A stretch of DNA of 64,000 nucleotides from the NCBI GenBank assembly GCA_023819375.1, contig JAMWDI010000005.1, positions 124,001 through 188,000 of the forward strand, read 5' to 3'. Origin of the DNA: Candidatus Omnitrophota bacterium (lineage in GTDB: Bacteria > Ratteibacteria > UBA8468 > B48-G9 > JAFGKM01). The notes beneath the pieces are model-generated. The model was not told where the DNA came from and did no database searches. It worked only from the letters and a program-made list of their open reading frames with translations. The position numbers and the translations under genes are program-made. This document shows positions 1 through 64,000 of this stretch, piece by piece; positions within the stretch are counted from its first letter, which is position 1, and the number at the start of each line of letters is the position of its first letter.

Positions 1-741
1 AGCAATAAATTTATGTTTATTTTTTCTCCTATACTTGCAGTTACATCCTCAACAATTTGTGGTTCCATACTTTTTCTTGTTTTGAGAAAAAATTTGGGAT
101 TTGGTGGAGATTTAATTCTTTTTGTTTATTTATTGACAATACCTTCCCTTTCAATAATCTTAGGAGGTAGTTCTTCCGGAAATGTTCTTGCTTCTGTTGG
201 TATAAGTAGAGAATTAAAATTACTATTGTCCTACGAATTACCATTTATATGTGGAATTATTATTCCAGCTATTAAAGCAAATTCAACAACGTCTTTGATT
301 GAAATAGTCAAATTTCAGGAAATAAATGGTAGCAATATTCTTTCTTTATCTGGAGTAATAGGATTTATTGTAATCCTGATATCTTCAATAGGTAAACTCG
401 GAGTGGTCCCCTTTGATCTTGCAGAAGCGGAAACTGAAATTGCTGGAGGTGCTTTAATTGAATACTCAGGAATTTTATTAGGATTTTATAAATTAGCAAG
501 AGCAATTTTATTTTTTGTTATCCCATCCTTTATTGTAATTTTATATTTAGGCGGAACACCTTTAAATAATTTTTTGGGGATTTTAATTTTTATAATCAAG
601 TATTTTATTATTTTGATTTTGATAACTTTAATAAGAAATACAAATCCCAGATTAAGAATTGATCAGGCATTAAAATTTTTCTGGGGATGGCTAACTTTAA
701 TAGGTATAATGGGTATTTTATTTGTTTTAACAGGGATGTAA
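1..741 (+). CDS. mbhM: Membrane-anchor subunit of group 4 [NiFe] hydrogenase (NuoH/MbhM family), 5' end outside window
   Basis: Homologue of complex I NuoH and hydrogenase MbhM, the membrane subunit that links the electron-transfer arm to the ion-pumping arm. The reading frame is open to the window edge. The first ATG is at 13, but about 240 visible residues against roughly 300 for the family means the N-terminus is missing. The family hallmark is visible at roughly residues 127-150 (PFDLAEAETEIAGG followed by EYSG), the loop facing the quinone-like cavity in complex I. Several hydrophobic segments follow to the C-terminus. The next gene starts 1 bp after the stop, so this is the first visible gene of a long operon. 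The identity is firm as a family; the exact subunit name depends on the hydrogenase context. Confidence 0.9.
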   Translation, partial: SNKFMFIFSPILAVTSSTICGSILFLVLRKNLGFGGDLILFVYLLTIPSLSIILGGSSSGNVLASVGISRELKLLLSYELPFICGIIIPAIKANSTTSLIEIVKFQEINGSNILSLSGVIGFIVILISSIGKLGVVPFDLAEAETEIAGGALIEYSGILLGFYKLARAILFFVIPSFIVILYLGGTPLNNFLGILIFIIKYFIILILITLIRNTNPRLRIDQALKFFWGWLTLIGIMGILFVLTGM

Positions 742-742
742 A

Positions 743-1159
743 ATGAATTTGAAATTGAAATCTTTAAAGAAAAGTTTATGGGTATATCACGTAAGTGGAG
801 GTAGTTGCAATAATTGTGACATTGAGATACTTGATTTATTAACTCCAAGATTTGACGTTGAAAGGTTTGGTATTATTCTTGCTGCTTCGCCAAGACATGC
901 AGATGTTTTATTGTGCACAGGCATTGTAAATAAAAAATGTGTTGAAAGGATTAAAGAGATTTATGAACAAACACCAAAACCATGCGTTGTAGTTGCAGTA
1001 GGAGCCTGTGCCTGTTCAGGTGGAATTTTTAGGGATGGATATCAAATGGCAGGCCCTTTTGATAAAGTTATTCCAGTTCATATTTATATTCCAGGATGTC
1101 CACCAAAACCAGAAGCAATTATAAGTGGTATCGTCAAATTTTTGAAGGAGTTAAAATGA
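743..1159 (+). CDS. mbhJ: [NiFe] hydrogenase small subunit (NuoB/MbhJ family)
   Basis: Electron-transfer small subunit holding the proximal [4Fe-4S] cluster next to the nickel site. The cluster ligands C22, C25 (GSCNNCD), C89 (GACAC) and C119 (PGCPPKPE) are all present. At 138 aa it has the short single-cluster form typical of group 4 hydrogenases and complex I, not the long three-cluster form of uptake hydrogenases. It lies between the membrane anchor and the NuoC-like gene and overlaps the latter as ATGA. Confidence 0.93.
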   Translation: MNLKLKSLKKSLWVYHVSGGSCNNCDIEILDLLTPRFDVERFGIILAASPRHADVLLCTGIVNKKCVERIKEIYEQTPKPCVVVAVGACACSGGIFRDGYQMAGPFDKVIPVHIYIPGCPPKPEAIISGIVKFLKELK

Positions 1160-1596
1160 TAGATAAGTTAAAGGAAAAGTTAGGAGATAAAATAAAAGAA
1201 ATTAAAGTTCAAAATGAAAGAAGAATATATTTAACAATCGATAGAAAAGATTTAAAAAATATAGTAAATATCATTTTTAATGAAATGGGCGCAAGATATC
1301 AAATTGTAAGTGGAATTGAAAATTTCAACAATTTTGAACTTATATATCATTTTTCATTTGATAAAGAAAACGGAATTATTGTATCATTGAGAACTTTTCT
1401 TGATAAAGAAAAACCAGAAATAGAAAGTTTAGCAGATATAATCCCGGGTATTGTTTGGATTGAAAGAGAAATCTGGGAATTACTTGGAATAAATTTTGTT
1501 GGACATCCAAATCTAAAACATTTTTTATTAAGAGAGGACTGGCCAGAAAAATTCTATCCATTAAGAAAGGGAGAAAGAGAAAATGGCAGAAAATAA
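1156..1596 (+). CDS. mbhK: Hydrogenase 30-kDa-type subunit (NuoC/MbhK family)
   Basis: Homologue of the complex I 30-kDa subunit, a structural partner of the small and large hydrogenase subunits. The conserved stretch IPGIVWIEREIWELLGI, followed by HPNLKHFLL and EDWP, is the usual family signature. I chose ATG 1156, which overlaps the previous stop as ATGA behind a GGAG site. A longer reading frame from 1096 would lie inside the small-subunit gene and is unlikely. The protein is 146 aa, normal for the stand-alone form. Its 3' end overlaps the large-subunit gene by 14 bp. Confidence 0.9.
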   Translation: MIDKLKEKLGDKIKEIKVQNERRIYLTIDRKDLKNIVNIIFNEMGARYQIVSGIENFNNFELIYHFSFDKENGIIVSLRTFLDKEKPEIESLADIIPGIVWIEREIWELLGINFVGHPNLKHFLLREDWPEKFYPLRKGERENGRK

Positions 1597-2812
1597 AAAA
1601 GTTGTTGTTCCAATTGGTCCTTATCATCCATTGCTTGAGGAACCTGAATTTTTTGAACTTTACTGTGATGGAGAAGAAGTTGTTGATGTTGAATGGATTG
1701 CTGGATATAATCATAGGGGAATAGAAAAATTATCTGAGTCAAAACATTGGGACCAAGTAACTTTTCTTGTCGAAAGAATATGTGGCATCTGTTCCACTTC
1801 ACATCCAATTGCCTATTGTAATGCAGTAGAGGATTTACTTGGAATAGAAATACCTGAAAGAGCAAAATATATTAGAAGTATAATTGGAGAACTTGAAAGA
1901 TTACACAGCCACTTACTCTGGGTTGGTCTTGCAGGTCATTTCCTTGGTTATAATACTGTATTTATGTGGGCCTGGAAATATAGAGAGGGTATACTTGATA
2001 TGTTTGAAATGATAACAGGAAATAGGAACCATTATGCTATGTTAATGATAGGAGGAGTTAGAAGAGATATAGAAGATGAAGATATACCTATTTTACAAAA
2101 TACTTTATCTGAAGTAAAAGGAAAAATTCAAATGTTAACAGAAGCAATTTTAGATGATCCTGTTCTTTCTGCAAGACTAAAAGGAATAGGTACTTTAACA
2201 AAAGAGGATATCAAAAATTATGGAGCAGTTGGACCTGTTGCAAGAGCAAGTGGAGTTGATATAGATGTAAGAAAAGATGATCCTTATGCTGCTTATAATC
2301 TTGTTGATTGGAAAGTAATAACGGCAAATAATGGTGATGTATTTGATAAAGCAGTTGTTAGATTACTTGAATGTTTTGAAAGTATTAAAATAATAGAACA
2401 GTGTTTATCTGCAATAAAAGGGAAAAAGGGAGAGATAAGAAAAGAAGTAAGAGAAATACCTGAAGGGGAAGGAATAGGACGTCACGAAGCACCAAGAGGA
2501 GAAGTTTTTCATTATGTAAGAAGTGATGGAAATACTTCAAGTCCAGTAAGGCATAAAATAAGAGCACCAAGTTATGTGAATATTCCTACATTTAAAGCAA
2601 GTTGTATAGGTGAAACAATCTCAGATGTTTGTATAATACTTGCAGGAGTTGATCCCTGTTATTGTTGCACAGAAAGGATTTCTGTTTATGATAAAGAAAA
2701 AAAGAAAAAAATATATACTTTTGAAGAATTAGTTAAAAAATCAATTGAAAAAACAGAGAAAATAAAAAAAGAAATTGGTAAAGAGGGGAAATTATGGAAA
2801 AAACTATTTTAA
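1583..2812 (+). CDS. mbhL: [NiFe] hydrogenase large (catalytic) subunit, group 4 (NuoD/MbhL family)
   Basis: Catalytic subunit that carries the NiFe centre. Both nickel-binding motifs are intact: C67 and C70 in RICGICSTSH, and C359 and C362 in DPCYCCTER. True complex I NuoD has lost these cysteines, so this is a hydrogenase and not an NADH or F420 dehydrogenase core. The protein continues 44 residues beyond TER. I cannot tell from sequence whether a maturation protease trims it. The 3' end overlaps the next gene by 19 bp, implying coupled translation. It is expected on the cytoplasmic face, receiving electrons from the ferredoxin-like subunit at 8570. Confidence 0.94.
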   Translation: MAENKKVVVPIGPYHPLLEEPEFFELYCDGEEVVDVEWIAGYNHRGIEKLSESKHWDQVTFLVERICGICSTSHPIAYCNAVEDLLGIEIPERAKYIRSIIGELERLHSHLLWVGLAGHFLGYNTVFMWAWKYREGILDMFEMITGNRNHYAMLMIGGVRRDIEDEDIPILQNTLSEVKGKIQMLTEAILDDPVLSARLKGIGTLTKEDIKNYGAVGPVARASGVDIDVRKDDPYAAYNLVDWKVITANNGDVFDKAVVRLLECFESIKIIEQCLSAIKGKKGEIRKEVREIPEGEGIGRHEAPRGEVFHYVRSDGNTSSPVRHKIRAPSYVNIPTFKASCIGETISDVCIILAGVDPCYCCTERISVYDKEKKKKIYTFEELVKKSIEKTEKIKKEIGKEGKLWKKLF

Positions 2813-4590
2813 TAGTTTTGCTATCTGGGTTTATCGCAGGTTTTATATGCAGAATTATACCTTCAAGAACAAAATTCATTAAAGAAATAATTTCTCTTTT
2901 AACTTCAATCTTCTTCTTTTATTTTTCTTTCTTTCTTTCTTTTGTTTCAACAGATTATATTAGTGAATTTTTACTTATTGACAGGTTCTCCATTTTTATT
3001 TCATTATTTATTTCTCTTTTTACACTTTTAACAATTATTTATGGATTTTCCTATTTTGACAATTTTGAAAATTCAAATAGATATTATTCTTATGTTTTAT
3101 GGACTCTTGCATCCTCAACTGGAGCTATTTTTTCAAATAATTTGATCCTTTTTTCAGTTATGTGGGGATATCTTGCAATTACCTTATATCTTTTGTTAAA
3201 TATCTCTGGAGAAGAGAATGAATATCCTGCCAAAAAAACAATGATTATAGTTGGTGGTAGCGATTCTTTTTTAATTTTAGGAATATGTGGCTTAATATTC
3301 TTAACAGGCAAATATACAATAACTGAAACAAAAATATTCATTAAAAGCGGTTTTGAAATTGCAATATTTTTCTCATTAATCTCTGCTTCTTTTGCAAAAG
3401 CAGGAAGTATGCCTTTACATACGTGGATTCCTGAAATTTCAGAGAAGACACCCTCAATTATAATGGCATATTTACCTGCTTCTCTTGATAAACTTCTTGG
3501 TATCTATTTATTTGCAAGAATTTTACTAAATATTTTTGAATATCAGGTTGATTTTCATTCAGAACTCTGGTTTATTTTAAGATTAATTGGTTCCCTTACA
3601 ATTGTTTGTGGTGTTTTAATGGCTATTGTTCAACATAATATGAAAAAACTTTTATCTTACCATGCAGTAAGTCAAGTTGGATATATGGTTTTAGGTATTT
3701 CCTCTGCAAATCCAGCAGGAATTATTGGTGGACTTTTTCATATGTTAAATAATGCAATTTACAAATCACTCTTATTTTTCGGAGCAGGTAATGTTGAAAA
3801 AATTACAAAAGAAGTTGAACTCGAAAAACTTGGTGGATTGAGTAAATTTATGCCTATTACCTTTTTAACTTTTTTAATTGGTTCACTTTCAATCAGTGGT
3901 GTCCCTCCATTTAATGGTTTTTTCTCAAAATATTTAATTTATCAAGGTCTTTTTGAAGGTGCAAAAAGTGGTGATTTTTCCTGGATTATATGGATTATAT
4001 GTGCTATGATTGGAAGTGCTTTAACTCTTGCAAGTTTCTTGAAAATTGTCCATTCCGTTTTTTTAGGCCATATAAAAGAATTCAAAAATGAAATAAAAGA
4101 AGTTCCTGTTTCAATGAGATTTACAGTTACTATTCTTTCTTTATTATGCATTATTTTTGGTTTTGGTTTTATTTTACCTGTGAGAATATTTGAAATGAGT
4201 ACTGGTTTTTATTTTGAAAGGGCATTTGAATACTTAATCCCATCTCTCACTTTAATTTTTGTATCTTTAATTTTTGGATTTATTATTTACGCCATATTTA
4301 TTTCAGTAAAGGAAAGAAAAGTCAGTACTTTTATTGGAGGAGAGAAAAAATTTGAAGAAATGGAAATGAGTGGAACAGAATTTTATAAAACAATTGAAAA
4401 AGAAGCATTTTTTTCAAAAATGTATTCAGGAGCAAGAAAAAAAATATTTGATTTATATGAGAATTTTAAAAGAATTATATTTTATATTGGGGAAGGGATA
4501 AGAGCAACGCATACAGGGGTTTTACCAACATACTTGACATGGATACTTGCAGGATGTATTTTACTTTTTGTAATATTTATGAAGTTTTAA
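2794..4590 (+). CDS. Large antiporter-like membrane subunit (NuoL / MrpA N-terminal type)
   Basis: A 598-aa polytopic protein of the proton-conducting NuoL/M/N and MrpA/D family. The conserved core includes KAGSMPLHTWIPE and a LSYHAVSQVGYM helix followed by GGLFHMLNNAIYKSLLFF, the lysine- and histidine-bearing ion-channel segments. Length and position just before the DUF4040/MbhE-type gene suggest it corresponds to the first ~600 residues of MrpA, with the MrpA C-terminal domains encoded separately downstream. The C-terminal segment with IRATHTGVLPTYLTW resembles HycC/HyfB-type subunits, so a formate-hydrogenlyase-like origin is an alternative. Confidence 0.88.
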   Translation: MEKTILIVLLSGFIAGFICRIIPSRTKFIKEIISLLTSIFFFYFSFFLSFVSTDYISEFLLIDRFSIFISLFISLFTLLTIIYGFSYFDNFENSNRYYSYVLWTLASSTGAIFSNNLILFSVMWGYLAITLYLLLNISGEENEYPAKKTMIIVGGSDSFLILGICGLIFLTGKYTITETKIFIKSGFEIAIFFSLISASFAKAGSMPLHTWIPEISEKTPSIIMAYLPASLDKLLGIYLFARILLNIFEYQVDFHSELWFILRLIGSLTIVCGVLMAIVQHNMKKLLSYHAVSQVGYMVLGISSANPAGIIGGLFHMLNNAIYKSLLFFGAGNVEKITKEVELEKLGGLSKFMPITFLTFLIGSLSISGVPPFNGFFSKYLIYQGLFEGAKSGDFSWIIWIICAMIGSALTLASFLKIVHSVFLGHIKEFKNEIKEVPVSMRFTVTILSLLCIIFGFGFILPVRIFEMSTGFYFERAFEYLIPSLTLIFVSLIFGFIIYAIFISVKERKVSTFIGGEKKFEEMEMSGTEFYKTIEKEAFFSKMYSGARKKIFDLYENFKRIIFYIGEGIRATHTGVLPTYLTWILAGCILLFVIFMKF

Positions 4591-4601
4591 GGTGAAAAAG
4601 T

Positions 4602-5150
4602 ATGATTGAAATTGTTATTGGTGTTTTATTAGTTTTTATGATAATTGGAAGTATAATCTGCCTTGAAACAAGAGATTTACTTTCTGCAATAATAGCAATT
4701 GTTCCTGTAGGTTACTTTTGTGGAATAATATATCTTTTACTCGGGGCTCCTGACATTGCGATAACTCAGATGGTTGTTGAAGTTTTATCTTTAATAATAC
4801 TTATAAGAGCAACTATAAGAAGAGATTTAACAACTATAGAGGAAGAAAGGGATTTTTTTGGACTTGTTAGTACTTTTGCTTTAATTTTTGTGTTTTTTAT
4901 TTTTGGTATGGAAGCAATGAGACATTTACCACCTTTTGGAACTCCTTCTTTTACTTTAAATCCTTCTGCTCCTTCAAATAGATATTTAATGATGGGGCTT
5001 AAAGAAACAGGAGCAGGAAATATCGTAAGTTCAGTTATACTTGATTATAGAGGTTATGACACACTTGGAGAAGCAACAATTTTATTTACATCTATACTTG
5101 GAGCATTAGCACTTTTAAGAGTTTATGCAAGAAAAAGAGGTAAAAAATGA
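4602..5150 (+). CDS. MrpA C-terminal-type subunit (fused MbhD + MbhE, DUF4040)
   Basis: A membrane protein of 182 aa. Residues 1-75 match the DUF4040/MbhD part (LLSAIIAIVPVGYFCGIIYL, then GAPDIAITQMVVE). Residues ~85-178 match MbhE, ending in the conserved IVSSVILDYRGYDTLGEATILF stretch. In Pyrococcus Mbh these are two proteins; in Mrp antiporters they form the end of MrpA. Here they are one gene separate from the NuoL-like part. The start is preceded by AAGGTG, and the stop overlaps the MrpB homologue by 4 bp. Confidence 0.87.
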   Translation: MIEIVIGVLLVFMIIGSIICLETRDLLSAIIAIVPVGYFCGIIYLLLGAPDIAITQMVVEVLSLIILIRATIRRDLTTIEEERDFFGLVSTFALIFVFFIFGMEAMRHLPPFGTPSFTLNPSAPSNRYLMMGLKETGAGNIVSSVILDYRGYDTLGEATILFTSILGALALLRVYARKRGKK

Positions 5151-5647
5151 AAAATAATGAAGAAAAAGGAATGAGTTTAATTGTGAAAACAGTAACAAGA
5201 TGGCTTAAAGGATTTATATTTTTATTTGGAGCGTATATAGTTGTTTTCGGCCATTTAAGCCCAGGAGGTGGTTTTCCTGGAGGAGTTGTTTTTGCTGCTA
5301 CATTTATTCTTTTAACACTTGCTTTTGGTAGAGAATATGCCTTAAGAAAAATTGGTAAAATACTTGCTTCCGAACTTGACAGTTTAGGAGCAATTTTGTT
5401 TTTAATTCTTGCTTCACTTGGTATTTATTTTACAGGCATTTTCTTTTCAAATTTTATAGAAAAATTTCACCCAAGTGGGAATTTTAAACTTTTTAGTGCT
5501 GGAATTATTCCTTTATGTAACATAAGCATAGGAATGAAAGTTGGTGCTTCCTTATTTATGATATTTATAATCCTTTCTGTTGTTCGTGTAATTTTTGAGG
5601 ATGGTAAAGGAAAACTTATAACAACAGAAAAAAAGGATAAGAAATGA
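5147..5647 (+). CDS. mnhB: Mrp antiporter subunit B (MnhB/MbhF family)
   Basis: A membrane protein of 166 aa. The diagnostic MnhB block is visible at residues ~30-55 (GAYIVVFGHLSPGGGFPGG), as is the late IGMKVGASLF helix. It is a structural subunit of the sodium/proton translocating module. It overlaps its neighbours by 4 bp on both sides, so it is surely co-translated within the operon. The N-terminus has two nearby ATGs; the first, used here, gives ATGA coupling. Confidence 0.9.
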   Translation: MKNNEEKGMSLIVKTVTRWLKGFIFLFGAYIVVFGHLSPGGGFPGGVVFAATFILLTLAFGREYALRKIGKILASELDSLGAILFLILASLGIYFTGIFFSNFIEKFHPSGNFKLFSAGIIPLCNISIGMKVGASLFMIFIILSVVRVIFEDGKGKLITTEKKDKK

Positions 5648-5991
5648 TTTATTATTTATGTTTTATACTCTTTTTAATTGGACTTTATGGAGTGTGTTGT
5701 AAGAAAAATGTTGTAAAAATTATTCTTGGTCTTTGGATTATGGAATATTCTGTAAATCTTTTCTTGATTTTACTTGGTTATAGAAAAAATGGAATACCAC
5801 CAATAATGAGTAAAGAAATGGATGTAATTGAATTTTATAAAAAAGCAGTTGATCCGCTACCACAGGCAATGGTTTTAACAAGTATAGTAATTGGACTTGG
5901 GGTTCTTGCATTAATGGTAACGGTTGCTATTAGATTATATCAGAGATATGGAACTTTTGATATAACTGAAATGAAAAAATTGAAAGGATAA
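5644..5991 (+). CDS. mnhC: Mrp antiporter subunit C (MnhC/NuoK/MbhG family)
   Basis: A small NuoK-like three-helix protein of 115 aa. The typical end (DPLPQAMVLTSIVIGLGVLAL) carries the conserved PQALxLTxIVI-like block, and the helix-1/2 region GLYGVCCKKNVVKIILGLWIME matches MnhC. It sits in the Mrp order between B and D. The double cysteine at about residue 19-20 is unusual but in a non-catalytic loop. Confidence 0.88.
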   Translation: MIYYLCFILFLIGLYGVCCKKNVVKIILGLWIMEYSVNLFLILLGYRKNGIPPIMSKEMDVIEFYKKAVDPLPQAMVLTSIVIGLGVLALMVTVAIRLYQRYGTFDITEMKKLKG

Positions 5992-5995
5992 AAAT

Positions 5996-7483
5996 ATGGT
6001 AAATTTACCTTTATTTATAATTCTTCCTTTTGGAGTTGCTTTCTTTATTCCTATGGTTTCAAGAAAATTTAAATGGGTCCCAGATGTTCTTGGTAATATA
6101 ACAACTTTTATTCTTCTTCTTTTATCATTAATGACATTAAATCAAGAACATGTTTACCATATAGGTGGATGGAGAGCGCCATTTGGTATTGTTTTGGTTC
6201 TTGATGGACTTTCCTGTTTACTCCTTGTGATAATAAATCTCATAAGTTTTATGTCTTCTTTATTTTCAATTGAATATTTGGAAAAAAGATATACTTCAAA
6301 ATTAAGATATTATTCCCTTTTCCTTCTTATGGTTGGTGGAATGAATGGTACTGTCCTTTCAGGAGACTTATTTAACTTATTTGTTTTTATGGAAATTGCT
6401 TCTATTGCCTCTTATGCTCTCGTTGGTTTTGGTTGTGAAGCAAGGGAACTTGAAGCAAGTTTTAAATATCTTGTAATGGGAAATGTTGGAAGTTTATTTG
6501 TTTTATATGCAGTTGCTTTACTCTATGGGAAAACAGGTACTTTAAATATGGCAGATGTTGCAAGAATCTTAAAAGATATTCCTTATGACAATTTAATTGC
6601 CTTTTCATTTGTTCTTATAATAAGTGGGTTTATGATAAAATCAGCCCTCGTCCCTTTCCATGCTTGGCTTCCCGATGCTCATCCTTCTGCTCCTGCCCCA
6701 ATAAGTGCTATGCTCTCTGGTGTTGTAATAAAAGCTCTTGGTGTTTATGTAGTTATACGCCTTATTTTTAATCTTTTTGGTTTTAATCACATTATTAGCA
6801 ATATTCTTGTTTACATGGGAATTACTTCAATGATTATTGGAGTTTGTCTTGCTATTTTACAATGGGATTTAAAAAGACTTTTAGCATACCATTCAATAAG
6901 CCAGATGGGATATGTTTTCTGTGGGATCGGTCTTGGAACTACACTTGGTATTTTAGGTGGCATTTTTCATCTATTTAATCATTCCTTATTTAAATCTTTA
7001 CTTTTCCTTGACTCTGGAAGTATTGAATATGAAACAGAAACAAGGGATTTAAATAAAATGGGGCTTCTTTACAAAAAAATGCCTATTACCTCTTTTTCTA
7101 CACTTGTTGCATCTATGTCAATTTCTGGTATTCCACCTTTTAATGGATTTTGGAGTAAGTTTATAATAATACTTGCCTCAATTAAAGCTGGTAGACCAAT
7201 TGTCGCTTTGTGGGCTGTCATTGGAAGTATTTTAACCTTATCTTCTTTCACAAAAGTTTGTAGATACTCAATTTATGGAAAAGGAGAAAAATTTGATAAA
7301 GAGAAATGGGAAAAATTAAAGGAAGTGCCTGATTTTATGAGCATCCCTCTAATCATTTTATCCATTTTATGTATTTTCACTGGCCTTCTTTTGATAGGTT
7401 TAGAAAATGGAATTTTTGGTCCTGTTATTGATGTTTTAAAGGGGGGTGTATTAGAATATATAAATAAAGTTTTAGGGGATTAA
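5996..7483 (+). CDS. mnhD: Mrp antiporter subunit D (MnhD/MbhH family)
   Basis: A 495-aa polytopic antiporter-like subunit, the second large one in the operon. Conserved blocks are GDLFNLFVFMEIASIASYAL, KSALVPFHAWLPDAHPSAP, LLAYHSISQMGYV and IFHLFNHSLFKSLLFL. These contain the glutamate and lysine residues used for ion transfer in the family. Together with the NuoL-like subunit it gives the complex two candidate pumping channels. It starts 4 bp after the MnhC stop with a GGAT-type site. Confidence 0.92.
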   Translation: MVNLPLFIILPFGVAFFIPMVSRKFKWVPDVLGNITTFILLLLSLMTLNQEHVYHIGGWRAPFGIVLVLDGLSCLLLVIINLISFMSSLFSIEYLEKRYTSKLRYYSLFLLMVGGMNGTVLSGDLFNLFVFMEIASIASYALVGFGCEARELEASFKYLVMGNVGSLFVLYAVALLYGKTGTLNMADVARILKDIPYDNLIAFSFVLIISGFMIKSALVPFHAWLPDAHPSAPAPISAMLSGVVIKALGVYVVIRLIFNLFGFNHIISNILVYMGITSMIIGVCLAILQWDLKRLLAYHSISQMGYVFCGIGLGTTLGILGGIFHLFNHSLFKSLLFLDSGSIEYETETRDLNKMGLLYKKMPITSFSTLVASMSISGIPPFNGFWSKFIIILASIKAGRPIVALWAVIGSILTLSSFTKVCRYSIYGKGEKFDKEKWEKLKEVPDFMSIPLIILSILCIFTGLLLIGLENGIFGPVIDVLKGGVLEYINKVLGD

Positions 7484-7484
7484 A

Positions 7485-7985
7485 ATGAAAAAGGGTATTT
7501 TAATTATTTTACTTTATATTGCTTGGATTTTTTTAACCTGGCCATTTGGAAAAGAAATTGACTGGCAAATTTTGATTGCTGGGCTTTTTATTTCAATTTT
7601 ATCGGGTTTTATATTTGGAGAAGGTTTTACAGAAAGTCCACATAAATTTTTTGGAATAAAAAGATACTTCTGGGCAATTGCTTATATTCCTGTTTTAATC
7701 TTCTGGTGCATAGTTGCAAACCTTGATGTTGCATATAGAGTTTTACACCCAAATTTACCCATAAGACCTGGGATTGTAAAAGTTAAAACAAAATTGAAAA
7801 GTAAAAGTGGATTGACTGCTCTTGCCAATTCAATAACATTAACACCAGGAACTATGAGTGTTGAAGTTGATCCCGAAGGATATATATATGTTCACTGGAT
7901 TTATGTTAAAACAGATGATATAGAAAAAGCAACAGAAATAATTGTTAAAAGATTTGAAAAAATACTTGAAAGGATATTTGAATGA
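7485..7985 (+). CDS. mnhE: Mrp antiporter subunit E (MnhE/MbhA family)
   Basis: A protein of 166 aa with two N-terminal membrane helices and a cytoplasmic C-terminal domain. The family block TALANSITLTPGTMSVEVD and the following VHWIYV are clear. It is needed for assembly and activity of Mrp complexes. It begins 1 bp after the MnhD stop and overlaps MnhF by 4 bp. Confidence 0.9.
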   Translation: MKKGILIILLYIAWIFLTWPFGKEIDWQILIAGLFISILSGFIFGEGFTESPHKFFGIKRYFWAIAYIPVLIFWCIVANLDVAYRVLHPNLPIRPGIVKVKTKLKSKSGLTALANSITLTPGTMSVEVDPEGYIYVHWIYVKTDDIEKATEIIVKRFEKILERIFE

Positions 7986-8239
7986 TTACATTATTATTTG
8001 TTTTTCTTTTAGTATGTAGTTTTATGTGTCTTTATAGAATTTCAAGAGGGCCTACTCCTGCTGATAGAGTTGTTGGAATTGATATATTAGGAATTATTGT
8101 TGTAAATTTTTGTGCAATAGTAACTTTCTGGAGAAATGTAGACTTTTATATGAATATCGCTCTTTCCTGGGCATTATTAAGTTTCATAGGAACACTTGCA
8201 GTAAGTAAATTTCTTGAAGGAAAAGGATTTGATGAGTAA
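7982..8239 (+). CDS. mnhF: Mrp antiporter subunit F (MnhF/MbhB family)
   Basis: An 85-aa three-helix membrane protein. The block RISRGPTPADRVVGIDILG is the standard MnhF signature. It couples by ATGA overlap to MnhE and is followed within 10 bp by MnhG. Confidence 0.9.
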   Translation: MITLLFVFLLVCSFMCLYRISRGPTPADRVVGIDILGIIVVNFCAIVTFWRNVDFYMNIALSWALLSFIGTLAVSKFLEGKGFDE

Positions 8240-8249
8240 GGAGTAAAAA

Positions 8250-8573
8250 ATGAGAGAAACATTGAGTTTGATTTTTATGTTTATAGGAGGACTTTTCAAT
8301 CTTTTTGGTTGTATTGGACTCGTTAGGCTTCCTGATGTATATAATAGATTACAGGCATCAACAAAATGTGTAACTCTTGGAACCTGTTTAACCCTATTTG
8401 GTATAATAATATCAGGTCCAATTAATGCTTCTTTAAAAAGTTTACTCTGTATTATTTTTATCCTTATTACTGCACCTACTGCTGCTCATGCTCTATCACG
8501 AGCCAGCATAAAATCTGGTGTAAAACTGTGGGAAAAAAGTGTTATTAATAAATTGGAGGAAGACAAAAAATGA
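8250..8573 (+). CDS. mnhG: Mrp antiporter subunit G (MnhG/MbhC family)
   Basis: A 107-aa membrane protein with the MnhG landmarks GCIGLVRLPDVYNRLQASTKCVTLG and a helix ending in TAPTAAHALSRAS. It closes a complete A-G Mrp set. It overlaps the ferredoxin-like gene by 4 bp, so the antiporter and redox modules are translated as one unit. Confidence 0.9.
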   Translation: MRETLSLIFMFIGGLFNLFGCIGLVRLPDVYNRLQASTKCVTLGTCLTLFGIIISGPINASLKSLLCIIFILITAPTAAHALSRASIKSGVKLWEKSVINKLEEDKK

Positions 8574-9193
8574 AAAAACCTAAAATAAGAGAATTGAAAG
8601 AAGCAATTAAAAGTTTATTTTCAAAACCATATACTACAAAATTTCCTTATGAAGAACATAAACCATATCCAAAATTTAGAGGGAAACCACAATACAATGA
8701 AGACGAATGTGTTGGATGTGGCGGTTGCTTCCAAGTATGTCCTTCAAAAGCAATAGATATGATTGATGATTTAGAAAATAAAAAAAGAATTTTAATACAC
8801 AATCCTGACAAATGTATTTTTTGTGGAGAATGTGAAAGAAATTGTATAACTCAAAAAGGCATTAAATTAACAAATCAGTTTGATATTTCATATTTGAAAA
8901 ATCCTGATGAAGTAAAACATAAAGTAGAACATAATTTAATTTTATGCATTTTCTGCAAAGAAATAATAGGAACTGAAAAGCATATAAGATATATTTATAA
9001 AAAACTTGGTAATCTTGCCTATTCTCAACCCATTTTGATTACAAAGGCAATTGAAAATTTAAACATAAAAACTGAGCATGAAGAAAGATTAATCCCACCA
9101 ATAGATAGGCAGGATATATTAAAAATTATTTGCCCAAAATGTAGAAGAATTTCCTTTATAATAGATGAAAAAAAAGAAATAACAAAGAAATAA
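8570..9193 (+). CDS. mbhN: 2x[4Fe-4S] ferredoxin-type electron-input subunit (NuoI/MbhN family)
   Basis: A polyferredoxin subunit that passes electrons from soluble ferredoxin to the small subunit. Two full cluster motifs are visible: C47, C50, C53, C57 and C82, C85, C88, C92. The last ~100 residues hold two further CxxC pairs (CIFC and CPKC) that are not part of ordinary NuoI and could bind zinc or an extra cluster. At 207 aa it is longer than typical MbhN. It is the last gene of the operon; the next gene starts 42 bp later. Confidence 0.88.
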   Translation: MKKPKIRELKEAIKSLFSKPYTTKFPYEEHKPYPKFRGKPQYNEDECVGCGGCFQVCPSKAIDMIDDLENKKRILIHNPDKCIFCGECERNCITQKGIKLTNQFDISYLKNPDEVKHKVEHNLILCIFCKEIIGTEKHIRYIYKKLGNLAYSQPILITKAIENLNIKTEHEERLIPPIDRQDILKIICPKCRRISFIIDEKKEITKK

Positions 9194-9235
9194 TTTAGGT
9201 TTTCGTTATATAAGAATTAACAGAGAATTTCAAAA

Positions 9236-10450
9236 ATGGGAGCATTTTGGAAAATTATTCTTTATTTATTTCTTTCTATTTATGTTTTCCCTCAAAAAAT
9301 GCCTATAAAATTAGGAATAGATGTTCTTTCAGAAAAAAATTATTCAATTTTAAAAGGGAAAAGAGTAGGAATAATAACAAACATTAGTGGATGTAACCAA
9401 AATCTCCATTCTACAGTAAATATAATCTCTTCATTACCAGATGTTAAAGTTACAGCCATTTTTGCACCTGAACATGGATTTAAAGGAAACAAAATGGATT
9501 TAATTGAAGATTCAGAATTCAATAATATAAAAATTTTTAGTTTATTTGGGAAAACAAGAAGACCTACAGCAGAGATGCTTAAAGAAATTGATATTCTTAT
9601 TTTTGATATTCAAGATATAGGAACTCGCTCATATACCTATATTTCTACTCTAAGATATTGCATGGAAGAAGCGGCAAAAAATAATATTCTTTTTATTGTT
9701 CTTGACAGACCAAATCCACTCGGAGGAATTCTTGTTGATGGTCCTGTCCTTGATATGAAATTTGAATCTTTTGTAGGAAGTTTACCTATAAGTTATGTTC
9801 ATGGAATGACAGTTGGAGAAATTGCTTTATTCTTGAATAAAGAACTTAATATAAAATGTAATCTTGAAGTAATAAAAATGGAAAACTGGAAAAGAGAAAT
9901 GATTTGGGATGATACAGGACTTATCTGGACACCAACATCCCCACATATACCTGAACCGGATACCCCATTTTACTATCCCATAACAGGAATAATTGGAGAA
10001 CTTGGCATTGTAAATGTTGGAGTTGGTTATACATTACCATTTAAAATTATAGGAGCACCATGGATGGACGGTGAAAAAGTAGCAGAAGTTTTAAATAAAA
10101 AAAATTTAAATGGAGTATATTTTCAACCTTTCTATTTTACTCCTTTTTATTCTATCTTTAAAAATGAGGAATGTAATGGTTTTAGAATAATAATTAAAAA
10201 CAAAAAAAATTATAAACCAGTTGAAGTATGCTATAATATTCTTGAAGTTCTTATAAGTCTTTATCCAGAAAAATTTGATTTTAGTAAAATACCGACTCCA
10301 AAAGTTGAAATGTTTGACAAAATAAATGGAACAGACCTTATAAGAAAAATGTTTCAAAATAATTTCAAAGCAGTTGATATTGTAAAGTTTTACCAGGAAT
10401 CTTTAAATAAATTTATTGAAAAAAGAAAAAAATATCTTTTATATGAATGA
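9236..10450 (+). CDS. DUF1343 / NamZ-like exo-beta-N-acetylmuramidase, exported
   Basis: A 404-aa protein with an N-terminal hydrophobic export signal (residues ~5-20). The family blocks FAPEHGF, DIQDIGTRSYTYISTL and LDRPNPLGG are present, and PTSPHIPEPDTPFYYP marks the second half. Characterised NamZ enzymes release N-acetylmuramic acid from the ends of peptidoglycan fragments, so a role in wall recycling or scavenging in the periplasm is likely. No recycling partners are adjacent. ATG 9236 has only a weak upstream site (GAGAAT), so a slightly different start is possible. Confidence 0.88.
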   Translation: MGAFWKIILYLFLSIYVFPQKMPIKLGIDVLSEKNYSILKGKRVGIITNISGCNQNLHSTVNIISSLPDVKVTAIFAPEHGFKGNKMDLIEDSEFNNIKIFSLFGKTRRPTAEMLKEIDILIFDIQDIGTRSYTYISTLRYCMEEAAKNNILFIVLDRPNPLGGILVDGPVLDMKFESFVGSLPISYVHGMTVGEIALFLNKELNIKCNLEVIKMENWKREMIWDDTGLIWTPTSPHIPEPDTPFYYPITGIIGELGIVNVGVGYTLPFKIIGAPWMDGEKVAEVLNKKNLNGVYFQPFYFTPFYSIFKNEECNGFRIIIKNKKNYKPVEVCYNILEVLISLYPEKFDFSKIPTPKVEMFDKINGTDLIRKMFQNNFKAVDIVKFYQESLNKFIEKRKKYLLYE

Positions 10451-10491
10451 ATTTTAAATTTGAAAATTTTAAGGTAAAATTAAAAATAGAA

Positions 10492-10565
10492 GCGCTTGTC
10501 GCTTAATTGGATAAAGCACTGGCCTCCGGAGCCAGAGAATCCGGGTTCAAATCCCGGCAAGCGCA
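10492..10565 (+). tRNA. tRNA-Arg (anticodon CCG)
   Basis: A complete cloverleaf of 74 nt. The acceptor stem GCGCTTG pairs with CAAGCGC, with discriminator A at 10565. The anticodon arm CTGGC-CTCCGGA-GCCAG puts CCG at 10525-10527, and the T arm is CCGGG-TTCAAAT-CCCGG. CCA is not encoded. It reads codon CGG. It sits between the NamZ gene and a TPR gene that starts 8 bp later. Confidence 0.95.
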
Positions 10566-10572
10566 AAAATAA

Positions 10573-11046
10573 ATGAAAAGAAGAATTTTAATGATCTTGA
10601 TTGGTGGATTTTATCCTGTTTTTTGCATTTCTTTTTTTTATTTAATCATTCCATATATGTGGATAAAAACAGATGAGGCTTTCCATAAAGGACAATATAA
10701 TAAGGCAATAGAATACCTATCTTTTATTTCTTTTTTTCAACCCCAAAACGTTGAATGTTATGTTTTAAAAGCATGGCTTCAATGGTCACAGGCAAAATAT
10801 CTTTATTCACAAGGTTTACCATATGAAGAAAAATTAAATCAAGCAGTAAAAACATATAAAAAGGGAGAAAAAAATAATCCTCAAAATTGGTGGATATATT
10901 ATGAAGAAGGAATGATGTGGGAAGCATTTGGAGAAAAAGAAAAAGCATTAAAAGCATATTATATAAGTTCAAAATACAGTTTGACTCCATATAATAAAAT
11001 ATATAAAATAAAAAAAGAAAAATTCAAGATGAAAATAGAAAATTAG
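10573..11046 (+). CDS. Membrane-anchored TPR-like protein
   Basis: A 157-aa protein of unknown specific role. Residues 5-30 form one transmembrane or signal-anchor helix. The rest is helical, with a recognisable TPR pattern (DEAFHKGQYNKAIEYLSF at ~35-52, and AFGEKEKALKAYYISSKYS near the end). Such proteins usually serve as scaffolds for envelope complexes. It starts 7 bp after the tRNA and is followed in 9 bp by another exported protein. Confidence 0.6.
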   Translation: MKRRILMILIGGFYPVFCISFFYLIIPYMWIKTDEAFHKGQYNKAIEYLSFISFFQPQNVECYVLKAWLQWSQAKYLYSQGLPYEEKLNQAVKTYKKGEKNNPQNWWIYYEEGMMWEAFGEKEKALKAYYISSKYSLTPYNKIYKIKKEKFKMKIEN

Positions 11047-11055
11047 GAGGTGCAT

Positions 11056-11502
11056 ATGAAGAAGTTTATTTATACTTTATCTTTTCTACTATCTATTTTG
11101 CTTTTTGCTGGAGAAACCAAAAAAGCAACATATGAAGAAGTCAAAAAATCTATAGAGTTAATTGAAAAATTTATTAAAGAGGGGAAAGAAGAATTGATAC
11201 CAGTTTTTAATGAAGCAATAGAAATAGAAAAAAGAGCAACTACACCGTATTTAGCAGATAAAATAAAGAAAAAAATATGTAAAACAACAAAGATAAAGGA
11301 AGAGGTTTTTGAGATTTACAGAAATAAATTTTCTTTTTTTGATATTGCCATTGCATGGGCTATAAATTGTGTTAAGGGTGTACCAATTGAAAAAGTATTA
11401 GAAGAAAGAGAAATAAAAGAATGGGATGAAATTATTAAAAATGATTACAAAGTAATAGCAGAAAAAATTAAAGAATTAAATCCAAAACTAAAATCCTTTT
11501 AA
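11056..11502 (+). CDS. Small exported helical protein, unknown function
   Basis: A 148-aa protein with a clear signal peptide (residues 1-20, ending near LLFAGE). The mature part is charged and helical. No family recognised. ATG 11056 is chosen because a strong AGGAGG lies at 11045-11050; an in-frame GTG at 11050 sits on top of that site. It probably shares a transcript with the TPR gene. The 3' end overlaps the convergent phosphoesterase gene by 15 bp. Confidence 0.65.
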   Translation: MKKFIYTLSFLLSILLFAGETKKATYEEVKKSIELIEKFIKEGKEELIPVFNEAIEIEKRATTPYLADKIKKKICKTTKIKEEVFEIYRNKFSFFDIAIAWAINCVKGVPIEKVLEEREIKEWDEIIKNDYKVIAEKIKELNPKLKSF

Positions 11503-12222
11503 GAGACTTCCTATTTTTGAAGGAAGCCCTTTTTCTATTATTTTTTGAATTGTTTTTTTATAATCATATTCAATCCTATCAAGTTTAAAAAATCTTCTAT
11601 CAGTGTCATAAATACTAACGCAAACAAAAGGAAAACCATCACGTGGAAACCCAACACTTCCAACATTTATTATATATTTAAAATCTTCTTTTATTTCAAT
11701 TTCCATTTTTCCACTAAAATCAGAAATGATTTTTTCAATTTTTCCATTTTCAATTTTTTTTATGAAACCACCAGGAATATGTGTATGTCCTACAAAACAA
11801 ATTTTTCCTTCAAGTTTTTCAAATTCTTCTTCAGCATCTTTTAATTTTAAAATATATTTATAAAAAATATCTGTAAGTGAGGCATGAACAAAAATAATAT
11901 CTTCCATTTTTTCAATTTCTTTCCATCCTTTAATTTTTTCAATCTTTTCATTAATTTCTTTTATTGTCCATTCAAGCGATATTCTTGCATATTCTTTAAA
12001 CCTTATAAATTCTTTATTTATAATACCTTCTTCATGATTCCCTCTAAGAATAACTTCTGCAAAATTTTCTGCAAGATTTATACATCTTTCAGGATCGGGC
12101 CCATAACCAATAACATCTCCACAAATTATTAACTTATCAATCTTATTCTTTTCAAAATAAAATAACGCCCTTTCAAAACTTTCAAGATTAGAATGAATAT
12201 CGCTGATTATACCTATTCTCAT
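11488..12222 (-). CDS. Calcineurin-like metallophosphoesterase
   Basis: A 244-aa protein with all five metal-binding blocks of the YfcE/MJ0936-type phosphodiesterases: ISDIHSN, CGDVIGYGPDPE, RGNHEE, FVHASL and VGHTHIPG, ending in NVGSVGFPRDG. The substrate cannot be read from sequence; a phosphodiester or phosphoprotein is possible. Its start overlaps the end of the kinase gene by 35 bp, so the two are co-expressed and may act as an opposing pair (inference). Confidence 0.85.
   Translation of the reverse strand: MRIGIISDIHSNLESFERALFYFEKNKIDKLIICGDVIGYGPDPERCINLAENFAEVILRGNHEEGIINKEFIRFKEYARISLEWTIKEINEKIEKIKGWKEIEKMEDIIFVHASLTDIFYKYILKLKDAEEEFEKLEGKICFVGHTHIPGGFIKKIENGKIEKIISDFSGKMEIEIKEDFKYIINVGSVGFPRDGFPFVCVSIYDTDRRFFKLDRIEYDYKKTIQKIIEKGLPSKIGSLLKGF
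11507..11535 (+). terminator. Candidate rho-independent terminator
   Basis: A 6-bp stem CTTCCT / AGGAAG with an 8-nt loop, followed by CCCTTTTT, starts 4 bp after the stop of the small exported protein. It lies within the 3' end of the convergent phosphoesterase gene. The stem is short, so this is a moderate call. Confidence 0.4.
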
Positions 12223-12934
12223 ATATTTTCCGAAGTTCTGTTAAAATTTCCTTAATTGATGGTCTTTTTTTAATCTCATTTGATTTTGCCTTTATAACAA
12301 TAGGATAAATTTTTTCAAAAAAATCATAATCAAAAAGATATTCTTCAAGAATAACACTGTAAGAATAAACATCACTTTTAAAATCAATAATTCCCTCTTT
12401 TCTTTCAGGAGCAATATATTTTTCAGTTCCTCCAGAATAAAAAACTTTCCTTTTTAAAAAACCTATTTTTTCAGCAAATCCAAAATCAATAAGTTTAATT
12501 TTTTGAAAATCATTACTTATAAGTATATTTTCAGGCTTTATATCATTATGAACTATTTTTTTTGAGTGAATATATTCAATTGTTTCCCCCACTTTAATCA
12601 AAATATATAAAATTTTCTCTGGTGTCAACTGAAATTTATCAGAAAAAATTCTTAAACTACTACCATCCACATATTCCATAAAAACAAAATAAAGTCCTCC
12701 CTTTTTCCCAAATTTATAAACTTTTATTATGCCGGGATGGGAAAGTTTTTTAAGTAATTTATACTCTTTTTTAAAAATTTTTATTTGACACTTTTCATTT
12801 CTGTAAGGATGAAGAATTTTAATAGCAACTATATCCCCATTTTCTGAAATTCCTTTATAAACTGTTGACGTTGCCCCCTGCCATATTCTTTCACTTATTG
12901 TATAATTTCCAATTTGAATTCCAATAATTTTCAT
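12188..12934 (-). CDS. Hanks-type serine/threonine protein kinase
   Basis: A minimal 248-aa kinase domain without a transmembrane helix or sensor. It has a loose glycine-rich loop, the ATP-anchoring AIK (K39), the catalytic loop HNDIKPEN (129-136), DFG (150-152) and the APE motif. The catalytic loop has HND in place of HRD; the catalytic Asp131 is kept, so it should be active but is not a typical RD kinase. A -10/-35 pair lies directly upstream. It overlaps the phosphoesterase gene. Confidence 0.87.
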   Translation of the reverse strand: MKIIGIQIGNYTISERIWQGATSTVYKGISENGDIVAIKILHPYRNEKCQIKIFKKEYKLLKKLSHPGIIKVYKFGKKGGLYFVFMEYVDGSSLRIFSDKFQLTPEKILYILIKVGETIEYIHSKKIVHNDIKPENILISNDFQKIKLIDFGFAEKIGFLKRKVFYSGGTEKYIAPERKEGIIDFKSDVYSYSVILEEYLFDYDFFEKIYPIVIKAKSNEIKKRPSIKEILTELRKIYENRYNQRYSF

Positions 12935-12943
12935 AACCGTATA

Positions 12944-12971
12944 ATTTTAATATTTTTTTTGAATTTTTCAA
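12944..12971 (-). promoter_or_regulatory. Candidate promoter of the kinase gene (leaderless)
   Basis: On the minus strand, TTGAAA (12966-12971) and TAAAAT (12944-12949) are separated by 16 bp. The -10 box ends 9 nt before the kinase ATG and no Shine-Dalgarno sequence is present, so the transcript would have almost no leader. Confidence 0.5.
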
Positions 12972-12989
12972 CAATCAATAAATTTTAAA

Positions 12990-13006
12990 AATGCTTGATA
13001 AGCATT
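12990..13006. promoter_or_regulatory. Perfect inverted repeat, possible operator
   Basis: AATGCTT-GAT-AAGCATT, a perfect 7-bp inverted repeat with a 3-bp centre, lies between the divergent kinase and ROK genes. It is 45 bp upstream of the ROK -35 box. It could be the operator of the ROK regulator or a neighbouring regulator; nothing in the sequence proves this. Confidence 0.35.
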
Positions 13007-13051
13007 AAAAAACCTAATGGAAAATACCTATAAAGTTAAATTATAAAAAAT

Positions 13052-13079
13052 TTGACAAAATTTGAAATATAGATATAAT
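13052..13079 (+). promoter_or_regulatory. Promoter of ROK regulator gene
   Basis: TTGACA (13052-13057), a 16-bp spacer and TATAAT (13074-13079): both boxes match the consensus perfectly. The start codon lies 30 bp downstream without a clear ribosome binding site. Confidence 0.75.
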
Positions 13080-13109
13080 TAATTTAAGTAAATTAACTAA
13101 TCTCAAAAT

Positions 13110-14255
13110 ATGATAGTAAATAAAGATTTACAAGAAAAAATATTGAATTATATCAAAGAAAAAGGGCCAAGTCCGAGAAAAGAAATAGCCCAATCTCTTG
13201 GTGTATCACAAGCAATAATAACGCAAGTAACAAAGTATATGATATCTAAGAATATAATCTATGAAAAAGAGATAGGGCCTTCCACAAAGAAAGGTGGTAG
13301 AAAACCTATATATATTGATATTAATTCTGAAACTGGATATATAATGTCTCTTGATGTTGGTTCATATGAAATAAAAGGTGGAATAGGAAATTTAAAAGGA
13401 GATGTTTTACTTTTAGACAAATTAAGAACCTCTTTAGATAATACATTAAATCAAATAATTGAATTTTCAGAAAGACTCCTAAATAAATATAGAGATAAAC
13501 TTTTAGGAATAAGTATAGGTCTTCCTGGAGTTGTAGATATAGAAAAAGGCATTTTAGTTTTTAGTGCAAACCTACCCTCAATTAATAATATTAATTTCAA
13601 AAAAATATTTGAAAACAAATATAGAGTAAAAACATTTGTCTCAAACTGTGGAATCTTTTCATTGATTGGAGTTTATAATCATTTGAAGAAAAAAGAAAAA
13701 AACATTTTAAATCTTTATTGGGGAAATGGTATATCTGCTACTTTTCTTTCTGAAGGAAAAGAAATACTAACAGGTAAGACAAAATATAGAATTGATTTTG
13801 GGCATATAACAATTGATAAAAATGGAAAGTTATGTAGATGTGGCAAGAGAGGATGTATTGAAAGTTATGTAAGCAGTGAGGCATTGTTGAACAAAATTAA
13901 AGAAAAAATAAATAAAGAAATTGATATGGATTATGCATTGAAATTAGCAAGAGAAAGAGAAGATATAAGGGAGATATTTGAAGAGGCAGGATATGTTGTA
14001 GGTAAAACTTTATCTTTTCTTATCCAATACTTTTTCCCTGATTTGGTTGTTTTTTCTGGGGGATTGATTAAAAATGCGGGAGATATTCTTATCCCTTCAA
14101 TAAAAAATGGAATAAAAGATAATATGGATGAAAAACAATATGAAAAATTAAACTTTAAAGTTATTGAGACAGAATATATTGGAGTAATTGGAGGAATAGA
14201 ATTTATGATAAATGAAATATTTTCAAAACACCTTCATTTATTATATCAAGTATAA
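13110..14255 (+). CDS. ROK-family transcriptional regulator (NagC/XylR type)
   Basis: A 381-aa sugar-responsive repressor. Residues 1-60 form a winged HTH (SPRKEIAQSLGVSQAIITQVTKYM). From residue ~75 comes the sugar-kinase-like ROK fold with LDVG, ISIGLPGVVD, and the zinc-binding GHITID plus CRCGKRGCIES block. It precedes a prepilin, a glycosidase-like protein and an oxidoreductase, so it probably controls this polymer-utilisation locus in response to a released sugar (inference). Confidence 0.88.
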   Translation: MIVNKDLQEKILNYIKEKGPSPRKEIAQSLGVSQAIITQVTKYMISKNIIYEKEIGPSTKKGGRKPIYIDINSETGYIMSLDVGSYEIKGGIGNLKGDVLLLDKLRTSLDNTLNQIIEFSERLLNKYRDKLLGISIGLPGVVDIEKGILVFSANLPSINNINFKKIFENKYRVKTFVSNCGIFSLIGVYNHLKKKEKNILNLYWGNGISATFLSEGKEILTGKTKYRIDFGHITIDKNGKLCRCGKRGCIESYVSSEALLNKIKEKINKEIDMDYALKLAREREDIREIFEEAGYVVGKTLSFLIQYFFPDLVVFSGGLIKNAGDILIPSIKNGIKDNMDEKQYEKLNFKVIETEYIGVIGGIEFMINEIFSKHLHLLYQV

Positions 14256-14288
14256 GGAGGTGATGTAAATATGAGGGGAAAGAATTAA
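14254..14288 (+). promoter_or_regulatory. Perfect Shine-Dalgarno with five-codon mini-ORF, possible leader
   Basis: AAGGAGGTGAT (14254-14264) is an 11-nt exact match to the expected 16S 3' end. It stands 6 nt before ATG AGG GGA AAG AAT TAA (14271-14288), which encodes MRGKN. It lies between the ROK stop and the prepilin gene. It may be a leader peptide, a ribosome stand-by site, or the start of a decayed gene. Confidence 0.3.
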
Positions 14289-14336
14289 AATTGTAGAAAA
14301 TTAAATTACATAAAAAATAAAAAAGGAGGGAATAAA

Positions 14337-15074
14337 ATGAAAACAAAAAATAAAAAGTTAGGGTTCACATTAATAGAATTACTTGTTGTGGTAGCAATAA
14401 TCGCAATTTTAGCAGCGATGTTGCTACCTGCTTTATCAAAAGCACGCGAAAGAGCAAGACAGGCAGTTTGTATGAATAATTTAAAACAATTGGGACTTGC
14501 AATGTTAATGTATGTTGAGGATTATGACGGTTATTTTATTCCTACAGGAACTGCTCCAAATTATTCTTTGCCTTATGGATATTGGGCAGCAAGATTAGAC
14601 CAATATTATGTAAAAAACCCAAGAACTTTCTATTGTCCCTCTACCATTCATTACAAAAAAGTTGAAGCAAGACTAAGGGATCCTGTTGGTTCTTATAACT
14701 GGAGAGAGGCACATAATTTTGTAAGTTATGGATACAATCATAGACATATAGGTACAAGTTTTAGATATACAAATCCTAACACTTCAAATTCTCCGCCTGC
14801 AAAACTTTCTCAACTTAAAAATCCATCAAAAACTTTGCTACTTTGCGATGCCGGAAACCGCGGAGTTAATTATACAACAGGAACCTATTATGTAGAAGAC
14901 TATGAGGAAAATAATGCTTTTAATCCAATTCATATGAGCAAAGGAAATGTTTTAATGGCAGATGGACACGTTGAAGTATTGGGACCAGTTCCTCCAAATG
15001 TTCATCCAAACAATTTCTTGAGGGATAAATTTACGACAGAGAAAAAATTCTATGGCTTATTCGGTAGATATTAA
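14337..15074 (+). CDS. DUF1559-type prepilin with H-X9-DG motif
   Basis: A 245-aa protein with a type III (prepilin) signal: [21 protein letters not shown], cleaved after the glycine, then a hydrophobic helix to about residue 33 and the typical [20 protein letters not shown] block. The C-terminus has a textbook H-X9-DG motif ([12 protein letters not shown] at about residues 199-210). This family is greatly expanded in planctomycetes, lentisphaerae and relatives and is often placed in front of degradative enzymes. The start follows AAAGGAGG. It is likely an envelope pseudopilin that helps display or export the downstream enzymes. Confidence 0.9.
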
Positions 15075-15101
15075 TTTTTGTTGAACAATAAGGGAGGATA
15101 A

Positions 15102-18100
15102 ATGAATACAATGCGATATTATTTTCTTTTATTCTTTTTCCTTATATCAATAGTTTATTCAGAATTAAAAATTAATGCAACTTGTGGAAGAATTGAATTA
15201 AAAGAAATAGATTTCCCTTTAAAAATTGAATTGCATATAATGGGAGAAAATTATAAACCTCTTGCAGCACTAAATTTATATCCACCCACCCCAATCAAAA
15301 TTTTTTCAACAAAGCAAGAGGAAAAAAAAGTTGAAGTTACAGGAAAAGTTGGCATAGAAAATAATTCTTTTGTCTTTACTGGTAAAGGTGAAAATTTAAA
15401 GGAAAAAAATTATTCAATCTCATATGAAATTTTGCCAGAACAGGATATAGTTATGGCTGTCTGGTTTGTTGTTAATTTTGATATTCAAAAAGTCAAAACA
15501 ATTTGCAATGAAACAGAAAAAATAGAAATATCTCAACAGAAGGAATTTTCAAATCCTAATATTTTAAGTTCTAAAAAAATGATTTATATAGAAACAATAA
15601 AAGGTGAAAAAATAGAAATAAAGCCAGGCTCTAACATTGCTTCTTTAAGTTTAGTTGACGGAAGAAAATGGGGAACAGGTTTTCACATAAGGTGTTATTT
15701 TTCTCAAACTACTAGCCATCCATCTATAAAAATAAATAAAGGTGAAAAGTTATCTGGTGAAATTTTAATTAATTTTATATCTTCTTCTGAAGAAAAAAAT
15801 AAAAATGCCCAGAAAGAGAATTTAAATATCTCTTCAAAAGAAATGAGTTACATTACATCTTACAAAATACCCTGTCCTTACTTTGAAAATAGTCTCCAAG
15901 TTGATGGAAAATTAAAAGAAAATTTTTTAGAAAACCTAACAAAATTTTCAAATTTTTATAAATTAGGAACTATGCTTCCCTCCCCTATCAAAAATGAATT
16001 TTATATAGGTCATAACAATGAAGGAGTATATATTGCAGGAATTATTTATTTACCTTCTAATTATGTTCCATATGGTAATAGTTGTATCCGTGATTCAGAA
16101 ATATGGAAAGAAGATTCAATTGAAGTGTTTATTCAAAATCCCTTAAGCAAAGATGTATACCATTTTATTGGAAATATCTATAATTCAATCTATGATGAAA
16201 AAAATGATAATAGTAAATGGGATGGAAATTGGAATTTCTATGGAAAACTTTCAAAAGACAGATGGGAGTTAGAAATTTTTATTCCTTTTTCTACTGTTGA
16301 AATAAATCCTAAAAATAACATGGAAATTGGATTTCAAGTAGCAATGAATCTACAGTCAATTAATAGTTATTCTTCCTTATTTCATGTAAAAAATAAATAT
16401 GTTGAAGGTGTTAAAAACTGTAAAATAATTTTCACTCAAAATTTTTCTTTCCAAATAGAAATCAAAAATGAAGAAAATAAAAGTATTCTTTTAGGAAAGG
16501 TTATAAGTTTAAAGCCCATTCAAATTTCAGGAAAGATTATAAATATAGATAAAAACCTATCTAAAGAAATTGCTCCATTTTTACTAACGAAAGAAAAATT
16601 AACTCTTCCTTTAGAACTTTCTGAAGGTGAAAATTACTTAATTTCGTTATTTTTTAATAATGATTACTTTTTGACTATTCCTTTTTTTGCTGAATTCTCT
16701 TTTGATTTAATAACAGAAATGAATTACATATTTTTCAATCCAGAAAATAAATTATGGATATGGAAACCGACTTTAAATTTGACGTTAATTTTAAAAGAAA
16801 AAAATAACATTGAAAAAATTAGTTATAAAATTTTTCTTAATGGGAAAATTGTGAAAGAAGAAATATTTAAAGACAAAATATTACTTGACTTTTTTACAAA
16901 AGAAGTAGATGTTTCCAATTTAAAAGAGGGAAGATATACTTTATCAGTTGAAATACAAGATAAAAACCAAAGAATAAAGAAAAAAGAAACAAATTTTTAC
17001 GTTTATGAAAAACCACAATGGTTTTCTATGTCATATAATATTAGTGAAGATGTGGTTCCACCTCCCTGGGAACCTTTAAAAATAATAAATGGGTGTATAA
17101 TAAAATGCTGGGGAAGAGAATATAAATTAGGAGATTTTTTATTTTCTAATATTGTAAATCAAGAGGAAGAAATGCTAAAAAGCCCGATTTCTATTGTAAT
17201 AAAATCTGATAAAAATCTTCATATTAAAAAGCAAAAAAAAGAAATTGTTAATGTTTCAAAATCTAAAATTATTGTTAAAAATGAATTAGACTATGAATTA
17301 TTAGATATTGTTAATTTTATAACAGTTGAATTTGATGGAATGGTTAAAGTTGATATGAAAATAATACCAAAAGGAGAAAACATTAAAATTGAAAAATTAT
17401 ATTTCAAAATCCCTTTGAAGAAAAATTTTGCAAAATTGATAAGTAAACAGGGATTATGGGGAGTTAGTGCTGAAGAATATGCAACATTACTGAAATTTGA
17501 AAAAAATAAATCTTCCCTTAACGAAAAAATTTTGAAAAACAAATTAGAACCAATTTGGATAGGGAATGAAAAAGGAGGAATATGTTGGTTTAATGAATCA
17601 GACGAAAATTTTTATGTAGAAAATAAGGACGAAATAATCAATATTATAGAAAATGAGGAAAGTTGTGAATTAATAATAAAATTTATTGATAAAACAACAT
17701 ATTTACAAAATGAACTCAATTATACTTATGGTCTTCAAGCAACACCAGTAAAACCATTTCCAAATGATTTTTTAGACAGATATGGAATAGTTCAAGTTAC
17801 AGAAGATTTTTGGTATAACACTGTAAAAACAATTTTTGAACAAAAAGAAAAAATGGATTTGCTTGCTTCTAATGGTGTAAAAACTTTAATAGACCAAGGG
17901 AATTGGGCTTATTTTCATTCATCACTTTATAAAATGAATGAGCAATGGTTAAAAAACTTTGTTAATGAATGTCACAAGAGAGGAATTAAAGCAGTTATTT
18001 ATTTAAGTTCTGAAATTACAACAGGTACCCCTGAATGGGAAATTATGGGAAATGTAGTTTTGAAAGTTCCAAAAGGTTTTCCATATATAAGAAAAACTAC

Positions 18101-18983
18101 ACCTAAACATGAATCATATGTTGCTTGTAATAAAAGTATTCATAGTGAATATCTTATATATAAAGTAAAATACCTTTTAGAAAATTTTAAAATTGATGGA
18201 GTATATCTTGATGGAGTAGGAAGTTTCCCTATTTGTATGAATGAAAAGCATGGATGTGGATATAGAGACAAAAATAATAAACTTTATCCTACACGAGGAA
18301 TATTTGCAACAAGAGAACTGATAAAAAAAATCTATATACTTGTTAAAAAACATAATCCTAATGGAGTAGTAGATATTCATGGATTACCAATTCCTCCAAT
18401 ATTAAGTTTTGCTACAAGTTATATATATGGTGAACAATGGATGAATATCAAAAGAGAAAATATTAAAGATATTTTTGACATCTTACCTTTACATTCTTTT
18501 AGAGCCAGTTTTATGGGAAAAAATTTTGGAATTCCCTCAAATTTTCTTCTTTATCAAAAAAGACCTTGGCTACCGGATGAGGCATTATCTTTAGGATTAA
18601 TTCATGATACTCCTGTAAGACCTTGGGGGCTTTATTCTGATGAAGAATTTGACTTTTTAAAAAAATGTTTTAAAATTTGGAATATTTTAAAAGATTTCAA
18701 TATAAATGAAGCAACATTTATAGGTTATTGGGAAAACAATACTTTTAAAACTACTGAAGATGATAGAATAAAAGTAAGTTATTGGGAACATAAAAATAAG
18801 AATAAGTTTTTACTTGTTATTGCAAATTTCAATGAAGAAAAAACTGTAGAAATCTGTAGTTCTAAAATAGAAAATGCTGAAATTGTAAACCTATTAACAG
18901 GGGAAAAAATAAAAAGTGAAAAAAACAAATTTTCTCTTAAAATTGGCAAAAACAATTTTTGTTTAATAAAAATTGAAAAATGA
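15102..18983 (+). CDS. Large exported glycosidase-like protein (CBM9-like + DUF6067-like TIM barrel)
   Basis: A 1293-aa protein with a signal peptide (residues 1-21). Residues ~250-450 look like a CBM9/DOMON-type sugar-binding sandwich (LQVDGKL start, KEDSIEVFIQNP, WELEIFIPFSTVEIN). A long beta-rich stretch follows. From ~880 comes a DUF6067-like catalytic region opening with LQATPVKPFPNDFLDRYG, with TIM-barrel strands VKTLIDQGNWAY, IKAVIYLSSEI and DGVYLDGVGSF, where the aspartates near residue 1031 are candidate catalytic residues. The C-terminus is a small beta domain. The substrate is unknown. It overlaps the oxidoreductase gene by 4 bp. Confidence 0.72.
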   Translation: MNTMRYYFLLFFFLISIVYSELKINATCGRIELKEIDFPLKIELHIMGENYKPLAALNLYPPTPIKIFSTKQEEKKVEVTGKVGIENNSFVFTGKGENLKEKNYSISYEILPEQDIVMAVWFVVNFDIQKVKTICNETEKIEISQQKEFSNPNILSSKKMIYIETIKGEKIEIKPGSNIASLSLVDGRKWGTGFHIRCYFSQTTSHPSIKINKGEKLSGEILINFISSSEEKNKNAQKENLNISSKEMSYITSYKIPCPYFENSLQVDGKLKENFLENLTKFSNFYKLGTMLPSPIKNEFYIGHNNEGVYIAGIIYLPSNYVPYGNSCIRDSEIWKEDSIEVFIQNPLSKDVYHFIGNIYNSIYDEKNDNSKWDGNWNFYGKLSKDRWELEIFIPFSTVEINPKNNMEIGFQVAMNLQSINSYSSLFHVKNKYVEGVKNCKIIFTQNFSFQIEIKNEENKSILLGKVISLKPIQISGKIINIDKNLSKEIAPFLLTKEKLTLPLELSEGENYLISLFFNNDYFLTIPFFAEFSFDLITEMNYIFFNPENKLWIWKPTLNLTLILKEKNNIEKISYKIFLNGKIVKEEIFKDKILLDFFTKEVDVSNLKEGRYTLSVEIQDKNQRIKKKETNFYVYEKPQWFSMSYNISEDVVPPPWEPLKIINGCIIKCWGREYKLGDFLFSNIVNQEEEMLKSPISIVIKSDKNLHIKKQKKEIVNVSKSKIIVKNELDYELLDIVNFITVEFDGMVKVDMKIIPKGENIKIEKLYFKIPLKKNFAKLISKQGLWGVSAEEYATLLKFEKNKSSLNEKILKNKLEPIWIGNEKGGICWFNESDENFYVENKDEIINIIENEESCELIIKFIDKTTYLQNELNYTYGLQATPVKPFPNDFLDRYGIVQVTEDFWYNTVKTIFEQKEKMDLLASNGVKTLIDQGNWAYFHSSLYKMNEQWLKNFVNECHKRGIKAVIYLSSEITTGTPEWEIMGNVVLKVPKGFPYIRKTTPKHESYVACNKSIHSEYLIYKVKYLLENFKIDGVYLDGVGSFPICMNEKHGCGYRDKNNKLYPTRGIFATRELIKKIYILVKKHNPNGVVDIHGLPIPPILSFATSYIYGEQWMNIKRENIKDIFDILPLHSFRASFMGKNFGIPSNFLLYQKRPWLPDEALSLGLIHDTPVRPWGLYSDEEFDFLKKCFKIWNILKDFNINEATFIGYWENNTFKTTEDDRIKVSYWEHKNKNKFLLVIANFNEEKTVEICSSKIENAEIVNLLTGEKIKSEKNKFSLKIGKNNFCLIKIEK

Positions 18984-21730
18984 AAAGTATTTTTTCAAAT
19001 CAAATTTATGATATAGTTGTTATAGGGGGCGGATGTTCAAGCATAGGTGTAATTCTACCTTTATTGAAAAATAACAAAAAAATTCTCATAATTGAAAGAA
19101 GAAGTAATTTAGGCTGGGAAATTACTTCTGCTTTTTATACTAAACTAAATAAAAATTTAAAAAGTGATAAATTTATTTTAAAAGAATTAGCAAAAATCGG
19201 TGGCATTAGAAATGGTATTACAAATCCATTCATTTTTGAGGTTTTTCTTGAAAAGTTTTTAAGCAAGAAAAAAGTTGATATTTTATATTACTCATATCCT
19301 GTAGATATTATTGAAAGAAACAATTTTATTGAAGGATTAGTTATTGGCAATAAAAATGGTTTAGAAGTTATTAGAGGTAAAATCTTTGTAGATCTAACAG
19401 ATGAAGCACTTTTATTAAAAAAAATTAATCCTAACATTGAAAAGAGAAGTAATACTCATTTTTATTCAATTTATTTTAACGGTTCAAATAAGGAATTAAA
19501 AGAAGAAATCTTAATAGACCATCAAATTAATAACAATTTAAAACTTTTATCCCTTTTTCCAGGCTTCAAAAATAATGAAATCTGTTTAAGTTTCAAAACG
19601 AACGGTCTATCTTTGACACAAGTAAGAATAAGAATTCCTGAAATAATAAATTTGATAAGAAAAAATTATAAATTTTTAGAAGATGCTATTGTTACACACA
19701 TCAGTTTTGAACCATATTATCATGACTTATTCTCTTTAAAAAATTCCTTTATTAACTTAAAGAATGTTTTCTACTTAAATTATGAGTTATTTGAAAAAAA
19801 GAACAAATTTATAGAAGAATTTTTAGGTCCTTCAGAAAAATTAGAATTAGGTATTTTAGTTGGAGAATATATAGAAAAGCAAAAAGAACTATTTAAAAGA
19901 AAATTAGAAAAAATTGAATGTGAAAATTATTTTTTAACTCCTGAAAAAGAATATGTTTATGATGTTGTAATTGGAGGAGGTGGAACAGCGGGTGCAATTG
20001 CTGGTATTGCATGTGGAAGAAATAAAGTAAAAACATCTATAATAGAGAATTCTACATGTCTTGGAGGTATTGGAACAGGAGGAGGTATTCATTATTATTA
20101 CTATGGTATATCAAGTGGTCTCCAAAAAGAAGTAGAAACTAAAGTAAATGAACTTACAAATATTCTAAAAGGTAAATTTGATATTCTTGGTTTTCACCCA
20201 GAAGCCAAAAAAATTATATTAGAAGATCTAAACGAAAAAGTCCAGACAGAAATATTTTATGGAAGTAGTATTATAGATGTTGAGGTTTATAATAAAAAAG
20301 TAGTTTCTGTTATATGTGCTACTCCTGAAGGTATAGTTAGATTAAAAGGCAAAATTTTTATAGATGCAACAGGAGACGGAGATATATGCTCTAAAAGTGG
20401 AGAATTTTTCTTTTTTGGAAGAGAAAAAGATAACTTATGTCAGCCATATAGTATAGTCCCTGTCTGTTTTGACGAAAAAAATGGTAAATTAATACATATA
20501 AATTTTGATGCGGGCTATGTAGATCCTCTTGATGTCAGAGATTTAACAAGAGCAAAAAGAAATGGATTAAAACACTTCTTTCAAAATTATTATCAAGTTG
20601 AAAAAGTTCCACTTTACATTTCCCCTATTATTGGGATTAGACAAAGCAGACAAATTGTAGGTAAATACCTTTTAACTCTTAAAGATGAAATTTTTGGTTC
20701 CCAATTTCCTGATGTTATTGGTTATATGAGGGCACATTATGATAATCATCTTTTAGAGGATACCGAAAATCAAACTCTTGAAGCAATTTTTTGGAGATGG
20801 ATTACAAATAATCAACAAACTATTATGGAATGTGAAATCCCTTATAGATGTCTTCTAACACAAAATATTGAAAACGTTATTATAACTGGAAGAGCAATTT
20901 CTCTTGAACCAGAAGCACATTACGCCTTAAGAATGCAAAGAGATATTGAAAGGTTAGGTGAAGTGGCAGGTTTAGCAGCCAGTTTATGTATTAAACATAA
21001 CAAAAACCCAAAAGATATTGATATAAAAATTTTACAAGAAAATCTTAAAAATTCTGGATGCTTGATTGAAAATTTTATACCACAGAAATCTGTTGATTTT
21101 GGACTATCATTTGAAGAATTAAAAAAAGAATTTTTATCAGGAAATTTTAAAAATTCTGTTATTATTTGGTCTTTTTTTTATTGCAAAAAAGCAATAAAAT
21201 TTCTCAAAGAAGTTTTAAAAACTTCAAATGATTCAAATTTGAAATTTTGGAGTGCAATTATTTTAGCAATGAATAAAGAAAAAGATGCAGTAAATATACT
21301 TTTAGAATATTTAAAAAATATGAAAAAATATGACAGAAAAATTTTCATTTCAGTTATTATCTTGTTAGGGAATGTAGGAAATAAAAAAGTCTTACCCCTT
21401 TTATATAAAATATTAATGAACAAAAAAATATTAGACCCAGATATTTTAATTGCAACTATTCAAACAATTGGTAAAATTGGGAATGAACAATGTGTTTCTA
21501 TTTTAGAAAAATTCTTGAAAAGAAAAGATTTGCCTCAAAAAAGGATTTTATATAAAGGAATCCCTGGAGTAATTAATCAAGTTGAAGAAAACATTTTATG
21601 GCAAATAGAACTTAATTGTTTAAAAGTTTTAAAAAATTTTGGTAAAAATAAAAAAGAAATTTTAAATAAATATATTAATGATGAAAGAGGATATGTTAGA
21701 AACTTTGCAAAATCACTACTTATTCCTTAG
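18980..21730 (+). CDS. Double FAD-dependent oxidoreductase with C-terminal HEAT repeats
   Basis: A 916-aa fusion. Residues 8-~300 have a first, weak FAD-binding fold (VVIGGGCSSIG, IIERRSNLGWE). Residues ~327-690 are a complete FAD_oxidored-type domain (VVIGGGGTAGAIAG, IIENSTCLGG, FIDATGDGDI, IGIRQSRQIVG, ENVIITGRAISLEP). Residues ~740-916 are HEAT-like helical repeats. No signal peptide is seen, so it is probably cytoplasmic. It is translationally coupled (ATGA) to the glycosidase-like gene, suggesting oxidation of the released sugar or an alcohol derived from it (inference). Confidence 0.75.
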   Translation: MKSIFSNQIYDIVVIGGGCSSIGVILPLLKNNKKILIIERRSNLGWEITSAFYTKLNKNLKSDKFILKELAKIGGIRNGITNPFIFEVFLEKFLSKKKVDILYYSYPVDIIERNNFIEGLVIGNKNGLEVIRGKIFVDLTDEALLLKKINPNIEKRSNTHFYSIYFNGSNKELKEEILIDHQINNNLKLLSLFPGFKNNEICLSFKTNGLSLTQVRIRIPEIINLIRKNYKFLEDAIVTHISFEPYYHDLFSLKNSFINLKNVFYLNYELFEKKNKFIEEFLGPSEKLELGILVGEYIEKQKELFKRKLEKIECENYFLTPEKEYVYDVVIGGGGTAGAIAGIACGRNKVKTSIIENSTCLGGIGTGGGIHYYYYGISSGLQKEVETKVNELTNILKGKFDILGFHPEAKKIILEDLNEKVQTEIFYGSSIIDVEVYNKKVVSVICATPEGIVRLKGKIFIDATGDGDICSKSGEFFFFGREKDNLCQPYSIVPVCFDEKNGKLIHINFDAGYVDPLDVRDLTRAKRNGLKHFFQNYYQVEKVPLYISPIIGIRQSRQIVGKYLLTLKDEIFGSQFPDVIGYMRAHYDNHLLEDTENQTLEAIFWRWITNNQQTIMECEIPYRCLLTQNIENVIITGRAISLEPEAHYALRMQRDIERLGEVAGLAASLCIKHNKNPKDIDIKILQENLKNSGCLIENFIPQKSVDFGLSFEELKKEFLSGNFKNSVIIWSFFYCKKAIKFLKEVLKTSNDSNLKFWSAIILAMNKEKDAVNILLEYLKNMKKYDRKIFISVIILLGNVGNKKVLPLLYKILMNKKILDPDILIATIQTIGKIGNEQCVSILEKFLKRKDLPQKRILYKGIPGVINQVEENILWQIELNCLKVLKNFGKNKKEILNKYINDERGYVRNFAKSLLIP

Positions 21731-22287
21731 AGGACATTCTGGCCATCCTATTGTTATTTTTGTTGCTATTTATATGTATCAAATTAATCAAATAGATTTT
21801 CTCCACAATTGGCGCCAAATCTATTTCTAAATTACATTTTTTTCTTTTCAAATTAACTTTCTTCTTACCTTGATTTTTAAGTATAACAATGGATTTGTCT
21901 TATATCTTTGTCCTCCATTTGCTCTACGTTTCTTTAATATCTATCCATTTGTAGATATTAACATTTTTAATAACTTATTCCTCCATTTTTGAAAATAACT
22001 ATCACCTTGGATTCCTTAAATAAAAATGAAAACTTTACTCAAAAGAGAAATTAAAGTAAAATTAAAGTGGGAAAAAATTAATTTAAAAGAAGTGTTTTGT
22101 ATTCAAGAAAAATAAATGAAAAGAAAAACTTTAAGAGTGAATTTTGCCTTTCATCAATCAAATTGTGTAAAATTTATTCAGAAAAAATTATGAATTATAT
22201 TATAAGAAAATTAAAAGACAAAGAGTAAAAATTTAATTTTGACAAAAACGAGAAAATTGTTAAAACTAATTGATAAATAAAAATTTT
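21731..22287. other. Gene-free scar region upstream of attL
   Basis: 557 bp without a supportable gene. It contains a 10-bp inverted repeat, AAATAGATTT (21790-21799) and AAATCTATTT (21817-21826), with a T-rich tract 10 bp later that could end the upstream transcript. It ends with a short remnant of an integrase gene. I interpret it as decayed remains of an earlier integrated element. Confidence 0.5.
22235..22273 (+). pseudogene. Remnant of a related integrase 3' end
   Basis: The frame reads NFDKNEKIVKTN then stop. The intact integrase at 29509 has NFNKNKKIVKT at the same distance upstream of its tRNA copy: 9 of 11 residues match. DNA similarity continues across the gap to the tRNA start. The rest of this older integrase gene is gone. 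Confidence 0.65.
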
Positions 22288-22329
22288 GGAGGGGTCGCAC
22301 AGTGGTCTAGTGCGGCGGATTGCTAATCC
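22288..22329 (+). pseudogene. 5' half of tRNA-Ser (attL)
   Basis: Starts GGAGGGG like the complete tRNA-Ser at 30589 and follows it through the D arm and anticodon loop (TTGCTAA), then stops matching at 22330. Three substitutions separate the two halves in the first 23 nt. The last 19 nt (22311-22329) are identical to 30612-30630, marking the recombination core. Confidence 0.9.
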
Positions 22330-22581
22330 CTTTTAAGCCATTTCTCTAAATTCCTGAAAAATCACTAAATCCATTCTCTATCAAGCATTTTACCCACTTT
22401 TTCACTTTTTCAATTTTTTTCATTTTTTTTCATTTTTTCACATTTTTTTGGTACAAATACGACACAACTATATATTGTATTTTTTTGTTAGAATTTTTCA
22501 TTTTAAATACTATATATTGTATACCACTAAACCCTTGAAAATTCTTGCTTAAAGAGATATAACTTAAGAAAACCCTTAATA
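22330..22581. other. Left end of element, T-rich and non-coding
   Basis: No gene is supported. 22371-22450 is strongly T-rich with repeated TTTTTCA-type words. Two copies of ACTATATATTGTAT lie at 22467-22480 and 22509-22522 and share the ACTATATAT core of the array that follows, so they may be diverged first members of it. Confidence 0.45.
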
Positions 22582-22756
22582 GACAATGCTTTCCAAAACA
22601 AGTATAATTAAAACCATTGATTGACAACAATTAAGGGAGACACCCCACCCTTAAGAACTATATATTTTTTGTAGGAGATAAAAAATGCTGTCCAGAGGGT
22701 ATGTTAATGAAAAACCATTGATAATCAATATAAGAGAGAGACCCTCCCCCCCTTAA

Positions 22757-22813
22757 GGACTATATATTTTGACTGGGTTAAAAATATAGTCCATTAGGGG
22801 AGGGAGTATAGAA
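22757..22813. repeat. Inverted copy of the array core forming a hairpin with copy two
   Basis: GGACTATATATTTT (22757-22770) is followed after 9 bp by AAAAATATAGTCC (22780-22792), and the similarity to the inverted core continues through ATTAGGGGAGGGAGTATAG (22794-22812). The flanking C-rich and G-rich arms extend the stem to about 25 bp with a few mismatches. It is the only inverted member seen. Confidence 0.65.
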
Positions 22814-23010
22814 TTCCTTGATAGACAATAAATAGAGGAGCCCCCCACCCTTAAGAACTATATATTTTGGAGACACTCCAGAAAAGCATATTTTTTACAA
22901 AATAGTAAATAAATAATGCTGTTTAAAGGAGAATAGTTTAAATCCATTAATTGATAATAAACATAAATACTTCCACCCCTAAAGGACTATATATTTTTAA
23001 AAGTTATATT

Positions 23011-23039
23011 TTCAAATTAAATTATTTTTGATGTATAAT
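23011..23039 (+). promoter_or_regulatory. Candidate promoter of the 54-aa ORF
   Basis: TTCAAA (23011-23016), a 17-bp spacer and a perfect TATAAT (23034-23039), 24 bp ahead of the ATG at 23063. Repeat copy four ends 13 bp upstream of the -35 box. Confidence 0.45.
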
Positions 23040-23062
23040 AAACTTAAAAAGAAGAATTACAT

Positions 23063-23227
23063 ATGGTAAAAGAAACAATTATAAAATCAAAAAAGATAAA
23101 TTTTTTGAAAAATACTATTAAAGAAGCGATTTTAGAAGCGTTAGAAGAGATAGGACTTGCAAAAGCAATTGAAGAGGGTATAAAAACAAAAAATAAGAAA
23201 AAGTTAAAAATGCTGTCCAGAAGGTAG
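23063..23227 (+). CDS. 54-aa protein inside the repeat array, unknown
   Basis: Reads MVKETIIKSKK at the start, a helical charged middle (EAILEALEEIGLAKAIEEG) and ends KMLSRR. It lacks a recognised domain; the middle resembles helical tails of small antitoxins, but that is only an impression. A promoter lies upstream but the Shine-Dalgarno site is weak (AAGAAG). Its last codons are part of the AATGCTGTCCAGA word that recurs elsewhere in the array, suggesting the array units may derive from duplicated ends of this gene. Confidence 0.45.
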   Translation: MVKETIIKSKKINFLKNTIKEAILEALEEIGLAKAIEEGIKTKNKKKLKMLSRR

Positions 23228-23303
23228 TATGTGAAAACTATTGATAATCAATATAAAAGGGATACCCCCACCCCTAAAGGACTATATATTTTGAAAATTG
23301 GGG

Positions 23304-23309
23304 TATAAT
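23304..23309 (+). promoter_or_regulatory. -10 box for the toxin-antitoxin operon, overlapped by repeat five
   Basis: Perfect TATAAT 24 bp before the antitoxin ATG. With a 17-bp spacer the -35 position is 23281-23286, inside the ACTATATATTTTG part of repeat copy five. A protein binding the repeats could therefore repress this promoter. Confidence 0.45.
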
Positions 23310-23332
23310 TAATATAAACAAAAGGAGAAAAA

Positions 23333-23542
23333 ATGAATATCAAAGTAAAAGAATTCTTGGTTGATAGAAAAGGAAGACCAAAAGGAGTAGTTTTGAATAT
23401 TTCTGAATACAAAAAACTTTTAAAATTTATAGAAGATATACAAGATACACTTGACTTAAAAGAAGCAATAAAGACAAATAAAGGGTTTATTTCAGAGGAA
23501 GAGTTGTTAAAGAGATTAAAACTAAAAGGGATTAATGTATAA
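23333..23542 (+). CDS. Antitoxin of RelE-type pair (Phd/RelB-like)
   Basis: A 69-aa protein. The N-terminus (VKEFLVDRKGRPKGVVLNISEYKKLL) has the Phd/YefM-like short strand-helix pattern used for DNA binding, followed by an acidic, helical tail that would wrap the toxin. It starts 6 bp after AAAGGAGA and overlaps the toxin gene by 8 bp, the usual order and coupling for type II systems. It should bind its own promoter and may be autoregulated. Confidence 0.78.
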   Translation: MNIKVKEFLVDRKGRPKGVVLNISEYKKLLKFIEDIQDTLDLKEAIKTNKGFISEEELLKRLKLKGINV

Positions 23543-23786
23543 AGTAATTTTTGATGATAGAATAGAAAAAGATTTAAGTAAAATTCCTGCCAGAATAATA
23601 AAAAATATCTTCAAAAAAATAACTCTAATTAAAGAAAATCCATATAGTAAGGGAGTAAAAAAACTTATTGGTATAGAAGGTTATAGATTAAGGATAGGAA
23701 ATTATAGAGTACTTTTCCAAATAGATGAAGAGACAAAAACAATAAAAATTTATAGGATAATCCATAGAAAAGATGCTTATAAATGA
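23535..23786 (+). CDS. RelE/ParE-family toxin
   Basis: An 83-aa protein with a full-length RelE fold pattern: YKVIFDDRIEKDLSKIP at the start and the C-terminal strand set YRLRIGNYRVLFQID and IYRIIHRKDAYK. The family cleaves mRNA on the ribosome (RelE) or poisons gyrase (ParE); the HRKDAY ending favours RelE-like. It probably stabilises the mobile element. The stop overlaps another small gene as ATGA. Confidence 0.85.
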   Translation: MYKVIFDDRIEKDLSKIPARIIKNIFKKITLIKENPYSKGVKKLIGIEGYRLRIGNYRVLFQIDEETKTIKIYRIIHRKDAYK

Positions 23787-23923
23787 TGAAAAGAATTAGT
23801 TTACCAGATTTAAAAAAGAAGATATTTATTTATGAGACATTACAATCAGAGAAAGAAGTAAAAGAGAAAAAGATAAAAGGTCCTTTTAAATCTGGAAAAG
23901 AAGTATTAAAGTTAATTAAATGA
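23783..23923 (+). CDS. Small antitoxin-like protein of a decayed second pair
   Basis: A 46-aa product, MMKRISLPDLKKKIFIYETL onward, ending GKEVLKLIK, rich in lysine. It begins as ATGA overlap with the RelE toxin and overlaps the start of a broken toxin gene by 4 bp. That gene order suggests it is the antitoxin of a second RelE-type pair. No DNA-binding motif is obvious. Confidence 0.45.
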   Translation: MMKRISLPDLKKKIFIYETLQSEKEVKEKKIKGPFKSGKEVLKLIK

Positions 23924-24067
23924 AATATAATCTTTATCTTACTTCCACATTCCAGAAAAAATTAAAAATATCACTTCTATCTTATCTATGAATACAGAAT
24001 TTTGTTTATTTTAGTGAGAGATAAGATTTATCTAACAAACAAAGGAACTCACGAGGAAGTTTATTGA
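23920..24067 (+). pseudogene. Broken RelE-family toxin
   Basis: The ATG at 23920 gives MKYNLYLTSTFQKKLK, a typical toxin N-terminus, but stops at 23992. In another frame just downstream the sequence reads YRILFILVRDKIYLTNKGTH then EEVY and stop at 24067, a typical C-terminus. The middle ~35-40 residues are missing, so an internal deletion has inactivated it. Confidence 0.6.
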
Positions 24068-24157
24068 ATAGAAAGTTAATACAGAGTTGTTAATTTGAAT
24101 TGTAATATTGTAAAATAAATATGAAAAGCGAAATTTTAGTCAAAAAAGAGAAGATAA

Positions 24158-25498
24158 ATGAAACAAAAAATAAAACAATTTTTTTTATGGCTTCCACTGG
24201 TTCTTATTGGAGGGTTATTAATCATAGGACTTGTTTATGTATTAAAAGAAAACTTTTTGGGGACATCAATTTCAATAGGTTTCGTTGTTTTTAGTTATGC
24301 AATAGCAATAGTTATGCCCGAGATAATAGAAGAACTTTCTCGGCCAACAAAAATTACTCTTGGTATAATAATTAGCCTATCTCTTACAGGAATAGGAGTT
24401 TTGTATTTACAAGAAAAATTTTTAGTTTTAATAGGATGCACTCTCGGGTTGTTAATGATAAGAAAAGTGTTGTTAGTGATAGGGAAAAACATACAAGCAA
24501 TAAACGCAAAAATAAAGGAGGCAAACCCCAAAATTAAACAATGGTTGAAGAATATCTTTTTGCTAATAGGTATTATGACAAGGGAAAATATTTTTAAAAG
24601 AAATTTTACACACTCTAAAGAAACAGAAATGAAATGGGATGTTAAAGAATTATTTAAAATTGTGAATAAATCGGAGTTAAAATATAAAATACATGGAATA
24701 GTAGCAGTAGTTTATATTTTGTTTTTAACTCTTTTCTTTAATATTCTCGATAACAAAATTCTCCATAATAGTTCATTCTGGTGGATTAGCATTTTATTTT
24801 TGGGAATATTTGTTTTAATAGGATTTATCCATACATTACTTGACACAATATCATGGCATGGAGTAAAAAATGGATTATTAAAATTTTTTGTTTATTACCC
24901 TCTTGTATTAGGAATATGTCTGTTTCTACACGGAAGAGTAACAGAAATAACTATTGATGGAGAAATAATAGAACCAGAAGAAAATGACAAAATACCAGTG
25001 TCTGATGTAGGAAAGTTAATATTGCTTATGTATGGTTTGTTTATCTTTTATAGAGCAATTACCTTTTTTGTTTGGTGGGGAGAGCGCAAACAAGTTATAA
25101 ATTGTTTAAAAAAAACAATAATAGAACTATATCAATTTTTGACTAAATCATATAACTCAAAAAAAGAAATAATAAAAAATATAGAAGAGTTTCATCAAAA
25201 ATTACAACATTGCCCTTTACCAACAATAGATACCTTGGTTAAGAAAGAAATAGCCAAATTTTATCTCCGTATTTTTGAATTCAGTGAAAGATTAAAAGAA
25301 ATTATGGAGACATCTGACAAAAGGTTTATAAAAAATAAAAATGGAGTATTAACGATAGTTTATGGTGATGAAGAATATTCACTGGGATACCTATGTGAAC
25401 CATATGTTAAAGAAATAAAAGAAAATATAAAAAAATTAATGAAGACATATAGAATATCTAAATACGACATTGACATTCCTATGGTAAATTTTGAATAA
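24158..25498 (+). CDS. Polytopic membrane protein with cytoplasmic helical tail, unknown
   Basis: A 446-aa protein I do not recognise. By eye there are membrane helices at residues ~10-30, 35-55, 65-83, 88-107, 180-202, 208-230, 243-260 and 285-305. The tail from ~320 is charged and helical, with a stretch NKNGVLTIVYGDEEYSLGYL near 395-415. It is the longest gene of the element left half. It may be an entry-exclusion or host-interaction protein, but nothing in it shows this. The next gene begins within 5 bp. Confidence 0.55.
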   Translation: MKQKIKQFFLWLPLVLIGGLLIIGLVYVLKENFLGTSISIGFVVFSYAIAIVMPEIIEELSRPTKITLGIIISLSLTGIGVLYLQEKFLVLIGCTLGLLMIRKVLLVIGKNIQAINAKIKEANPKIKQWLKNIFLLIGIMTRENIFKRNFTHSKETEMKWDVKELFKIVNKSELKYKIHGIVAVVYILFLTLFFNILDNKILHNSSFWWISILFLGIFVLIGFIHTLLDTISWHGVKNGLLKFFVYYPLVLGICLFLHGRVTEITIDGEIIEPEENDKIPVSDVGKLILLMYGLFIFYRAITFFVWWGERKQVINCLKKTIIELYQFLTKSYNSKKEIIKNIEEFHQKLQHCPLPTIDTLVKKEIAKFYLRIFEFSERLKEIMETSDKRFIKNKNGVLTIVYGDEEYSLGYLCEPYVKEIKENIKKLMKTYRISKYDIDIPMVNFE

Positions 25499-25502
25499 AA
25501 AC

Positions 25503-25828
25503 ATGTTCCTTAAAATAATAATATGGTTAAAAAATAATTGGTTTAAGGTTATAGTAATATTTCTTTTATTAAAAGCAGTAGGGGAAAATCCTTATTCATA
25601 TTATCAATTTTTAAGATGGGTTGTTTCTCTTTCCAGTGGTTATTTGACTTATTCTTTTTTTCCTCAAAAAGATATGTCTGGGTTTGGATATTTGGTTTGA
25701 TAACCATTTTATTCAATCCTGTGGAACCTTTTCATTTTTCAAAAGAAACCTGGCATATTTTAGATGTCATTGTAGTAATGGTTTACTTCTTTGTTCTTAT
25801 TAAGAGGGAAACAAAACAACGAAAATGA
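25503..25828 (+). pseudogene. Small membrane protein (DUF6804-like) split by a frameshift
   Basis: The first part (from ATG 25503) has KAVGENPYSYYQFLRWVVSLSSGYLTYSFF and runs to a stop at 25700. The second part, in the -1 frame, continues from about 25668 with VWVWIFGLITILFNPVEPFHF and ends at 25828. Joined together they give one ~108-aa four-helix protein like DUF6804 members. The shift falls near a T8 run (25653-25660) and an A5 run (25666-25670), so it is a one-base loss, a sequencing error, or programmed slippage. Confidence 0.6.
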
Positions 25829-25861
25829 ATAAGAAAAGAAAATAAATTAAATTTATCTTTA

Positions 25862-25881
25862 AGTTAGTTTGTGAACTAACT
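25862..25881. promoter_or_regulatory. Perfect 8-bp hairpin
   Basis: AGTTAGTT-TGTG-AACTAACT, perfect 8-bp stem with a 4-nt loop, 33 bp after the broken membrane-protein gene. There is no T-run after it, so it is a poor terminator. It may be an origin or operator element. Confidence 0.45.
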
Positions 25882-26129
25882 ACTACTTTCTGTGGATATT
25901 TATAATTAAAACATAATTACAACCACAGATGCTTAACTCTACTCCTACTTTGAAATAAAAAAGCAAAATACTATTCAAAATAACCTTCCCTTTATAGGCA
26001 AAATAATTTCCCCTGAAATTTTTCTGTGGGGTCATAACCAGTAGGCAAGGGTGGAAAGTATGGGGATTGGGGGGGTACTCCCCTATTCATATGTAGTAAT
26101 TTTAATAAAAATGAATTTTACTCCTCTAT

Positions 26130-26396
26130 AGGGATATCAATGATTTTAGCGATTTTAACAAGGAAAAAAAGTCAAAAAAAGTAATACATTATATGAAGGG
26201 AAAAATAAAAGTGAAAGTTATTCATTTAGAGTTAATACATTACATAAAGAAAAGATAAAGATGGAAAAAAGATAGTAATTCCAATGAAGCAGAAGTTTTT
26301 TGAAAGAATATCAATAATTTTGGTAGTTTTGAGGATAAGTTTAAAAGAAGATGATGACCTAAAAAGTAATATATTAATAAAAAAGTAAAAAAGAAT
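26130..26396 (+). repeat. Imperfect ~90-bp direct duplication
   Basis: Copy A (about 26130-26218) and copy B (about 26304-26396) both run ATATCAATNATTTTRG, then a purine-rich stretch, then AAAAGTAATAYATTA. A third GTTAATACATTACATAAAG lies at 26231-26249. The repeats precede the DUF5659-like and zinc-finger genes. They may be iterons. Confidence 0.5.
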
Positions 26397-26435
26397 GAAG
26401 TTTTAAACAAGGGGAAAAATAGAGAGGGAAAAAAT

Positions 26436-26732
26436 ATGGAAAAAACCTTTAGAACATCAGATTTCTATCTTACTGCTTACCTTCTTTGTAATGGGTTGGA
26501 TTTCTCTTACGAAAGAGATGCTGTAAAAAATAAGGTTGTTTTTATTTTTAAGGATAAAGAAAAAGCAGAAAAATTGGTTGAAGATTATTATCGAGACAGG
26601 GCAAAAATCTCCCCAAAAAGGTATGTTGAAGTAATTTACTCTCTAAAAAGTTTTCTTTTTGCCCAAAAGGAGGATGGAAATGGAAATAAAAATAGAAATG
26701 AAAAAAATTTTGGGAGATACACTGCCTCCTAA
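26436..26732 (+). CDS. DUF5659-like small protein
   Basis: A 98-aa protein opening with TSDFYLTAYLLCNGLDF and followed by a short strand VVFIFKDKEKAEKLVEDYY, the pattern of DUF5659 proteins found next to primase genes in mobile elements. The last ~15 residues lie over the next gene in another frame and are low complexity (asparagine and lysine). It starts 7 bp after AGAGAGGG. Its function is unknown; its location suggests a role in element replication. Confidence 0.6.
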   Translation: MEKTFRTSDFYLTAYLLCNGLDFSYERDAVKNKVVFIFKDKEKAEKLVEDYYRDRAKISPKRYVEVIYSLKSFLFAQKEDGNGNKNRNEKNFGRYTAS

Positions 26733-27276
26733 TGAAATTCTCAAAGTTTTCCCTCAAGGTAGAGAGTATATAACGAATAAATTAACTTATCTCCTTAATA
26801 AGCGTCAGCAATTATTAAACAGATTTAAACATTTTCTCAAAAGACAAGATTTAAACTTAGTTGAACTTATTCTTATTAGAGATACATTTAAAGAACGTGT
26901 AAAAAAGATAAATAAAGAAATAAGAAGATTAAAAAGGTATTTAACTTCAGAAATTCAAGATACCCACCTTGAAATAGATATTAGAACCATTAAAGAGAGA
27001 ATTAATATTATAGATATCTTTGAAGAGTTGTATCCAGATGCCAAACTTTATAAAACCAGTCGGACCGTCTATACTAACTGTCCTTTTCACGACGACAGAC
27101 ATCCATCCTTTCACATTTACCCTAAAACTTGCACCTTTTATTGTTATGGATGCGGTGTTAAAGGAGATGTGGTTGATTTAGTTAAGTTATCAAAAGGTTT
27201 GACTTTTAAAGAAGCAGTGTTTTTTTTGAAAAATCTTATAAAAGGAGGAAGATATGAAGAGGAAATTTTTAAATGA
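26680..27276 (+). CDS. CHC2 zinc-finger primase-type protein without TOPRIM
   Basis: A 198-aa protein. Residues 25-95 are a basic coiled-coil-like helix region. Residues ~100-185 are a DnaG-type CHC2 zinc-binding domain with C134, H137, C155 and C158 (NCPFH and CYGCG) and the following GDVVDLV helix. The catalytic TOPRIM domain of primases is absent, here and in the next gene. I chose ATG 26680, 6 nt after AAAGGAGG; a TTG start upstream lacks such a site. The 3' end overlaps the ATPase gene by 23 bp. It probably recognises primer sites for the element. Confidence 0.75.
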   Translation: MEIKIEMKKILGDTLPPNEILKVFPQGREYITNKLTYLLNKRQQLLNRFKHFLKRQDLNLVELILIRDTFKERVKKINKEIRRLKRYLTSEIQDTHLEIDIRTIKERINIIDIFEELYPDAKLYKTSRTVYTNCPFHDDRHPSFHIYPKTCTFYCYGCGVKGDVVDLVKLSKGLTFKEAVFFLKNLIKGGRYEEEIFK

Positions 27277-28756
27277 AATAGATGAAATTTTATTGAAAGA
27301 GAAAAAAGATAGTTTATCAAAAGAAGAGTTAAAATTATTAGGGTATGAAGACGATGTATATATCCGGGGGGTAGTCAAGGAAAAGTTAGAGAAAAACAAG
27401 ATAGAACTTACTTCTCCAACTTTTCCTCAACTCCGGGATGAAATTATAAAATATTACCCTCTTGATGTTAAACTTTTAAAGACACTCCTTGCTGTGTATG
27501 TGGCTAATATGTATGAAGATGAAACTGAACTACCTGTATGGCTTTTAATCATTGCTCCACCATCTTATGGGAAGACAAAGGCAGTTATACTACTACAAGA
27601 TTTACCCAATACTTATTTTATTTCCGAATTAACACCTCATACCTTCTTATCAGGGGATAAAAATACAGAAAACTCTTTGTTATTTAGGTTACCAAAAAAG
27701 GCAGTTTTGATATTCAAGGACTTTACCACTCTTATGGAACTTCCACCTGAAAAAAGAAGCGTGATATTGGCTCAAATGCGAGAAATCTACGATGGTCAGT
27801 ACATAAAAGAGTTTGGCAGTAGCACCACGAAAAAATGGAGTGGTAAAATCGGCATCATTGCTTGTGCTACTACTAACTGGTTTTCCTTCCACCATTCAAA
27901 GACGATAATAGGGGAACGATTTTTATTTTACAGAATTTATTACTCTGACGATGAGTTTAATTCTATTAACCAACAAATTTTGAGTAGAAGAATTGATAAA
28001 AATGTAGATGTCCACCTAAAAGGGGTGATTAAAGAGTTTATATCAAATCTTAAAGATTATTCTTATGAACTTAATGAACAAGAGAAAAACTATATTATCA
28101 AAACAGCAAACTTCATTGCCAAGGCAAGATGTGCAGTAGTAAGAGATGGCTACAAAAAAGAAATAATTAACATACCAGAACCTGAAGCACCTTTTAGGAT
28201 AGTACAACAATTAAGATTGTTTTATTCAAAACTGCAAACTATTGATAATAACATAGAAGATAATTTAGATGTTATAAAGAAAGTGATTTTAAGTAGTATA
28301 TCAGAAGAGAGAAGAAAAGTAATTGAATTCTTACTTACAAGAGAAGAAGCGGATTTTCAAGAGATAAGGCAGGTAGTTAACATCTCTGACAGCACTTTAA
28401 GAAGGACGTTGGAGGACCTAGATGTATTGGGAGTTGTTAACAAAGAGAGTAGGGGCAAGGATTACTGGCACCTTAAAGGGGAATACAAAGAAATTTTTGT
28501 CCAAGGAAAAATTGAAAACCCCACTCCCATAAAGGATTTTGCCTGTTTTTCCTTCACTCACCACCCCCCATACCAGATGGTAGAAAAAATATACGAGGAA
28601 TACTCTAAAAAGGGAGAAAAAGCAAAATTTTTACAGCGTTTTCAGAATTATTTAGGAGTTAATGCTTTAGAAGAGTTGGATAAAATACCCATTGAAGATT
28701 TAAAACACTTTATCAATGAAATGACGAATTTTTGGATAAAGGTTGATTTAAAATAA
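27254..28756 (+). CDS. AAA+-type ATPase/helicase with C-terminal winged helix
   Basis: A 500-aa protein of the primase-helicase type found in plasmids and phages. Walker A is APPSYGKT (101-108), the Walker B-like strand is AVLIFKDF, and sensor-like IIACATTN follows. Residues ~355-415 form a winged helix (ADFQEIRQVVNISDSTLRRTLEDL). It starts 5 nt after AAAGGAGG. Paired with the zinc-finger protein, it is the likely replication protein of the element. A DNA-packaging or integration ATPase is a less likely alternative. Confidence 0.65.
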   Translation: MKRKFLNEIDEILLKEKKDSLSKEELKLLGYEDDVYIRGVVKEKLEKNKIELTSPTFPQLRDEIIKYYPLDVKLLKTLLAVYVANMYEDETELPVWLLIIAPPSYGKTKAVILLQDLPNTYFISELTPHTFLSGDKNTENSLLFRLPKKAVLIFKDFTTLMELPPEKRSVILAQMREIYDGQYIKEFGSSTTKKWSGKIGIIACATTNWFSFHHSKTIIGERFLFYRIYYSDDEFNSINQQILSRRIDKNVDVHLKGVIKEFISNLKDYSYELNEQEKNYIIKTANFIAKARCAVVRDGYKKEIINIPEPEAPFRIVQQLRLFYSKLQTIDNNIEDNLDVIKKVILSSISEERRKVIEFLLTREEADFQEIRQVVNISDSTLRRTLEDLDVLGVVNKESRGKDYWHLKGEYKEIFVQGKIENPTPIKDFACFSFTHHPPYQMVEKIYEEYSKKGEKAKFLQRFQNYLGVNALEELDKIPIEDLKHFINEMTNFWIKVDLK

Positions 28757-28767
28757 GGAGGTATAAG

Positions 28768-29187
28768 ATGAAAGTTTTAACTCCTATAGAAGCGATTAAA
28801 AAAAGATGTAAAGAATGTCTGGGATATGAACAAGACCCAAAAGAATGTAATGGGAAAGAGACAGAGGGACTTATAGGAACACAGGAAGACATTATAGGCA
28901 GGAATTATGAATGTCCTCTATATCTCTATAGGACAGGAAATAGACCATTAAAGGAAGAGAAGTCAAGATTGAAAGAGTTAAATATTAAGATATTGTCTCC
29001 TATTAAAGCCATTAAGGAATATTGTTTAAGATGCTGTAATGGAGATAGGAAGTATTTAAAGAATTGTCCAAGCCAAGATTGTCCTTTATGGGAATATAGG
29101 TTAGGTAAAAATCCTCATTTAAAAGGAAAAAGAAAAAAACCCATAGGGTTAAGACCTATTAAAATAGGGGTAAAAAATGGTAGTTGA
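28768..29187 (+). CDS. Cysteine-rich protein with two zinc-binding repeats
   Basis: A 139-aa protein built of two copies of one ~50-residue module: LTPIEAIKKRCKECLG...CPLYLYRTGNRP and LSPIKAIKEYCLRCCNG...CPLWEYRLGKNP. Each has a CxxC pair and later CPL cysteines, a layout that suits one zinc ion per repeat. Similar duplicated modules occur in phages and mobile elements of anaerobes. The function is not known to me. It starts 5 nt after AAGGAGG. Confidence 0.65.
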   Translation: MKVLTPIEAIKKRCKECLGYEQDPKECNGKETEGLIGTQEDIIGRNYECPLYLYRTGNRPLKEEKSRLKELNIKILSPIKAIKEYCLRCCNGDRKYLKNCPSQDCPLWEYRLGKNPHLKGKRKKPIGLRPIKIGVKNGS

Positions 29188-29281
29188 TGTGGGATTTTTT
29201 AAAAAATTAGACACGATTTTTATCTGGTTAATAGTTTTATACTACCTAATAAAAAACAAAGGGATTTTTTTAAAAAAATGA
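29177..29281 (+). CDS. 34-aa hydrophobic peptide
   Basis: ATG 29177 gives MVVDVGFFKKLDTIFIWLIV and so on, one membrane helix at about residues 10-26 and a lysine-rich end. It overlaps the previous gene by 11 bp and the excisionase-like gene as ATGA, which argues that it is translated. GGGG at 29167 is its possible ribosome site. Function unknown. Confidence 0.4.
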   Translation: MVVDVGFFKKLDTIFIWLIVLYYLIKNKGIFLKK

Positions 29282-29502
29282 GTAATGAAATTAGAAAAAG
29301 ATTACTAACAATTAAGGAAGCCAGTGAATATCTCGGAATATCAGTTAGAGGACTTTACTTAATGGTTTATAGAAGACAGATACCATTTGTTAAACTTGGA
29401 GGGAAAATAAGATTTGATGTTAAAAAACTTGATGAATGGATAGAGAAAAACACTATACCATCAGCAGAAGATTTGATTGAAAAAAAGATTATGTTAAAAT
29501 AG
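29278..29502 (+). CDS. Excisionase-like helix-turn-helix protein
   Basis: A 74-aa member of the MerR/Xis-type DNA-binding family (LLTIKEASEYLGISVRGLYL, then QIPFVKLGGKIRFDVKKLDEWI). Located 6 bp before the integrase, so it is probably the directionality factor for excision. A purely regulatory AlpA-like role is also possible. Confidence 0.8.
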   Translation: MSNEIRKRLLTIKEASEYLGISVRGLYLMVYRRQIPFVKLGGKIRFDVKKLDEWIEKNTIPSAEDLIEKKIMLK

Positions 29503-29508
29503 AATAAA

Positions 29509-30603
29509 ATGGGAAGAGTATTTCAAATAGGGAAAACTTGGTATATTGATGTATCCTATAAGGGGAAGAGAATAAGAGAAGCAGTTGGTAAAGATAAAAA
29601 ACTTGCCATTACTATACTAAAGAAAAAAGAGATTGAACTTATTGAGAACAGACATCTGGATATAAAAAGAAATGCAAAGGTTAAATTTTCTGATTTTTCA
29701 ACGTACTTTCTTAATACATACTCAAAAGTAAATAAAAAAAGTTGGAAGAGAGACCAATTAAGCATAAACCATTTAAATAAGTTTTTTGGTAGTAAATTTC
29801 TATATGAGATAACAAGTAAAGACATAGAAGAATATAAGAAAAAACGATTAGAAACAGGAATAAAAACATCTACCCTTAATAGGGAACTTGCTTGTTTAAA
29901 AACAATACTAAATAAAGCAGTAGAATGGGAATATTTAAAAGAGACACCACCAAAGATAAAACTATTTAAGGAAAATAACCAGAGAGTAAGATATTTAACA
30001 GAAAATGAAGCAAAAACTTTAATAGATTTATCCCCAGAACCATTAAAGGGTATAATAATAATTGCATTAAATACAGGTATGAGACAAGGAGAAATATTAA
30101 ATCTTAAATGGAAAGATATTGATTTTAAGGAGAAAATAATTACCATATGGGATACAAAGAGCAAAGAAAAAAGATATATACCTATAAATGAGATTGTTTA
30201 TAACACATTACTAAATATTGATAGAAATCCAGAAAGTGAATATGTATTTTATGGAGAAGACCCTAAAAAACCTATTTCAGGAAGTTATATAACACATTCA
30301 TTTAACAGGATAGTAAAAAAAGCAGGGATAAAAGATTTTAGATTTCACGATTTAAGACATACATTTGCAAGTTGGCTTGTAATGAAAGGAGTAAACTTGA
30401 AAACTATACAGGAATTACTTGGACATAAAGACCAAAGAATGACGTTAAGATATTCACATTTATCCCCTGAAGTAAAAAAAGAAGCAGTGGAAATTCTATC
30501 AGAGAATTTTAATTTTGGCAAAAATACGGCAAAAGTCAATTTTAACAAAAATAAAAAAATTGTTAAAACCATTGATAGACAAAGGATTGGAGGGGTAGCA
30601 TAG
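29509..30603 (+). CDS. int: Tyrosine recombinase (site-specific integrase)
   Basis: A 364-aa protein with an N-terminal SAM-like DNA-binding domain (residues ~50-140) and a catalytic domain with the Arg in TGMRQGEIL, HDLRHTF, LLGHKDQ and the nucleophile tyrosine in TLRYSHL. The stop codon TAG at 30601 lies within the first 15 nt of the tRNA-Ser gene, so the last five codons double as the tRNA acceptor stem. It integrates the element into the anticodon-loop region of tRNA-Ser. The overlap between int and att makes the C-terminal codons under double constraint. Confidence 0.93.
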   Translation: MGRVFQIGKTWYIDVSYKGKRIREAVGKDKKLAITILKKKEIELIENRHLDIKRNAKVKFSDFSTYFLNTYSKVNKKSWKRDQLSINHLNKFFGSKFLYEITSKDIEEYKKKRLETGIKTSTLNRELACLKTILNKAVEWEYLKETPPKIKLFKENNQRVRYLTENEAKTLIDLSPEPLKGIIIIALNTGMRQGEILNLKWKDIDFKEKIITIWDTKSKEKRYIPINEIVYNTLLNIDRNPESEYVFYGEDPKKPISGSYITHSFNRIVKKAGIKDFRFHDLRHTFASWLVMKGVNLKTIQELLGHKDQRMTLRYSHLSPEVKKEAVEILSENFNFGKNTAKVNFNKNKKIVKTIDRQRIGGVA

Positions 30604-30679
30604 TGGTCTAATGCGGCGGATTGCTAATCCGTTGGTCGGTCGAAAGGCCGGCCCGTGGGTTCGAATCCCACCCCCTCCG
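30589..30679 (+). tRNA. tRNA-Ser (anticodon GCT), hybrid at attR
   Basis: 91 nt with a long class II variable arm. Acceptor GGAGGGG pairs with CCCCTCC, discriminator G at 30679, T arm GTGGG-TTCGAAT-CCCAC, anticodon loop TTGCTAA with GCT. CCA is not encoded. The 5' half came in with the element and the 3' half is the original chromosomal copy. Confidence 0.95.
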
Positions 30680-30700
30680 CCGGAGCCCCGTCCTCCGAAG

Positions 30701-31297
30701 TTAAGAGAAATAAGGGAGATGCCATTTAAATTTTATAGCCAATAATCTTGTTAAAAAAACTATCAAAACACATACCAGTCCAGATATAGAAGATGAAAAT
30801 CCAAAGATGATGAAAAGATAGAAAAAGAAACCTCCTAAAATAGAACAACTTGCATAAAATTCTTTACATAAAACAAGTGGAACATCTCCAGAAAGCAAAT
30901 CCCTCATAATCCCTCCACCTATTGCAGTTGAAAGTCCAAGAAGTATAATACCTATTAAACTAAGACCATTCTCATAAGCAATAATACAACCAGTAGAAGT
31001 AAATGCAGATAATCCAATAGCATCTGATATTAAAAAAATTTTCTCTATAATTGGGGTTGTTTTTTTTCTTAATAAAATACCTATTAAGATGCCAAGAAGA
31101 GAAAATCCAATGTAGGAAGGTTCTGTAAGCATTTTTGGCAATTTATTTACAAGAATATCCCTGACAATCCCTCCACCAAGAGCAGTAATACAACCCAAAA
31201 CTAAAATTCCAAATAAATCAAATTCTTTTTGAATTCCTTTAATTGCACCTGAAAAGGAAAAAGTAATAAGACCGATAATATTTAAAAATGAAAACAT
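30701..31297 (-). CDS. TRIC / UPF0126-family membrane channel
   Basis: A 198-aa protein with about seven membrane segments. It has the family duplicate: ALGGGIVRDILVNKLP and AIGGGIMRDLLSGDVP, each a glycine-rich helix break with Arg-Asp. Bacterial members are trimeric K+ channels or glycine transporters. The start is 1 bp away from the prepilin gene, on the same strand, so it may share its transcript. It flanks the mobile element on the right. Confidence 0.87.
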   Translation of the reverse strand: MFSFLNIIGLITFSFSGAIKGIQKEFDLFGILVLGCITALGGGIVRDILVNKLPKMLTEPSYIGFSLLGILIGILLRKKTTPIIEKIFLISDAIGLSAFTSTGCIIAYENGLSLIGIILLGLSTAIGGGIMRDLLSGDVPLVLCKEFYASCSILGGFFFYLFIIFGFSSSISGLVCVLIVFLTRLLAIKFKWHLPYFS

Positions 31298-31298
31298 T

Positions 31299-31871
31299 TC
31301 AGAATGACAATTTATTTTTTAGTCGGACAGATGTTTCTATTCTCATAGGAACCATTTTTTTCATGGCAGGATGTGTTGCCTTTCCTATAAGAATTATCCT
31401 TACAAGAGTTGTTTCAGTATTTAATTTTTCATCTATAATATTTCTTCCATTTGCATCATAATATTCAAATCTTGAACCACTTAAAAGATACACTTTTTTA
31501 TTCAGATCTAAATCAACATCATTTTGATATAAACTTGTCTCCCCTCTATCTGTATCTTTTATTTTTATTTGATATATTACAGTATTTTTTGCTGTTGAAT
31601 CAGAAAATACAAGTGTGTATTTGTCCAAAGAGACAGGTGGGTTTACTTGTGAACATATATTTCCAGCATCTTTTAAACCTAAAACTCCTTTCCTTCCATT
31701 TGTTATTATATCTATCATCTGACTTAAAACTTCTCCAACTTCATTATAAGCATTTATTATATTTCTTGTCCTTGCTGCTCTTACGTAAAGAAGTGTAATT
31801 AAAGTGAAAACAACAACAAGGATAGTTAAAGCCACAAGAATTTCAAGAATAGTAAATCCCTTTTTATCCAT
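31299..31871 (-). CDS. Minor type IV prepilin (PilW/GspJ-like)
   Basis: A 190-aa protein. The prepilin leader MDKKG is followed by FTILEILVALTILVVVFTLI, with the conserved Glu at +5. I prefer the start at 31871 (GAGAGGG upstream), giving a normal 5-residue leader. A longer start at 31895 would overlap the previous gene by 14 bp and give a 13-residue leader. The mature domain is beta-rich with no catalytic motif. It is the third of three pilin-type genes. Confidence 0.78.
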   Translation of the reverse strand: MDKKGFTILEILVALTILVVVFTLITLLYVRAARTRNIINAYNEVGEVLSQMIDIITNGRKGVLGLKDAGNICSQVNPPVSLDKYTLVFSDSTAKNTVIYQIKIKDTDRGETSLYQNDVDLDLNKKVYLLSGSRFEYYDANGRNIIDEKLNTETTLVRIILIGKATHPAMKKMVPMRIETSVRLKNKLSF

Positions 31872-31881
31872 TTTTGCCCTC

Positions 31882-32367
31882 TCAATAAAGTCCATCCCTT
31901 GTTCTATAAATTTTATGCTTTAATAATACTTTATTCCCTTTTCTTCTTAAAATATAGATTGTAATTTCTAAAGACATTGCATTATCATACATATTTTCAT
32001 TAAAATTCTGTATAAGGTTTCCAGAACCATCTTTTCCTTGAACAAACCTTATAATTCTAAAATCATTTCTATAACTTTCTGGTGTAAAATCGGTATAAGG
32101 ACAGGGATTATCATTTATATATATAATAGATTCTGATTCTACTTCATCTCCAAAATCTCTCTGTCTATCATAATAAATTGGTGGAAAGTCAATATTTTTA
32201 ACTTCTTCAATTGTATATTGTAATAAAGCAGTTGCAATAGTTAATTCATTTGCTTTTTTTATAACATTTAAATTACCTGAAATTATAAGAAGACCTGTTG
32301 CAATGACAGCAGCAATTAAAAAGATAGAAATCACAACTTCAATTAAAGTTAATCCTTTCTTTACCAT
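31882..32367 (-). CDS. Minor type IV prepilin (PilV/GspI-like)
   Basis: A 161-aa protein with the leader MVKKG, then LTLIEVVISIFLIAAVIATG and a small variable C-terminal domain. It overlaps PilX-like by 7 bp and is followed by PilW-like, the usual order of minor pilins that prime pilus assembly. No pilus motor genes are present in this window. Confidence 0.82.
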   Translation of the reverse strand: MVKKGLTLIEVVISIFLIAAVIATGLLIISGNLNVIKKANELTIATALLQYTIEEVKNIDFPPIYYDRQRDFGDEVESESIIYINDNPCPYTDFTPESYRNDFRIIRFVQGKDGSGNLIQNFNENMYDNAMSLEITIYILRRKGNKVLLKHKIYRTRDGLY

Positions 32368-34049
32368 TCAATTCTCCAACTTCCCAGCAGTGGTAAGTAT
32401 CTTCTACGTCCGCCAACAAAAAATTTAAATACTCCTTTAAAATCAATTTTTTTGAAATTTTCTGGATCATAATTTATTTGAATATTATTTCCTAAATTAA
32501 CTTTCCCATTTGTGATTATTAAACCATTTAGGTTTGTGTTTAGATTTATTTCTTGGGAAGTATTCTGGTAGAAAACAGAATATATACTGCCAATTAAATT
32601 ACCTCCTGAAAGTATAAAATTTTCGGAAGATTCTGATTGGTTAAAAATTAAAAATTTATATAATGCAGGATTAATTTTTATTTCATTAGATATTAAAATG
32701 TTTGACTTTTTCCCAGAGCCACCGGGAACAACATTATCAAAAAATATCATTATGCCAGCAATTTGGTTTTCTCCAAGGGTTATATTCACAGGAGAAGAAA
32801 TGGTTAACTTTAAAGTGGTATTAGAGTCATTAAATAATAAAAGAGAACTTCTTGTTTGACTATTTGTTGAGTCTATTGTTAATGTACCACCATCAATATA
32901 TATTTCATTCCTGCTCATTAAACTTCCTTTAATATTTTTTGCAGTATTTCCCTTTATTTCTATCTTATCAATTCCAACAATATCACCTTTTATTTGTGGG
33001 CCTATAGAATTGTAATTTATAGTTATATTACGTCCTGCCCATAAAGTTGTCTGATTTTCTTTACCAATTGGATTTGGGTTAGAAACCCCAACATATTCAA
33101 TTGTTATATCTTCTTCTGCAACAAGCATCCCTTGTATATTTGGATTGTTGGGATTGGAAAAATCTAAATTTATATTCTGTTCAGAGTAAACAATCCCATT
33201 GTTGTTTAATGTAGTATTTCCTCGTATATTAACAAGTAATGAATAACTTGGATCGGTTTTCTCAAACTTCCATTTTTGATCTATGTTAGAAGATGATAAA
33301 GTGTAAATTTCTGTTGAAGAAGTACGAGTATAATTCCCCCCTGGTACTTCAACTTGTCCGTCTAAATCGGTGTCTTTAAAAATTCTATCGTAAGGGCCTG
33401 AATATTTTAAATCGTAAGGATTGGCTGGTTTATAATTTGTATTTAAAACAGGAACCTGTATGTTTGAAGCGATAGTCTTTGTAAAAGATGATGCTGAACC
33501 AGTAATAGAAAATGCAAAAATATTTCCTTTTCCAGAAATACCATTTCCAAATTGAACACTGTTTGCATATATTAGATGTTTATTAAATGCTTCTGGAATT
33601 CCCTGGGTTTCTACACTTAAGCCTTCGTTTAATTTATCCCCTCTTTTAAGTTCTGTTTCACTTCTTATTTCAAAAGATATTTTTACTTGTCTACCTTTAT
33701 ATGAACCTACCGCAAGGATTTTTGTATCTTCACCAGTATTATCCGGATCTATTTTTAATTTACATTCACCCTTTTTACCCCCAACATAATATTCAATAGC
33801 AGTTTCCGGATTTGTTTCAGTTTGGCCTTCTCCCCATGGATAACAGCCAGTATCATATTTTTCATAATTTATTTTGTAAAGCCAATGTTGTATTCCTGCT
33901 TCTGCTATTTCAAGGGCTATTAGTTTATCTTTGTAGTAGTTTGCTCTTCTTAGTGAAATTGTTGCTGATAAAACAACTGTAAGAATAATTGAAGAAAACA
34001 AAACAATCATTACAATTACTGCAATTAAGGCTACACCTTTCTTTTTCAT
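32361..34049 (-). CDS. PilX/GspK-like large pilus protein with beta-helix-like body
   Basis: A 562-aa protein. The N-terminus KKKGVALIAVIVMIVLFSSI is a prepilin-like helix without the usual Glu at +5, and IALEIAEAGIQHWLYK is the typical PilX block. Residues ~150-530 are asparagine-rich repeats of short strands (NTTLNNNGIVYS, GNTAKNIKGSLMS), suggesting a parallel beta-helix surface domain. First gene of the three-gene pilin operon. The exposed domain may bind a surface or polymer. Confidence 0.72.
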   Translation of the reverse strand: MKKKGVALIAVIVMIVLFSSIILTVVLSATISLRRANYYKDKLIALEIAEAGIQHWLYKINYEKYDTGCYPWGEGQTETNPETAIEYYVGGKKGECKLKIDPDNTGEDTKILAVGSYKGRQVKISFEIRSETELKRGDKLNEGLSVETQGIPEAFNKHLIYANSVQFGNGISGKGNIFAFSITGSASSFTKTIASNIQVPVLNTNYKPANPYDLKYSGPYDRIFKDTDLDGQVEVPGGNYTRTSSTEIYTLSSSNIDQKWKFEKTDPSYSLLVNIRGNTTLNNNGIVYSEQNINLDFSNPNNPNIQGMLVAEEDITIEYVGVSNPNPIGKENQTTLWAGRNITINYNSIGPQIKGDIVGIDKIEIKGNTAKNIKGSLMSRNEIYIDGGTLTIDSTNSQTRSSLLLFNDSNTTLKLTISSPVNITLGENQIAGIMIFFDNVVPGGSGKKSNILISNEIKINPALYKFLIFNQSESSENFILSGGNLIGSIYSVFYQNTSQEINLNTNLNGLIITNGKVNLGNNIQINYDPENFKKIDFKGVFKFFVGGRRRYLPLLGSWRIEW

Positions 34050-34135
34050 ATTTGCTCCACTTTATTTTACCTTTATCTTTTTTAAAATGTCAAATTTTCT
34101 CAAATTTTTATTAATTTGACATTTAAAATTTATGA

Positions 34136-34141
34136 TATAAT
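34136..34141 (+). promoter_or_regulatory. -10 box of the epimerase operon
   Basis: Perfect TATAAT 10 nt before ATG 34152, so the transcript would start within a few nucleotides of the start codon. A TTGACA lies at 34116-34121 but only 14 bp away, too close for a normal spacer; the -35 assignment is uncertain. Confidence 0.4.
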
Positions 34142-34151
34142 TATTTGGAAA

Positions 34152-35123
34152 ATGGGAAAGATTTTAGTAACAGGGGCTTGTGGTTTCATTGGTTGGAAAG
34201 TTTGTGAAAAATTGCTTGAAAGAGGAGAAGAAGTTTTAGGTGTTGATGATTTAAATGATTATTATGATGTAAGATTAAAAAATTGGCGTCTTGAAAAGTT
34301 AAGAAAAAATAAAAATTTCCTTTTTGTAAAATTTGACATCTCTAAAAAGGAAATAAGATATATAGTAAAGGAAGCAAAACCAGATATAATAATAAATCTT
34401 GCTGCTCGTGCTGGTGTAAGGGCAAGTATAGAAAATCCAGACATATATTATCAGACAAATGTTATAGGAAATTTAAATCTTCTTGAATGTGCAAAAGAAT
34501 TTGGAATTAAAAAATTTATTTATTCTTCAAGTTCTTCTTTATATGCTGGTTGTAAAATTCCATTTTCAGAGGACTTACCTGTAAATGAACCAATTTCTCC
34601 TTATGCAGCAAGTAAAAAAGCAGGAGAAATTACCTGTTTTACATACCATTACCTCTATGGCATAGATATTGTAATATTCAGATATTTTACTGTTTATGGA
34701 CCTGCTGGAAGGCCTGATATGAGTATTTTTAAATTTATAAAGTTAATAGATGAGGAAAAAGAAATAACGGTTTATGGTGATGGAACTCAAAGTAGGGATT
34801 TTACTTATATAGATGATATTGCAGAAGGAACAATTTCTGGTTTGAATCTATCAGGTTTTCATATAATAAATCTTGGAAGCAGTTTTCCACATTCATTAAA
34901 CGAAGTAATAAAAATAATTGAGGAAAAATTAAATAAAAAAGCAAAGATTGTTTATGCTCCATTCCCTAAAACAGATTTAAAAATAACATATGCTGATATT
35001 ACAAAAGCCAAAAAATTATTGAACTGGGAACCAAAAACAAAAATTGAAGAAGGGATTGAGAAAACAATACTCTGGTATATTGAAAATAAACACTGGCTTA
35101 AATATATTATGTTAAAGGACTGA
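34152..35123 (+). CDS. NAD-dependent sugar nucleotide epimerase (UDP-glucuronate epimerase-like)
   Basis: A 323-aa extended SDR protein: NAD motif GACGFIG (8-14), catalytic YAASK, and a late YGDGTQSRDFTYIDD block. The DDLNDYYDVRLKNWRLEKL stretch at ~35-55 is a mark of the UDP-glucuronate 4-epimerase subgroup. It starts at ATG 34152 without a Shine-Dalgarno site. It is followed by a second epimerase with a 1-bp overlap, which suggests a role in making surface polysaccharide. Confidence 0.83.
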   Translation: MGKILVTGACGFIGWKVCEKLLERGEEVLGVDDLNDYYDVRLKNWRLEKLRKNKNFLFVKFDISKKEIRYIVKEAKPDIIINLAARAGVRASIENPDIYYQTNVIGNLNLLECAKEFGIKKFIYSSSSSLYAGCKIPFSEDLPVNEPISPYAASKKAGEITCFTYHYLYGIDIVIFRYFTVYGPAGRPDMSIFKFIKLIDEEKEITVYGDGTQSRDFTYIDDIAEGTISGLNLSGFHIINLGSSFPHSLNEVIKIIEEKLNKKAKIVYAPFPKTDLKITYADITKAKKLLNWEPKTKIEEGIEKTILWYIENKHWLKYIMLKD

Positions 35124-36052
35124 TGGCAAAAATTCTTGTAACTGGTGGAGCAGGATTTATAGGAAGTCATACAGTTGATAGATTGATTGAAGAAGGAAAT
35201 GAAGTTGTTGTAATTGATAATCTTTCAACAGGTTTTTTAAAGAATTTAAATGAAAAAAGTATCTTCTTTAATGTGGATATAAGAGATAGAAAAAGATTAA
35301 AAGAAATATTTGAAAAGTACAAGTTTGATTTTGTTTTCCATTTTGCTGCTCAAATAAATGTAAGAAAAGGGGAAGAAGATCCATTTTTTGATGTAGATGT
35401 AAATGTCTTTGGTCTTTTAAATCTTCTTGAGGAACTTAAAAAAAATCCACCTAAAAAAATTATTTTCTCATCAACAGGTGGAGTTATGTATGGGATGCCA
35501 GATATATATCCGACGCCTGAATCAGTTGAACCTTTTCCTACGTGTATCTATGCAATCTCAAAATTAACCTGTGAAAAATTATTATATGCTTATTGGAAAA
35601 ATTATGATATCAATTTTGTTGCTTTAAGATATGGAAATGTTTATGGTCCACGACAAAATTATCTTTCGGAAGCAGGAGTTATAGCAATTTTTATTTCAAG
35701 AATTATTGAAAGTAAAGAATGTGTAATTTTCGGAGATGGGGAACAAACAAGAGATTTTATTTATGTAGATGATGTAGTTGATGTAAATATGCTTTTTATG
35801 AAAAATGAATTAAATGGAATTTTCAATATTGGAACAGGAGTTGAAACAACAGTCAATAGAATTTTTGATATTATAAAAGAAAATATAAAAATGGATTGCA
35901 AAAAGGTTTATGGACCGCCTAAAAAAGGAGAACCAAGAAGGAGCTGTCTTTCAATTGAAAAAGTTAAAAATCTTACTGGATGGTTTCCTAAATATTCAAT
36001 TGAAGAGGGAATTAAGAAGACTATAGAATGGTTTTTATCTCAAAATCAATAA
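35123..36052 (+). CDS. UDP-glucose 4-epimerase-like SDR protein (GalE family)
   Basis: A 309-aa protein: GGAGFIGSH, IDNLSTG, FHFAAQINV, catalytic YAISK and RYGNVYGPRQ. It resembles the GalE2 subgroup in bacteria that interconverts UDP-glucose and UDP-galactose or the N-acetyl forms. The exact sugar cannot be read from the sequence. It is cotranscribed with the previous epimerase. The 3' end overlaps the convergent prepilin gene by 7 bp. Confidence 0.85.
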   Translation: MAKILVTGGAGFIGSHTVDRLIEEGNEVVVIDNLSTGFLKNLNEKSIFFNVDIRDRKRLKEIFEKYKFDFVFHFAAQINVRKGEEDPFFDVDVNVFGLLNLLEELKKNPPKKIIFSSTGGVMYGMPDIYPTPESVEPFPTCIYAISKLTCEKLLYAYWKNYDINFVALRYGNVYGPRQNYLSEAGVIAIFISRIIESKECVIFGDGEQTRDFIYVDDVVDVNMLFMKNELNGIFNIGTGVETTVNRIFDIIKENIKMDCKKVYGPPKKGEPRRSCLSIEKVKNLTGWFPKYSIEEGIKKTIEWFLSQNQ

Positions 36053-36747
36053 GAAGATTTTTCCCATTCTGCATCACTTATAAAAACATTATAATCTCTA
36101 AAAGCAAGATTTAAAACTTTTTGTTTAAAATTATAATAATGCCAGAAACATCTAACAATAGGAACTTGTCCTCCAAATCCGTGCATTGATTGCCAAATTT
36201 TTGCTTCTTTCCAAGTAACTATTCCATCTCCATTTGTATCTGCTTGTTGAATTTCTTCTGGAGTATGGGTACTTTCAAACCACTTACAATGGGTTGGAGC
36301 AAATTCATAAGTGTAAGAACATTTTTCAATATTAGGGTTTCTATAACTATATGCAACTGTATCAAACTCAGAAGGAGTATAGGAATAATAAATCTGAACC
36401 TTTGATAATGGAATATCATTTATTTCAGGAAAGGCTGGATTTCCATGGCCCCTTGTCCCTTTATTTAAATCAGTTAGACATAGAAATATTTTACCTGTTC
36501 CGAGATAATTTGTCCCAAGTCCAATAACTTCACTTTTACATAAATTTGAAAGCCACACAGGATATTCGTCATAATCTTGATAATACATTTCAATAGCAAG
36601 TCCTATCTGATGAAGATTATTTATACAGTTTGCCTGTCTCCCCTTTTCTCTTGCAGTTGAAAGAGATGGTAAAATTTGACCTGCAAGCATTGAAATTATT
36701 GCAATTACAACTAAAAGTTCAATTAAGGTAAAACCTGTTTTTTTCAT
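36046..36747 (-). CDS. Second DUF1559-type prepilin
   Basis: A 233-aa protein with the leader MKKTG, then [20 protein letters not shown] and STAREKGRQANCINNLHQIGLAI. The C-terminal H-X9-DG signature is replaced by HYYNFKQKVLNLAFRDYNVFISDAEW, a variant seen in some members. A region near residue 165 (ADTNGDGIVTWKEA) resembles a dockerin or EF-hand calcium loop. It overlaps the HEAT protein start by 1 bp. Confidence 0.82.
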   Translation of the reverse strand: MKKTGFTLIELLVVIAIISMLAGQILPSLSTAREKGRQANCINNLHQIGLAIEMYYQDYDEYPVWLSNLCKSEVIGLGTNYLGTGKIFLCLTDLNKGTRGHGNPAFPEINDIPLSKVQIYYSYTPSEFDTVAYSYRNPNIEKCSYTYEFAPTHCKWFESTHTPEEIQQADTNGDGIVTWKEAKIWQSMHGFGGQVPIVRCFWHYYNFKQKVLNLAFRDYNVFISDAEWEKSSY

Positions 36748-37433
36748 TATTTGCCCCTTTTTTGAAATTCTTTTATAGTATCATATATATTTTTTTTAAA
36801 TTCTGGGTTTTCTTCTTCATAATAACAATTCCATAAAGAAACTTCAATTTCTTCCCATTTGCCAACATCTTTTATTAATCCGAGGGCTTTCTGTCTTATT
36901 TCTAAATCCTCATCTTTATTTTCAATTATTTTTAAAAGTTTATCCTGATAGGCAGGAGACTTCATATAAGATAAAATCTTTAATTTTGTTTCTTTATCTT
37001 CTTTGTCAAACCTATTTATAAGGATTTCAATATTTTTTCTATCAAGTTTTAAAATCGTCTCAAATGTTATTTCTTTTAAAGTTTTGTCAGAACTGTCAAG
37101 ATATGAAAGTAGTTTATTAAAATCTATCTGTCCTATACTGTAAGCACTAATCCTTTTTAATTCAAGGTCCTCGTCTTGCAAAAAAATTTTTTCTATTTCA
37201 GGTAAAATTTCTTTTATTTTTAAATTACCTGCTATATAAATCCCATATTTTTTTTCTTCTTTATTAGGACTTTTCAAATATTTTAAATATATTTTTGGTG
37301 TTGGAGTTTTATTTCTTCTTATTGCCCATAAAGAAACTCTTAAAATTGAAAGGAAAAGAACAAAAGAGGCAATTAAAAAAACAATCTTCTTTTTTTTCTC
37401 AAGTGCTCTGTAAAAATCAATTATTTTAGACAT
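36747..37433 (-). CDS. Membrane-anchored HEAT-repeat protein
   Basis: A 228-aa protein. Residues 15-35 form a single transmembrane helix; the rest consists of HEAT-like helical pairs (ISAYSIGQIDFNKLLSYLDS, EIRQKALGLIKDVGKW). Likely a scaffold at the membrane, perhaps for the pilin encoded next to it. The exact partner is unknown. Confidence 0.65.
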   Translation of the reverse strand: MSKIIDFYRALEKKKKIVFLIASFVLFLSILRVSLWAIRRNKTPTPKIYLKYLKSPNKEEKKYGIYIAGNLKIKEILPEIEKIFLQDEDLELKRISAYSIGQIDFNKLLSYLDSSDKTLKEITFETILKLDRKNIEILINRFDKEDKETKLKILSYMKSPAYQDKLLKIIENKDEDLEIRQKALGLIKDVGKWEEIEVSLWNCYYEEENPEFKKNIYDTIKEFQKRGK

Positions 37434-37477
37434 TTTTAAGTAAAATTGTACCTCTAAAATGTTAAAAAATCAAGTTT

Positions 37478-38332
37478 TTATGCTTCTCTTATTATACATT
37501 CTTTTCTTATTTGTGAAAAATCAAAATGTTCAATAATATTTAAAGTTTTTTTATCTCTATATCCAGATATCTCTTCCTTAATTCCCAAACTTTTTCTTAT
37601 ACTTTCCATCATTATTTCTCTTATATATTTTCCGATTAAAGACGAAAGACAGGCAACAGGTGAAACTTTCTCCACATCCTTTACAAAAAAAATTTTAAAA
37701 TCATAATTTTCATCAAAAAGTTTATAACCTGAAAAATTTAAAGTTTCTTTATAGATTTTTATTTGAAATTGTGGAAAAAAATAATAAAGGTAATTTTTAT
37801 AAAAAGTTAAACTTCCGATTTTCCCACAGAAAAACTCAACATTTTTAAATTTTATAAAATCTCTTATTATTTCACAAAAATTTTTCAAATTTAAAATAAA
37901 TTTAGAATTCCCTTGGGTTAAAAATTTATTTAAAAAAAAGGGACACACAACATTTATTTTTATTTCCTTTAACTCTGTTCCAATCTTTATTAACTCTAAA
38001 AATTCATCAATAATCTTATCAGAAATTTCATTTTTAAATTCCAAAGGCATATTTTTTAAACAGAAATTTTCTTTAAATATGCAATTAAAAGAAGTAAATT
38101 CTTCAAAAATTTCAAAAGGTGATTTTGGGAATCTTCTTTTAAAAATGAAAAATAATACAATTGCTATTTTTTCAATTTTCAAAAAATCCTTTTTACTTCT
38201 GTATATCAATTTGCTATCTTTTATAAAGGAAGGAATTTTTATCCCTTTTTCTGCAATAATACCGCTTACAACCAGTGGGCCTAAGATTGGACCAAAGCCA
38301 TTTTCATCAATACCACAAATATACTTTTTCAT
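37478..38332 (-). CDS. Divergent RNase HII-like protein
   Basis: A 284-aa protein. The N-terminal GIDENGFGPILGPLVVSG block and the later DVEKVSPVACLSSLIGKYIRE and SGYRDKKT match the RNase H type 2 fold. Where many PVC relatives have VDRQGG, this has FCGKIGS, so one catalytic acid is not apparent. I chose ATG 38332, which has a promoter-like box 8 nt upstream. A longer start at 38368 has no support. It might process RNA/DNA hybrids, but activity is uncertain. Confidence 0.6.
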   Translation of the reverse strand: MKKYICGIDENGFGPILGPLVVSGIIAEKGIKIPSFIKDSKLIYRSKKDFLKIEKIAIVLFFIFKRRFPKSPFEIFEEFTSFNCIFKENFCLKNMPLEFKNEISDKIIDEFLELIKIGTELKEIKINVVCPFFLNKFLTQGNSKFILNLKNFCEIIRDFIKFKNVEFFCGKIGSLTFYKNYLYYFFPQFQIKIYKETLNFSGYKLFDENYDFKIFFVKDVEKVSPVACLSSLIGKYIREIMMESIRKSLGIKEEISGYRDKKTLNIIEHFDFSQIRKECIIREA

Positions 38333-38340
38333 TATTAATA

Positions 38341-38368
38341 ATTTTATAACATCATTTGTTTCTAACAA
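38341..38368 (-). promoter_or_regulatory. Candidate leaderless promoter of the RNase HII-like gene
   Basis: On the minus strand TTGTTA (38363-38368), 16-bp spacer, TAAAAT (38341-38346), ending 8 nt before the start codon. No Shine-Dalgarno sequence. Confidence 0.4.
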
Positions 38369-38395
38369 AATATTTTTTAAATTATTTATTTGGTT

Positions 38396-38424
38396 TTGAC
38401 TGTAAAAAGAAAAAAAGATAAAAT
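38396..38424 (+). promoter_or_regulatory. Promoter of the RecB/Cas4-like nuclease gene (leaderless)
   Basis: TTGACT (38396-38401), 17-bp spacer and TAAAAT (38419-38424). The ATG at 38432 falls at the expected transcription start, 7 nt after the -10 box. Confidence 0.55.
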
Positions 38425-38431
38425 TTTAAAA

Positions 38432-39202
38432 ATGAGCGAAAGAAAGAAAAAAACTGCACTTTCTGCACATAGTTTAAGTATATTTATTGAATGTCCACGA
38501 TGTTTTTATCTATCAATTAAAAAGAAAACCTCAAGACCAAGAGGGCCAATGCCTTCAATTGCAACAGGAATAGACTTATTAATAAAGGAATACTTTGAAT
38601 TTTTCAGAAAGAAGAACCAACTTCCACCTTTTCTTTCTGGTAAAGTAGATGGAGAGTTAATTTCCAATCTTAAAAAGACTTATTACTACGATTTAGATGA
38701 AAATAAAGATTTTTATATCTGGGGACATCTTGACGAAGTAATTAAACTTAAAAATGGACTATATGTCCCTCTTGATCATAAAACAAGAGCAAGCAAACCT
38801 AAAGAGGAACCACATGATGCTTACAAGTTCCAACTCGGTGTCTATTCTTTACTATTGAAAAAAGAAAATAATGGAGAAGTTGTTGATTTTGGCTATCTTG
38901 TTTATTATTATCCTGAAAAGGGATTAATAGATTACGAAGCAAATGAGATTAAAAATATAATAAATTTCAGTTTTGAGTTAAAAGAAGTTAAACTTAATAT
39001 AAATGAAGTTAATGAAGTAATAAATGATGCAATAAAATGTTTAGAAAATGATAAGCCCCCAGAAAGTAGTAGAGATTGTGAGTATTGTAAATGGATAAAG
39101 AAAGTAAAATTTTACTATTTAGATGAATTTGAGGAAGATGAAAAATTAAAAGAAGATGAAAAAATAGAAGAAATTTCTTTTCCTGATGGAAAACTGTTTT
39201 AA
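38432..39202 (+). CDS. PD-(D/E)XK nuclease of RecB/Cas4 type
   Basis: A 256-aa protein. The nuclease motifs are HLDEVI (D), LDHKTR (the D-x-K pair) and the FQLGVYSLLL helix (QxxxY). CPRC near the N-terminus and CEYC near the C-terminus have the layout of the iron-sulphur cluster in Cas4 and AddB, although the usual fourth ligand pattern is not complete. There is no CRISPR array in the window, so a repair role is more likely. The protein ends in an acidic tail. Confidence 0.78.
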   Translation: MSERKKKTALSAHSLSIFIECPRCFYLSIKKKTSRPRGPMPSIATGIDLLIKEYFEFFRKKNQLPPFLSGKVDGELISNLKKTYYYDLDENKDFYIWGHLDEVIKLKNGLYVPLDHKTRASKPKEEPHDAYKFQLGVYSLLLKKENNGEVVDFGYLVYYYPEKGLIDYEANEIKNIINFSFELKEVKLNINEVNEVINDAIKCLENDKPPESSRDCEYCKWIKKVKFYYLDEFEEDEKLKEDEKIEEISFPDGKLF

Positions 39203-39294
39203 CCCTTTTTTATTGATCTATAAAGAGAATAAACAAAGAGAAAAATAATAATACTCCAGGATAATATAAGCATAAACCAACCACTAAGTTTCAA
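39199..39294 (-). CDS. 31-aa partner peptide of the NSS transporter (MetS-like)
   Basis: A TTG start at 39294, preceded by AAGGAG at a 6-nt spacing, gives (M)KLSGWFMLILSWSIIIFLF and ends SLYRSIKKG. It is a single membrane helix with a basic end, overlapping the transporter stop by 11 bp. Small subunits of this kind (MetS) accompany bacterial NSS transporters and are required for methionine and alanine import in Corynebacterium. Length, location and charge pattern fit; sequence similarity is too short to prove it. An ATG inside would give 24 aa. Confidence 0.6.
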   Translation of the reverse strand: MKLSGWFMLILSWSIIIFLFVYSLYRSIKKG

Positions 39295-40828
39295 TTTTCT
39301 CTCCTTTTCTGTCCCAAGATATTTTAACAAGAATACATAAAACAACAAAGATAACAAGAAGTATAAACCGTGTTATCAAAATATAAGGTAAGTTTTCAGG
39401 CTTAACATTTTTAAGTAAAAGTGTGGGAATTGCATACTGAACTGTCCAGAAAAGCAAAATAAAAATTAGAAAGGAAGGAGTTATGTATTTTATTATAAAT
39501 TTATAAAAAGAAGGTAAATTTATATCTGAACCAGAATGCATTTCTTCCCAGGCATTTTCCATGCCAAAAATCCAGGCAAAAAGAATTGTTTCAATGGTTG
39601 CAAAAATAACAAGAGCAAATGTTCCTCCCCAGAAATCAAGTTCATCAATAACTCCTTTACTTAAAAAGAAAATTGCAAAATTGGAGAGAAGAAAACATAT
39701 TATTCCGAAAATTAAAACACACTTTTTCTTTGATAAATTGAATTCATCTTCAAGAAAGGCAATTGCTGGCTGAGCAAGAGATATTGAAGAGGTAAGTCCT
39801 GCAAGGAATAACAGAAAGAACCACATTATTTCAAAAATTCTTCCAAAAGATAAAGATTTTAATATCAGTGGCATTGTAACAAAACCAAGATCAAAAGAAC
39901 CCTGATTTGCAATTTCTTTTATTCCAACTGGGCCAAAAAAAACAAAGGCTGCAGGAATAACTATACTTCCCCCAAGTATAACTTCAGCAAACTCATTTGT
40001 GCTAGCACTTGTAAGACCTGAAAGTAAAACATCATCATCTTTACTTAAATAACTTGCGTAGGTAAGAATTACTCCAATTCCAACACTTAAAGTAAAAAAT
40101 ATCTGTCCTGCCGCTGAAAGCCAGACCCTTGCATCTTTTAAAGAAGAGAATTCAGGATTCCATAAAAATCCAAGGCCATTTAATGGACTCCAGTCAGGAT
40201 TTAACTCATTTTTTAAAGTAAGAACTCTTATAACAAGAATAATGGCAAATAAAAATAAAGTTGGCATAGCAACTTTACAAACTCTCTCTATTCCTCTTTT
40301 AATTCCAAAATAAATAATTATTAAATTTAGACTGAAAGTCAAAATGAAAAAAATGTAAGCAGTGAGAATAGATGAAAAATATTGATTTTTAACAATACCT
40401 CTAAAACCATTCAAAAACTCAACCATTTCATGTGTTGAGTTAATTGAAGCAAAATCATTTCTTAAAGGGAAAAAAGTATAAGCCAGAAGCCACGATTCAA
40501 TATAAGTATAATATATAAAAATGGCGATTGGTCCAAAAATTCCAATTACACCAAAATACTTGATAAATCTATTCTTCCTCCATAATGTATGGAAAATACC
40601 AGGTGCAGTTCCATGTCCAAATCCTCCACCAAATCTTCCTATCGTCCATTCAATCCACATTAGTGGTATACCAAGAAGAAAAAGAGAAATAAAATAGGGA
40701 ATCATAAATGCTCCGCCACCATTTTTTACTGCCTGAACTGGAAACCTAAGAAAATTACCAAGACCAACAGCACTTCCAGCAACTGCAAGAATAACACCTA
40801 TTTTACTTCCCCATCTTTCTCTTTTCAT
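39284..40828 (-). CDS. Sodium:neurotransmitter (NSS) family amino-acid symporter
   Basis: A 514-aa protein with 12 or so membrane helices. The N-terminus has the classic block WGSKIGVILAVAGSAVGLGNFLRFP and GGGAFMIPYF, the unwound TM1 that binds sodium and substrate. It imports an amino acid with Na+; the substrate cannot be deduced. It is downstream of a TIM-barrel isomerase by 2 bp and is followed by the small subunit. It would use the sodium gradient made by the hydrogenase/Mrp complex. Confidence 0.92.
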   Translation of the reverse strand: MKRERWGSKIGVILAVAGSAVGLGNFLRFPVQAVKNGGGAFMIPYFISLFLLGIPLMWIEWTIGRFGGGFGHGTAPGIFHTLWRKNRFIKYFGVIGIFGPIAIFIYYTYIESWLLAYTFFPLRNDFASINSTHEMVEFLNGFRGIVKNQYFSSILTAYIFFILTFSLNLIIIYFGIKRGIERVCKVAMPTLFLFAIILVIRVLTLKNELNPDWSPLNGLGFLWNPEFSSLKDARVWLSAAGQIFFTLSVGIGVILTYASYLSKDDDVLLSGLTSASTNEFAEVILGGSIVIPAAFVFFGPVGIKEIANQGSFDLGFVTMPLILKSLSFGRIFEIMWFFLLFLAGLTSSISLAQPAIAFLEDEFNLSKKKCVLIFGIICFLLSNFAIFFLSKGVIDELDFWGGTFALVIFATIETILFAWIFGMENAWEEMHSGSDINLPSFYKFIIKYITPSFLIFILLFWTVQYAIPTLLLKNVKPENLPYILITRFILLVIFVVLCILVKISWDRKGEKIET

Positions 40829-40830
40829 TT

Positions 40831-41592
40831 TTAAATATTTAATTTCTTCAAAAATTCAACACATTTTTTATATCCAATCTCCTTATCCTTTCCTTCATAT
40901 TCAGCACATAAAACTCCATTATAATTATTCTCTTTAAGTATTTTTATTGCTGATATTATTGGAATTTCTCCTTCTCCAAGTACTTTTCCAGTATAATTTT
41001 CTCTTGTCCCTGTTCCATCTTTTATATGCGTATGTATAGTATAGGGAGCAATTGCTTTATAAATTTCAATCAATTTTTCAACTGGATAACCATACCATCT
41101 ATAATTCATTGTATCAAGATTTGCTCCAAGATATTTTGATTTTATACTTTCAAAAATTTCAAGCTGGAATTCATAATCATTTGTTAAAATTCCATGATTA
41201 TCAAGCGCAAGATAAACATTTTCTTTTTCTGCAAATTCAACTACCCTTTTTATACCCTCAAAAATCAATTTTTTATAATCTTTTTCATCAATACCTTCTT
41301 TGGGCCATCCACCATCTAATCTTAATTGATTACAACCAATATTTTTAACCTCTTTACAAAGCTCTCCAACCATTTTTACTTGTTTTTCAAACTCTTCTTT
41401 TACTTGAACAAAATCATTCCTTGCTGTAACCTGAGAGATTTTCACATTATATTTCAGTAATAAGATTTCTGCTTCTTTTAAGTGTTCTCTTGAAATCTCA
41501 GCATATTCAACATTATTTTCTGCACACCAGTTTAAAAAATCTTCTAATTTCTGAAAACTAAAATTGTAAAAAATTACTCCAATTTTCTCCAT
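40831..41592 (-). CDS. Sugar phosphate isomerase/epimerase-like TIM barrel (AP endonuclease 2 family)
   Basis: A 253-aa protein. Metal ligand blocks are visible: LALDNHG, GANLDTMN, HTHIKDG and LCAEYEG. The family includes xylose isomerase-like, hydroxypyruvate isomerase and inosose dehydratase enzymes. It is probably cytoplasmic. It starts after AAAGGAG and lies 2 bp upstream of the NSS transporter. Confidence 0.85.
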   Translation of the reverse strand: MEKIGVIFYNFSFQKLEDFLNWCAENNVEYAEISREHLKEAEILLLKYNVKISQVTARNDFVQVKEEFEKQVKMVGELCKEVKNIGCNQLRLDGGWPKEGIDEKDYKKLIFEGIKRVVEFAEKENVYLALDNHGILTNDYEFQLEIFESIKSKYLGANLDTMNYRWYGYPVEKLIEIYKAIAPYTIHTHIKDGTGTRENYTGKVLGEGEIPIISAIKILKENNYNGVLCAEYEGKDKEIGYKKCVEFLKKLNI

Positions 41593-41626
41593 TTTTTCTC
41601 CTTTTTCTTTTTATTTTAATACATTT

Positions 41627-41656
41627 TTGGTAAACTGAAAAATTTTAGGGTATAAT
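41627..41656 (+). promoter_or_regulatory. Promoter of rsmI (leaderless)
   Basis: TTGGTA (41627-41632), 18-bp spacer, perfect TATAAT (41651-41656). The ATG at 41663 is 7 nt after the -10 box, where transcription should begin. No ribosome binding site. Confidence 0.5.
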
Positions 41657-41662
41657 TTAAAA

Positions 41663-42334
41663 ATGTTATATATTGTTGCTACCCCAATAGGAAATATAAA
41701 GGACATTACTTTTAGAGCAATTGAAATTTTGAAGAATGTAGATTTAATATTATGTGAAGATACAAGGGAAACAAAGAAAATTTTGAATTATTATGGTATT
41801 AAAAAGCCACTTCTAAGTTACTATAGAGAAATTGAAAAAAAAAGAGTAAAAAAGGTAATAGAATTTTTGAAAGAAGGAAAAGAAATAGCACTTGTTTGCG
41901 ATAGAGGGACACCTGGAATCTCTGATCCTGCTTATATACTTGTAAAAGAGGCATATAAAAACAATGTAAAAGTAACTCCAATCCCAGGTCCCTCTGCTTT
42001 AACTGCATCAATGAGTGTGTGTGGTTTTCCTTTGAATAAAGTTTATTTTTGCGGATTTTTACCTAAAAAAGAAAAAGAAAAAAGAGAAATTTTTGAAAAA
42101 TGGAAGGATATGGAAGAAACAATCATTTTCTTTGAGTCAGTTCATAGAATAGAAAAAACAATAAATTTACTTGGCGAAGTTATGCCTGAAAGGGAGATAT
42201 GTATATGTAGAGAATTAACAAAAATGTTTGAAGAAATAATAAGAGGTAAAATAGAAGAAATTGTCAAAGTTTTTGGCAAAATAAAGAAAAAAGGAGAGTT
42301 TGTTGTTATTATAGGAGGAAAAAATGGCACTTAA
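41663..42334 (+). CDS. rsmI: 16S rRNA (cytidine-1402-2'-O)-methyltransferase RsmI
   Basis: A 223-aa SAM-dependent tetrapyrrole-methylase-fold enzyme. Signature blocks are ATPIGNIKDIT, CEDTRETKKIL, ALVCDRGTPGISDPA and PIPGPSALTASMSVCGF. It methylates C1402 in the decoding centre. It lacks the C-terminal extension of longer homologues. It overlaps the next gene by 11 bp and heads a three-gene run. Confidence 0.95.
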   Translation: MLYIVATPIGNIKDITFRAIEILKNVDLILCEDTRETKKILNYYGIKKPLLSYYREIEKKRVKKVIEFLKEGKEIALVCDRGTPGISDPAYILVKEAYKNNVKVTPIPGPSALTASMSVCGFPLNKVYFCGFLPKKEKEKREIFEKWKDMEETIIFFESVHRIEKTINLLGEVMPEREICICRELTKMFEEIIRGKIEEIVKVFGKIKKKGEFVVIIGGKNGT

Positions 42335-43031
42335 ATTTTTTAGAAAGAAAAAAAATATAAGAATAATACTCTGGATAGTAACAATTCTAATTATTCCAGG
42401 ATTTTTCTTCTGGGGTGTAGGAATTGGGGGAAAGAGTTCTTCCCATTATGTTGCGATTGTAAATAGAGAACCAATTACAATAAGAGAATTTTATGATAAT
42501 CTATGGGAAGTAGAAGAAAAGTATAGAGAAATTTTTGGTGATAAATATAGGGAAATGATGGAAGCATTCAATATTGAAAAAAATGTTCTTGAAAATATGA
42601 TAAGGGAAAAATTATTATTGCAGGAAGCAAAAAAAAGAAGAATTAAGGTTTTCAAAAATGAAATAATAGAAGTTGTAAAATCGGATCCTTTATTTAAAAA
42701 TGAAAAAGGAGAATTTGACGAAAAAAAATATAGGGAAATCATAGCAAATTATCCTGATGAAGAATTAAAAAAGATTGAAGATAGAATAAGAAAACAAATA
42801 TTATTTCAAAAACTAAAAGAGCAAATCTTATCAGAAACAAATATAGATGTAAGCAATACAGAGATTGAAGAATATTTAAAACATACAGGCAATAAAGATA
42901 TTGATAAGGAAAACATAAGAAAATGGCTTTTGTGGCAAAAGAGGGAAAAATATTTTGAAGATTGGTACAAAAATTTAAAAAATAAAGCAAAAATTGTTAT
43001 CCTTATCCCACTTGAAAAGAAAGGATCTTAA
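42324..43031 (+). CDS. SurA/PpiD N-terminal-like periplasmic chaperone
   Basis: A 235-aa protein anchored by one N-terminal helix (residues ~13-33). The SurA_N_3-type domain follows: AIVNREPITIREFYDNL and NMIREKLLLQEAKKRRI. No parvulin-type prolyl isomerase domain is present, in contrast to full PpiD. It should act at the outer face of the inner membrane as an outer-membrane protein chaperone. Stop and next ATG are adjacent. Confidence 0.78.
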   Translation: MALKFFRKKKNIRIILWIVTILIIPGFFFWGVGIGGKSSSHYVAIVNREPITIREFYDNLWEVEEKYREIFGDKYREMMEAFNIEKNVLENMIREKLLLQEAKKRRIKVFKNEIIEVVKSDPLFKNEKGEFDEKKYREIIANYPDEELKKIEDRIRKQILFQKLKEQILSETNIDVSNTEIEEYLKHTGNKDIDKENIRKWLLWQKREKYFEDWYKNLKNKAKIVILIPLEKKGS

Positions 43032-44225
43032 ATGGCAGAAATTTTCCCTTTTAAAGGTTATATTTACAATTTAAAAAAGATTAAGGATATAAGTAATGTA
43101 ATCGCTCCTCCTTGGGATTTAATAGATAATGAATTGGAAAAAAAGTTGCTTTCACTTTCGCAATGGAATATAGTTAAACTTATTGGAAAAGAAAATAATC
43201 CAGAAGAAGTTAAAGAATTTTTTGAAAATTTGATTGAAAATGAAATATTGATTCAAGATGAAAAAGAAAATCTTTATTTCCTAAAAACAAAATTTAGATA
43301 TAAAGGGAAAAATTATGAAAGAATTGGATTACTTTGTATTTTAAAAATTGAAGATTTTGAAGATGGAAATATAATTCCTCACGAAAAAATTTTTCAGAAA
43401 TATACAGACAACAGATATAAATTGATTGAAAAATGTAAAGCAAATTTCTGTCCAATATTTATGCTTTATCAAGATAAGAACTTTGAAATTGAAAAAATAA
43501 TTGAGAAATATAAAGTTTATTCAGAAGGAAGAATAAATGAGGAAAATTTACAATTTGGTAAAATTGAAAATGAAGAAGTTATTGAAAAAATAAAAGAGTT
43601 TTTCAAGGAAAAGAAAATTTTTATTGCAGATGGACACCACAGATATAATGCTTCCCTTTTATTTTACAAAAACAATCCAAAAGAAAACAATAGATATGTT
43701 CTTACCTATATCACAAATATTGAATCAGAAGGGGTTTTAATTTTTCCAACTCATAGATATATACCTGTTGATGTTGAAATAAACTTTTATGAAAAAGATA
43801 TAGAAATTATTGAAAAGAAAAATTTCAGGGATATGATAAAAGATCTTGAAATAAAAAATGAAGAAAGGAAAATAGGTATGTTTTTCAATGACAAATTCTT
43901 TATACTCGATTTAAATGACTATATTAAAAAGATTAAAGCGGATACCATATATAAAGAACTTGACACATTTATACTTGACAATTATATAATCAAAAACTTT
44001 ATTAAAATAAAAGAAGAAACTGAATTTTTTTATCATACATCGGAGGACTATCTTTTCAGAGAATATAAAAAAAGAAACAAGGGAGTGATTTTCTTCCTTA
44101 ATCCAGTTGAAAAAGATTTGTTTATCAAAATATGCTTAAATAGAAAAATTATGCCTCCTAAATCAACGTATTTCTATCCAAAAGTACCCTCTGGTTTTGT
44201 TATCTATAAATTCCCACAAAATTGA
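43032..44225 (+). CDS. DUF1015 family protein (SerK-like)
   Basis: A 397-aa protein with the family blocks FPFKGYIYN, VIAPPWDLI, GNIIPHEKIF and FIADGHHRYNASL. Some archaeal relatives are free serine kinases (SerK), but the bacterial members of this group have no proven role. It begins at the base after the SurA-like stop. The 3' end overlaps the convergent MetE-like gene by 26 bp. Confidence 0.87.
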   Translation: MAEIFPFKGYIYNLKKIKDISNVIAPPWDLIDNELEKKLLSLSQWNIVKLIGKENNPEEVKEFFENLIENEILIQDEKENLYFLKTKFRYKGKNYERIGLLCILKIEDFEDGNIIPHEKIFQKYTDNRYKLIEKCKANFCPIFMLYQDKNFEIEKIIEKYKVYSEGRINEENLQFGKIENEEVIEKIKEFFKEKKIFIADGHHRYNASLLFYKNNPKENNRYVLTYITNIESEGVLIFPTHRYIPVDVEINFYEKDIEIIEKKNFRDMIKDLEIKNEERKIGMFFNDKFFILDLNDYIKKIKADTIYKELDTFILDNYIIKNFIKIKEETEFFYHTSEDYLFREYKKRNKGVIFFLNPVEKDLFIKICLNRKIMPPKSTYFYPKVPSGFVIYKFPQN

Positions 44226-45216
44226 GAAACTCAACAATCTTATAGGCATTTTTTTCTTTTATCCAGGACATACCACAGGAAGGTGTAAATAAAAATTGCT
44301 TTTTTATTTTTTCAAAGTCATAACCTTTATCTTTAAAATTTGTATAAATTATATTCAACTTATCCTTTATTTGTTCTAAATTAATATATTCAATTTCATC
44401 TGTAGAAGGGATTATTCCCCACGCAATAATTTTTCCACTATTTAAAAATTTTTCTATATCTTCCCAATAGATAAAAAACTTATCCAAGTAATTGAAAGCA
44501 TCAAAACTTAAAATATCTATATCCAAATCTAAAAATATACTCCAATCAGTATTACCACAACAATGGATTCCCAGTAAAATGTTTTTATCTCTATCCCTCA
44601 AAAATTTTATCAGTTCCATAAGTATATTTTTTACTCTATTTTTATCAATAGGGAAAAAAGCAGAACCAAAACTTGCCATAACAGGTTCATCATAAAAAAT
44701 CACAGGGATTTTTCCCCTTTCTTCTATTTGTTTGGCAATCCATAATCCCTTCATTCCGAGAATTTTTATAAAAATATCTTCCAGCATTTCATTAAAAATT
44801 AAAGGTTTCCCTTCTTCATCTTTAACTGCAGAAAGAAATGTGACAGGACCAGCAAGTTGACCTTTTAAGAACATACCTTCAATTTTCGTATTAAGTAATT
44901 CATACATTCCAATTCCATATTCTCTACTTATTTTAAAATACTCTACATCATTTTCTGTAATTTTCTGATATACATTTAAAATTTCCTCTTCAGAATATGA
45001 AAAATTAATCTTCCTCTCTTTTAATTCAATTCCAGGCATCTTTTCTATTACCTGAATATTCATTTCTTCTTTAAAATTTAATCTTGGAAGTTGAGGCAAA
45101 AATGGGATATCTTTAAAATTGTTTTTTATAAATTCAATACTCTCTTTTAAATCAATAAAAGGTAAACTTCCAATTCCTGTAATTTTATTTTTTAAATTTT
45201 TCAAAATTTCAATCAT
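44200..45216 (-). CDS. MetE C-terminal/UROD-like zinc methyltransferase
   Basis: A 338-aa TIM barrel of the uroporphyrinogen decarboxylase / cobalamin-independent methionine synthase superfamily. The zinc ligands can be seen: GIHCCGNTDW (His and Cys) and FTPSCGMSW (Cys). It lacks the N-terminal half of MetE, so it belongs with the short single-domain forms. The methyl donor is unknown; a corrinoid or methylated metabolite is possible. It is 5 bp downstream of thyX. Confidence 0.8.
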   Translation of the reverse strand: MIEILKNLKNKITGIGSLPFIDLKESIEFIKNNFKDIPFLPQLPRLNFKEEMNIQVIEKMPGIELKERKINFSYSEEEILNVYQKITENDVEYFKISREYGIGMYELLNTKIEGMFLKGQLAGPVTFLSAVKDEEGKPLIFNEMLEDIFIKILGMKGLWIAKQIEERGKIPVIFYDEPVMASFGSAFFPIDKNRVKNILMELIKFLRDRDKNILLGIHCCGNTDWSIFLDLDIDILSFDAFNYLDKFFIYWEDIEKFLNSGKIIAWGIIPSTDEIEYINLEQIKDKLNIIYTNFKDKGYDFEKIKKQFLFTPSCGMSWIKEKNAYKIVEFLNFVGIYR

Positions 45217-45221
45217 TTTTA

Positions 45222-45935
45222 TTATTTACCTGATTTTACTGGATATTTTCCACAGGTAAATTTTTCACCTTCAGGGCAGTAACCAAGATATTCACATTTT
45301 GCTCCACTCTTTTCAAAAACAGAAGGTAATTTTTCTTTACATATTTGAAGCATTTTATAAGCAAGTTCTCTAATTTCCCATTGAGCACGCGTGCAACATC
45401 TAACCTTAAAAAAATTGAGGAGTTCTCTACAATTCATAGTAACTATAATTTTAGTTTCTGTTGCGTTTGGTAAGATATATCTTGCATCTTGATTTGCTAT
45501 TTCTCCCTCAATTCCCAGTTCTTTAAATCTTCTAATCAGTTTTTTATATGCTTCCCTAATCTCTTCTAAAATATTTTGATATATTCCCATTAAAATTTTG
45601 TCATTTTTAATAGTAGGCGGAATAATATATTTAAAATTTTCCATATTTACATATCTTTGACTTTGCTGTGAATATGAAGCAATCCTATGTCTTACAAGTT
45701 GATGTGTTAAAGCCCTTGATACACCTGAAATTGCAAAGGTGAATTTTACATGTTCAAGAACACTTTCATGTCCAGAGTTTACAATTTCAATTATAAATTT
45801 TTCTAATTTTTCTTTTTTAATTTTTTTTGACTCTGTAAAAATATCAAAAGCATCTTTTCCTGAATAACATTGTCTTGCAGAAGCATAAATTATTTCTTCT
45901 GGATTTGAACTCATTTCTAATAATTTTACTTCCAT
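45222..45935 (-). CDS. thyX: Flavin-dependent thymidylate synthase ThyX
   Basis: A 237-aa enzyme that makes dTMP from dUMP with FAD and methylene-tetrahydrofolate. The ThyX motif RHRIASYSQQSQRY lies at residues 82-95. NSGHESVLEH and the later NCRELLNFFKVRCCTRAQWEIRELA block are typical. The C-terminus carries a cysteine-rich tail (CEYLGYCPEGEKFTCGKY), which occurs in thermophile and anaerobe enzymes. Starts after AAAAAGGAG. Confidence 0.95.
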   Translation of the reverse strand: MEVKLLEMSSNPEEIIYASARQCYSGKDAFDIFTESKKIKKEKLEKFIIEIVNSGHESVLEHVKFTFAISGVSRALTHQLVRHRIASYSQQSQRYVNMENFKYIIPPTIKNDKILMGIYQNILEEIREAYKKLIRRFKELGIEGEIANQDARYILPNATETKIIVTMNCRELLNFFKVRCCTRAQWEIRELAYKMLQICKEKLPSVFEKSGAKCEYLGYCPEGEKFTCGKYPVKSGK

Positions 45936-45957
45936 ATTTTTCTCCTTTTTAAATTAC

Positions 45958-45986
45958 TTGACAAAAAATTTTTTATATTATATCAT
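45958..45986 (+). promoter_or_regulatory. Promoter of the nickel-uptake operon
   Basis: TTGACA (45958-45963), 17-bp spacer and TATCAT (45981-45986). On the minus strand the same segment contains a TATAAT (45977-45982) pointing to thyX, so the divergent promoters overlap. No clear NikR-like palindrome is seen. Confidence 0.65.
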
Positions 45987-46038
45987 CCAATTAAATAGTA
46001 ACACAAATTTTAAAAAAATAACACTAAAGGAGGAATAG

Positions 46039-46740
46039 ATGAATATAAATTCAAATAAATTTTTATTATTCTTTTCTTTTCTTCTCTTCTCAAATCTCCT
46101 TTTTGCAGGAAGACCACTAACCACAGAGGATGCAGAAACAGTTGAAAAAGGGAAATTTGAACTTGAAATTGGTTACGATCTTATTAAGAACAATGATGAT
46201 ACAAAAAATAAAGAATTGGGCGTGTCTTTAAAATTTGGACTAACTGATAGGATGGATTTTGGAATTTCTGTTCCTTTTATAATTGAAGAAAATAGTATAA
46301 ATTTGAATAAATGGGAAAAACCAGAAATTGGTATTAAATTTTCAATTTTAAAGGAAGATACACTAAATATATCTTTCCAATTCTCGGGAACTCCAAATCC
46401 TGAAGAAGGAAATATAAAATATACAATAAAATCAATCTTATCAAAAAATTTTGGGAAAACAATTTTACATTTTAATTTAGGATTATATTCTCTAAAAAAT
46501 TCTAATGAAAGTGAGTATTATCTGACTTATTCATCTGCTTTTGAATATCCCCTTAGTGAAAAATTAAATTTATGTGGTGAAATAGTCGGAGAAAAAAATG
46601 AAGAAAATCCATTGACAATGTTAATTGGTTTCAATTATGCTTTTTCTAAAAATCTTAAATTTGATTTTGGAATTGGATCTGGAATTAACAAATCGGCACC
46701 TGACTGGAAAATTACAACAGGTTTAACTTTTAACTGGTAA
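46039..46740 (+). CDS. Outer-membrane beta-barrel protein (MetA_deg/transporter-like)
   Basis: A 233-aa protein with a signal peptide (~1-24, ending LLFAG). The mature N-terminus [23 protein letters not shown] is the typical start of Phenol_MetA_deg-type barrels, and the rest alternates short amphipathic strands, ending in W as expected for an outer-membrane protein. It is the first gene of the nickel operon, so it may be a metal-permeable outer-membrane channel (inference). Starts after AAAGGAGG. Confidence 0.72.
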
Positions 46741-46754
46741 AAAAGGGGGGAAAG

Positions 46755-47516
46755 ATGTTTAAAAAATTATTTTTATTGTTTTTATCAATTATTTTAAGTT
46801 CATATGGACATTTTGGTATGATTATACCTTCCTCTGATATTGTTGAGGATAAAGAAAAATCTAAAATTACCTTAAAAATTCTCTTTGCCCATCCTTTTGA
46901 AGGAAAAACTATGCCTATGGAGAAGCCAGAAGATTTTGGCGTTCTATTTAAAGGAGAAAAAATATCATTAATAAAAGATTTAAAAGAAGCAAATTTCAAA
47001 TTTTATAGTGACGAAAAGGGAAATAAAGGATGGATTTTGAGTTATACAATTAAAAGGCCTGGTGATTACATATTTTATTGTATTCCAAAACCATATTTTG
47101 AAGAAGCAGAAGATAAATATATTATTCATTATACAAAAGTAATTGTTAATGGTTTTGGCATGGAAGAAAGTTGGGACAGAGAAATAGGACTGAAAGTTGA
47201 AATAATACCACTTGTAAGACCTTACGGACTTTATTCAGGGAATACCTTTTATGGAATAGTTAAGTTTAATGGAAAAGAGGTTCCTTTTTGTAATGTAGAA
47301 GTTGAATATTATAATGAAAAGGGAAATTTAAAAGCACCCTACTCTCCCTTTATTACACAAGTTATTAAAACAGACAAAAATGGAATTTTCTATTATTCAT
47401 TTCCTAAAAGTGGATGGTATGGATTTTCAGCAATTTGCTCTGATGAGAAAAAAATAAATAATAAGGAAGTAGAAGTTGCAGGAGTTTTATGGATAAAAGT
47501 TTATGACATGAAATAA
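46755..47516 (+). CDS. DUF4198 exported protein, NikK-like component of Ni/Co uptake
   Basis: A 253-aa protein with a signal peptide (~1-18). DUF4198 landmarks [20 protein letters not shown]-like (ILFAHPFEG) and [13 protein letters not shown]. In Desulfovibrio and others, DUF4198 proteins (NikK) sit next to NikM and help capture the metal in the periplasm. The next gene, cbiM-like, starts 2 bp later. Confidence 0.78.
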
Positions 47517-47518
47517 AA

Positions 47519-48106
47519 ATGCATATATCAGAAGGAGTTTTATCAGCATCTGTTCTTTTATCTGGAGCAATTGTAAGTGCAGGTGGGACATTTGTAGGAT
47601 TAAAGAATTTGAAATATGATGATTATCCCAAAATTGCTCTACTAACAAGTTCTTTCTTTGTGGCTTCTTTGATACATATACCTGTTGGACCTGCTTCAGT
47701 TCATCTTGTTTTAAATGGACTTATAGGAATTTTATGTGGATGGAGATCATTTCCACTAATTCTGATCGCCCTTTTTCTTCAAGGAGTTTTTTTTCAATTC
47801 GGAGGATTAACTACACTTGGAGTAAATACTGCAAATATGGCAATTCCAGCAGTTTTATCCTATTATCTTTTTAAACCCTTATTAAATAAAAATCCATTTC
47901 TTACAGGATTTTTAGCAGGTTTTTTTTCAATAATTTTTTCGTGTTTACTTGTTGCCCTCTCACTTTTTTTAACAGAATATCACTTTTTAAATATTGGTAA
48001 ATTATTTTTCTTCAGTCATATTCCTGTTGCCTTAATTGAAGGTATTATTACAGGATTTGTTATAAAATTTCTAAAAAAAATAAAATCTGATATAATTGGG
48101 GGGTAA
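47519..48106 (+). CDS. nikM: ECF-type Ni/Co transporter S component (CbiM/NikM)
   Basis: A 195-aa membrane protein. The N-terminal MHISEG, with His2 binding the metal after start-methionine positioning, is diagnostic. The later PVGPASVHLVLNGLIGIL and TLGVNTANMAIP are the usual CbiM blocks. Nickel rather than cobalt is favoured by the neighbouring NikK/NikL-like genes and by the [NiFe] hydrogenase in this genome. Confidence 0.9.
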   Translation: MHISEGVLSASVLLSGAIVSAGGTFVGLKNLKYDDYPKIALLTSSFFVASLIHIPVGPASVHLVLNGLIGILCGWRSFPLILIALFLQGVFFQFGGLTTLGVNTANMAIPAVLSYYLFKPLLNKNPFLTGFLAGFFSIIFSCLLVALSLFLTEYHFLNIGKLFFFSHIPVALIEGIITGFVIKFLKKIKSDIIGG

Positions 48107-48108
48107 TA

Positions 48109-48633
48109 ATGAAAAGAATAATTTTTTTATTTCTTTTATTCTCATTAATTTCATTTGCTCATAAAATCAATATTTTCACTTATAAAGAAGGAGAAAAAAT
48201 TTATGTTGAAAGTTATTTTCCAGATGGGAAACCTGTTAAAAAAGGGAAAATTGAGGTTTATAATGAAAATGGAGAAAAAATAATTGAAGGGCAAACAGAT
48301 GAAAACGGGGTCTTTTCTTTCAATATACCTGAAAATAAAAAAATAAAAATAATTCTTACAGGAGATGCAGGACATAAAACAGAAACATTTATGGAACTTG
48401 TAAAAGAAATTAAAAAAGAAGGGAGTAATTTCAAAAAAGAAACTTTTAAAAGTGTGGAATTGGACAAAGAAGAAATCAAAAAAATTTTAGAAGAGGTTCT
48501 TGAAAAAAAAATGAATGAATTTTTGAAAGAATATAGAAAAGAAAGAGAAAAGGAAAAATTTAAAGATATTGTTGGTGGAATAGGTTATATACTTGGTATT
48601 TTCGGTATTTATCTTTATTTTCGCAAAAAATGA
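48109..48633 (+). CDS. NikL-like small component of Ni uptake
   Basis: A 174-aa protein with a signal peptide (1-17), mature start HKINIFTYKEGEKIYVESYF, an Ig/carboxypeptidase-regulatory-like domain up to ~100, a coiled-coil-like stretch and a C-terminal membrane helix. The layout matches NikL (histidine exposed after cleavage, C-terminal anchor). It lies between nikM and the CbiQ homologue, the place where NikL or CbiN is expected. Confidence 0.7.
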   Translation: MKRIIFLFLLFSLISFAHKINIFTYKEGEKIYVESYFPDGKPVKKGKIEVYNENGEKIIEGQTDENGVFSFNIPENKKIKIILTGDAGHKTETFMELVKEIKKEGSNFKKETFKSVELDKEEIKKILEEVLEKKMNEFLKEYRKEREKEKFKDIVGGIGYILGIFGIYLYFRKK

Positions 48634-49355
48634 AAGGAAAAATAGAAAAGGTTGACCCAAGATTAAGATTGATTATTTGTTTTGTCTATTCTATCATAGT
48701 TGCAATTGAGAAAAATTTAGATTTTATTAAATATTTTTCAATTTTACCCTTTTTTCTTTTATTTTTTATTGAAAATTTCAAAAATTTTTTAAAAAATTTT
48801 TTTATAATAAACTTCTTTATTCTCTTTTTCTGGGTTTTTTTGCCATTTAACATTCCAGGAAAACCCTTATATAAAATCTTTATCTTTTCAGGAACAGTTG
48901 AAGGAGTAAAATATGCTCTTTTAATTACCTTTAAAACAAACTTAATTTTTATAACAAACTTTGTTTTAATTTTTTCTTCTCATCCCTTCAAAATTATTCA
49001 CGCACTGCATCATCTACATTTGCCTGAAAAACTTATAAATATTTTATTTTTAACTGCCAGATATATTCCTGTAATTGAAAATGAGTTAAATAAAATTTTT
49101 AAGAGTTTGAAAGCAAGAAGTTTTAAATTTAGAACTAACTTACATACTTATAAGACGATTGGGAATCTTGTTGGCATTTTAATTTTAAGAAGTTATTTAA
49201 AAAGTGATAGAATATATAAAGCAATGCTTTTAAGATCTTTTTCTGGAACTTTTTGGATTTATAATCATTTTGAATGGAAAAAAAAGGATACTCTCTTTTC
49301 TATAATGGCAACAATTTATTTCCTATGGATATTAATATTGAAAATAATGGACTGA
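48630..49355 (+). CDS. nikQ: ECF transporter T component (CbiQ/NikQ)
   Basis: A 241-aa membrane protein. KVDPRLRLIICF at the start and the coupling motif region ARYIPVIENELNKIFKSLKARSF (a variant of the ARG/SRG motif), plus MLLRSFSG, are the CbiQ signature. It couples ATP hydrolysis to the S component. It overlaps nikL by 4 bp and nikO by 31 bp. Confidence 0.88.
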   Translation: MKGKIEKVDPRLRLIICFVYSIIVAIEKNLDFIKYFSILPFFLLFFIENFKNFLKNFFIINFFILFFWVFLPFNIPGKPLYKIFIFSGTVEGVKYALLITFKTNLIFITNFVLIFSSHPFKIIHALHHLHLPEKLINILFLTARYIPVIENELNKIFKSLKARSFKFRTNLHTYKTIGNLVGILILRSYLKSDRIYKAMLLRSFSGTFWIYNHFEWKKKDTLFSIMATIYFLWILILKIMD

Positions 49356-50008
49356 TTGAATTAATAGATATACATTTAGAATACCCTGAGACAGGAAAAA
49401 TTCTTGATGGAATTAATCTTTCAATTTATAAAGGAGATAGAATTGGAATTGGAGGAGCAAATGGGTCCGGAAAAACAACTCTTCTTTATACGATAGTTGG
49501 TCTTGTTAGAGTACAAAAGGGAGAAATAATAATATATGGTAAAAGAATGGAAAATGAAAAGGATTTTCAGGATGTGAGAAAAAAGATAGGTTTTTTATTT
49601 CAGGACCCAGATGATCAATTATTTTTGCCAACTGTTGAAGAAGATATTGCCTTTGGCCCATTGAACTTAAGATTACCTAAAAATATAGTAAAGGAAAGGG
49701 TAGAAAAAACTATTAAATTACTTGGTATTGAAAAATTGAGAAATAGATTTTCAAGTAATCTTTCTTATGGAGAAAAAAGAATTGTTTCTCTTGCCACAAT
49801 TATATCTATGGAACCTGAAATTTATTTACTTGATGAACCAACAAATGGACTTGACGAAAGAACAACTGAAAGAATTGAAAAATTCTTAACGGAAAATAAT
49901 CTTACATATCTGATTGTAAGTCACGATATAAACTTCTTAAAAAAAACATGCAAAAAAATATATATTTTAAAGGATGGCAAAATTGTCCCAAATAATATGC
50001 TAAAATAA
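49325..50008 (+). CDS. nikO: ECF transporter ATPase (CbiO/NikO)
   Basis: A 227-aa ABC ATPase. Walker A GANGSGKTT, Q-loop FQDPDDQLF (specific to CbiO-type ATPases), signature LSYGEKR and Walker B LLDEPTNGLD. I chose ATG 49325; an earlier in-frame ATG at 49274 would overlap nikQ by 82 bp and adds residues unlike the family. It closes the transporter operon; the next gene begins 5 bp later. Confidence 0.9.
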   Translation: MDINIENNGLIELIDIHLEYPETGKILDGINLSIYKGDRIGIGGANGSGKTTLLYTIVGLVRVQKGEIIIYGKRMENEKDFQDVRKKIGFLFQDPDDQLFLPTVEEDIAFGPLNLRLPKNIVKERVEKTIKLLGIEKLRNRFSSNLSYGEKRIVSLATIISMEPEIYLLDEPTNGLDERTTERIEKFLTENNLTYLIVSHDINFLKKTCKKIYILKDGKIVPNNMLK

Positions 50009-50013
50009 ATTTG

Positions 50014-51369
50014 ATGAAAAAAATTTTAGTTGTTTTTGTAACGATCTTCTTTTTTCTCTTCCCTTTATTTCTTTTATTTTTTTTACTTGACCTTCCTGCA
50101 AGAAAAATTATTAAAGAGGAGATGAAAAAAATAAAGGAAAATAGAGAATCGTTAAATCTTTCAGAAATTATTTCTGAAAAGAAAGGTTTAAATTTAGATG
50201 AAGTTATTGAAAATTTTAAAAAAGAAGTAGAAAAAATAGAAAAACAAGATAAGTTGGAAATTTTATCTCAACTTTTCACATCCGAAGGTTATGATATAAA
50301 AGTTTACAGAGAAATAAAAAAACGAAAAATTATTGAAGACACGAATGACATTATTAATTCCTGTGAATATATAATTGAAAACTTTTCTTTATCACCTGAT
50401 GAAAAAACTATCTGGCAATATACGTCCCTTTTTTCTATTCTATTTAAAATATCAAAAATCTTAAGAGCAAGATGTGTTATTAAGGCGATTGAGAATGAAA
50501 AAAATAAAGTTTTTAATGATATTTTTCTGTTAAATAAAATTGTCAAATTTTCAGATCAACCTATTAATTTTTCTACATTGAATTTAAGTTGTTTAATCTA
50601 CTTAAACACAGCAAAATGTATAAATGATATTTTAAATATTTTAACTCTTGATAAAAAATCTATTGACATTATTGAAAGAAATCTACCTGAATTTAATGGA
50701 GAAATTTATAAAATGACAATTTTTAGGGAAAGAGCAATTTATAATGAATATTTTACAGATTTGATGAAAGGAAAAAAGGGATTTATATCAGATTATTCTT
50801 TCTTGTACTCTGTGGATTTCAATTTTGAAGATCCAACCAAAAAGTTTATGAAATTTCCATTTGATATTTATTTAAAACCAATAATAAGACACAATAAAGC
50901 AAAATTTTTTTATTACTTGAGAAAATTACTTGAAATTGAAAATTTACCTTTAAAGGAGAGAAAAATTCAACTGAAAAAAATAGAAGAAGAAATAAAAAAT
51001 TTACCAAAATATGATTTTTTAGTTTTTTTTCTGATACCTTTAACATCTACTTATACCTACAACAATTTTTTAACTACAAAAGTTTATGAAAATTTAATGT
51101 TTACAAGTATCTCAATAGAAAAGTATAGAAAAGAAAAAGGATTCTTACCAGAAAAAATTGAAAAAATAAAAATTCCAGATAATAGGATGATTGACCCTTA
51201 CAGTGATAAAATGTTAAATTATAAGAAAGAAAAAGGAGGATATAAAATCTGGAGTGTTGGTGAAAACGGTATAGATGAAGGTGGTGTATATTTAAGTTGT
51301 AGTGAGAAAAGAAAAATGAGATATAGATTGGATGAAAAAGATGATATTGTTTGGATTATAAAAAAATGA
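50014..51369 (+). CDS. Membrane-anchored protein with 'DP..dk.LnYk' C-terminal domain, unknown
   Basis: A 451-aa protein. One N-terminal transmembrane helix (residues 5-25), a long helical region, and a C-terminal ~80 residues (YRKEKGFLPEKIEKI, DPYSDKMLNYKKEKGGYKIWSVGENGIDEGG). That ending recurs in uncharacterised membrane proteins of PVC bacteria. It is coupled by ATGA to an ABC ATPase, and so may be an accessory part of that exporter. Function unknown. Confidence 0.6.
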   Translation: MKKILVVFVTIFFFLFPLFLLFFLLDLPARKIIKEEMKKIKENRESLNLSEIISEKKGLNLDEVIENFKKEVEKIEKQDKLEILSQLFTSEGYDIKVYREIKKRKIIEDTNDIINSCEYIIENFSLSPDEKTIWQYTSLFSILFKISKILRARCVIKAIENEKNKVFNDIFLLNKIVKFSDQPINFSTLNLSCLIYLNTAKCINDILNILTLDKKSIDIIERNLPEFNGEIYKMTIFRERAIYNEYFTDLMKGKKGFISDYSFLYSVDFNFEDPTKKFMKFPFDIYLKPIIRHNKAKFFYYLRKLLEIENLPLKERKIQLKKIEEEIKNLPKYDFLVFFLIPLTSTYTYNNFLTTKVYENLMFTSISIEKYRKEKGFLPEKIEKIKIPDNRMIDPYSDKMLNYKKEKGGYKIWSVGENGIDEGGVYLSCSEKRKMRYRLDEKDDIVWIIKK

Positions 51370-52307
51370 AAGAAGAAATTGTAATTGAAGTTGAAAACCT
51401 TAGAGTTGATTTTGAAAATGTTGTTGCATGTAAGAATGTAAATTTTAAAGTATATAAAGGTGAAATATTCGGGCTTGTAGGTCCAAATGGAGCAGGAAAA
51501 ACAACAACATTGAAAGTCCTTTCTACATTGCTTAAATATACTTGGGGAAAAATAAAAATATTTGGTTATGATATTGAAAAGGATTTTAAAGAGATAAGAA
51601 AAATCGTCGGTTTTATGCCAGATTTTCCACCTGTCTATAATGAGTTAAAAGTATGGGAATTCCTTTATCTTTATGCATCATCATATAGAATTGAAAAAGA
51701 AAAAAGAATGAGTAGAATAGAAGCACTTTTAAATACTTTTAATCTTTTTGAAAAGAGAAATTCATTTATTGGTGAGTTATCAAGAGGAATGAAACAAAGA
51801 TTAATTCTGGCAAAAACATTAATACATGATCCAGAAATTCTATTACTTGATGAGCCAGCAAGTGGTCTTGACCCTACTGGGAGAAAAGAACTTGGAGAGA
51901 TGTTAAAAAAAATTGGAAAAAGCGGGAAGACAGTAATCATTTCTTCTCATATTTTAACGGAACTGGCAGATTTCTGTACAAGTGTTGGGATTATGGAAAA
52001 AGGAGAAATTTTATTATATGGGAAAATAGATGAAATATCAGGTATTCCAAAAGATAAAACTTTGATCAGATTAAGGATAAAAGAGAATATTGATTTAAAG
52101 GAAATTTTAGGGGATTATCAGAAAATTGAAAAAATTGAGAAAATTGAGGGAAATTGCTGGAAAATTTTAATAAAGGGAGATGAAAACTCTATTCCAGAAT
52201 TGATTAAATTTGTAACAGATAAAGGTATATCAATTGTTGAAATAAAAAAAGAAAAAGAGGATATCCAGACAATCTATTTTAAATCAGGGGCAAAATATGT
52301 TACTTGA
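51366..52307 (+). CDS. ABC-2-type exporter ATPase
   Basis: A 313-aa ATPase. Walker A GPNGAGKTT, signature LSRGMKQR, Walker B LLDEPASGLD and switch ISSHIL. The C-terminal ~80 residues are the regulatory extension of the CcmA/DrrA type. I chose ATG 51366, overlapping the previous stop as ATGA; a TTG at 51351 is a poor alternative. It overlaps the permease gene by 11 bp. The cargo is unknown. Confidence 0.9.
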   Translation: MKEEIVIEVENLRVDFENVVACKNVNFKVYKGEIFGLVGPNGAGKTTTLKVLSTLLKYTWGKIKIFGYDIEKDFKEIRKIVGFMPDFPPVYNELKVWEFLYLYASSYRIEKEKRMSRIEALLNTFNLFEKRNSFIGELSRGMKQRLILAKTLIHDPEILLLDEPASGLDPTGRKELGEMLKKIGKSGKTVIISSHILTELADFCTSVGIMEKGEILLYGKIDEISGIPKDKTLIRLRIKENIDLKEILGDYQKIEKIEKIEGNCWKILIKGDENSIPELIKFVTDKGISIVEIKKEKEDIQTIYFKSGAKYVT

Positions 52308-53841
52308 ATTACCTCTTTATAATGCTTTTAAAAGAATACAGTTAAGACCTACAAGATTTATAACTACTTTGGTTCTTACTTTATTTGTTCTTATATTTAT
52401 AACTTTTATTTTGTGGTTTGATACCTATCAAAAATATCCTCTATATACAGAAATTTTTTTTAAAAATTTTGGGAGAAATTTTTCTTATATAATGATAATC
52501 CTGCAATTTTTGACTTTAACCCTTTTAGGAACAGCAACTGTTGAATCAAGAGTAAGATTGGATACAACAAGTGGTATAATTTCTTTTCATAAATTAACTC
52601 CTCTTTCACCACATAATTTAATATGGGGATATATACTTGGTTCTACATTTGAGATTTATATTTCTTGGTCAATATTTTTTATTTTTGGATTTTTAGGTGT
52701 CCCTTTAAAAGGAATTCCTTTTTATAAATACCTTTTTTCTTCCTTTCTTATAGTTCTCTCTTCAATTTTTTTCCATATATTTGCATTAATGAACAGTTTG
52801 GGCAGACCTTTAATTTATGCTGGTAGAGGTTCCATATTAAGTTCTTCTTTTTTCTTTGTTATTATAATTATATCTTTTTTCCATAAACTGGATATAGGTT
52901 TTTTAACTCCGTTTCCCTCACTTTTCGGTATTCTACAGGAAAAAAATAGGATTTTTCTTAATTCTTACTACTCTATCCTTAATGTGCCATTTTTTTACTT
53001 CTATATTCCTCCTTTTGTTTATTCTTTAATTCTCTGGATTTCATTTGGAAGTATTTTTTACTTTTCTTCAAAAAGAAGAATTATATATGAGGAAAACCCT
53101 TTTTTTTCAAAAAAGGAGAGCATTTTTCTTTTATGTATAATATGTTTTTTAGTAATTGGAAGAATAACAGGAATTTTAAATTTAAATCCTGATTTTTCCT
53201 TTGTTGAAAAATCTCCTTCCATAGAAACAAAAGCAGAATTTTATATTTTTTTGAGTAAAATTATAATTCTGTTTTCTTCAATAATTCTTCTACTAATGAC
53301 ATTTCCCAGAAGATTAGATTTAATTCGTCAATTTATAAGAAAAAAAAGAGGAGAAAAAATATTCTGGTGGGAAAATGAAGCCTCTTCATTAATAATAAAT
53401 TTCCTTATTTTAATTATCTCTGTTTTTTCAATTTTTATTATTGATACTTATGTTTCACTTACTGGACTATTAAAAAGTTGCTGGCTTGAAAATATATTAA
53501 GAATTTTGATCTTTATCTCCTCAATGCTTTTTTTCAATTTTCTCATAGAAGGATGCAGGTTAAAATTTGAAAAAGGGGCCGACAATATATCTGGTTTAAT
53601 AATTGTTTTCTGGTTTCTTTTAATCCCTGTTAGTTACATTATCTATGCTTTAAACGTGGAAAATCCAAAACTTTTATTTATGAGTTTTTCTCCTTTGCCA
53701 TTTTTAATTTTTACAGGAAAACCTTCAGCAGAAATAAGAAATTCTGCCTTTTTATGTTTAATAATTACAAATCTAATCCTTTTTTTAACATTTTTATTTT
53801 GGAAAAAAGCAAAAATTGATTTTGGAGAAAAATATGGTTAA
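52297..53841 (+). CDS. ABC-2-type exporter permease
   Basis: A 514-aa polytopic membrane protein. The N-terminal half holds about six helices with an ATVESRVRLDTTSGIISFHKLTPLSPHNLIWG segment resembling the coupling region of ABC-2 permeases; the C-terminal half adds further helices. It is paired with the ATPase upstream. The 3' end overlaps rpe by 8 bp. Confidence 0.75.
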   Translation: MLLELPLYNAFKRIQLRPTRFITTLVLTLFVLIFITFILWFDTYQKYPLYTEIFFKNFGRNFSYIMIILQFLTLTLLGTATVESRVRLDTTSGIISFHKLTPLSPHNLIWGYILGSTFEIYISWSIFFIFGFLGVPLKGIPFYKYLFSSFLIVLSSIFFHIFALMNSLGRPLIYAGRGSILSSSFFFVIIIISFFHKLDIGFLTPFPSLFGILQEKNRIFLNSYYSILNVPFFYFYIPPFVYSLILWISFGSIFYFSSKRRIIYEENPFFSKKESIFLLCIICFLVIGRITGILNLNPDFSFVEKSPSIETKAEFYIFLSKIIILFSSIILLLMTFPRRLDLIRQFIRKKRGEKIFWWENEASSLIINFLILIISVFSIFIIDTYVSLTGLLKSCWLENILRILIFISSMLFFNFLIEGCRLKFEKGADNISGLIIVFWFLLIPVSYIIYALNVENPKLLFMSFSPLPFLIFTGKPSAEIRNSAFLCLIITNLILFLTFLFWKKAKIDFGEKYG

Positions 53842-54484
53842 AATATCTCCTTCATTACTAAGTGCTGATTTTTCAAAACTTGGAGAAGAAGTAAAAAAAA
53901 TTACAGAGGCAGGTGCTGATTTAATACATTTTGATGTTATGGATGGACATTTTGTTCCGAATATAACTTTTGGGCCTTTAATTCTTAAAAGCATAAGGAA
54001 ATTTACACATCTTCCTCTTGAAGCACATTTAATGATAACAAATCCTGAGAAATACTGGAAGGAGTTTGCTGATAGTGGAGCAGATATAATTGGAATACAT
54101 ATAGAGTGTAAAGTTGACCATCTTTCAATAATTAAAGAAATACAGCAATATGGAAAGAAGGCTTGTATTGTTATTAATCCTCCTACTCCTGTTGAAAAAA
54201 TATATCCAGTTCTTAAATATGTTGACATGGTTTTAATAATGACTGTAAATCCTGGCTTTGGAGGACAGAAATTTATCTATGAGGTTGTAGAAAAAATAAG
54301 GAAAGTTGATGAATATAGGAAAATGGAAAAATTAGATTTTGAAATTGAGGTTGATGGTGGAATAAATCGTGAGACCTCAAAAATTGTTATAGAAAATGGT
54401 GCAGATATCCTTGTTTCTGGTTTTTACATTTTTTCTGGGAAGGACTATAAAGAAAGAATAGAGAGTTTAAGATGGAAAAAATAA
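53834..54484 (+). CDS. rpe: Ribulose-phosphate 3-epimerase
   Basis: A 216-aa TIM barrel that interconverts ribulose 5-phosphate and xylulose 5-phosphate. Blocks KISPSLLSADF, HFDVMDGHFVPN, AHLMI, TVNPGFGGQKF and EVDGGIN are all present. I chose ATG 53834 behind GGAG; an upstream frame from 53816 lies inside the permease gene. It overlaps hisD by 13 bp. Confidence 0.95.
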   Translation: MVKISPSLLSADFSKLGEEVKKITEAGADLIHFDVMDGHFVPNITFGPLILKSIRKFTHLPLEAHLMITNPEKYWKEFADSGADIIGIHIECKVDHLSIIKEIQQYGKKACIVINPPTPVEKIYPVLKYVDMVLIMTVNPGFGGQKFIYEVVEKIRKVDEYRKMEKLDFEIEVDGGINRETSKIVIENGADILVSGFYIFSGKDYKERIESLRWKK

Positions 54485-55662
54485 ATTTTGAAGAACTAAA
54501 GAAAATAGTTTTAGAAGAGGAAGAAGTAGAAAAACAGGTAAAAGATATAATTGAAAAGGTCAAAAAAGAAAAAGATAAGGCTCTCTTTTATTTCACAGAA
54601 TTATTTGATAAAGTCAAATTGAAAAGTTTAAAACTTGAAAAAAAGGAAAAGGAAGAAGGTAGAAAAATTTTAAAGGGAGAAATTTTTAAAGTTGTTAAAA
54701 AAGTTAAAGAAAGGATAGAAAAGTACCACAATAAGCAGATACCAAAGGGCTTCAAAATAAAAGAAAGGGATATTGAAATTGAATTTAAATTTTCTCCAGT
54801 AGAAAAGGTTGGAATATATATTCCAGGAGGGCAGGCTCCTTTAATTTCAACAGTTTTAATGACAGTAATTCCTGCAAAAATAGCAGGTGTAAAAAAAATT
54901 TATGTTTCATCTCCACCCTCTTTTAATGGAAAAATAAATCCATTAATTGTTGGTATATGTGACTACCTTGAAGTTGACGAAATTTTCCAGATAGGAGGAG
55001 CACAGGCAATTTCTGCTTTTGCTTTTGGAACAGAAACAGTTCCTAAAGTTGATCTTATAGCAGGACCTGGAAATAAATATGTAAATACCGCTAAAAGGCT
55101 ATTGTTCGGAAAAACTGGAATTGATTTACTTGCTGGTCCAAGTGAATTAGTTATTTTTTCAGATGGATCTGGAAGAAAAGAATTTATAGAGTATGATCTG
55201 AAAGCCCAAATTGAACATACAGAGGGATTAGGAATTTTAATAACAACTGATGAAAAACTTGGTAAAAGTTTAGCAAAAAATATTGAAAAAGGGTACTGGA
55301 TAAAGGTAAAAGATGAAAAGGAGGCCATTGAGATAATAAATTATATTTCTCCTGAACATTTACAAATAATTTCAAAAAATCCTAAAATTTTTGTTGATAA
55401 CTGTAAATGTGGAGCAATTTTTATTGGAGAATATACATCAACTACAATTGGGGATTACTTTGCAGGTCCTTCCCATGTTTTACCAACTGGAAAAACAGCA
55501 AGTTTTTTGTCTGGTCTCTCTGTTTATACCTTTTTGAGAAGTTTTGCAATTGTTAAATGCGAAAGGACTTTTATAAAAAAATATGGAGAATATATTAAAA
55601 AAATTGCTGAAATAGAAGGGCTTAAAAACCATAAAAAATCTATTGAAATAAGGGTAAAATAA
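54472..55662 (+). CDS. hisD: Histidinol dehydrogenase
   Basis: A 396-aa enzyme. Blocks VGIYIPGGQAPLISTVLMT, IAGPGNKYVNTAKRLLFG, GPSELVIF, AQIEHTEGLG and ISPEHLQI include the Gln-His zinc ligands. It performs the last two steps of histidine synthesis. No other his genes are near; the enzyme is a little shorter than usual (~430) at the N-terminus. A sugar-alcohol dehydrogenase paralogue of HisD remains possible. Confidence 0.88.
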   Translation: MEKINFEELKKIVLEEEEVEKQVKDIIEKVKKEKDKALFYFTELFDKVKLKSLKLEKKEKEEGRKILKGEIFKVVKKVKERIEKYHNKQIPKGFKIKERDIEIEFKFSPVEKVGIYIPGGQAPLISTVLMTVIPAKIAGVKKIYVSSPPSFNGKINPLIVGICDYLEVDEIFQIGGAQAISAFAFGTETVPKVDLIAGPGNKYVNTAKRLLFGKTGIDLLAGPSELVIFSDGSGRKEFIEYDLKAQIEHTEGLGILITTDEKLGKSLAKNIEKGYWIKVKDEKEAIEIINYISPEHLQIISKNPKIFVDNCKCGAIFIGEYTSTTIGDYFAGPSHVLPTGKTASFLSGLSVYTFLRSFAIVKCERTFIKKYGEYIKKIAEIEGLKNHKKSIEIRVK

Positions 55663-55679
55663 TCCAAAAGGAGAAGAGA

Positions 55680-56429
55680 ATGGAAAAAATTATAACAGAG
55701 GGAATTATTAAAAGTTATATGGATGATTTACTTAAAAATATAGAAGTTGATGTTGTAATTGTAGGTGCAGGACCAAGTGGACTTGTATGTGGATATTTTT
55801 TAACAAAGAACGGAGTTAAAAGTATTATTTTTGAGAGAAATTTAAAAATTGGAGGGGGAATGCCAGGAGGAGGAATGATGTTTAATAAAATTGTCGTTCA
55901 AGAGGAGGCAATGGAAATTTTGAAAGAGTTTAAAATAAGATACAAAAAATTCAAAGAAAAATATTATATACTGGATGCCATAGAAACAATTTCAGGAATT
56001 ACATATAAAACAATAAGAGAAGGAGTTAAAATTTTCAATCTAATTAATGTTGAAGATGTTGTCATAAGGGATGAAAAAATAAGTGGAGTTGTTATAAATT
56101 GGACAAGCGCTTCAATAGCAAAATTCCATGTAGATCCATTATCAATTATTTCAAAATATGTTGTTGATGCAACTGGTCACGATTGTGAAATATGTAAAAT
56201 TGTTGAAAAAAAAGTTGGTGGAATAAAGGTTATGGGCGAAAAATCTATGTGGGCTGAAAAAGGTGAAAAAGAGATAGTTGAAAATACAAAAGAAATATAT
56301 CCTGGTTTAATTGTTTGCGGAATGGCTGCAAATGCTTTCTTTGGTTCACCGAGAATGGGAGCAATTTTTGGTGGTATGTTTTTATCTGGCAAAAAGGCAT
56401 CTGAAATTATAATCAAATCAATAAAATGA
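55680..56429 (+). CDS. thi4: Thiazole synthase Thi4 (sulfide-dependent type)
   Basis: A 249-aa FAD/NAD-fold protein. Blocks VVIVGAGPSGL, GGGMPGGGMMFN, VVDATGHDCE and FGSPRMGAIFGG are typical. Position 150 is His in FHVDPL, where suicide yeast and plant Thi4 have the sulfur-donating Cys. It should therefore be a catalytic enzyme that uses free sulfide and iron, as in methanogens. This fits an anaerobe. Close relatives are ribulose-bisphosphate-forming R15P isomerases, which differ in partners. Confidence 0.87.
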   Translation: MEKIITEGIIKSYMDDLLKNIEVDVVIVGAGPSGLVCGYFLTKNGVKSIIFERNLKIGGGMPGGGMMFNKIVVQEEAMEILKEFKIRYKKFKEKYYILDAIETISGITYKTIREGVKIFNLINVEDVVIRDEKISGVVINWTSASIAKFHVDPLSIISKYVVDATGHDCEICKIVEKKVGGIKVMGEKSMWAEKGEKEIVENTKEIYPGLIVCGMAANAFFGSPRMGAIFGGMFLSGKKASEIIIKSIK

Positions 56430-56812
56430 TAGAAAAGGGAAAGGTAATTGAAATTAAAGGAAATAACGCTTTTGTATTAATAGAGGAAAAAGAAAAATGT
56501 AAAAATTGCAATTTATGTAAGAAAATTATTCCTCGACAGCCAATTATAGAGGCAGAAAATTATATAAAAGCTAATATTGGGGAAAATGTTGAAATTGAAA
56601 TTAATGAAGATTATTTGTTAAAAATTTTTCTTTATATATATGGAATTCCCCTTACTGGTTTTATTCTCGCTGCTTTAATTTCCTATTTTTTAAAAACACC
56701 TTTTAAAATCTTTATTTTTTTGTCAATTCTAATAATTTTCTGGATTTTAGGATTTAAAAAGGGGAAAAAATTATCTGAAGAAATAAAGCCCAAAATTATA
56801 AAAAAGATTTAA
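56426..56812 (+). CDS. RseC/MucC-like membrane protein
   Basis: A 128-aa protein. An N-terminal beta domain with CKNCNLC (residues ~25-31) is followed by two membrane helices (about 68-85 and 92-110). RseC proteins work with the Rnf-like Rsx complex or with sigma-E signalling; SoxR reduction is one known role. No rnf genes are in the window. It overlaps thi4 by 4 bp. Confidence 0.72.
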   Translation: MIEKGKVIEIKGNNAFVLIEEKEKCKNCNLCKKIIPRQPIIEAENYIKANIGENVEIEINEDYLLKIFLYIYGIPLTGFILAALISYFLKTPFKIFIFLSILIIFWILGFKKGKKLSEEIKPKIIKKI

Positions 56813-56867
56813 AATTGAAAAGAAAAAGAAAGAAAGGTATAAAAATATTAAGAAAAAGGGGGTAGAA

Positions 56868-57431
56868 ATGGTACCTGCTTCTGAACTTAAAGAGGGGATG
56901 ATAATAAAGAGAGAGGAGAAATTATATAAAGTTATGGAGGTAGAAACAAAGGCAAGAACCGCACAATTTTCAAGTTATACTCATTTAAAGTTGCAAGATC
57001 TTAAAACAGGCCACATTTATGATATAAGAGTTTCACCGGACGAGAAAATTGAAAATGTTGACATTGAAGAAATAGAAATGGAATACAGTTATTCAGATGG
57101 AGAAAATTTCTATTTCATCCATCCTGATACCTTTGAAATAATTGAATTACCTTCATATACAATTGGTGATTTCAAAAAATTTATGAAAGAGGGGATAAAA
57201 TTGAAAATTCAAATATATGAGGGTAATCCTATCAGTGTTCTTATACCAGAATATGTAGAGTTAAAAGTAATCACAACAGGAGAAGGATTAAAAGGTGGAA
57301 CAGATAATACCTGGAAAAGCGCAACTCTTGAAAATGGGATGGAAATACTTGTTCCTCAATTCATAAAAGAAGGAGATATTATAAGAGTTTCAACAAAAAC
57401 AGGTGAATATTTAGAAAGAGTTCATAAGTAG
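56868..57431 (+). CDS. efp: Elongation factor P, atypical tip loop
   Basis: A 187-aa three-domain beta-barrel protein that relieves ribosome stalling at polyproline. Overall length, the SELKEGMII start, the MEYSYSDGENFYFIHPDTFEIIEL block and the C-terminal TGEYLERV are normal. The domain I tip loop reads ETKARTAQFSSYTHLKL in place of the usual PGKGGA-type loop with a modified lysine or arginine. No efm/epmA/earP modification genes are nearby. Starts after AAAAAGGGGG. Confidence 0.9.
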   Translation: MVPASELKEGMIIKREEKLYKVMEVETKARTAQFSSYTHLKLQDLKTGHIYDIRVSPDEKIENVDIEEIEMEYSYSDGENFYFIHPDTFEIIELPSYTIGDFKKFMKEGIKLKIQIYEGNPISVLIPEYVELKVITTGEGLKGGTDNTWKSATLENGMEILVPQFIKEGDIIRVSTKTGEYLERVHK

Positions 57432-57667
57432 TTTTATAAGATTTTATTTAGAACTTTTTAATAAAAATTTAGGTTATTGTTTAGTGCGATATCTTCCCTG
57501 TTATATATCCATCCCCTCTACTTTTTTAACCAATTTCCAAAAATTTTTTATCATACCTTTACCCTTTTGTTCACATATACATTAATCTTACTAAAACATC
57601 TTTTTAATCATATAATCAATGTTTCATTTATTAAACACTATGTCTTAACCTAAAAAGAGTTTATAAC

Positions 57668-57696
57668 TTGACAAAAAATTTATAAACTGGTATTTT
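57668..57696 (+). promoter_or_regulatory. Promoter of tRNA-Phe
   Basis: TTGACA (57668-57673), 17-bp spacer, TATTTT (57691-57696). Transcription would start around 57703, 5 nt before the tRNA. The 236 bp upstream (57432-57667) hold nothing recognisable. Confidence 0.7.
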
Positions 57697-57707
57697 ATTT
57701 TGTTGTA

Positions 57708-57779
57708 GCCGGGGTAGCTCAGTGGTAGAGCGCAGCCCTGAAAAGGCTGGCGTGGGCAGTTCGATTCTGCCCCCCGGCA
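57708..57779 (+). tRNA. tRNA-Phe (anticodon GAA)
   Basis: 72 nt. Acceptor GCCGGGG pairs with CCCCGGC, discriminator A at 57779. Anticodon arm CAGCC-CTGAAAA-GGCTG gives GAA. T arm GGCAG-TTCGATT-CTGCC. The D loop is short (AGTGGTA). CCA is not encoded exactly. It sits 46 bp before secA. Confidence 0.93.
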
Positions 57780-57825
57780 ACCAAAAATTGGACAAAAACC
57801 AGCCTGAAAAGGAAAGGAAAAAATA

Positions 57826-60800
57826 ATGGATTATTATGAAGAACTTCTTTTACGTTTAAAACTTTTAAATCCTGGGACAAAATTTTTCTTAAGTAGATTA
57901 TTAAATAGGGAAAAGGTAATTTTTCTTGAAAGCCTTATTGAGATACTTAAAAAAATTAATGAAAAGGAAGAGGAGGTAAGGCATTTAACAAGAGAGAATA
58001 TGATTAAAAAAACAGAAGAAATGAGAAAATTGATTTCTAAAGGAGAACCTCTTGATAATTTTCTTGTTGATGCTTTTGCCCTTGTTAGAGAAGCTGCGAG
58101 AAGAACATTAAATATGAGGCATTTTGATGTTCAAATTATAGGAGGGATAGTTTTGCATTATGGTAAAATAGCAGAAATGGCAACAGGTGAAGGTAAAACA
58201 CTTGTAGCAACATTACCTTTATTTTTAAATGCTCTTTCAGGAAAGGGATGCCATCTTGTGACAGTAAATGATTATCTTGCAAAAAGAGATACTCAATGGA
58301 TGGGTCCTATTTACGATTATCTTGGACTATCTGTTGGATGTATTGTATCTTATAAAGAAACAAAAGATCGATATTCTTCTATTGCTTATAAATTTGATCC
58401 AACTCATCTTCCTCCTGATTCAAGATTTTTATATTTAAGACCTATTTCAAGAAAAGAAGCATATTTATGTGATATTACTTATGGCACTGGTAGTGAATTT
58501 GGCTTTGATTATTTGAGAGATAATATGGCTATAAGAAAAGAAGATCAAGTTCAAAGAGAATTGAATTATGCAATTATAGATGAAGTAGATTCAATTTTAA
58601 TTGATGAGGCTCGAACTCCTTTAATAATCTCTGGCCCAAGCGAGGAAAGTCCATCTTTATATTATGAAGTTGACCGTCTTGTAAGAAAACTTGTAAAAGA
58701 TAAAGATTATATTGTTGATGAAGAAAATCAAATCGCCACTTTAACAGAAGAAGGGATAAAAAAATGTGAAAAACTTTTAAATATAAGCAATTTATTTGAT
58801 GGGACACACACAGAACTTGTCCACCATATAAATCAAGCATTGCGTGCCCATAATTTCTTTAAAAAAGATAAAGAATATGTTGTAAAAGATGGGCAGGTAA
58901 TAATTGTTGATGAATTTACTGGAAGATTAATGCCTGGAAGAAGGTGGTCTGATGGTCTTCATCAAGCAATAGAAGCAAAGGAAGGTTTGAAAATTGAGAG
59001 TGAAAATCAAACACTAGCAACAATTACCTATCAAAATTACTTTAAACTTTATAAGAAAATTGCTGGTATGACAGGGACTGCTTTAACAGAAGCACTTGAA
59101 TTTAAAGAGATTTATAAACTTGATGTAATAGTAATTCCAACAAATAAACCTTTAAGAAGAACAGAATATGACGATGAAATTTATGCAACAGAAAGGGAAA
59201 AATTTAATGCAATAGTTCGTGAAGTAGAAGAAATGTATAAAATAGGAAGACCTGTTCTTATAGGGACTATTTCAATAGAAAAAGCAGAAAAATTGAGTAA
59301 ACTCCTTGAAAAGAAAAATATACCTCACAAAGTTTTGCATGGGAAAAATCATGAAGCAGAGGCAGCAATAATTGCTCAAGCAGGGAAATTTAAAGCAGTT
59401 ACTATTGCAACCCAAATGGCTGGTAGAGGTGTTGACATAATTCTTGGAGGAAACCCTGAAATTCTTGCAAGAGAAGAAACAATCAAAGTTTTATGGAGTA
59501 GAAAAAAAGATAAAAAACAAGTTAAAAGTGAATTTATAGAAATTATAAATGAAATTGAAGAAAAATATAGGAATAGATTGGAAGAAATTGAACAAAAATT
59601 TTCACAGCAATTAAAAAATTTAAAAGAAAAAATTACAGAAAAGGAAAAAATTATCTCAAACATAGAAAAGGAAATAAGGGACAAATTTGAAGAAGAAATT
59701 TTTAAGAAAATTGGAGGAGAAAGATTTGAAAAGTATAAAGGGAAACTAATAAAGTTAAAATCAATTTATGAAGCCAATAATCAAAAATTGCAAGAATTAA
59801 ATGTCCAATTTAAAGACAAACCGGAAAGATTAAAAGAAATAAAAGAAACAACAGGGAAAAGTTTTAGAGAGTATGTCAATTTTAAAAATTATATAAAGAG
59901 AATTTTTGGAATTTATACAAGAGAAGATATAGAGGAAAAGAGAAAATTATTTCTTGAATTTTTAGAAAAGGAAGAATTTAACAACCAATTTTTAACGCAT
60001 TTAGAAGATTTTAAAAAAGTTATAATTTCTTATTTAAAAATCCTTGAAGATACCTATCCTGATATACTCCTGAAGGAAGAAACAGAAAAGGCAAAAAAAA
60101 GAATTACAAGATATACTGATTTTCTTGAAGAAATCAAAATATCATCTACAGAAAAAAATTTTGCTGAAATAAAAGATAAAGAATTTCAATTTTATAAAGT
60201 TTTAGAAGATTCCCTAATAGAAATTGAGAAAAAAATCTATGAAAAAATCTATCCATCATATCTGGAAATGGAAAAAGAATATGAGCAATTGATAAGAGAG
60301 TATGAAAGAGAACAAATAAAATATACAGAAGAATTAAAACTCGCAAGAGAAGCGTATGAAAAAGAAAGAGGACAATATGAAGAGGAATGGAAAAAAATAA
60401 AAGAAGAAATGGAAAGACGGCCGGAAGAATTTAAAGAAATTTACAACGAATTACTTGAAAAATATAAAAAGCCGTGGGAAGAAGAACATAAAAAAGTTGT
60501 AGAACTTGGGGGCCTTCATATAATTGGGAGTGAAAGATATGAAGCAAGAAGAATAGATAATCAATTGAAAGGAAGAGCAGGAAGACAAGGAGATCCTGGT
60601 TCATCAAAATTTTTCCTTTCCTTAGAAGATGATCTTTTAAGAATTTTTGGGGGTGAAAGGTTAAAGGGATTGATGGGGAAATTGCCTGAAGGAGAAAAAA
60701 TAACGCATCCTTTAATAACGAAGATGATAAATAACGCTCAGAAGAAGGTAGAAGGGAGAAATTTTGAAATAAGAAAAAATCTTTTTGAATTTGATAATGT

Positions 60801-61566
60801 TTTAAATGAGCAAAGAAATATAATTTATTCAATAAGGCAGGATATTCTTGAAAATAAAAATCTTTCTCAGTATATAAATGATTATGTTGACGAAATAGTA
60901 GATACTGCTTTTGATGAATTTCTTAATGAAAAAATTAAACCTTATATGTGGAATATTGATGGACTTTGTAAATATTTCAAAACAAAATTTGGAATAGATA
61001 TTGAAATTAAAAAAGAAGATATTCCAAAAATAGATATTGTCTGGAGAGAAAAATTTAAGGAACATGTAAAGAACATTTTCAAAAATATTATTGAGGAAAA
61101 AGAAAAACAAATTGGAGAATTTTTTGAAGAAATAAAAAGGTTTATATTCCTTCAAAGCATTGATAATAGATGGAAAGCACATTTGAAAGCAATGGATGAA
61201 TTAAGAGAAGGAATAGGCTTAAGAGCATATGCCCACAAAGATCCATTAATTGCCTATAAACATGAATCTTTTCAATATTTCCAAGAGATGTTAAAGGCAG
61301 TAAAAGAAGAGGTTATTGGATATCTTTTAAAAATACAAATAACTGAAAAGGTCGCATTAAAAGTTAGAGAAACAGGAAGAAGAGAATTTATCCATCCAGA
61401 ATATAATCAGTTTGAAACAGCAAAAAAAGAAATTCCGACAGCAACTATCACAAACCAAATGCCTGTTAAAGCTGCACCTATCAAAACTCAAAAAATAGGA
61501 AGAAATCAACCTTGCCCTTGTGGAAGTGGAAAAAAGTATAAACATTGTTGTGGAAAAAATGTTTAA
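57826..61566 (+). CDS. secA: Preprotein translocase ATPase SecA with large NBD2 insertion
   Basis: A 1246-aa protein against about 800-1000 for most SecA. Normal landmarks are MATGEGKT (~118-125), DEVDSILIDEARTP (~251-264), the MAGRGVDIILGG block starting at residue 531, GGLHIIGSERYEARRID from residue 895, GRAGRQGDPGSS, and the C-terminal zinc motif CPCGSGKKYKHCCG (SEC-C). Between residues ~546 and ~890 is an inserted, highly charged helical segment rich in Glu and Lys, probably coiled coil. In E. coli this spot holds only about 40 residues. The protein should still be functional; the insertion may contact membrane or ribosome. It starts after AAAGGAAAGG. Confidence 0.95.
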   Translation: MDYYEELLLRLKLLNPGTKFFLSRLLNREKVIFLESLIEILKKINEKEEEVRHLTRENMIKKTEEMRKLISKGEPLDNFLVDAFALVREAARRTLNMRHFDVQIIGGIVLHYGKIAEMATGEGKTLVATLPLFLNALSGKGCHLVTVNDYLAKRDTQWMGPIYDYLGLSVGCIVSYKETKDRYSSIAYKFDPTHLPPDSRFLYLRPISRKEAYLCDITYGTGSEFGFDYLRDNMAIRKEDQVQRELNYAIIDEVDSILIDEARTPLIISGPSEESPSLYYEVDRLVRKLVKDKDYIVDEENQIATLTEEGIKKCEKLLNISNLFDGTHTELVHHINQALRAHNFFKKDKEYVVKDGQVIIVDEFTGRLMPGRRWSDGLHQAIEAKEGLKIESENQTLATITYQNYFKLYKKIAGMTGTALTEALEFKEIYKLDVIVIPTNKPLRRTEYDDEIYATEREKFNAIVREVEEMYKIGRPVLIGTISIEKAEKLSKLLEKKNIPHKVLHGKNHEAEAAIIAQAGKFKAVTIATQMAGRGVDIILGGNPEILAREETIKVLWSRKKDKKQVKSEFIEIINEIEEKYRNRLEEIEQKFSQQLKNLKEKITEKEKIISNIEKEIRDKFEEEIFKKIGGERFEKYKGKLIKLKSIYEANNQKLQELNVQFKDKPERLKEIKETTGKSFREYVNFKNYIKRIFGIYTREDIEEKRKLFLEFLEKEEFNNQFLTHLEDFKKVIISYLKILEDTYPDILLKEETEKAKKRITRYTDFLEEIKISSTEKNFAEIKDKEFQFYKVLEDSLIEIEKKIYEKIYPSYLEMEKEYEQLIREYEREQIKYTEELKLAREAYEKERGQYEEEWKKIKEEMERRPEEFKEIYNELLEKYKKPWEEEHKKVVELGGLHIIGSERYEARRIDNQLKGRAGRQGDPGSSKFFLSLEDDLLRIFGGERLKGLMGKLPEGEKITHPLITKMINNAQKKVEGRNFEIRKNLFEFDNVLNEQRNIIYSIRQDILENKNLSQYINDYVDEIVDTAFDEFLNEKIKPYMWNIDGLCKYFKTKFGIDIEIKKEDIPKIDIVWREKFKEHVKNIFKNIIEEKEKQIGEFFEEIKRFIFLQSIDNRWKAHLKAMDELREGIGLRAYAHKDPLIAYKHESFQYFQEMLKAVKEEVIGYLLKIQITEKVALKVRETGRREFIHPEYNQFETAKKEIPTATITNQMPVKAAPIKTQKIGRNQPCPCGSGKKYKHCCGKNV

Positions 61567-61591
61567 ACTTATTTGAAAAAAGGGGTAAAAA

Positions 61592-62905
61592 ATGGAAAAA
61601 GAAAAATTTTTTTTGTGGGAAACTGTTTTAAAAAATATAGAAAAAACCCTTAACAATTCAAGAACTTTTGATCTTTGGATAAAACCCTTGAAACTTGTAG
61701 ATATAGAGGGAAATATAGTAAAAATTGAAATCCCAACACTTGCTTTTGAAAAAACATTTATGCAGTTTAAAGATCTTGTCAAAGAAGAATTTTATAAGGT
61801 TTTTGGCTTTGTTCCTGAATTTGAAATTATATATCCTATTATTGAAGGTCAGGAAGAAAAGGAAACTTCTTTTTCATTTGAGAATTTTTTAAACCCAGAA
61901 TATACTTTTGAAAATTTTGTTGTCGGCCCCTGTAACCGTCTTGCACATGCTGCTTCTCTTGCTGTGGCTCAAACTCCTGGTATTGCTTATAATCCTCTTT
62001 TTCTTTACGGAGAGGTTGGACTTGGAAAAACACATTTAATGCAAGCAATAGGGCACTATGTAAAAAAAAGAAGCAATCTCAAAATTTTCTATATGCCTGC
62101 TGAGTATTTTGTAAATGAATTTATAACAAGTATAAAAAATAAAACAACTCATATTTTCAGAAATAGATTTAGAAATTTAGATTACCTTTTAATAGATGAT
62201 ATACATTTTATTGCAGGGAAGGAAGGAACACAGGAAGAATTTTTTCACACATTTAATTTTCTTTACAACAATAGAAAACAGATAGTACTTTCAAGTGATA
62301 AACCACCAAAAGAAATAAAATTTTTAGAAAAGCGTTTAGTATCACGATTTGAATGGGGGCTAATTGTTGATTTACAAGTTCCAGATTTTGAAACAAGGGT
62401 AGCAATAATAAAAAAGAAGTGTGAATTAAGAAAAATTAATCTTCCAGAAGATCTTGTTTTTTACATTGCAGAAAAAATTAAGGATAATATAAGATTAATT
62501 GAAGGTGTTATAAATAGTTTGGCTGCTAGTTCTACTTTGTTAAATATGGAAATTGACAAAAATTTAATTGATGAAAATATTGAAAAATTATATAATTTTA
62601 AAAAAGAAGAAAAGAAAGTCATAGGATTAAAGAAAATTACACAAGTTGTTTGTGAGTATTTTGGAATAACAGAAGAAGAAATAAAAAGTGAAAGAAGAGT
62701 AAAAAATATTATTTTGCCAAGACAGATTGCTATGTATTTAAGTAGAGAATTTACAGAAAGTTCTTTAAACTCTATTGCTTTTGAATATGGTGTAAAGGAT
62801 CATACAACTGTGTTGCATGCTTATAGAAAGATAAAAAATTTAATTGAGAAGGATAAAAATTTAAAAGATGTTATAGAAACTTTAAAGGAAAGAATAAATG
62901 AATAA
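61592..62905 (+). CDS. dnaA: Chromosomal replication initiator DnaA
   Basis: A 437-aa protein in the standard order: N-terminal domain I (to ~85), short linker, AAA+ domain with LYGEVGLGKTHLMQAI and LLIDDIHFIAGKEGTQEEFFHTFN, and C-terminal DNA-binding domain IV with KDHTTVLHAYRKI. It is preceded by AAAAGGGG at an 8-nt spacing. It lies 25 bp after secA and 103 bp before dnaN. Confidence 0.96.
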   Translation: MEKEKFFLWETVLKNIEKTLNNSRTFDLWIKPLKLVDIEGNIVKIEIPTLAFEKTFMQFKDLVKEEFYKVFGFVPEFEIIYPIIEGQEEKETSFSFENFLNPEYTFENFVVGPCNRLAHAASLAVAQTPGIAYNPLFLYGEVGLGKTHLMQAIGHYVKKRSNLKIFYMPAEYFVNEFITSIKNKTTHIFRNRFRNLDYLLIDDIHFIAGKEGTQEEFFHTFNFLYNNRKQIVLSSDKPPKEIKFLEKRLVSRFEWGLIVDLQVPDFETRVAIIKKKCELRKINLPEDLVFYIAEKIKDNIRLIEGVINSLAASSTLLNMEIDKNLIDENIEKLYNFKKEEKKVIGLKKITQVVCEYFGITEEEIKSERRVKNIILPRQIAMYLSREFTESSLNSIAFEYGVKDHTTVLHAYRKIKNLIEKDKNLKDVIETLKERINE

Positions 62906-62950
62906 AAAATCCACATTTTTTTTACATTTTAAATATTTGACTATGAAAAT

Positions 62951-62980
62951 TTTACACTTTTTCACAAAACCTTTTACTAT
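62951..62980 (+). promoter_or_regulatory. Candidate dnaN promoter in the dnaA-dnaN gap
   Basis: TTTACA (62951-62956), 18-bp spacer, TACTAT (62975-62980), 28 bp before the dnaN start. The gap (62906-63008) also holds two weak DnaA-box-like words, AAATCCACA at 62911 and TTTTTCACA at 62958, each with two mismatches to TTATCCACA. Confidence 0.4.
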
Positions 62981-63008
62981 TATTGTTAAAAATAAAAAGG
63001 AGTAAAAA

Positions 63009-64000
63009 ATGAAAGTAAGTATTAATAGTAGTGTTTTAAACATTGGATTGGATTATATAAGTGAAGTTTTACCTTCAAAACCATCAATGGCTATTTGTGG
63101 TGGTATACATATTGAAGGAAAAGAAAACTATATAAATTTAATTTCTACAGACCTTGAAAATACAATGAAAATTTCAATTGAAAATGAAATAGAAGAAAAA
63201 GGAGAAGTAGTTGTTCCAGGAAAACAATTTATTTCTCTTTTAAAACAGTTTAAAGATGAAAAAATTGAAATAGAAAGAAAAGAAAAATTTGTGAATGTTA
63301 TAGGTAAGCAATCTCAATATTCTTTTTTAGAAATGGAAGTGGAAGAATTTCCTAAATTCCCCAAAATTACTCCAGAGGTTAGTTTTAAAATTAAAGGTGA
63401 AATTTTAAAAGAAGGACTTAAGAAAATAATTTTCTGTATTGATCCAGAGGAACCAAGACATCAGTTTAGAGGTGGGCTTATTGATATAAAGGAAAAAAAT
63501 ATAAATATGGTTGGCACAGATACAAGAAGGTTATCTCTTTTTATACTTTCTAATGAACAGATTAAAAAACAAATCAAAATATTACTTTCTTATAATTTAA
63601 TGAAGAAATTAATAAATATTTTAAATGAAGAAGAAGTAGAAATTTCAATAGGAAAAAACAACGTTTCTTTTCAAACATCTTTTACAAAAACTTTTGCTCC
63701 TAATAAAAGAATTACAGGAACTATTTTATTTGTTTCACAATTACTTACAGGTGCTGAAGAATTTCCAGATTATGAAAAAGTAATACCTGATGTTAAAAAA
63801 TCAAAAGTTGCAAAAATAAATTCAGACAATTTTCTTTTATCATTGAAAAGAATTTCTTTATTTACCTCAGAAAGGAACAATAGAGTTAAACTTGGTTTTA
63901 AAAAAGGCCTTCTTACTCTCTCTGCAACAGGAGATATAGGAGAGGCAAGAGAGCAGATTGATATTGAATATAATGATGAAGATATGGAAATTTTCTTCCC
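63009..64000 (+). CDS. dnaN: DNA polymerase III beta clamp (dnaN), cut at the window edge
   Basis: Starts MKVSINSSVLNIGLDYISEV and is open to the last base (330 full codons of about 365). Blocks STDLENTM, VVPGKQFISLLK, GGLIDIKEKNINMVGTDTRRLSLF, the domain II GAEEFPDYEKVIP and GDIGEAREQI are standard beta-clamp features. Start after AAAGGAG. Sits in the conserved dnaA-dnaN order. Confidence 0.95.
   Translation, partial: MKVSINSSVLNIGLDYISEVLPSKPSMAICGGIHIEGKENYINLISTDLENTMKISIENEIEEKGEVVVPGKQFISLLKQFKDEKIEIERKEKFVNVIGKQSQYSFLEMEVEEFPKFPKITPEVSFKIKGEILKEGLKKIIFCIDPEEPRHQFRGGLIDIKEKNINMVGTDTRRLSLFILSNEQIKKQIKILLSYNLMKKLINILNEEEVEISIGKNNVSFQTSFTKTFAPNKRITGTILFVSQLLTGAEEFPDYEKVIPDVKKSKVAKINSDNFLLSLKRISLFTSERNNRVKLGFKKGLLTLSATGDIGEAREQIDIEYNDEDMEIFF

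Follow-up and report, generated by a model that had tools for sequence, protein, structure and literature searches.

A predicted helical domain of about 300 residues at the variable (VAR) site of SecA in a clade of Candidatus Omnitrophota / Candidatus Ratteibacteria

The DNA analyzed here, called the window throughout, is a stretch of 64,000 nucleotides from a genome assembled in 13 contigs (1.73 Mb, 94% complete). The secA gene lies on the plus strand at 57826..61566 and is an intact open reading frame with an ATG start, encoding the sole SecA of the genome (1246 amino acids). This protein is a true general SecA, scoring 1136.6 bits against NF009538 (cut-off, 814) and 1046.4 bits against TIGR00963 (cut-off, 800), and all SecA2 models scored below cut-off against it. 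It contains the Pfam domains SecA_DEAD (PF07517), SecA_PP_bind (PF01043), SecA_SW (PF07516), P-loop_SecA (PF21090), and SEC-C, the last being the C-terminal zinc-binding motif at residues 1226-1244 (61501..61557, plus strand; PF02810, 37.7 bits). An extra NBD1 segment was placed at residues ~175-207 (58348..58446, plus strand); the placement is approximate and comes from the register of phmmer residue numbers with T. maritima SecA (3din, 3jux, and 4ys0). Its position is that of the insert of ~50 amino acids found in Thermotogales and Aquificales, and other members of the clade described below carry this segment too.

In the window, secA precedes dnaA (57826-62905). At two other loci, secA lies before dnaA and dnaN (L066) or adjoins them (L067), with a DUF721-like gene in both; this neighborhood is possibly near the replication origin. 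No conspicuous candidate partner gene was seen next to secA in the window, L066, or L067. Upstream in the window, at 55680-56429, a translation read by eye corresponds to a Thi4-like thiazole synthase (a ribose-1,5-bisphosphate isomerase-like FAD protein), whose gene is closely upstream of efp and tRNA-Phe.

Between GGNPE (residues 541-545) and GGLHIIG (from residue 895), the window SecA has 349 residues, encoded at 59461..60507 on the plus strand. The site is in NBD2, in the loop of the VAR (variable) hairpin, directly after helicase motif V (MAGRG.D). The initial annotation had given this segment about 345 residues (59460-60507) against about 40 in E. coli SecA, and the count bears this out. 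The segment is 21.2% Glu, 17.5% Lys, 10.6% Ile, and 8.3% Leu, so that Glu and Lys make up 39% of it, compared with ~10% each in the remainder of the protein. In most predicted helices, column-averaged hydrophobicity had a helical periodicity (3.5-3.7), and the period was significant against shuffles in residues 570-630, 666-694, 720-748, and 751-772. Composition, period, and an all-helical AF2 model agree with the earlier description of the segment as coiled-coil-like and rich in Glu, Lys, Ile, and Leu. About 20 other assemblies have the same insert in frame, and chance, misassembly, or a frame artifact was therefore ruled out.

In 92 SecAs from outside the clade, measured exactly, motif V and GGLH were 7-74 residues apart (median, 41). 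For 144 further genomes, distances were read by hand from paired matches, and the longest were ~143 (G215) and ~141 (G332) residues once raw gaps of about 138 and 136 residues had been corrected. Within the clade, the same distance was 352-379 residues. The insert is longer than any other measured at the VAR site (~230 SecAs sampled outside the clade, 7 to ~143 residues), as had been supposed from the window alone. The segment therefore has the site of a VAR, between motif V and GGLHIIG, and a length beyond the range of other SecAs (7-143). Long SecAs also occur elsewhere (G131, G368, G062, G057, G103, G225, and G079); in those that were read, the extra length was away from the VAR, which was 7-64 amino acids long or missing. 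A 2075-amino-acid SecA at L068 (G079:C240) has hardly any VAR and carries very large insertions in PPXD/NBD1 and in the C-terminal helical region, and a 1354-amino-acid SecA reading frame (G296:C32, ~36323-36691) has an ordinary VAR and its additional length in another place.

Structure was predicted with AF2. A model of residues 1-1180 had a pLDDT of 79, and its SecA core best fit the SecY-engaged SecA 6itc (TM, 0.91 over the target); a model of the insert alone had a pLDDT of 88.8 and a pTM of 0.68. Helices were present in both models at residues 544-561, 570-630, 632-661, 666-694, 699-715, 720-743, 751-772, 779-808, 812-862, and 866-893. The insert is thus predicted to be an all-helical stalk of two long helices with a helical-bundle tip. 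All of its parts are encoded on the plus strand. The N-terminal base of the VAR hairpin (residues 541-562, GGNPEILAREETIKVLWSRKK, 59446..59511) contains the predicted helix 544-561 and has the GGNPE-type start common to ordinary VARs of other phyla. It is followed by the first long stalk helix (residues 570-630, 59533..59715; period 3.62, P = 0.002), the distal bundle or tip of several helices (residues 632-808, 59719..60249), and the second long stalk helix (residues 812-864, 60259..60417), the last delimited by both models and by conservation. The C-terminal base helix of the hairpin (residues 866-894, PEEFKEIYNELLEKYKKPWEEEHKKVVEL, 60421..60507), also placed from AF2 and conservation, is similar to its counterpart in the VARs of other phyla, for example, that of L065. 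This homology rests on position and inspection by eye, since comparing the insert profile to a VAR of 48 amino acids recovered only GGNPE..A... The two ends, together about 45-50 residues, correspond to an ordinary VAR hairpin, and the net new domain comprises about 300 residues (~563-864). In the 1180-residue model, pLDDT dipped at the stalk root (563-567 and 859-864), so that a flexible stalk, as opposed to a rigid one, is possible.

Foldseek matches of the insert had E values of 0.06 or worse, and VIA Z scores were at most 10.8, below the ~13 often reached by helical bundles by chance. The stalk matched hairpin coiled coils (VIA Z up to 9.8 over ~90 residues), and the tip overlapped four-helix-bundle matches with Z scores of about 8-11, a common arrangement. 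Because these structural matches are weak, we describe a stalk and a tip and claim no family. No transmembrane-like segment was found in the insert, with a hydropathy maximum of 0.07-1.34 over 19 residues across all members. A membrane anchor was rejected on this ground; the initial annotation had suggested that the insert may reach the membrane, and insertion into it is not supported.

The insert profile gave matches in 21 of 21 sub-clade genomes, the window's own counted, a tally that includes one short chance-level match outside secA (G034; E value, 0.003). Twenty insert bearers were listed, from families f1 and f3 and genus g9, two of them with split or partial genes. The same profile search found no SecA with the insert in the remaining 14 class genomes. 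A seeded scan of a genome set of 84,980 species found it only in the clade titled Candidatus Omnitrophota / Candidatus Ratteibacteria; a hit had to contain one of two conserved peptide patterns, so that diverged relatives may have escaped detection. In a SecA tree built without the insert, the bearers formed one clade (support, 100/99) with genus g7 as sister. The insert was probably gained once and then inherited vertically; loss in g7 is a possible alternative history. Capture of a domain from another protein was rejected, as a search of the 35 class genomes with the insert profile turned up no second copy. Against the PDB, the profile found no relative and no SecA chain, only coiled-coil matches (best E value, 0.03), and a Pfam scan of 18 inserts found no family common to most members. 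The initial annotation had allowed that the insert might be a documented clade feature. It is a clade feature, and a description of it was not found in the open library searched, which leaves most subscription papers outside.

At the same site, the sister genus g7 (L050-L055) has a Cys-rich module of ~46 residues with eight conserved Cys in a metal-site-like pattern (C...CCI.CEDDC..CFK.RKF.EC....I.CGLH). Cys clusters at the VAR site also occur in unrelated SecAs, strongly in L073 and less so in L072, L079, and L084, which suggests that the VAR may repeatedly have been turned into a metal or redox element.

The insert is under purifying selection. Its dN/dS (NG86) was 0.14-0.27, compared with 0.03-0.11 for the core, with several dS values above 1. 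Its length is stable across the clade, and an alignment of 18 members has 29 invariant columns, among them those of the GGNPE start. Mean pairwise identity between genera was 0.78 in the N-terminal base helix and 0.60 in the C-terminal base helix. In the half of the second stalk helix nearest the base (839-864), where R841, Y844, E845, E852, W855, E860, and E863 are invariant, it was 0.59. The lower half of the tip is least conserved (0.19-0.23), and tip helix 666-694 has three nearly invariant residues, K670, E674, and R681. The part of the insert that adjoins the motor is the most constrained.

A comparison of SecA cores identified 15 residues that characterize the insert bearers, being fixed in them and found in no other member of the class. 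A group of eight lies directly upstream of the insert, in an NBD2 stretch at residues 487-536 (59284..59433, plus strand): S487A, N505H, A506G, Y508N, K511A, K518Q, N530Q, and T536V. In a clustering test, 0 of 5,000 shuffles were as clustered (P < 0.0002). In the sister genus g7, used as a control, the 13 such residues were not clustered (P = 0.90); for families f5 and f4, each represented by three sequences, the P values were 0.03 and 0.05. Outside the clade, N505 and A506 were each invariant in 99 of 99 SecAs and N530 in 96 of 99. All 20 bearers have LHGK for LNAK and TQMAGRGVD for TNMAGRGTD, and LHG presumably resembles the SF2-helicase consensus at the LNAK/LHGK position. Co-fixation on one branch is a correlation and not coupling, and it could reflect another selective change in SecA; it nevertheless locates a motor change next to the insert.

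We tentatively favor, at somewhat under an even chance, an enlarged VAR that acts in cis and retunes the ATPase cycle. The VAR-loop site, the motor-proximal conservation, and the changed neighboring motor motifs argue for this reading. An accessory helical domain would have grown in the loop of the VAR hairpin on NBD2, the second motor lobe. Its stalk, rooted beside motif V, would bias the opening and closing of NBD2, and that bias would determine how fast ADP is released and ATP is turned over. LNAK to LHGK, TNMAGRG to TQMAGRG, and S487A would be the motor's adjustment to the insert, and the tip may modulate the cycle further through clade-specific contacts, either self-contacts or contacts with partners. 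The E. coli VAR reportedly regulates ATPase activity and ADP release (Das et al. 2012, by its title as cited in PMC6620043), and ADP release is the rate-limiting step (PMC4907695). Size counts against the enlarged-VAR reading, since ~300 residues far exceed the need of an ADP-release regulator. The VAR is also reported to be dispensable for growth in E. coli, so that the role of a VAR need not be important.

The enlarged VAR is favored over a docking arm, in which the stalk would bring the tip to the ribosome, SecYEG/SecDF, the membrane surface, or a lineage-specific protein; we consider such an arm possible and rather doubtful. Two predicted helices of ~50-60 residues would give a long reach, and the stalk weakly matches antiparallel coiled-coil arms, including those of SMC, Rad50, and the dynein stalk. 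The last of these bears a microtubule-binding tip and is a model for a docking arm. The Lys/Arg-rich root (WSRKK) is conserved, as are the three nearly invariant residues of helix 666-694. However, the tip is the least conserved part, which is unexpected with a conserved partner, and the insert offers no transmembrane segment. No enlarged SecY or uL23 partner was found: both SecY (437-462 amino acids) and uL23 have ordinary sizes, whether or not the genome carries the insert. For these reasons, docking on a universally conserved partner is not favored, and the early suggestion of a reach to SecYEG or the ribosome keeps its place only as a less probable option.

A mechanical or sensory arm seems unlikely. 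Here, events at the tip (contact with a partner, a nascent chain, or a second SecA) would be linked to the NBD2 nucleotide cycle, with motifs IV-V rebuilt as the receiver. If true, the Sec motor would have an allosteric input of a type not described before. Self-association, with the arm making or stabilizing a SecA dimer or oligomer through helix pairing, is distinctly unlikely; helical, charged, amphipathic arm segments and a proposed precedent in the NBD2 insert of 76 amino acids of Thermales (PMC7023208) are consistent with it, and the weak conservation of the lower tip argues against it.

We regard structural padding or thermostabilization as improbable; here, a surface loop that tolerates change would have lengthened in a lineage that is thermophilic and AT-rich, and would have been kept mainly for stability. 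Several members come from hot-spring or hydrothermal MAGs (habitats read from names), but the names AS06 digester, Zod (Zodletone), and SulCav suggest habitats that are not hot. The VAR is a hot spot for change, at 7 to ~143 amino acids elsewhere, and the dN/dS of the insert is ~two to five times that of the core; against this stand the clade-stable length, purifying selection, and invariant residues, and clustered motor substitutions would be unexpected. The weakest reading, a substrate-holding chaperone that replaces SecB, as the initial annotation had offered, fits a genome without SecB and is nonetheless highly improbable, since SecB is absent from 35 of 35 class genomes, including 14 without the insert, so that its loss does not explain the insert and compensation for it was ruled out, and since the all-helical insert has no SecB similarity (no Pfam match to PF02556 in 18 inserts scanned).

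SecA is essential and among the most conserved bacterial motors. A stable domain of ~300 residues beside the ATP site, together with co-fixed changes at otherwise invariant residues, amounts to a natural experiment on how NBD2 controls the ATPase cycle. The role of the VAR, which is unsettled, can in this way be tested directly by a single deletion and three reversions. Genes of this lineage would be misjudged by SecA models and by length filters.

Several known systems resemble parts of this arrangement. The SMC and Rad50 arms and the dynein stalk likewise have two long helices that lead to a distal helical element and are rooted in or near an ATPase. With Foldseek E values of 0.06 or worse and VIA Z scores of at most 10.8, in the common helical range, the matches do not establish homology. 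Among SecAs, lineage-specific inserts of 50 and 76 amino acids are known from thermophiles (Khadka et al. 2019, PMC7023208). The 50-amino-acid Thermotogales/Aquificales insert, at whose position the window SecA seems to carry one too, is located in NBD1, the other lobe (PMC7023208). The 76-amino-acid Thermales insert at the NBD2 periphery is likewise a large lineage-specific surface insert on the same lobe (PMC7023208), but it has about a fifth of the length and no sequence similarity was found between the two; the phmmer match to 2ipc is interrupted near residue 497, which suggests a different site. The closest comparison is the VAR of E. coli SecA in NBD2, which occupies the same site from motif V to GGLHIIG, and the ends of the insert are like ordinary VAR hairpins. 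The clade insert differs from it in length (349 residues, compared with 7-143 elsewhere), in its separate stalk and tip, and in the change of otherwise invariant NBD2 residues. The insert is a new, extreme variant of a known variable site and not a new kind of system.
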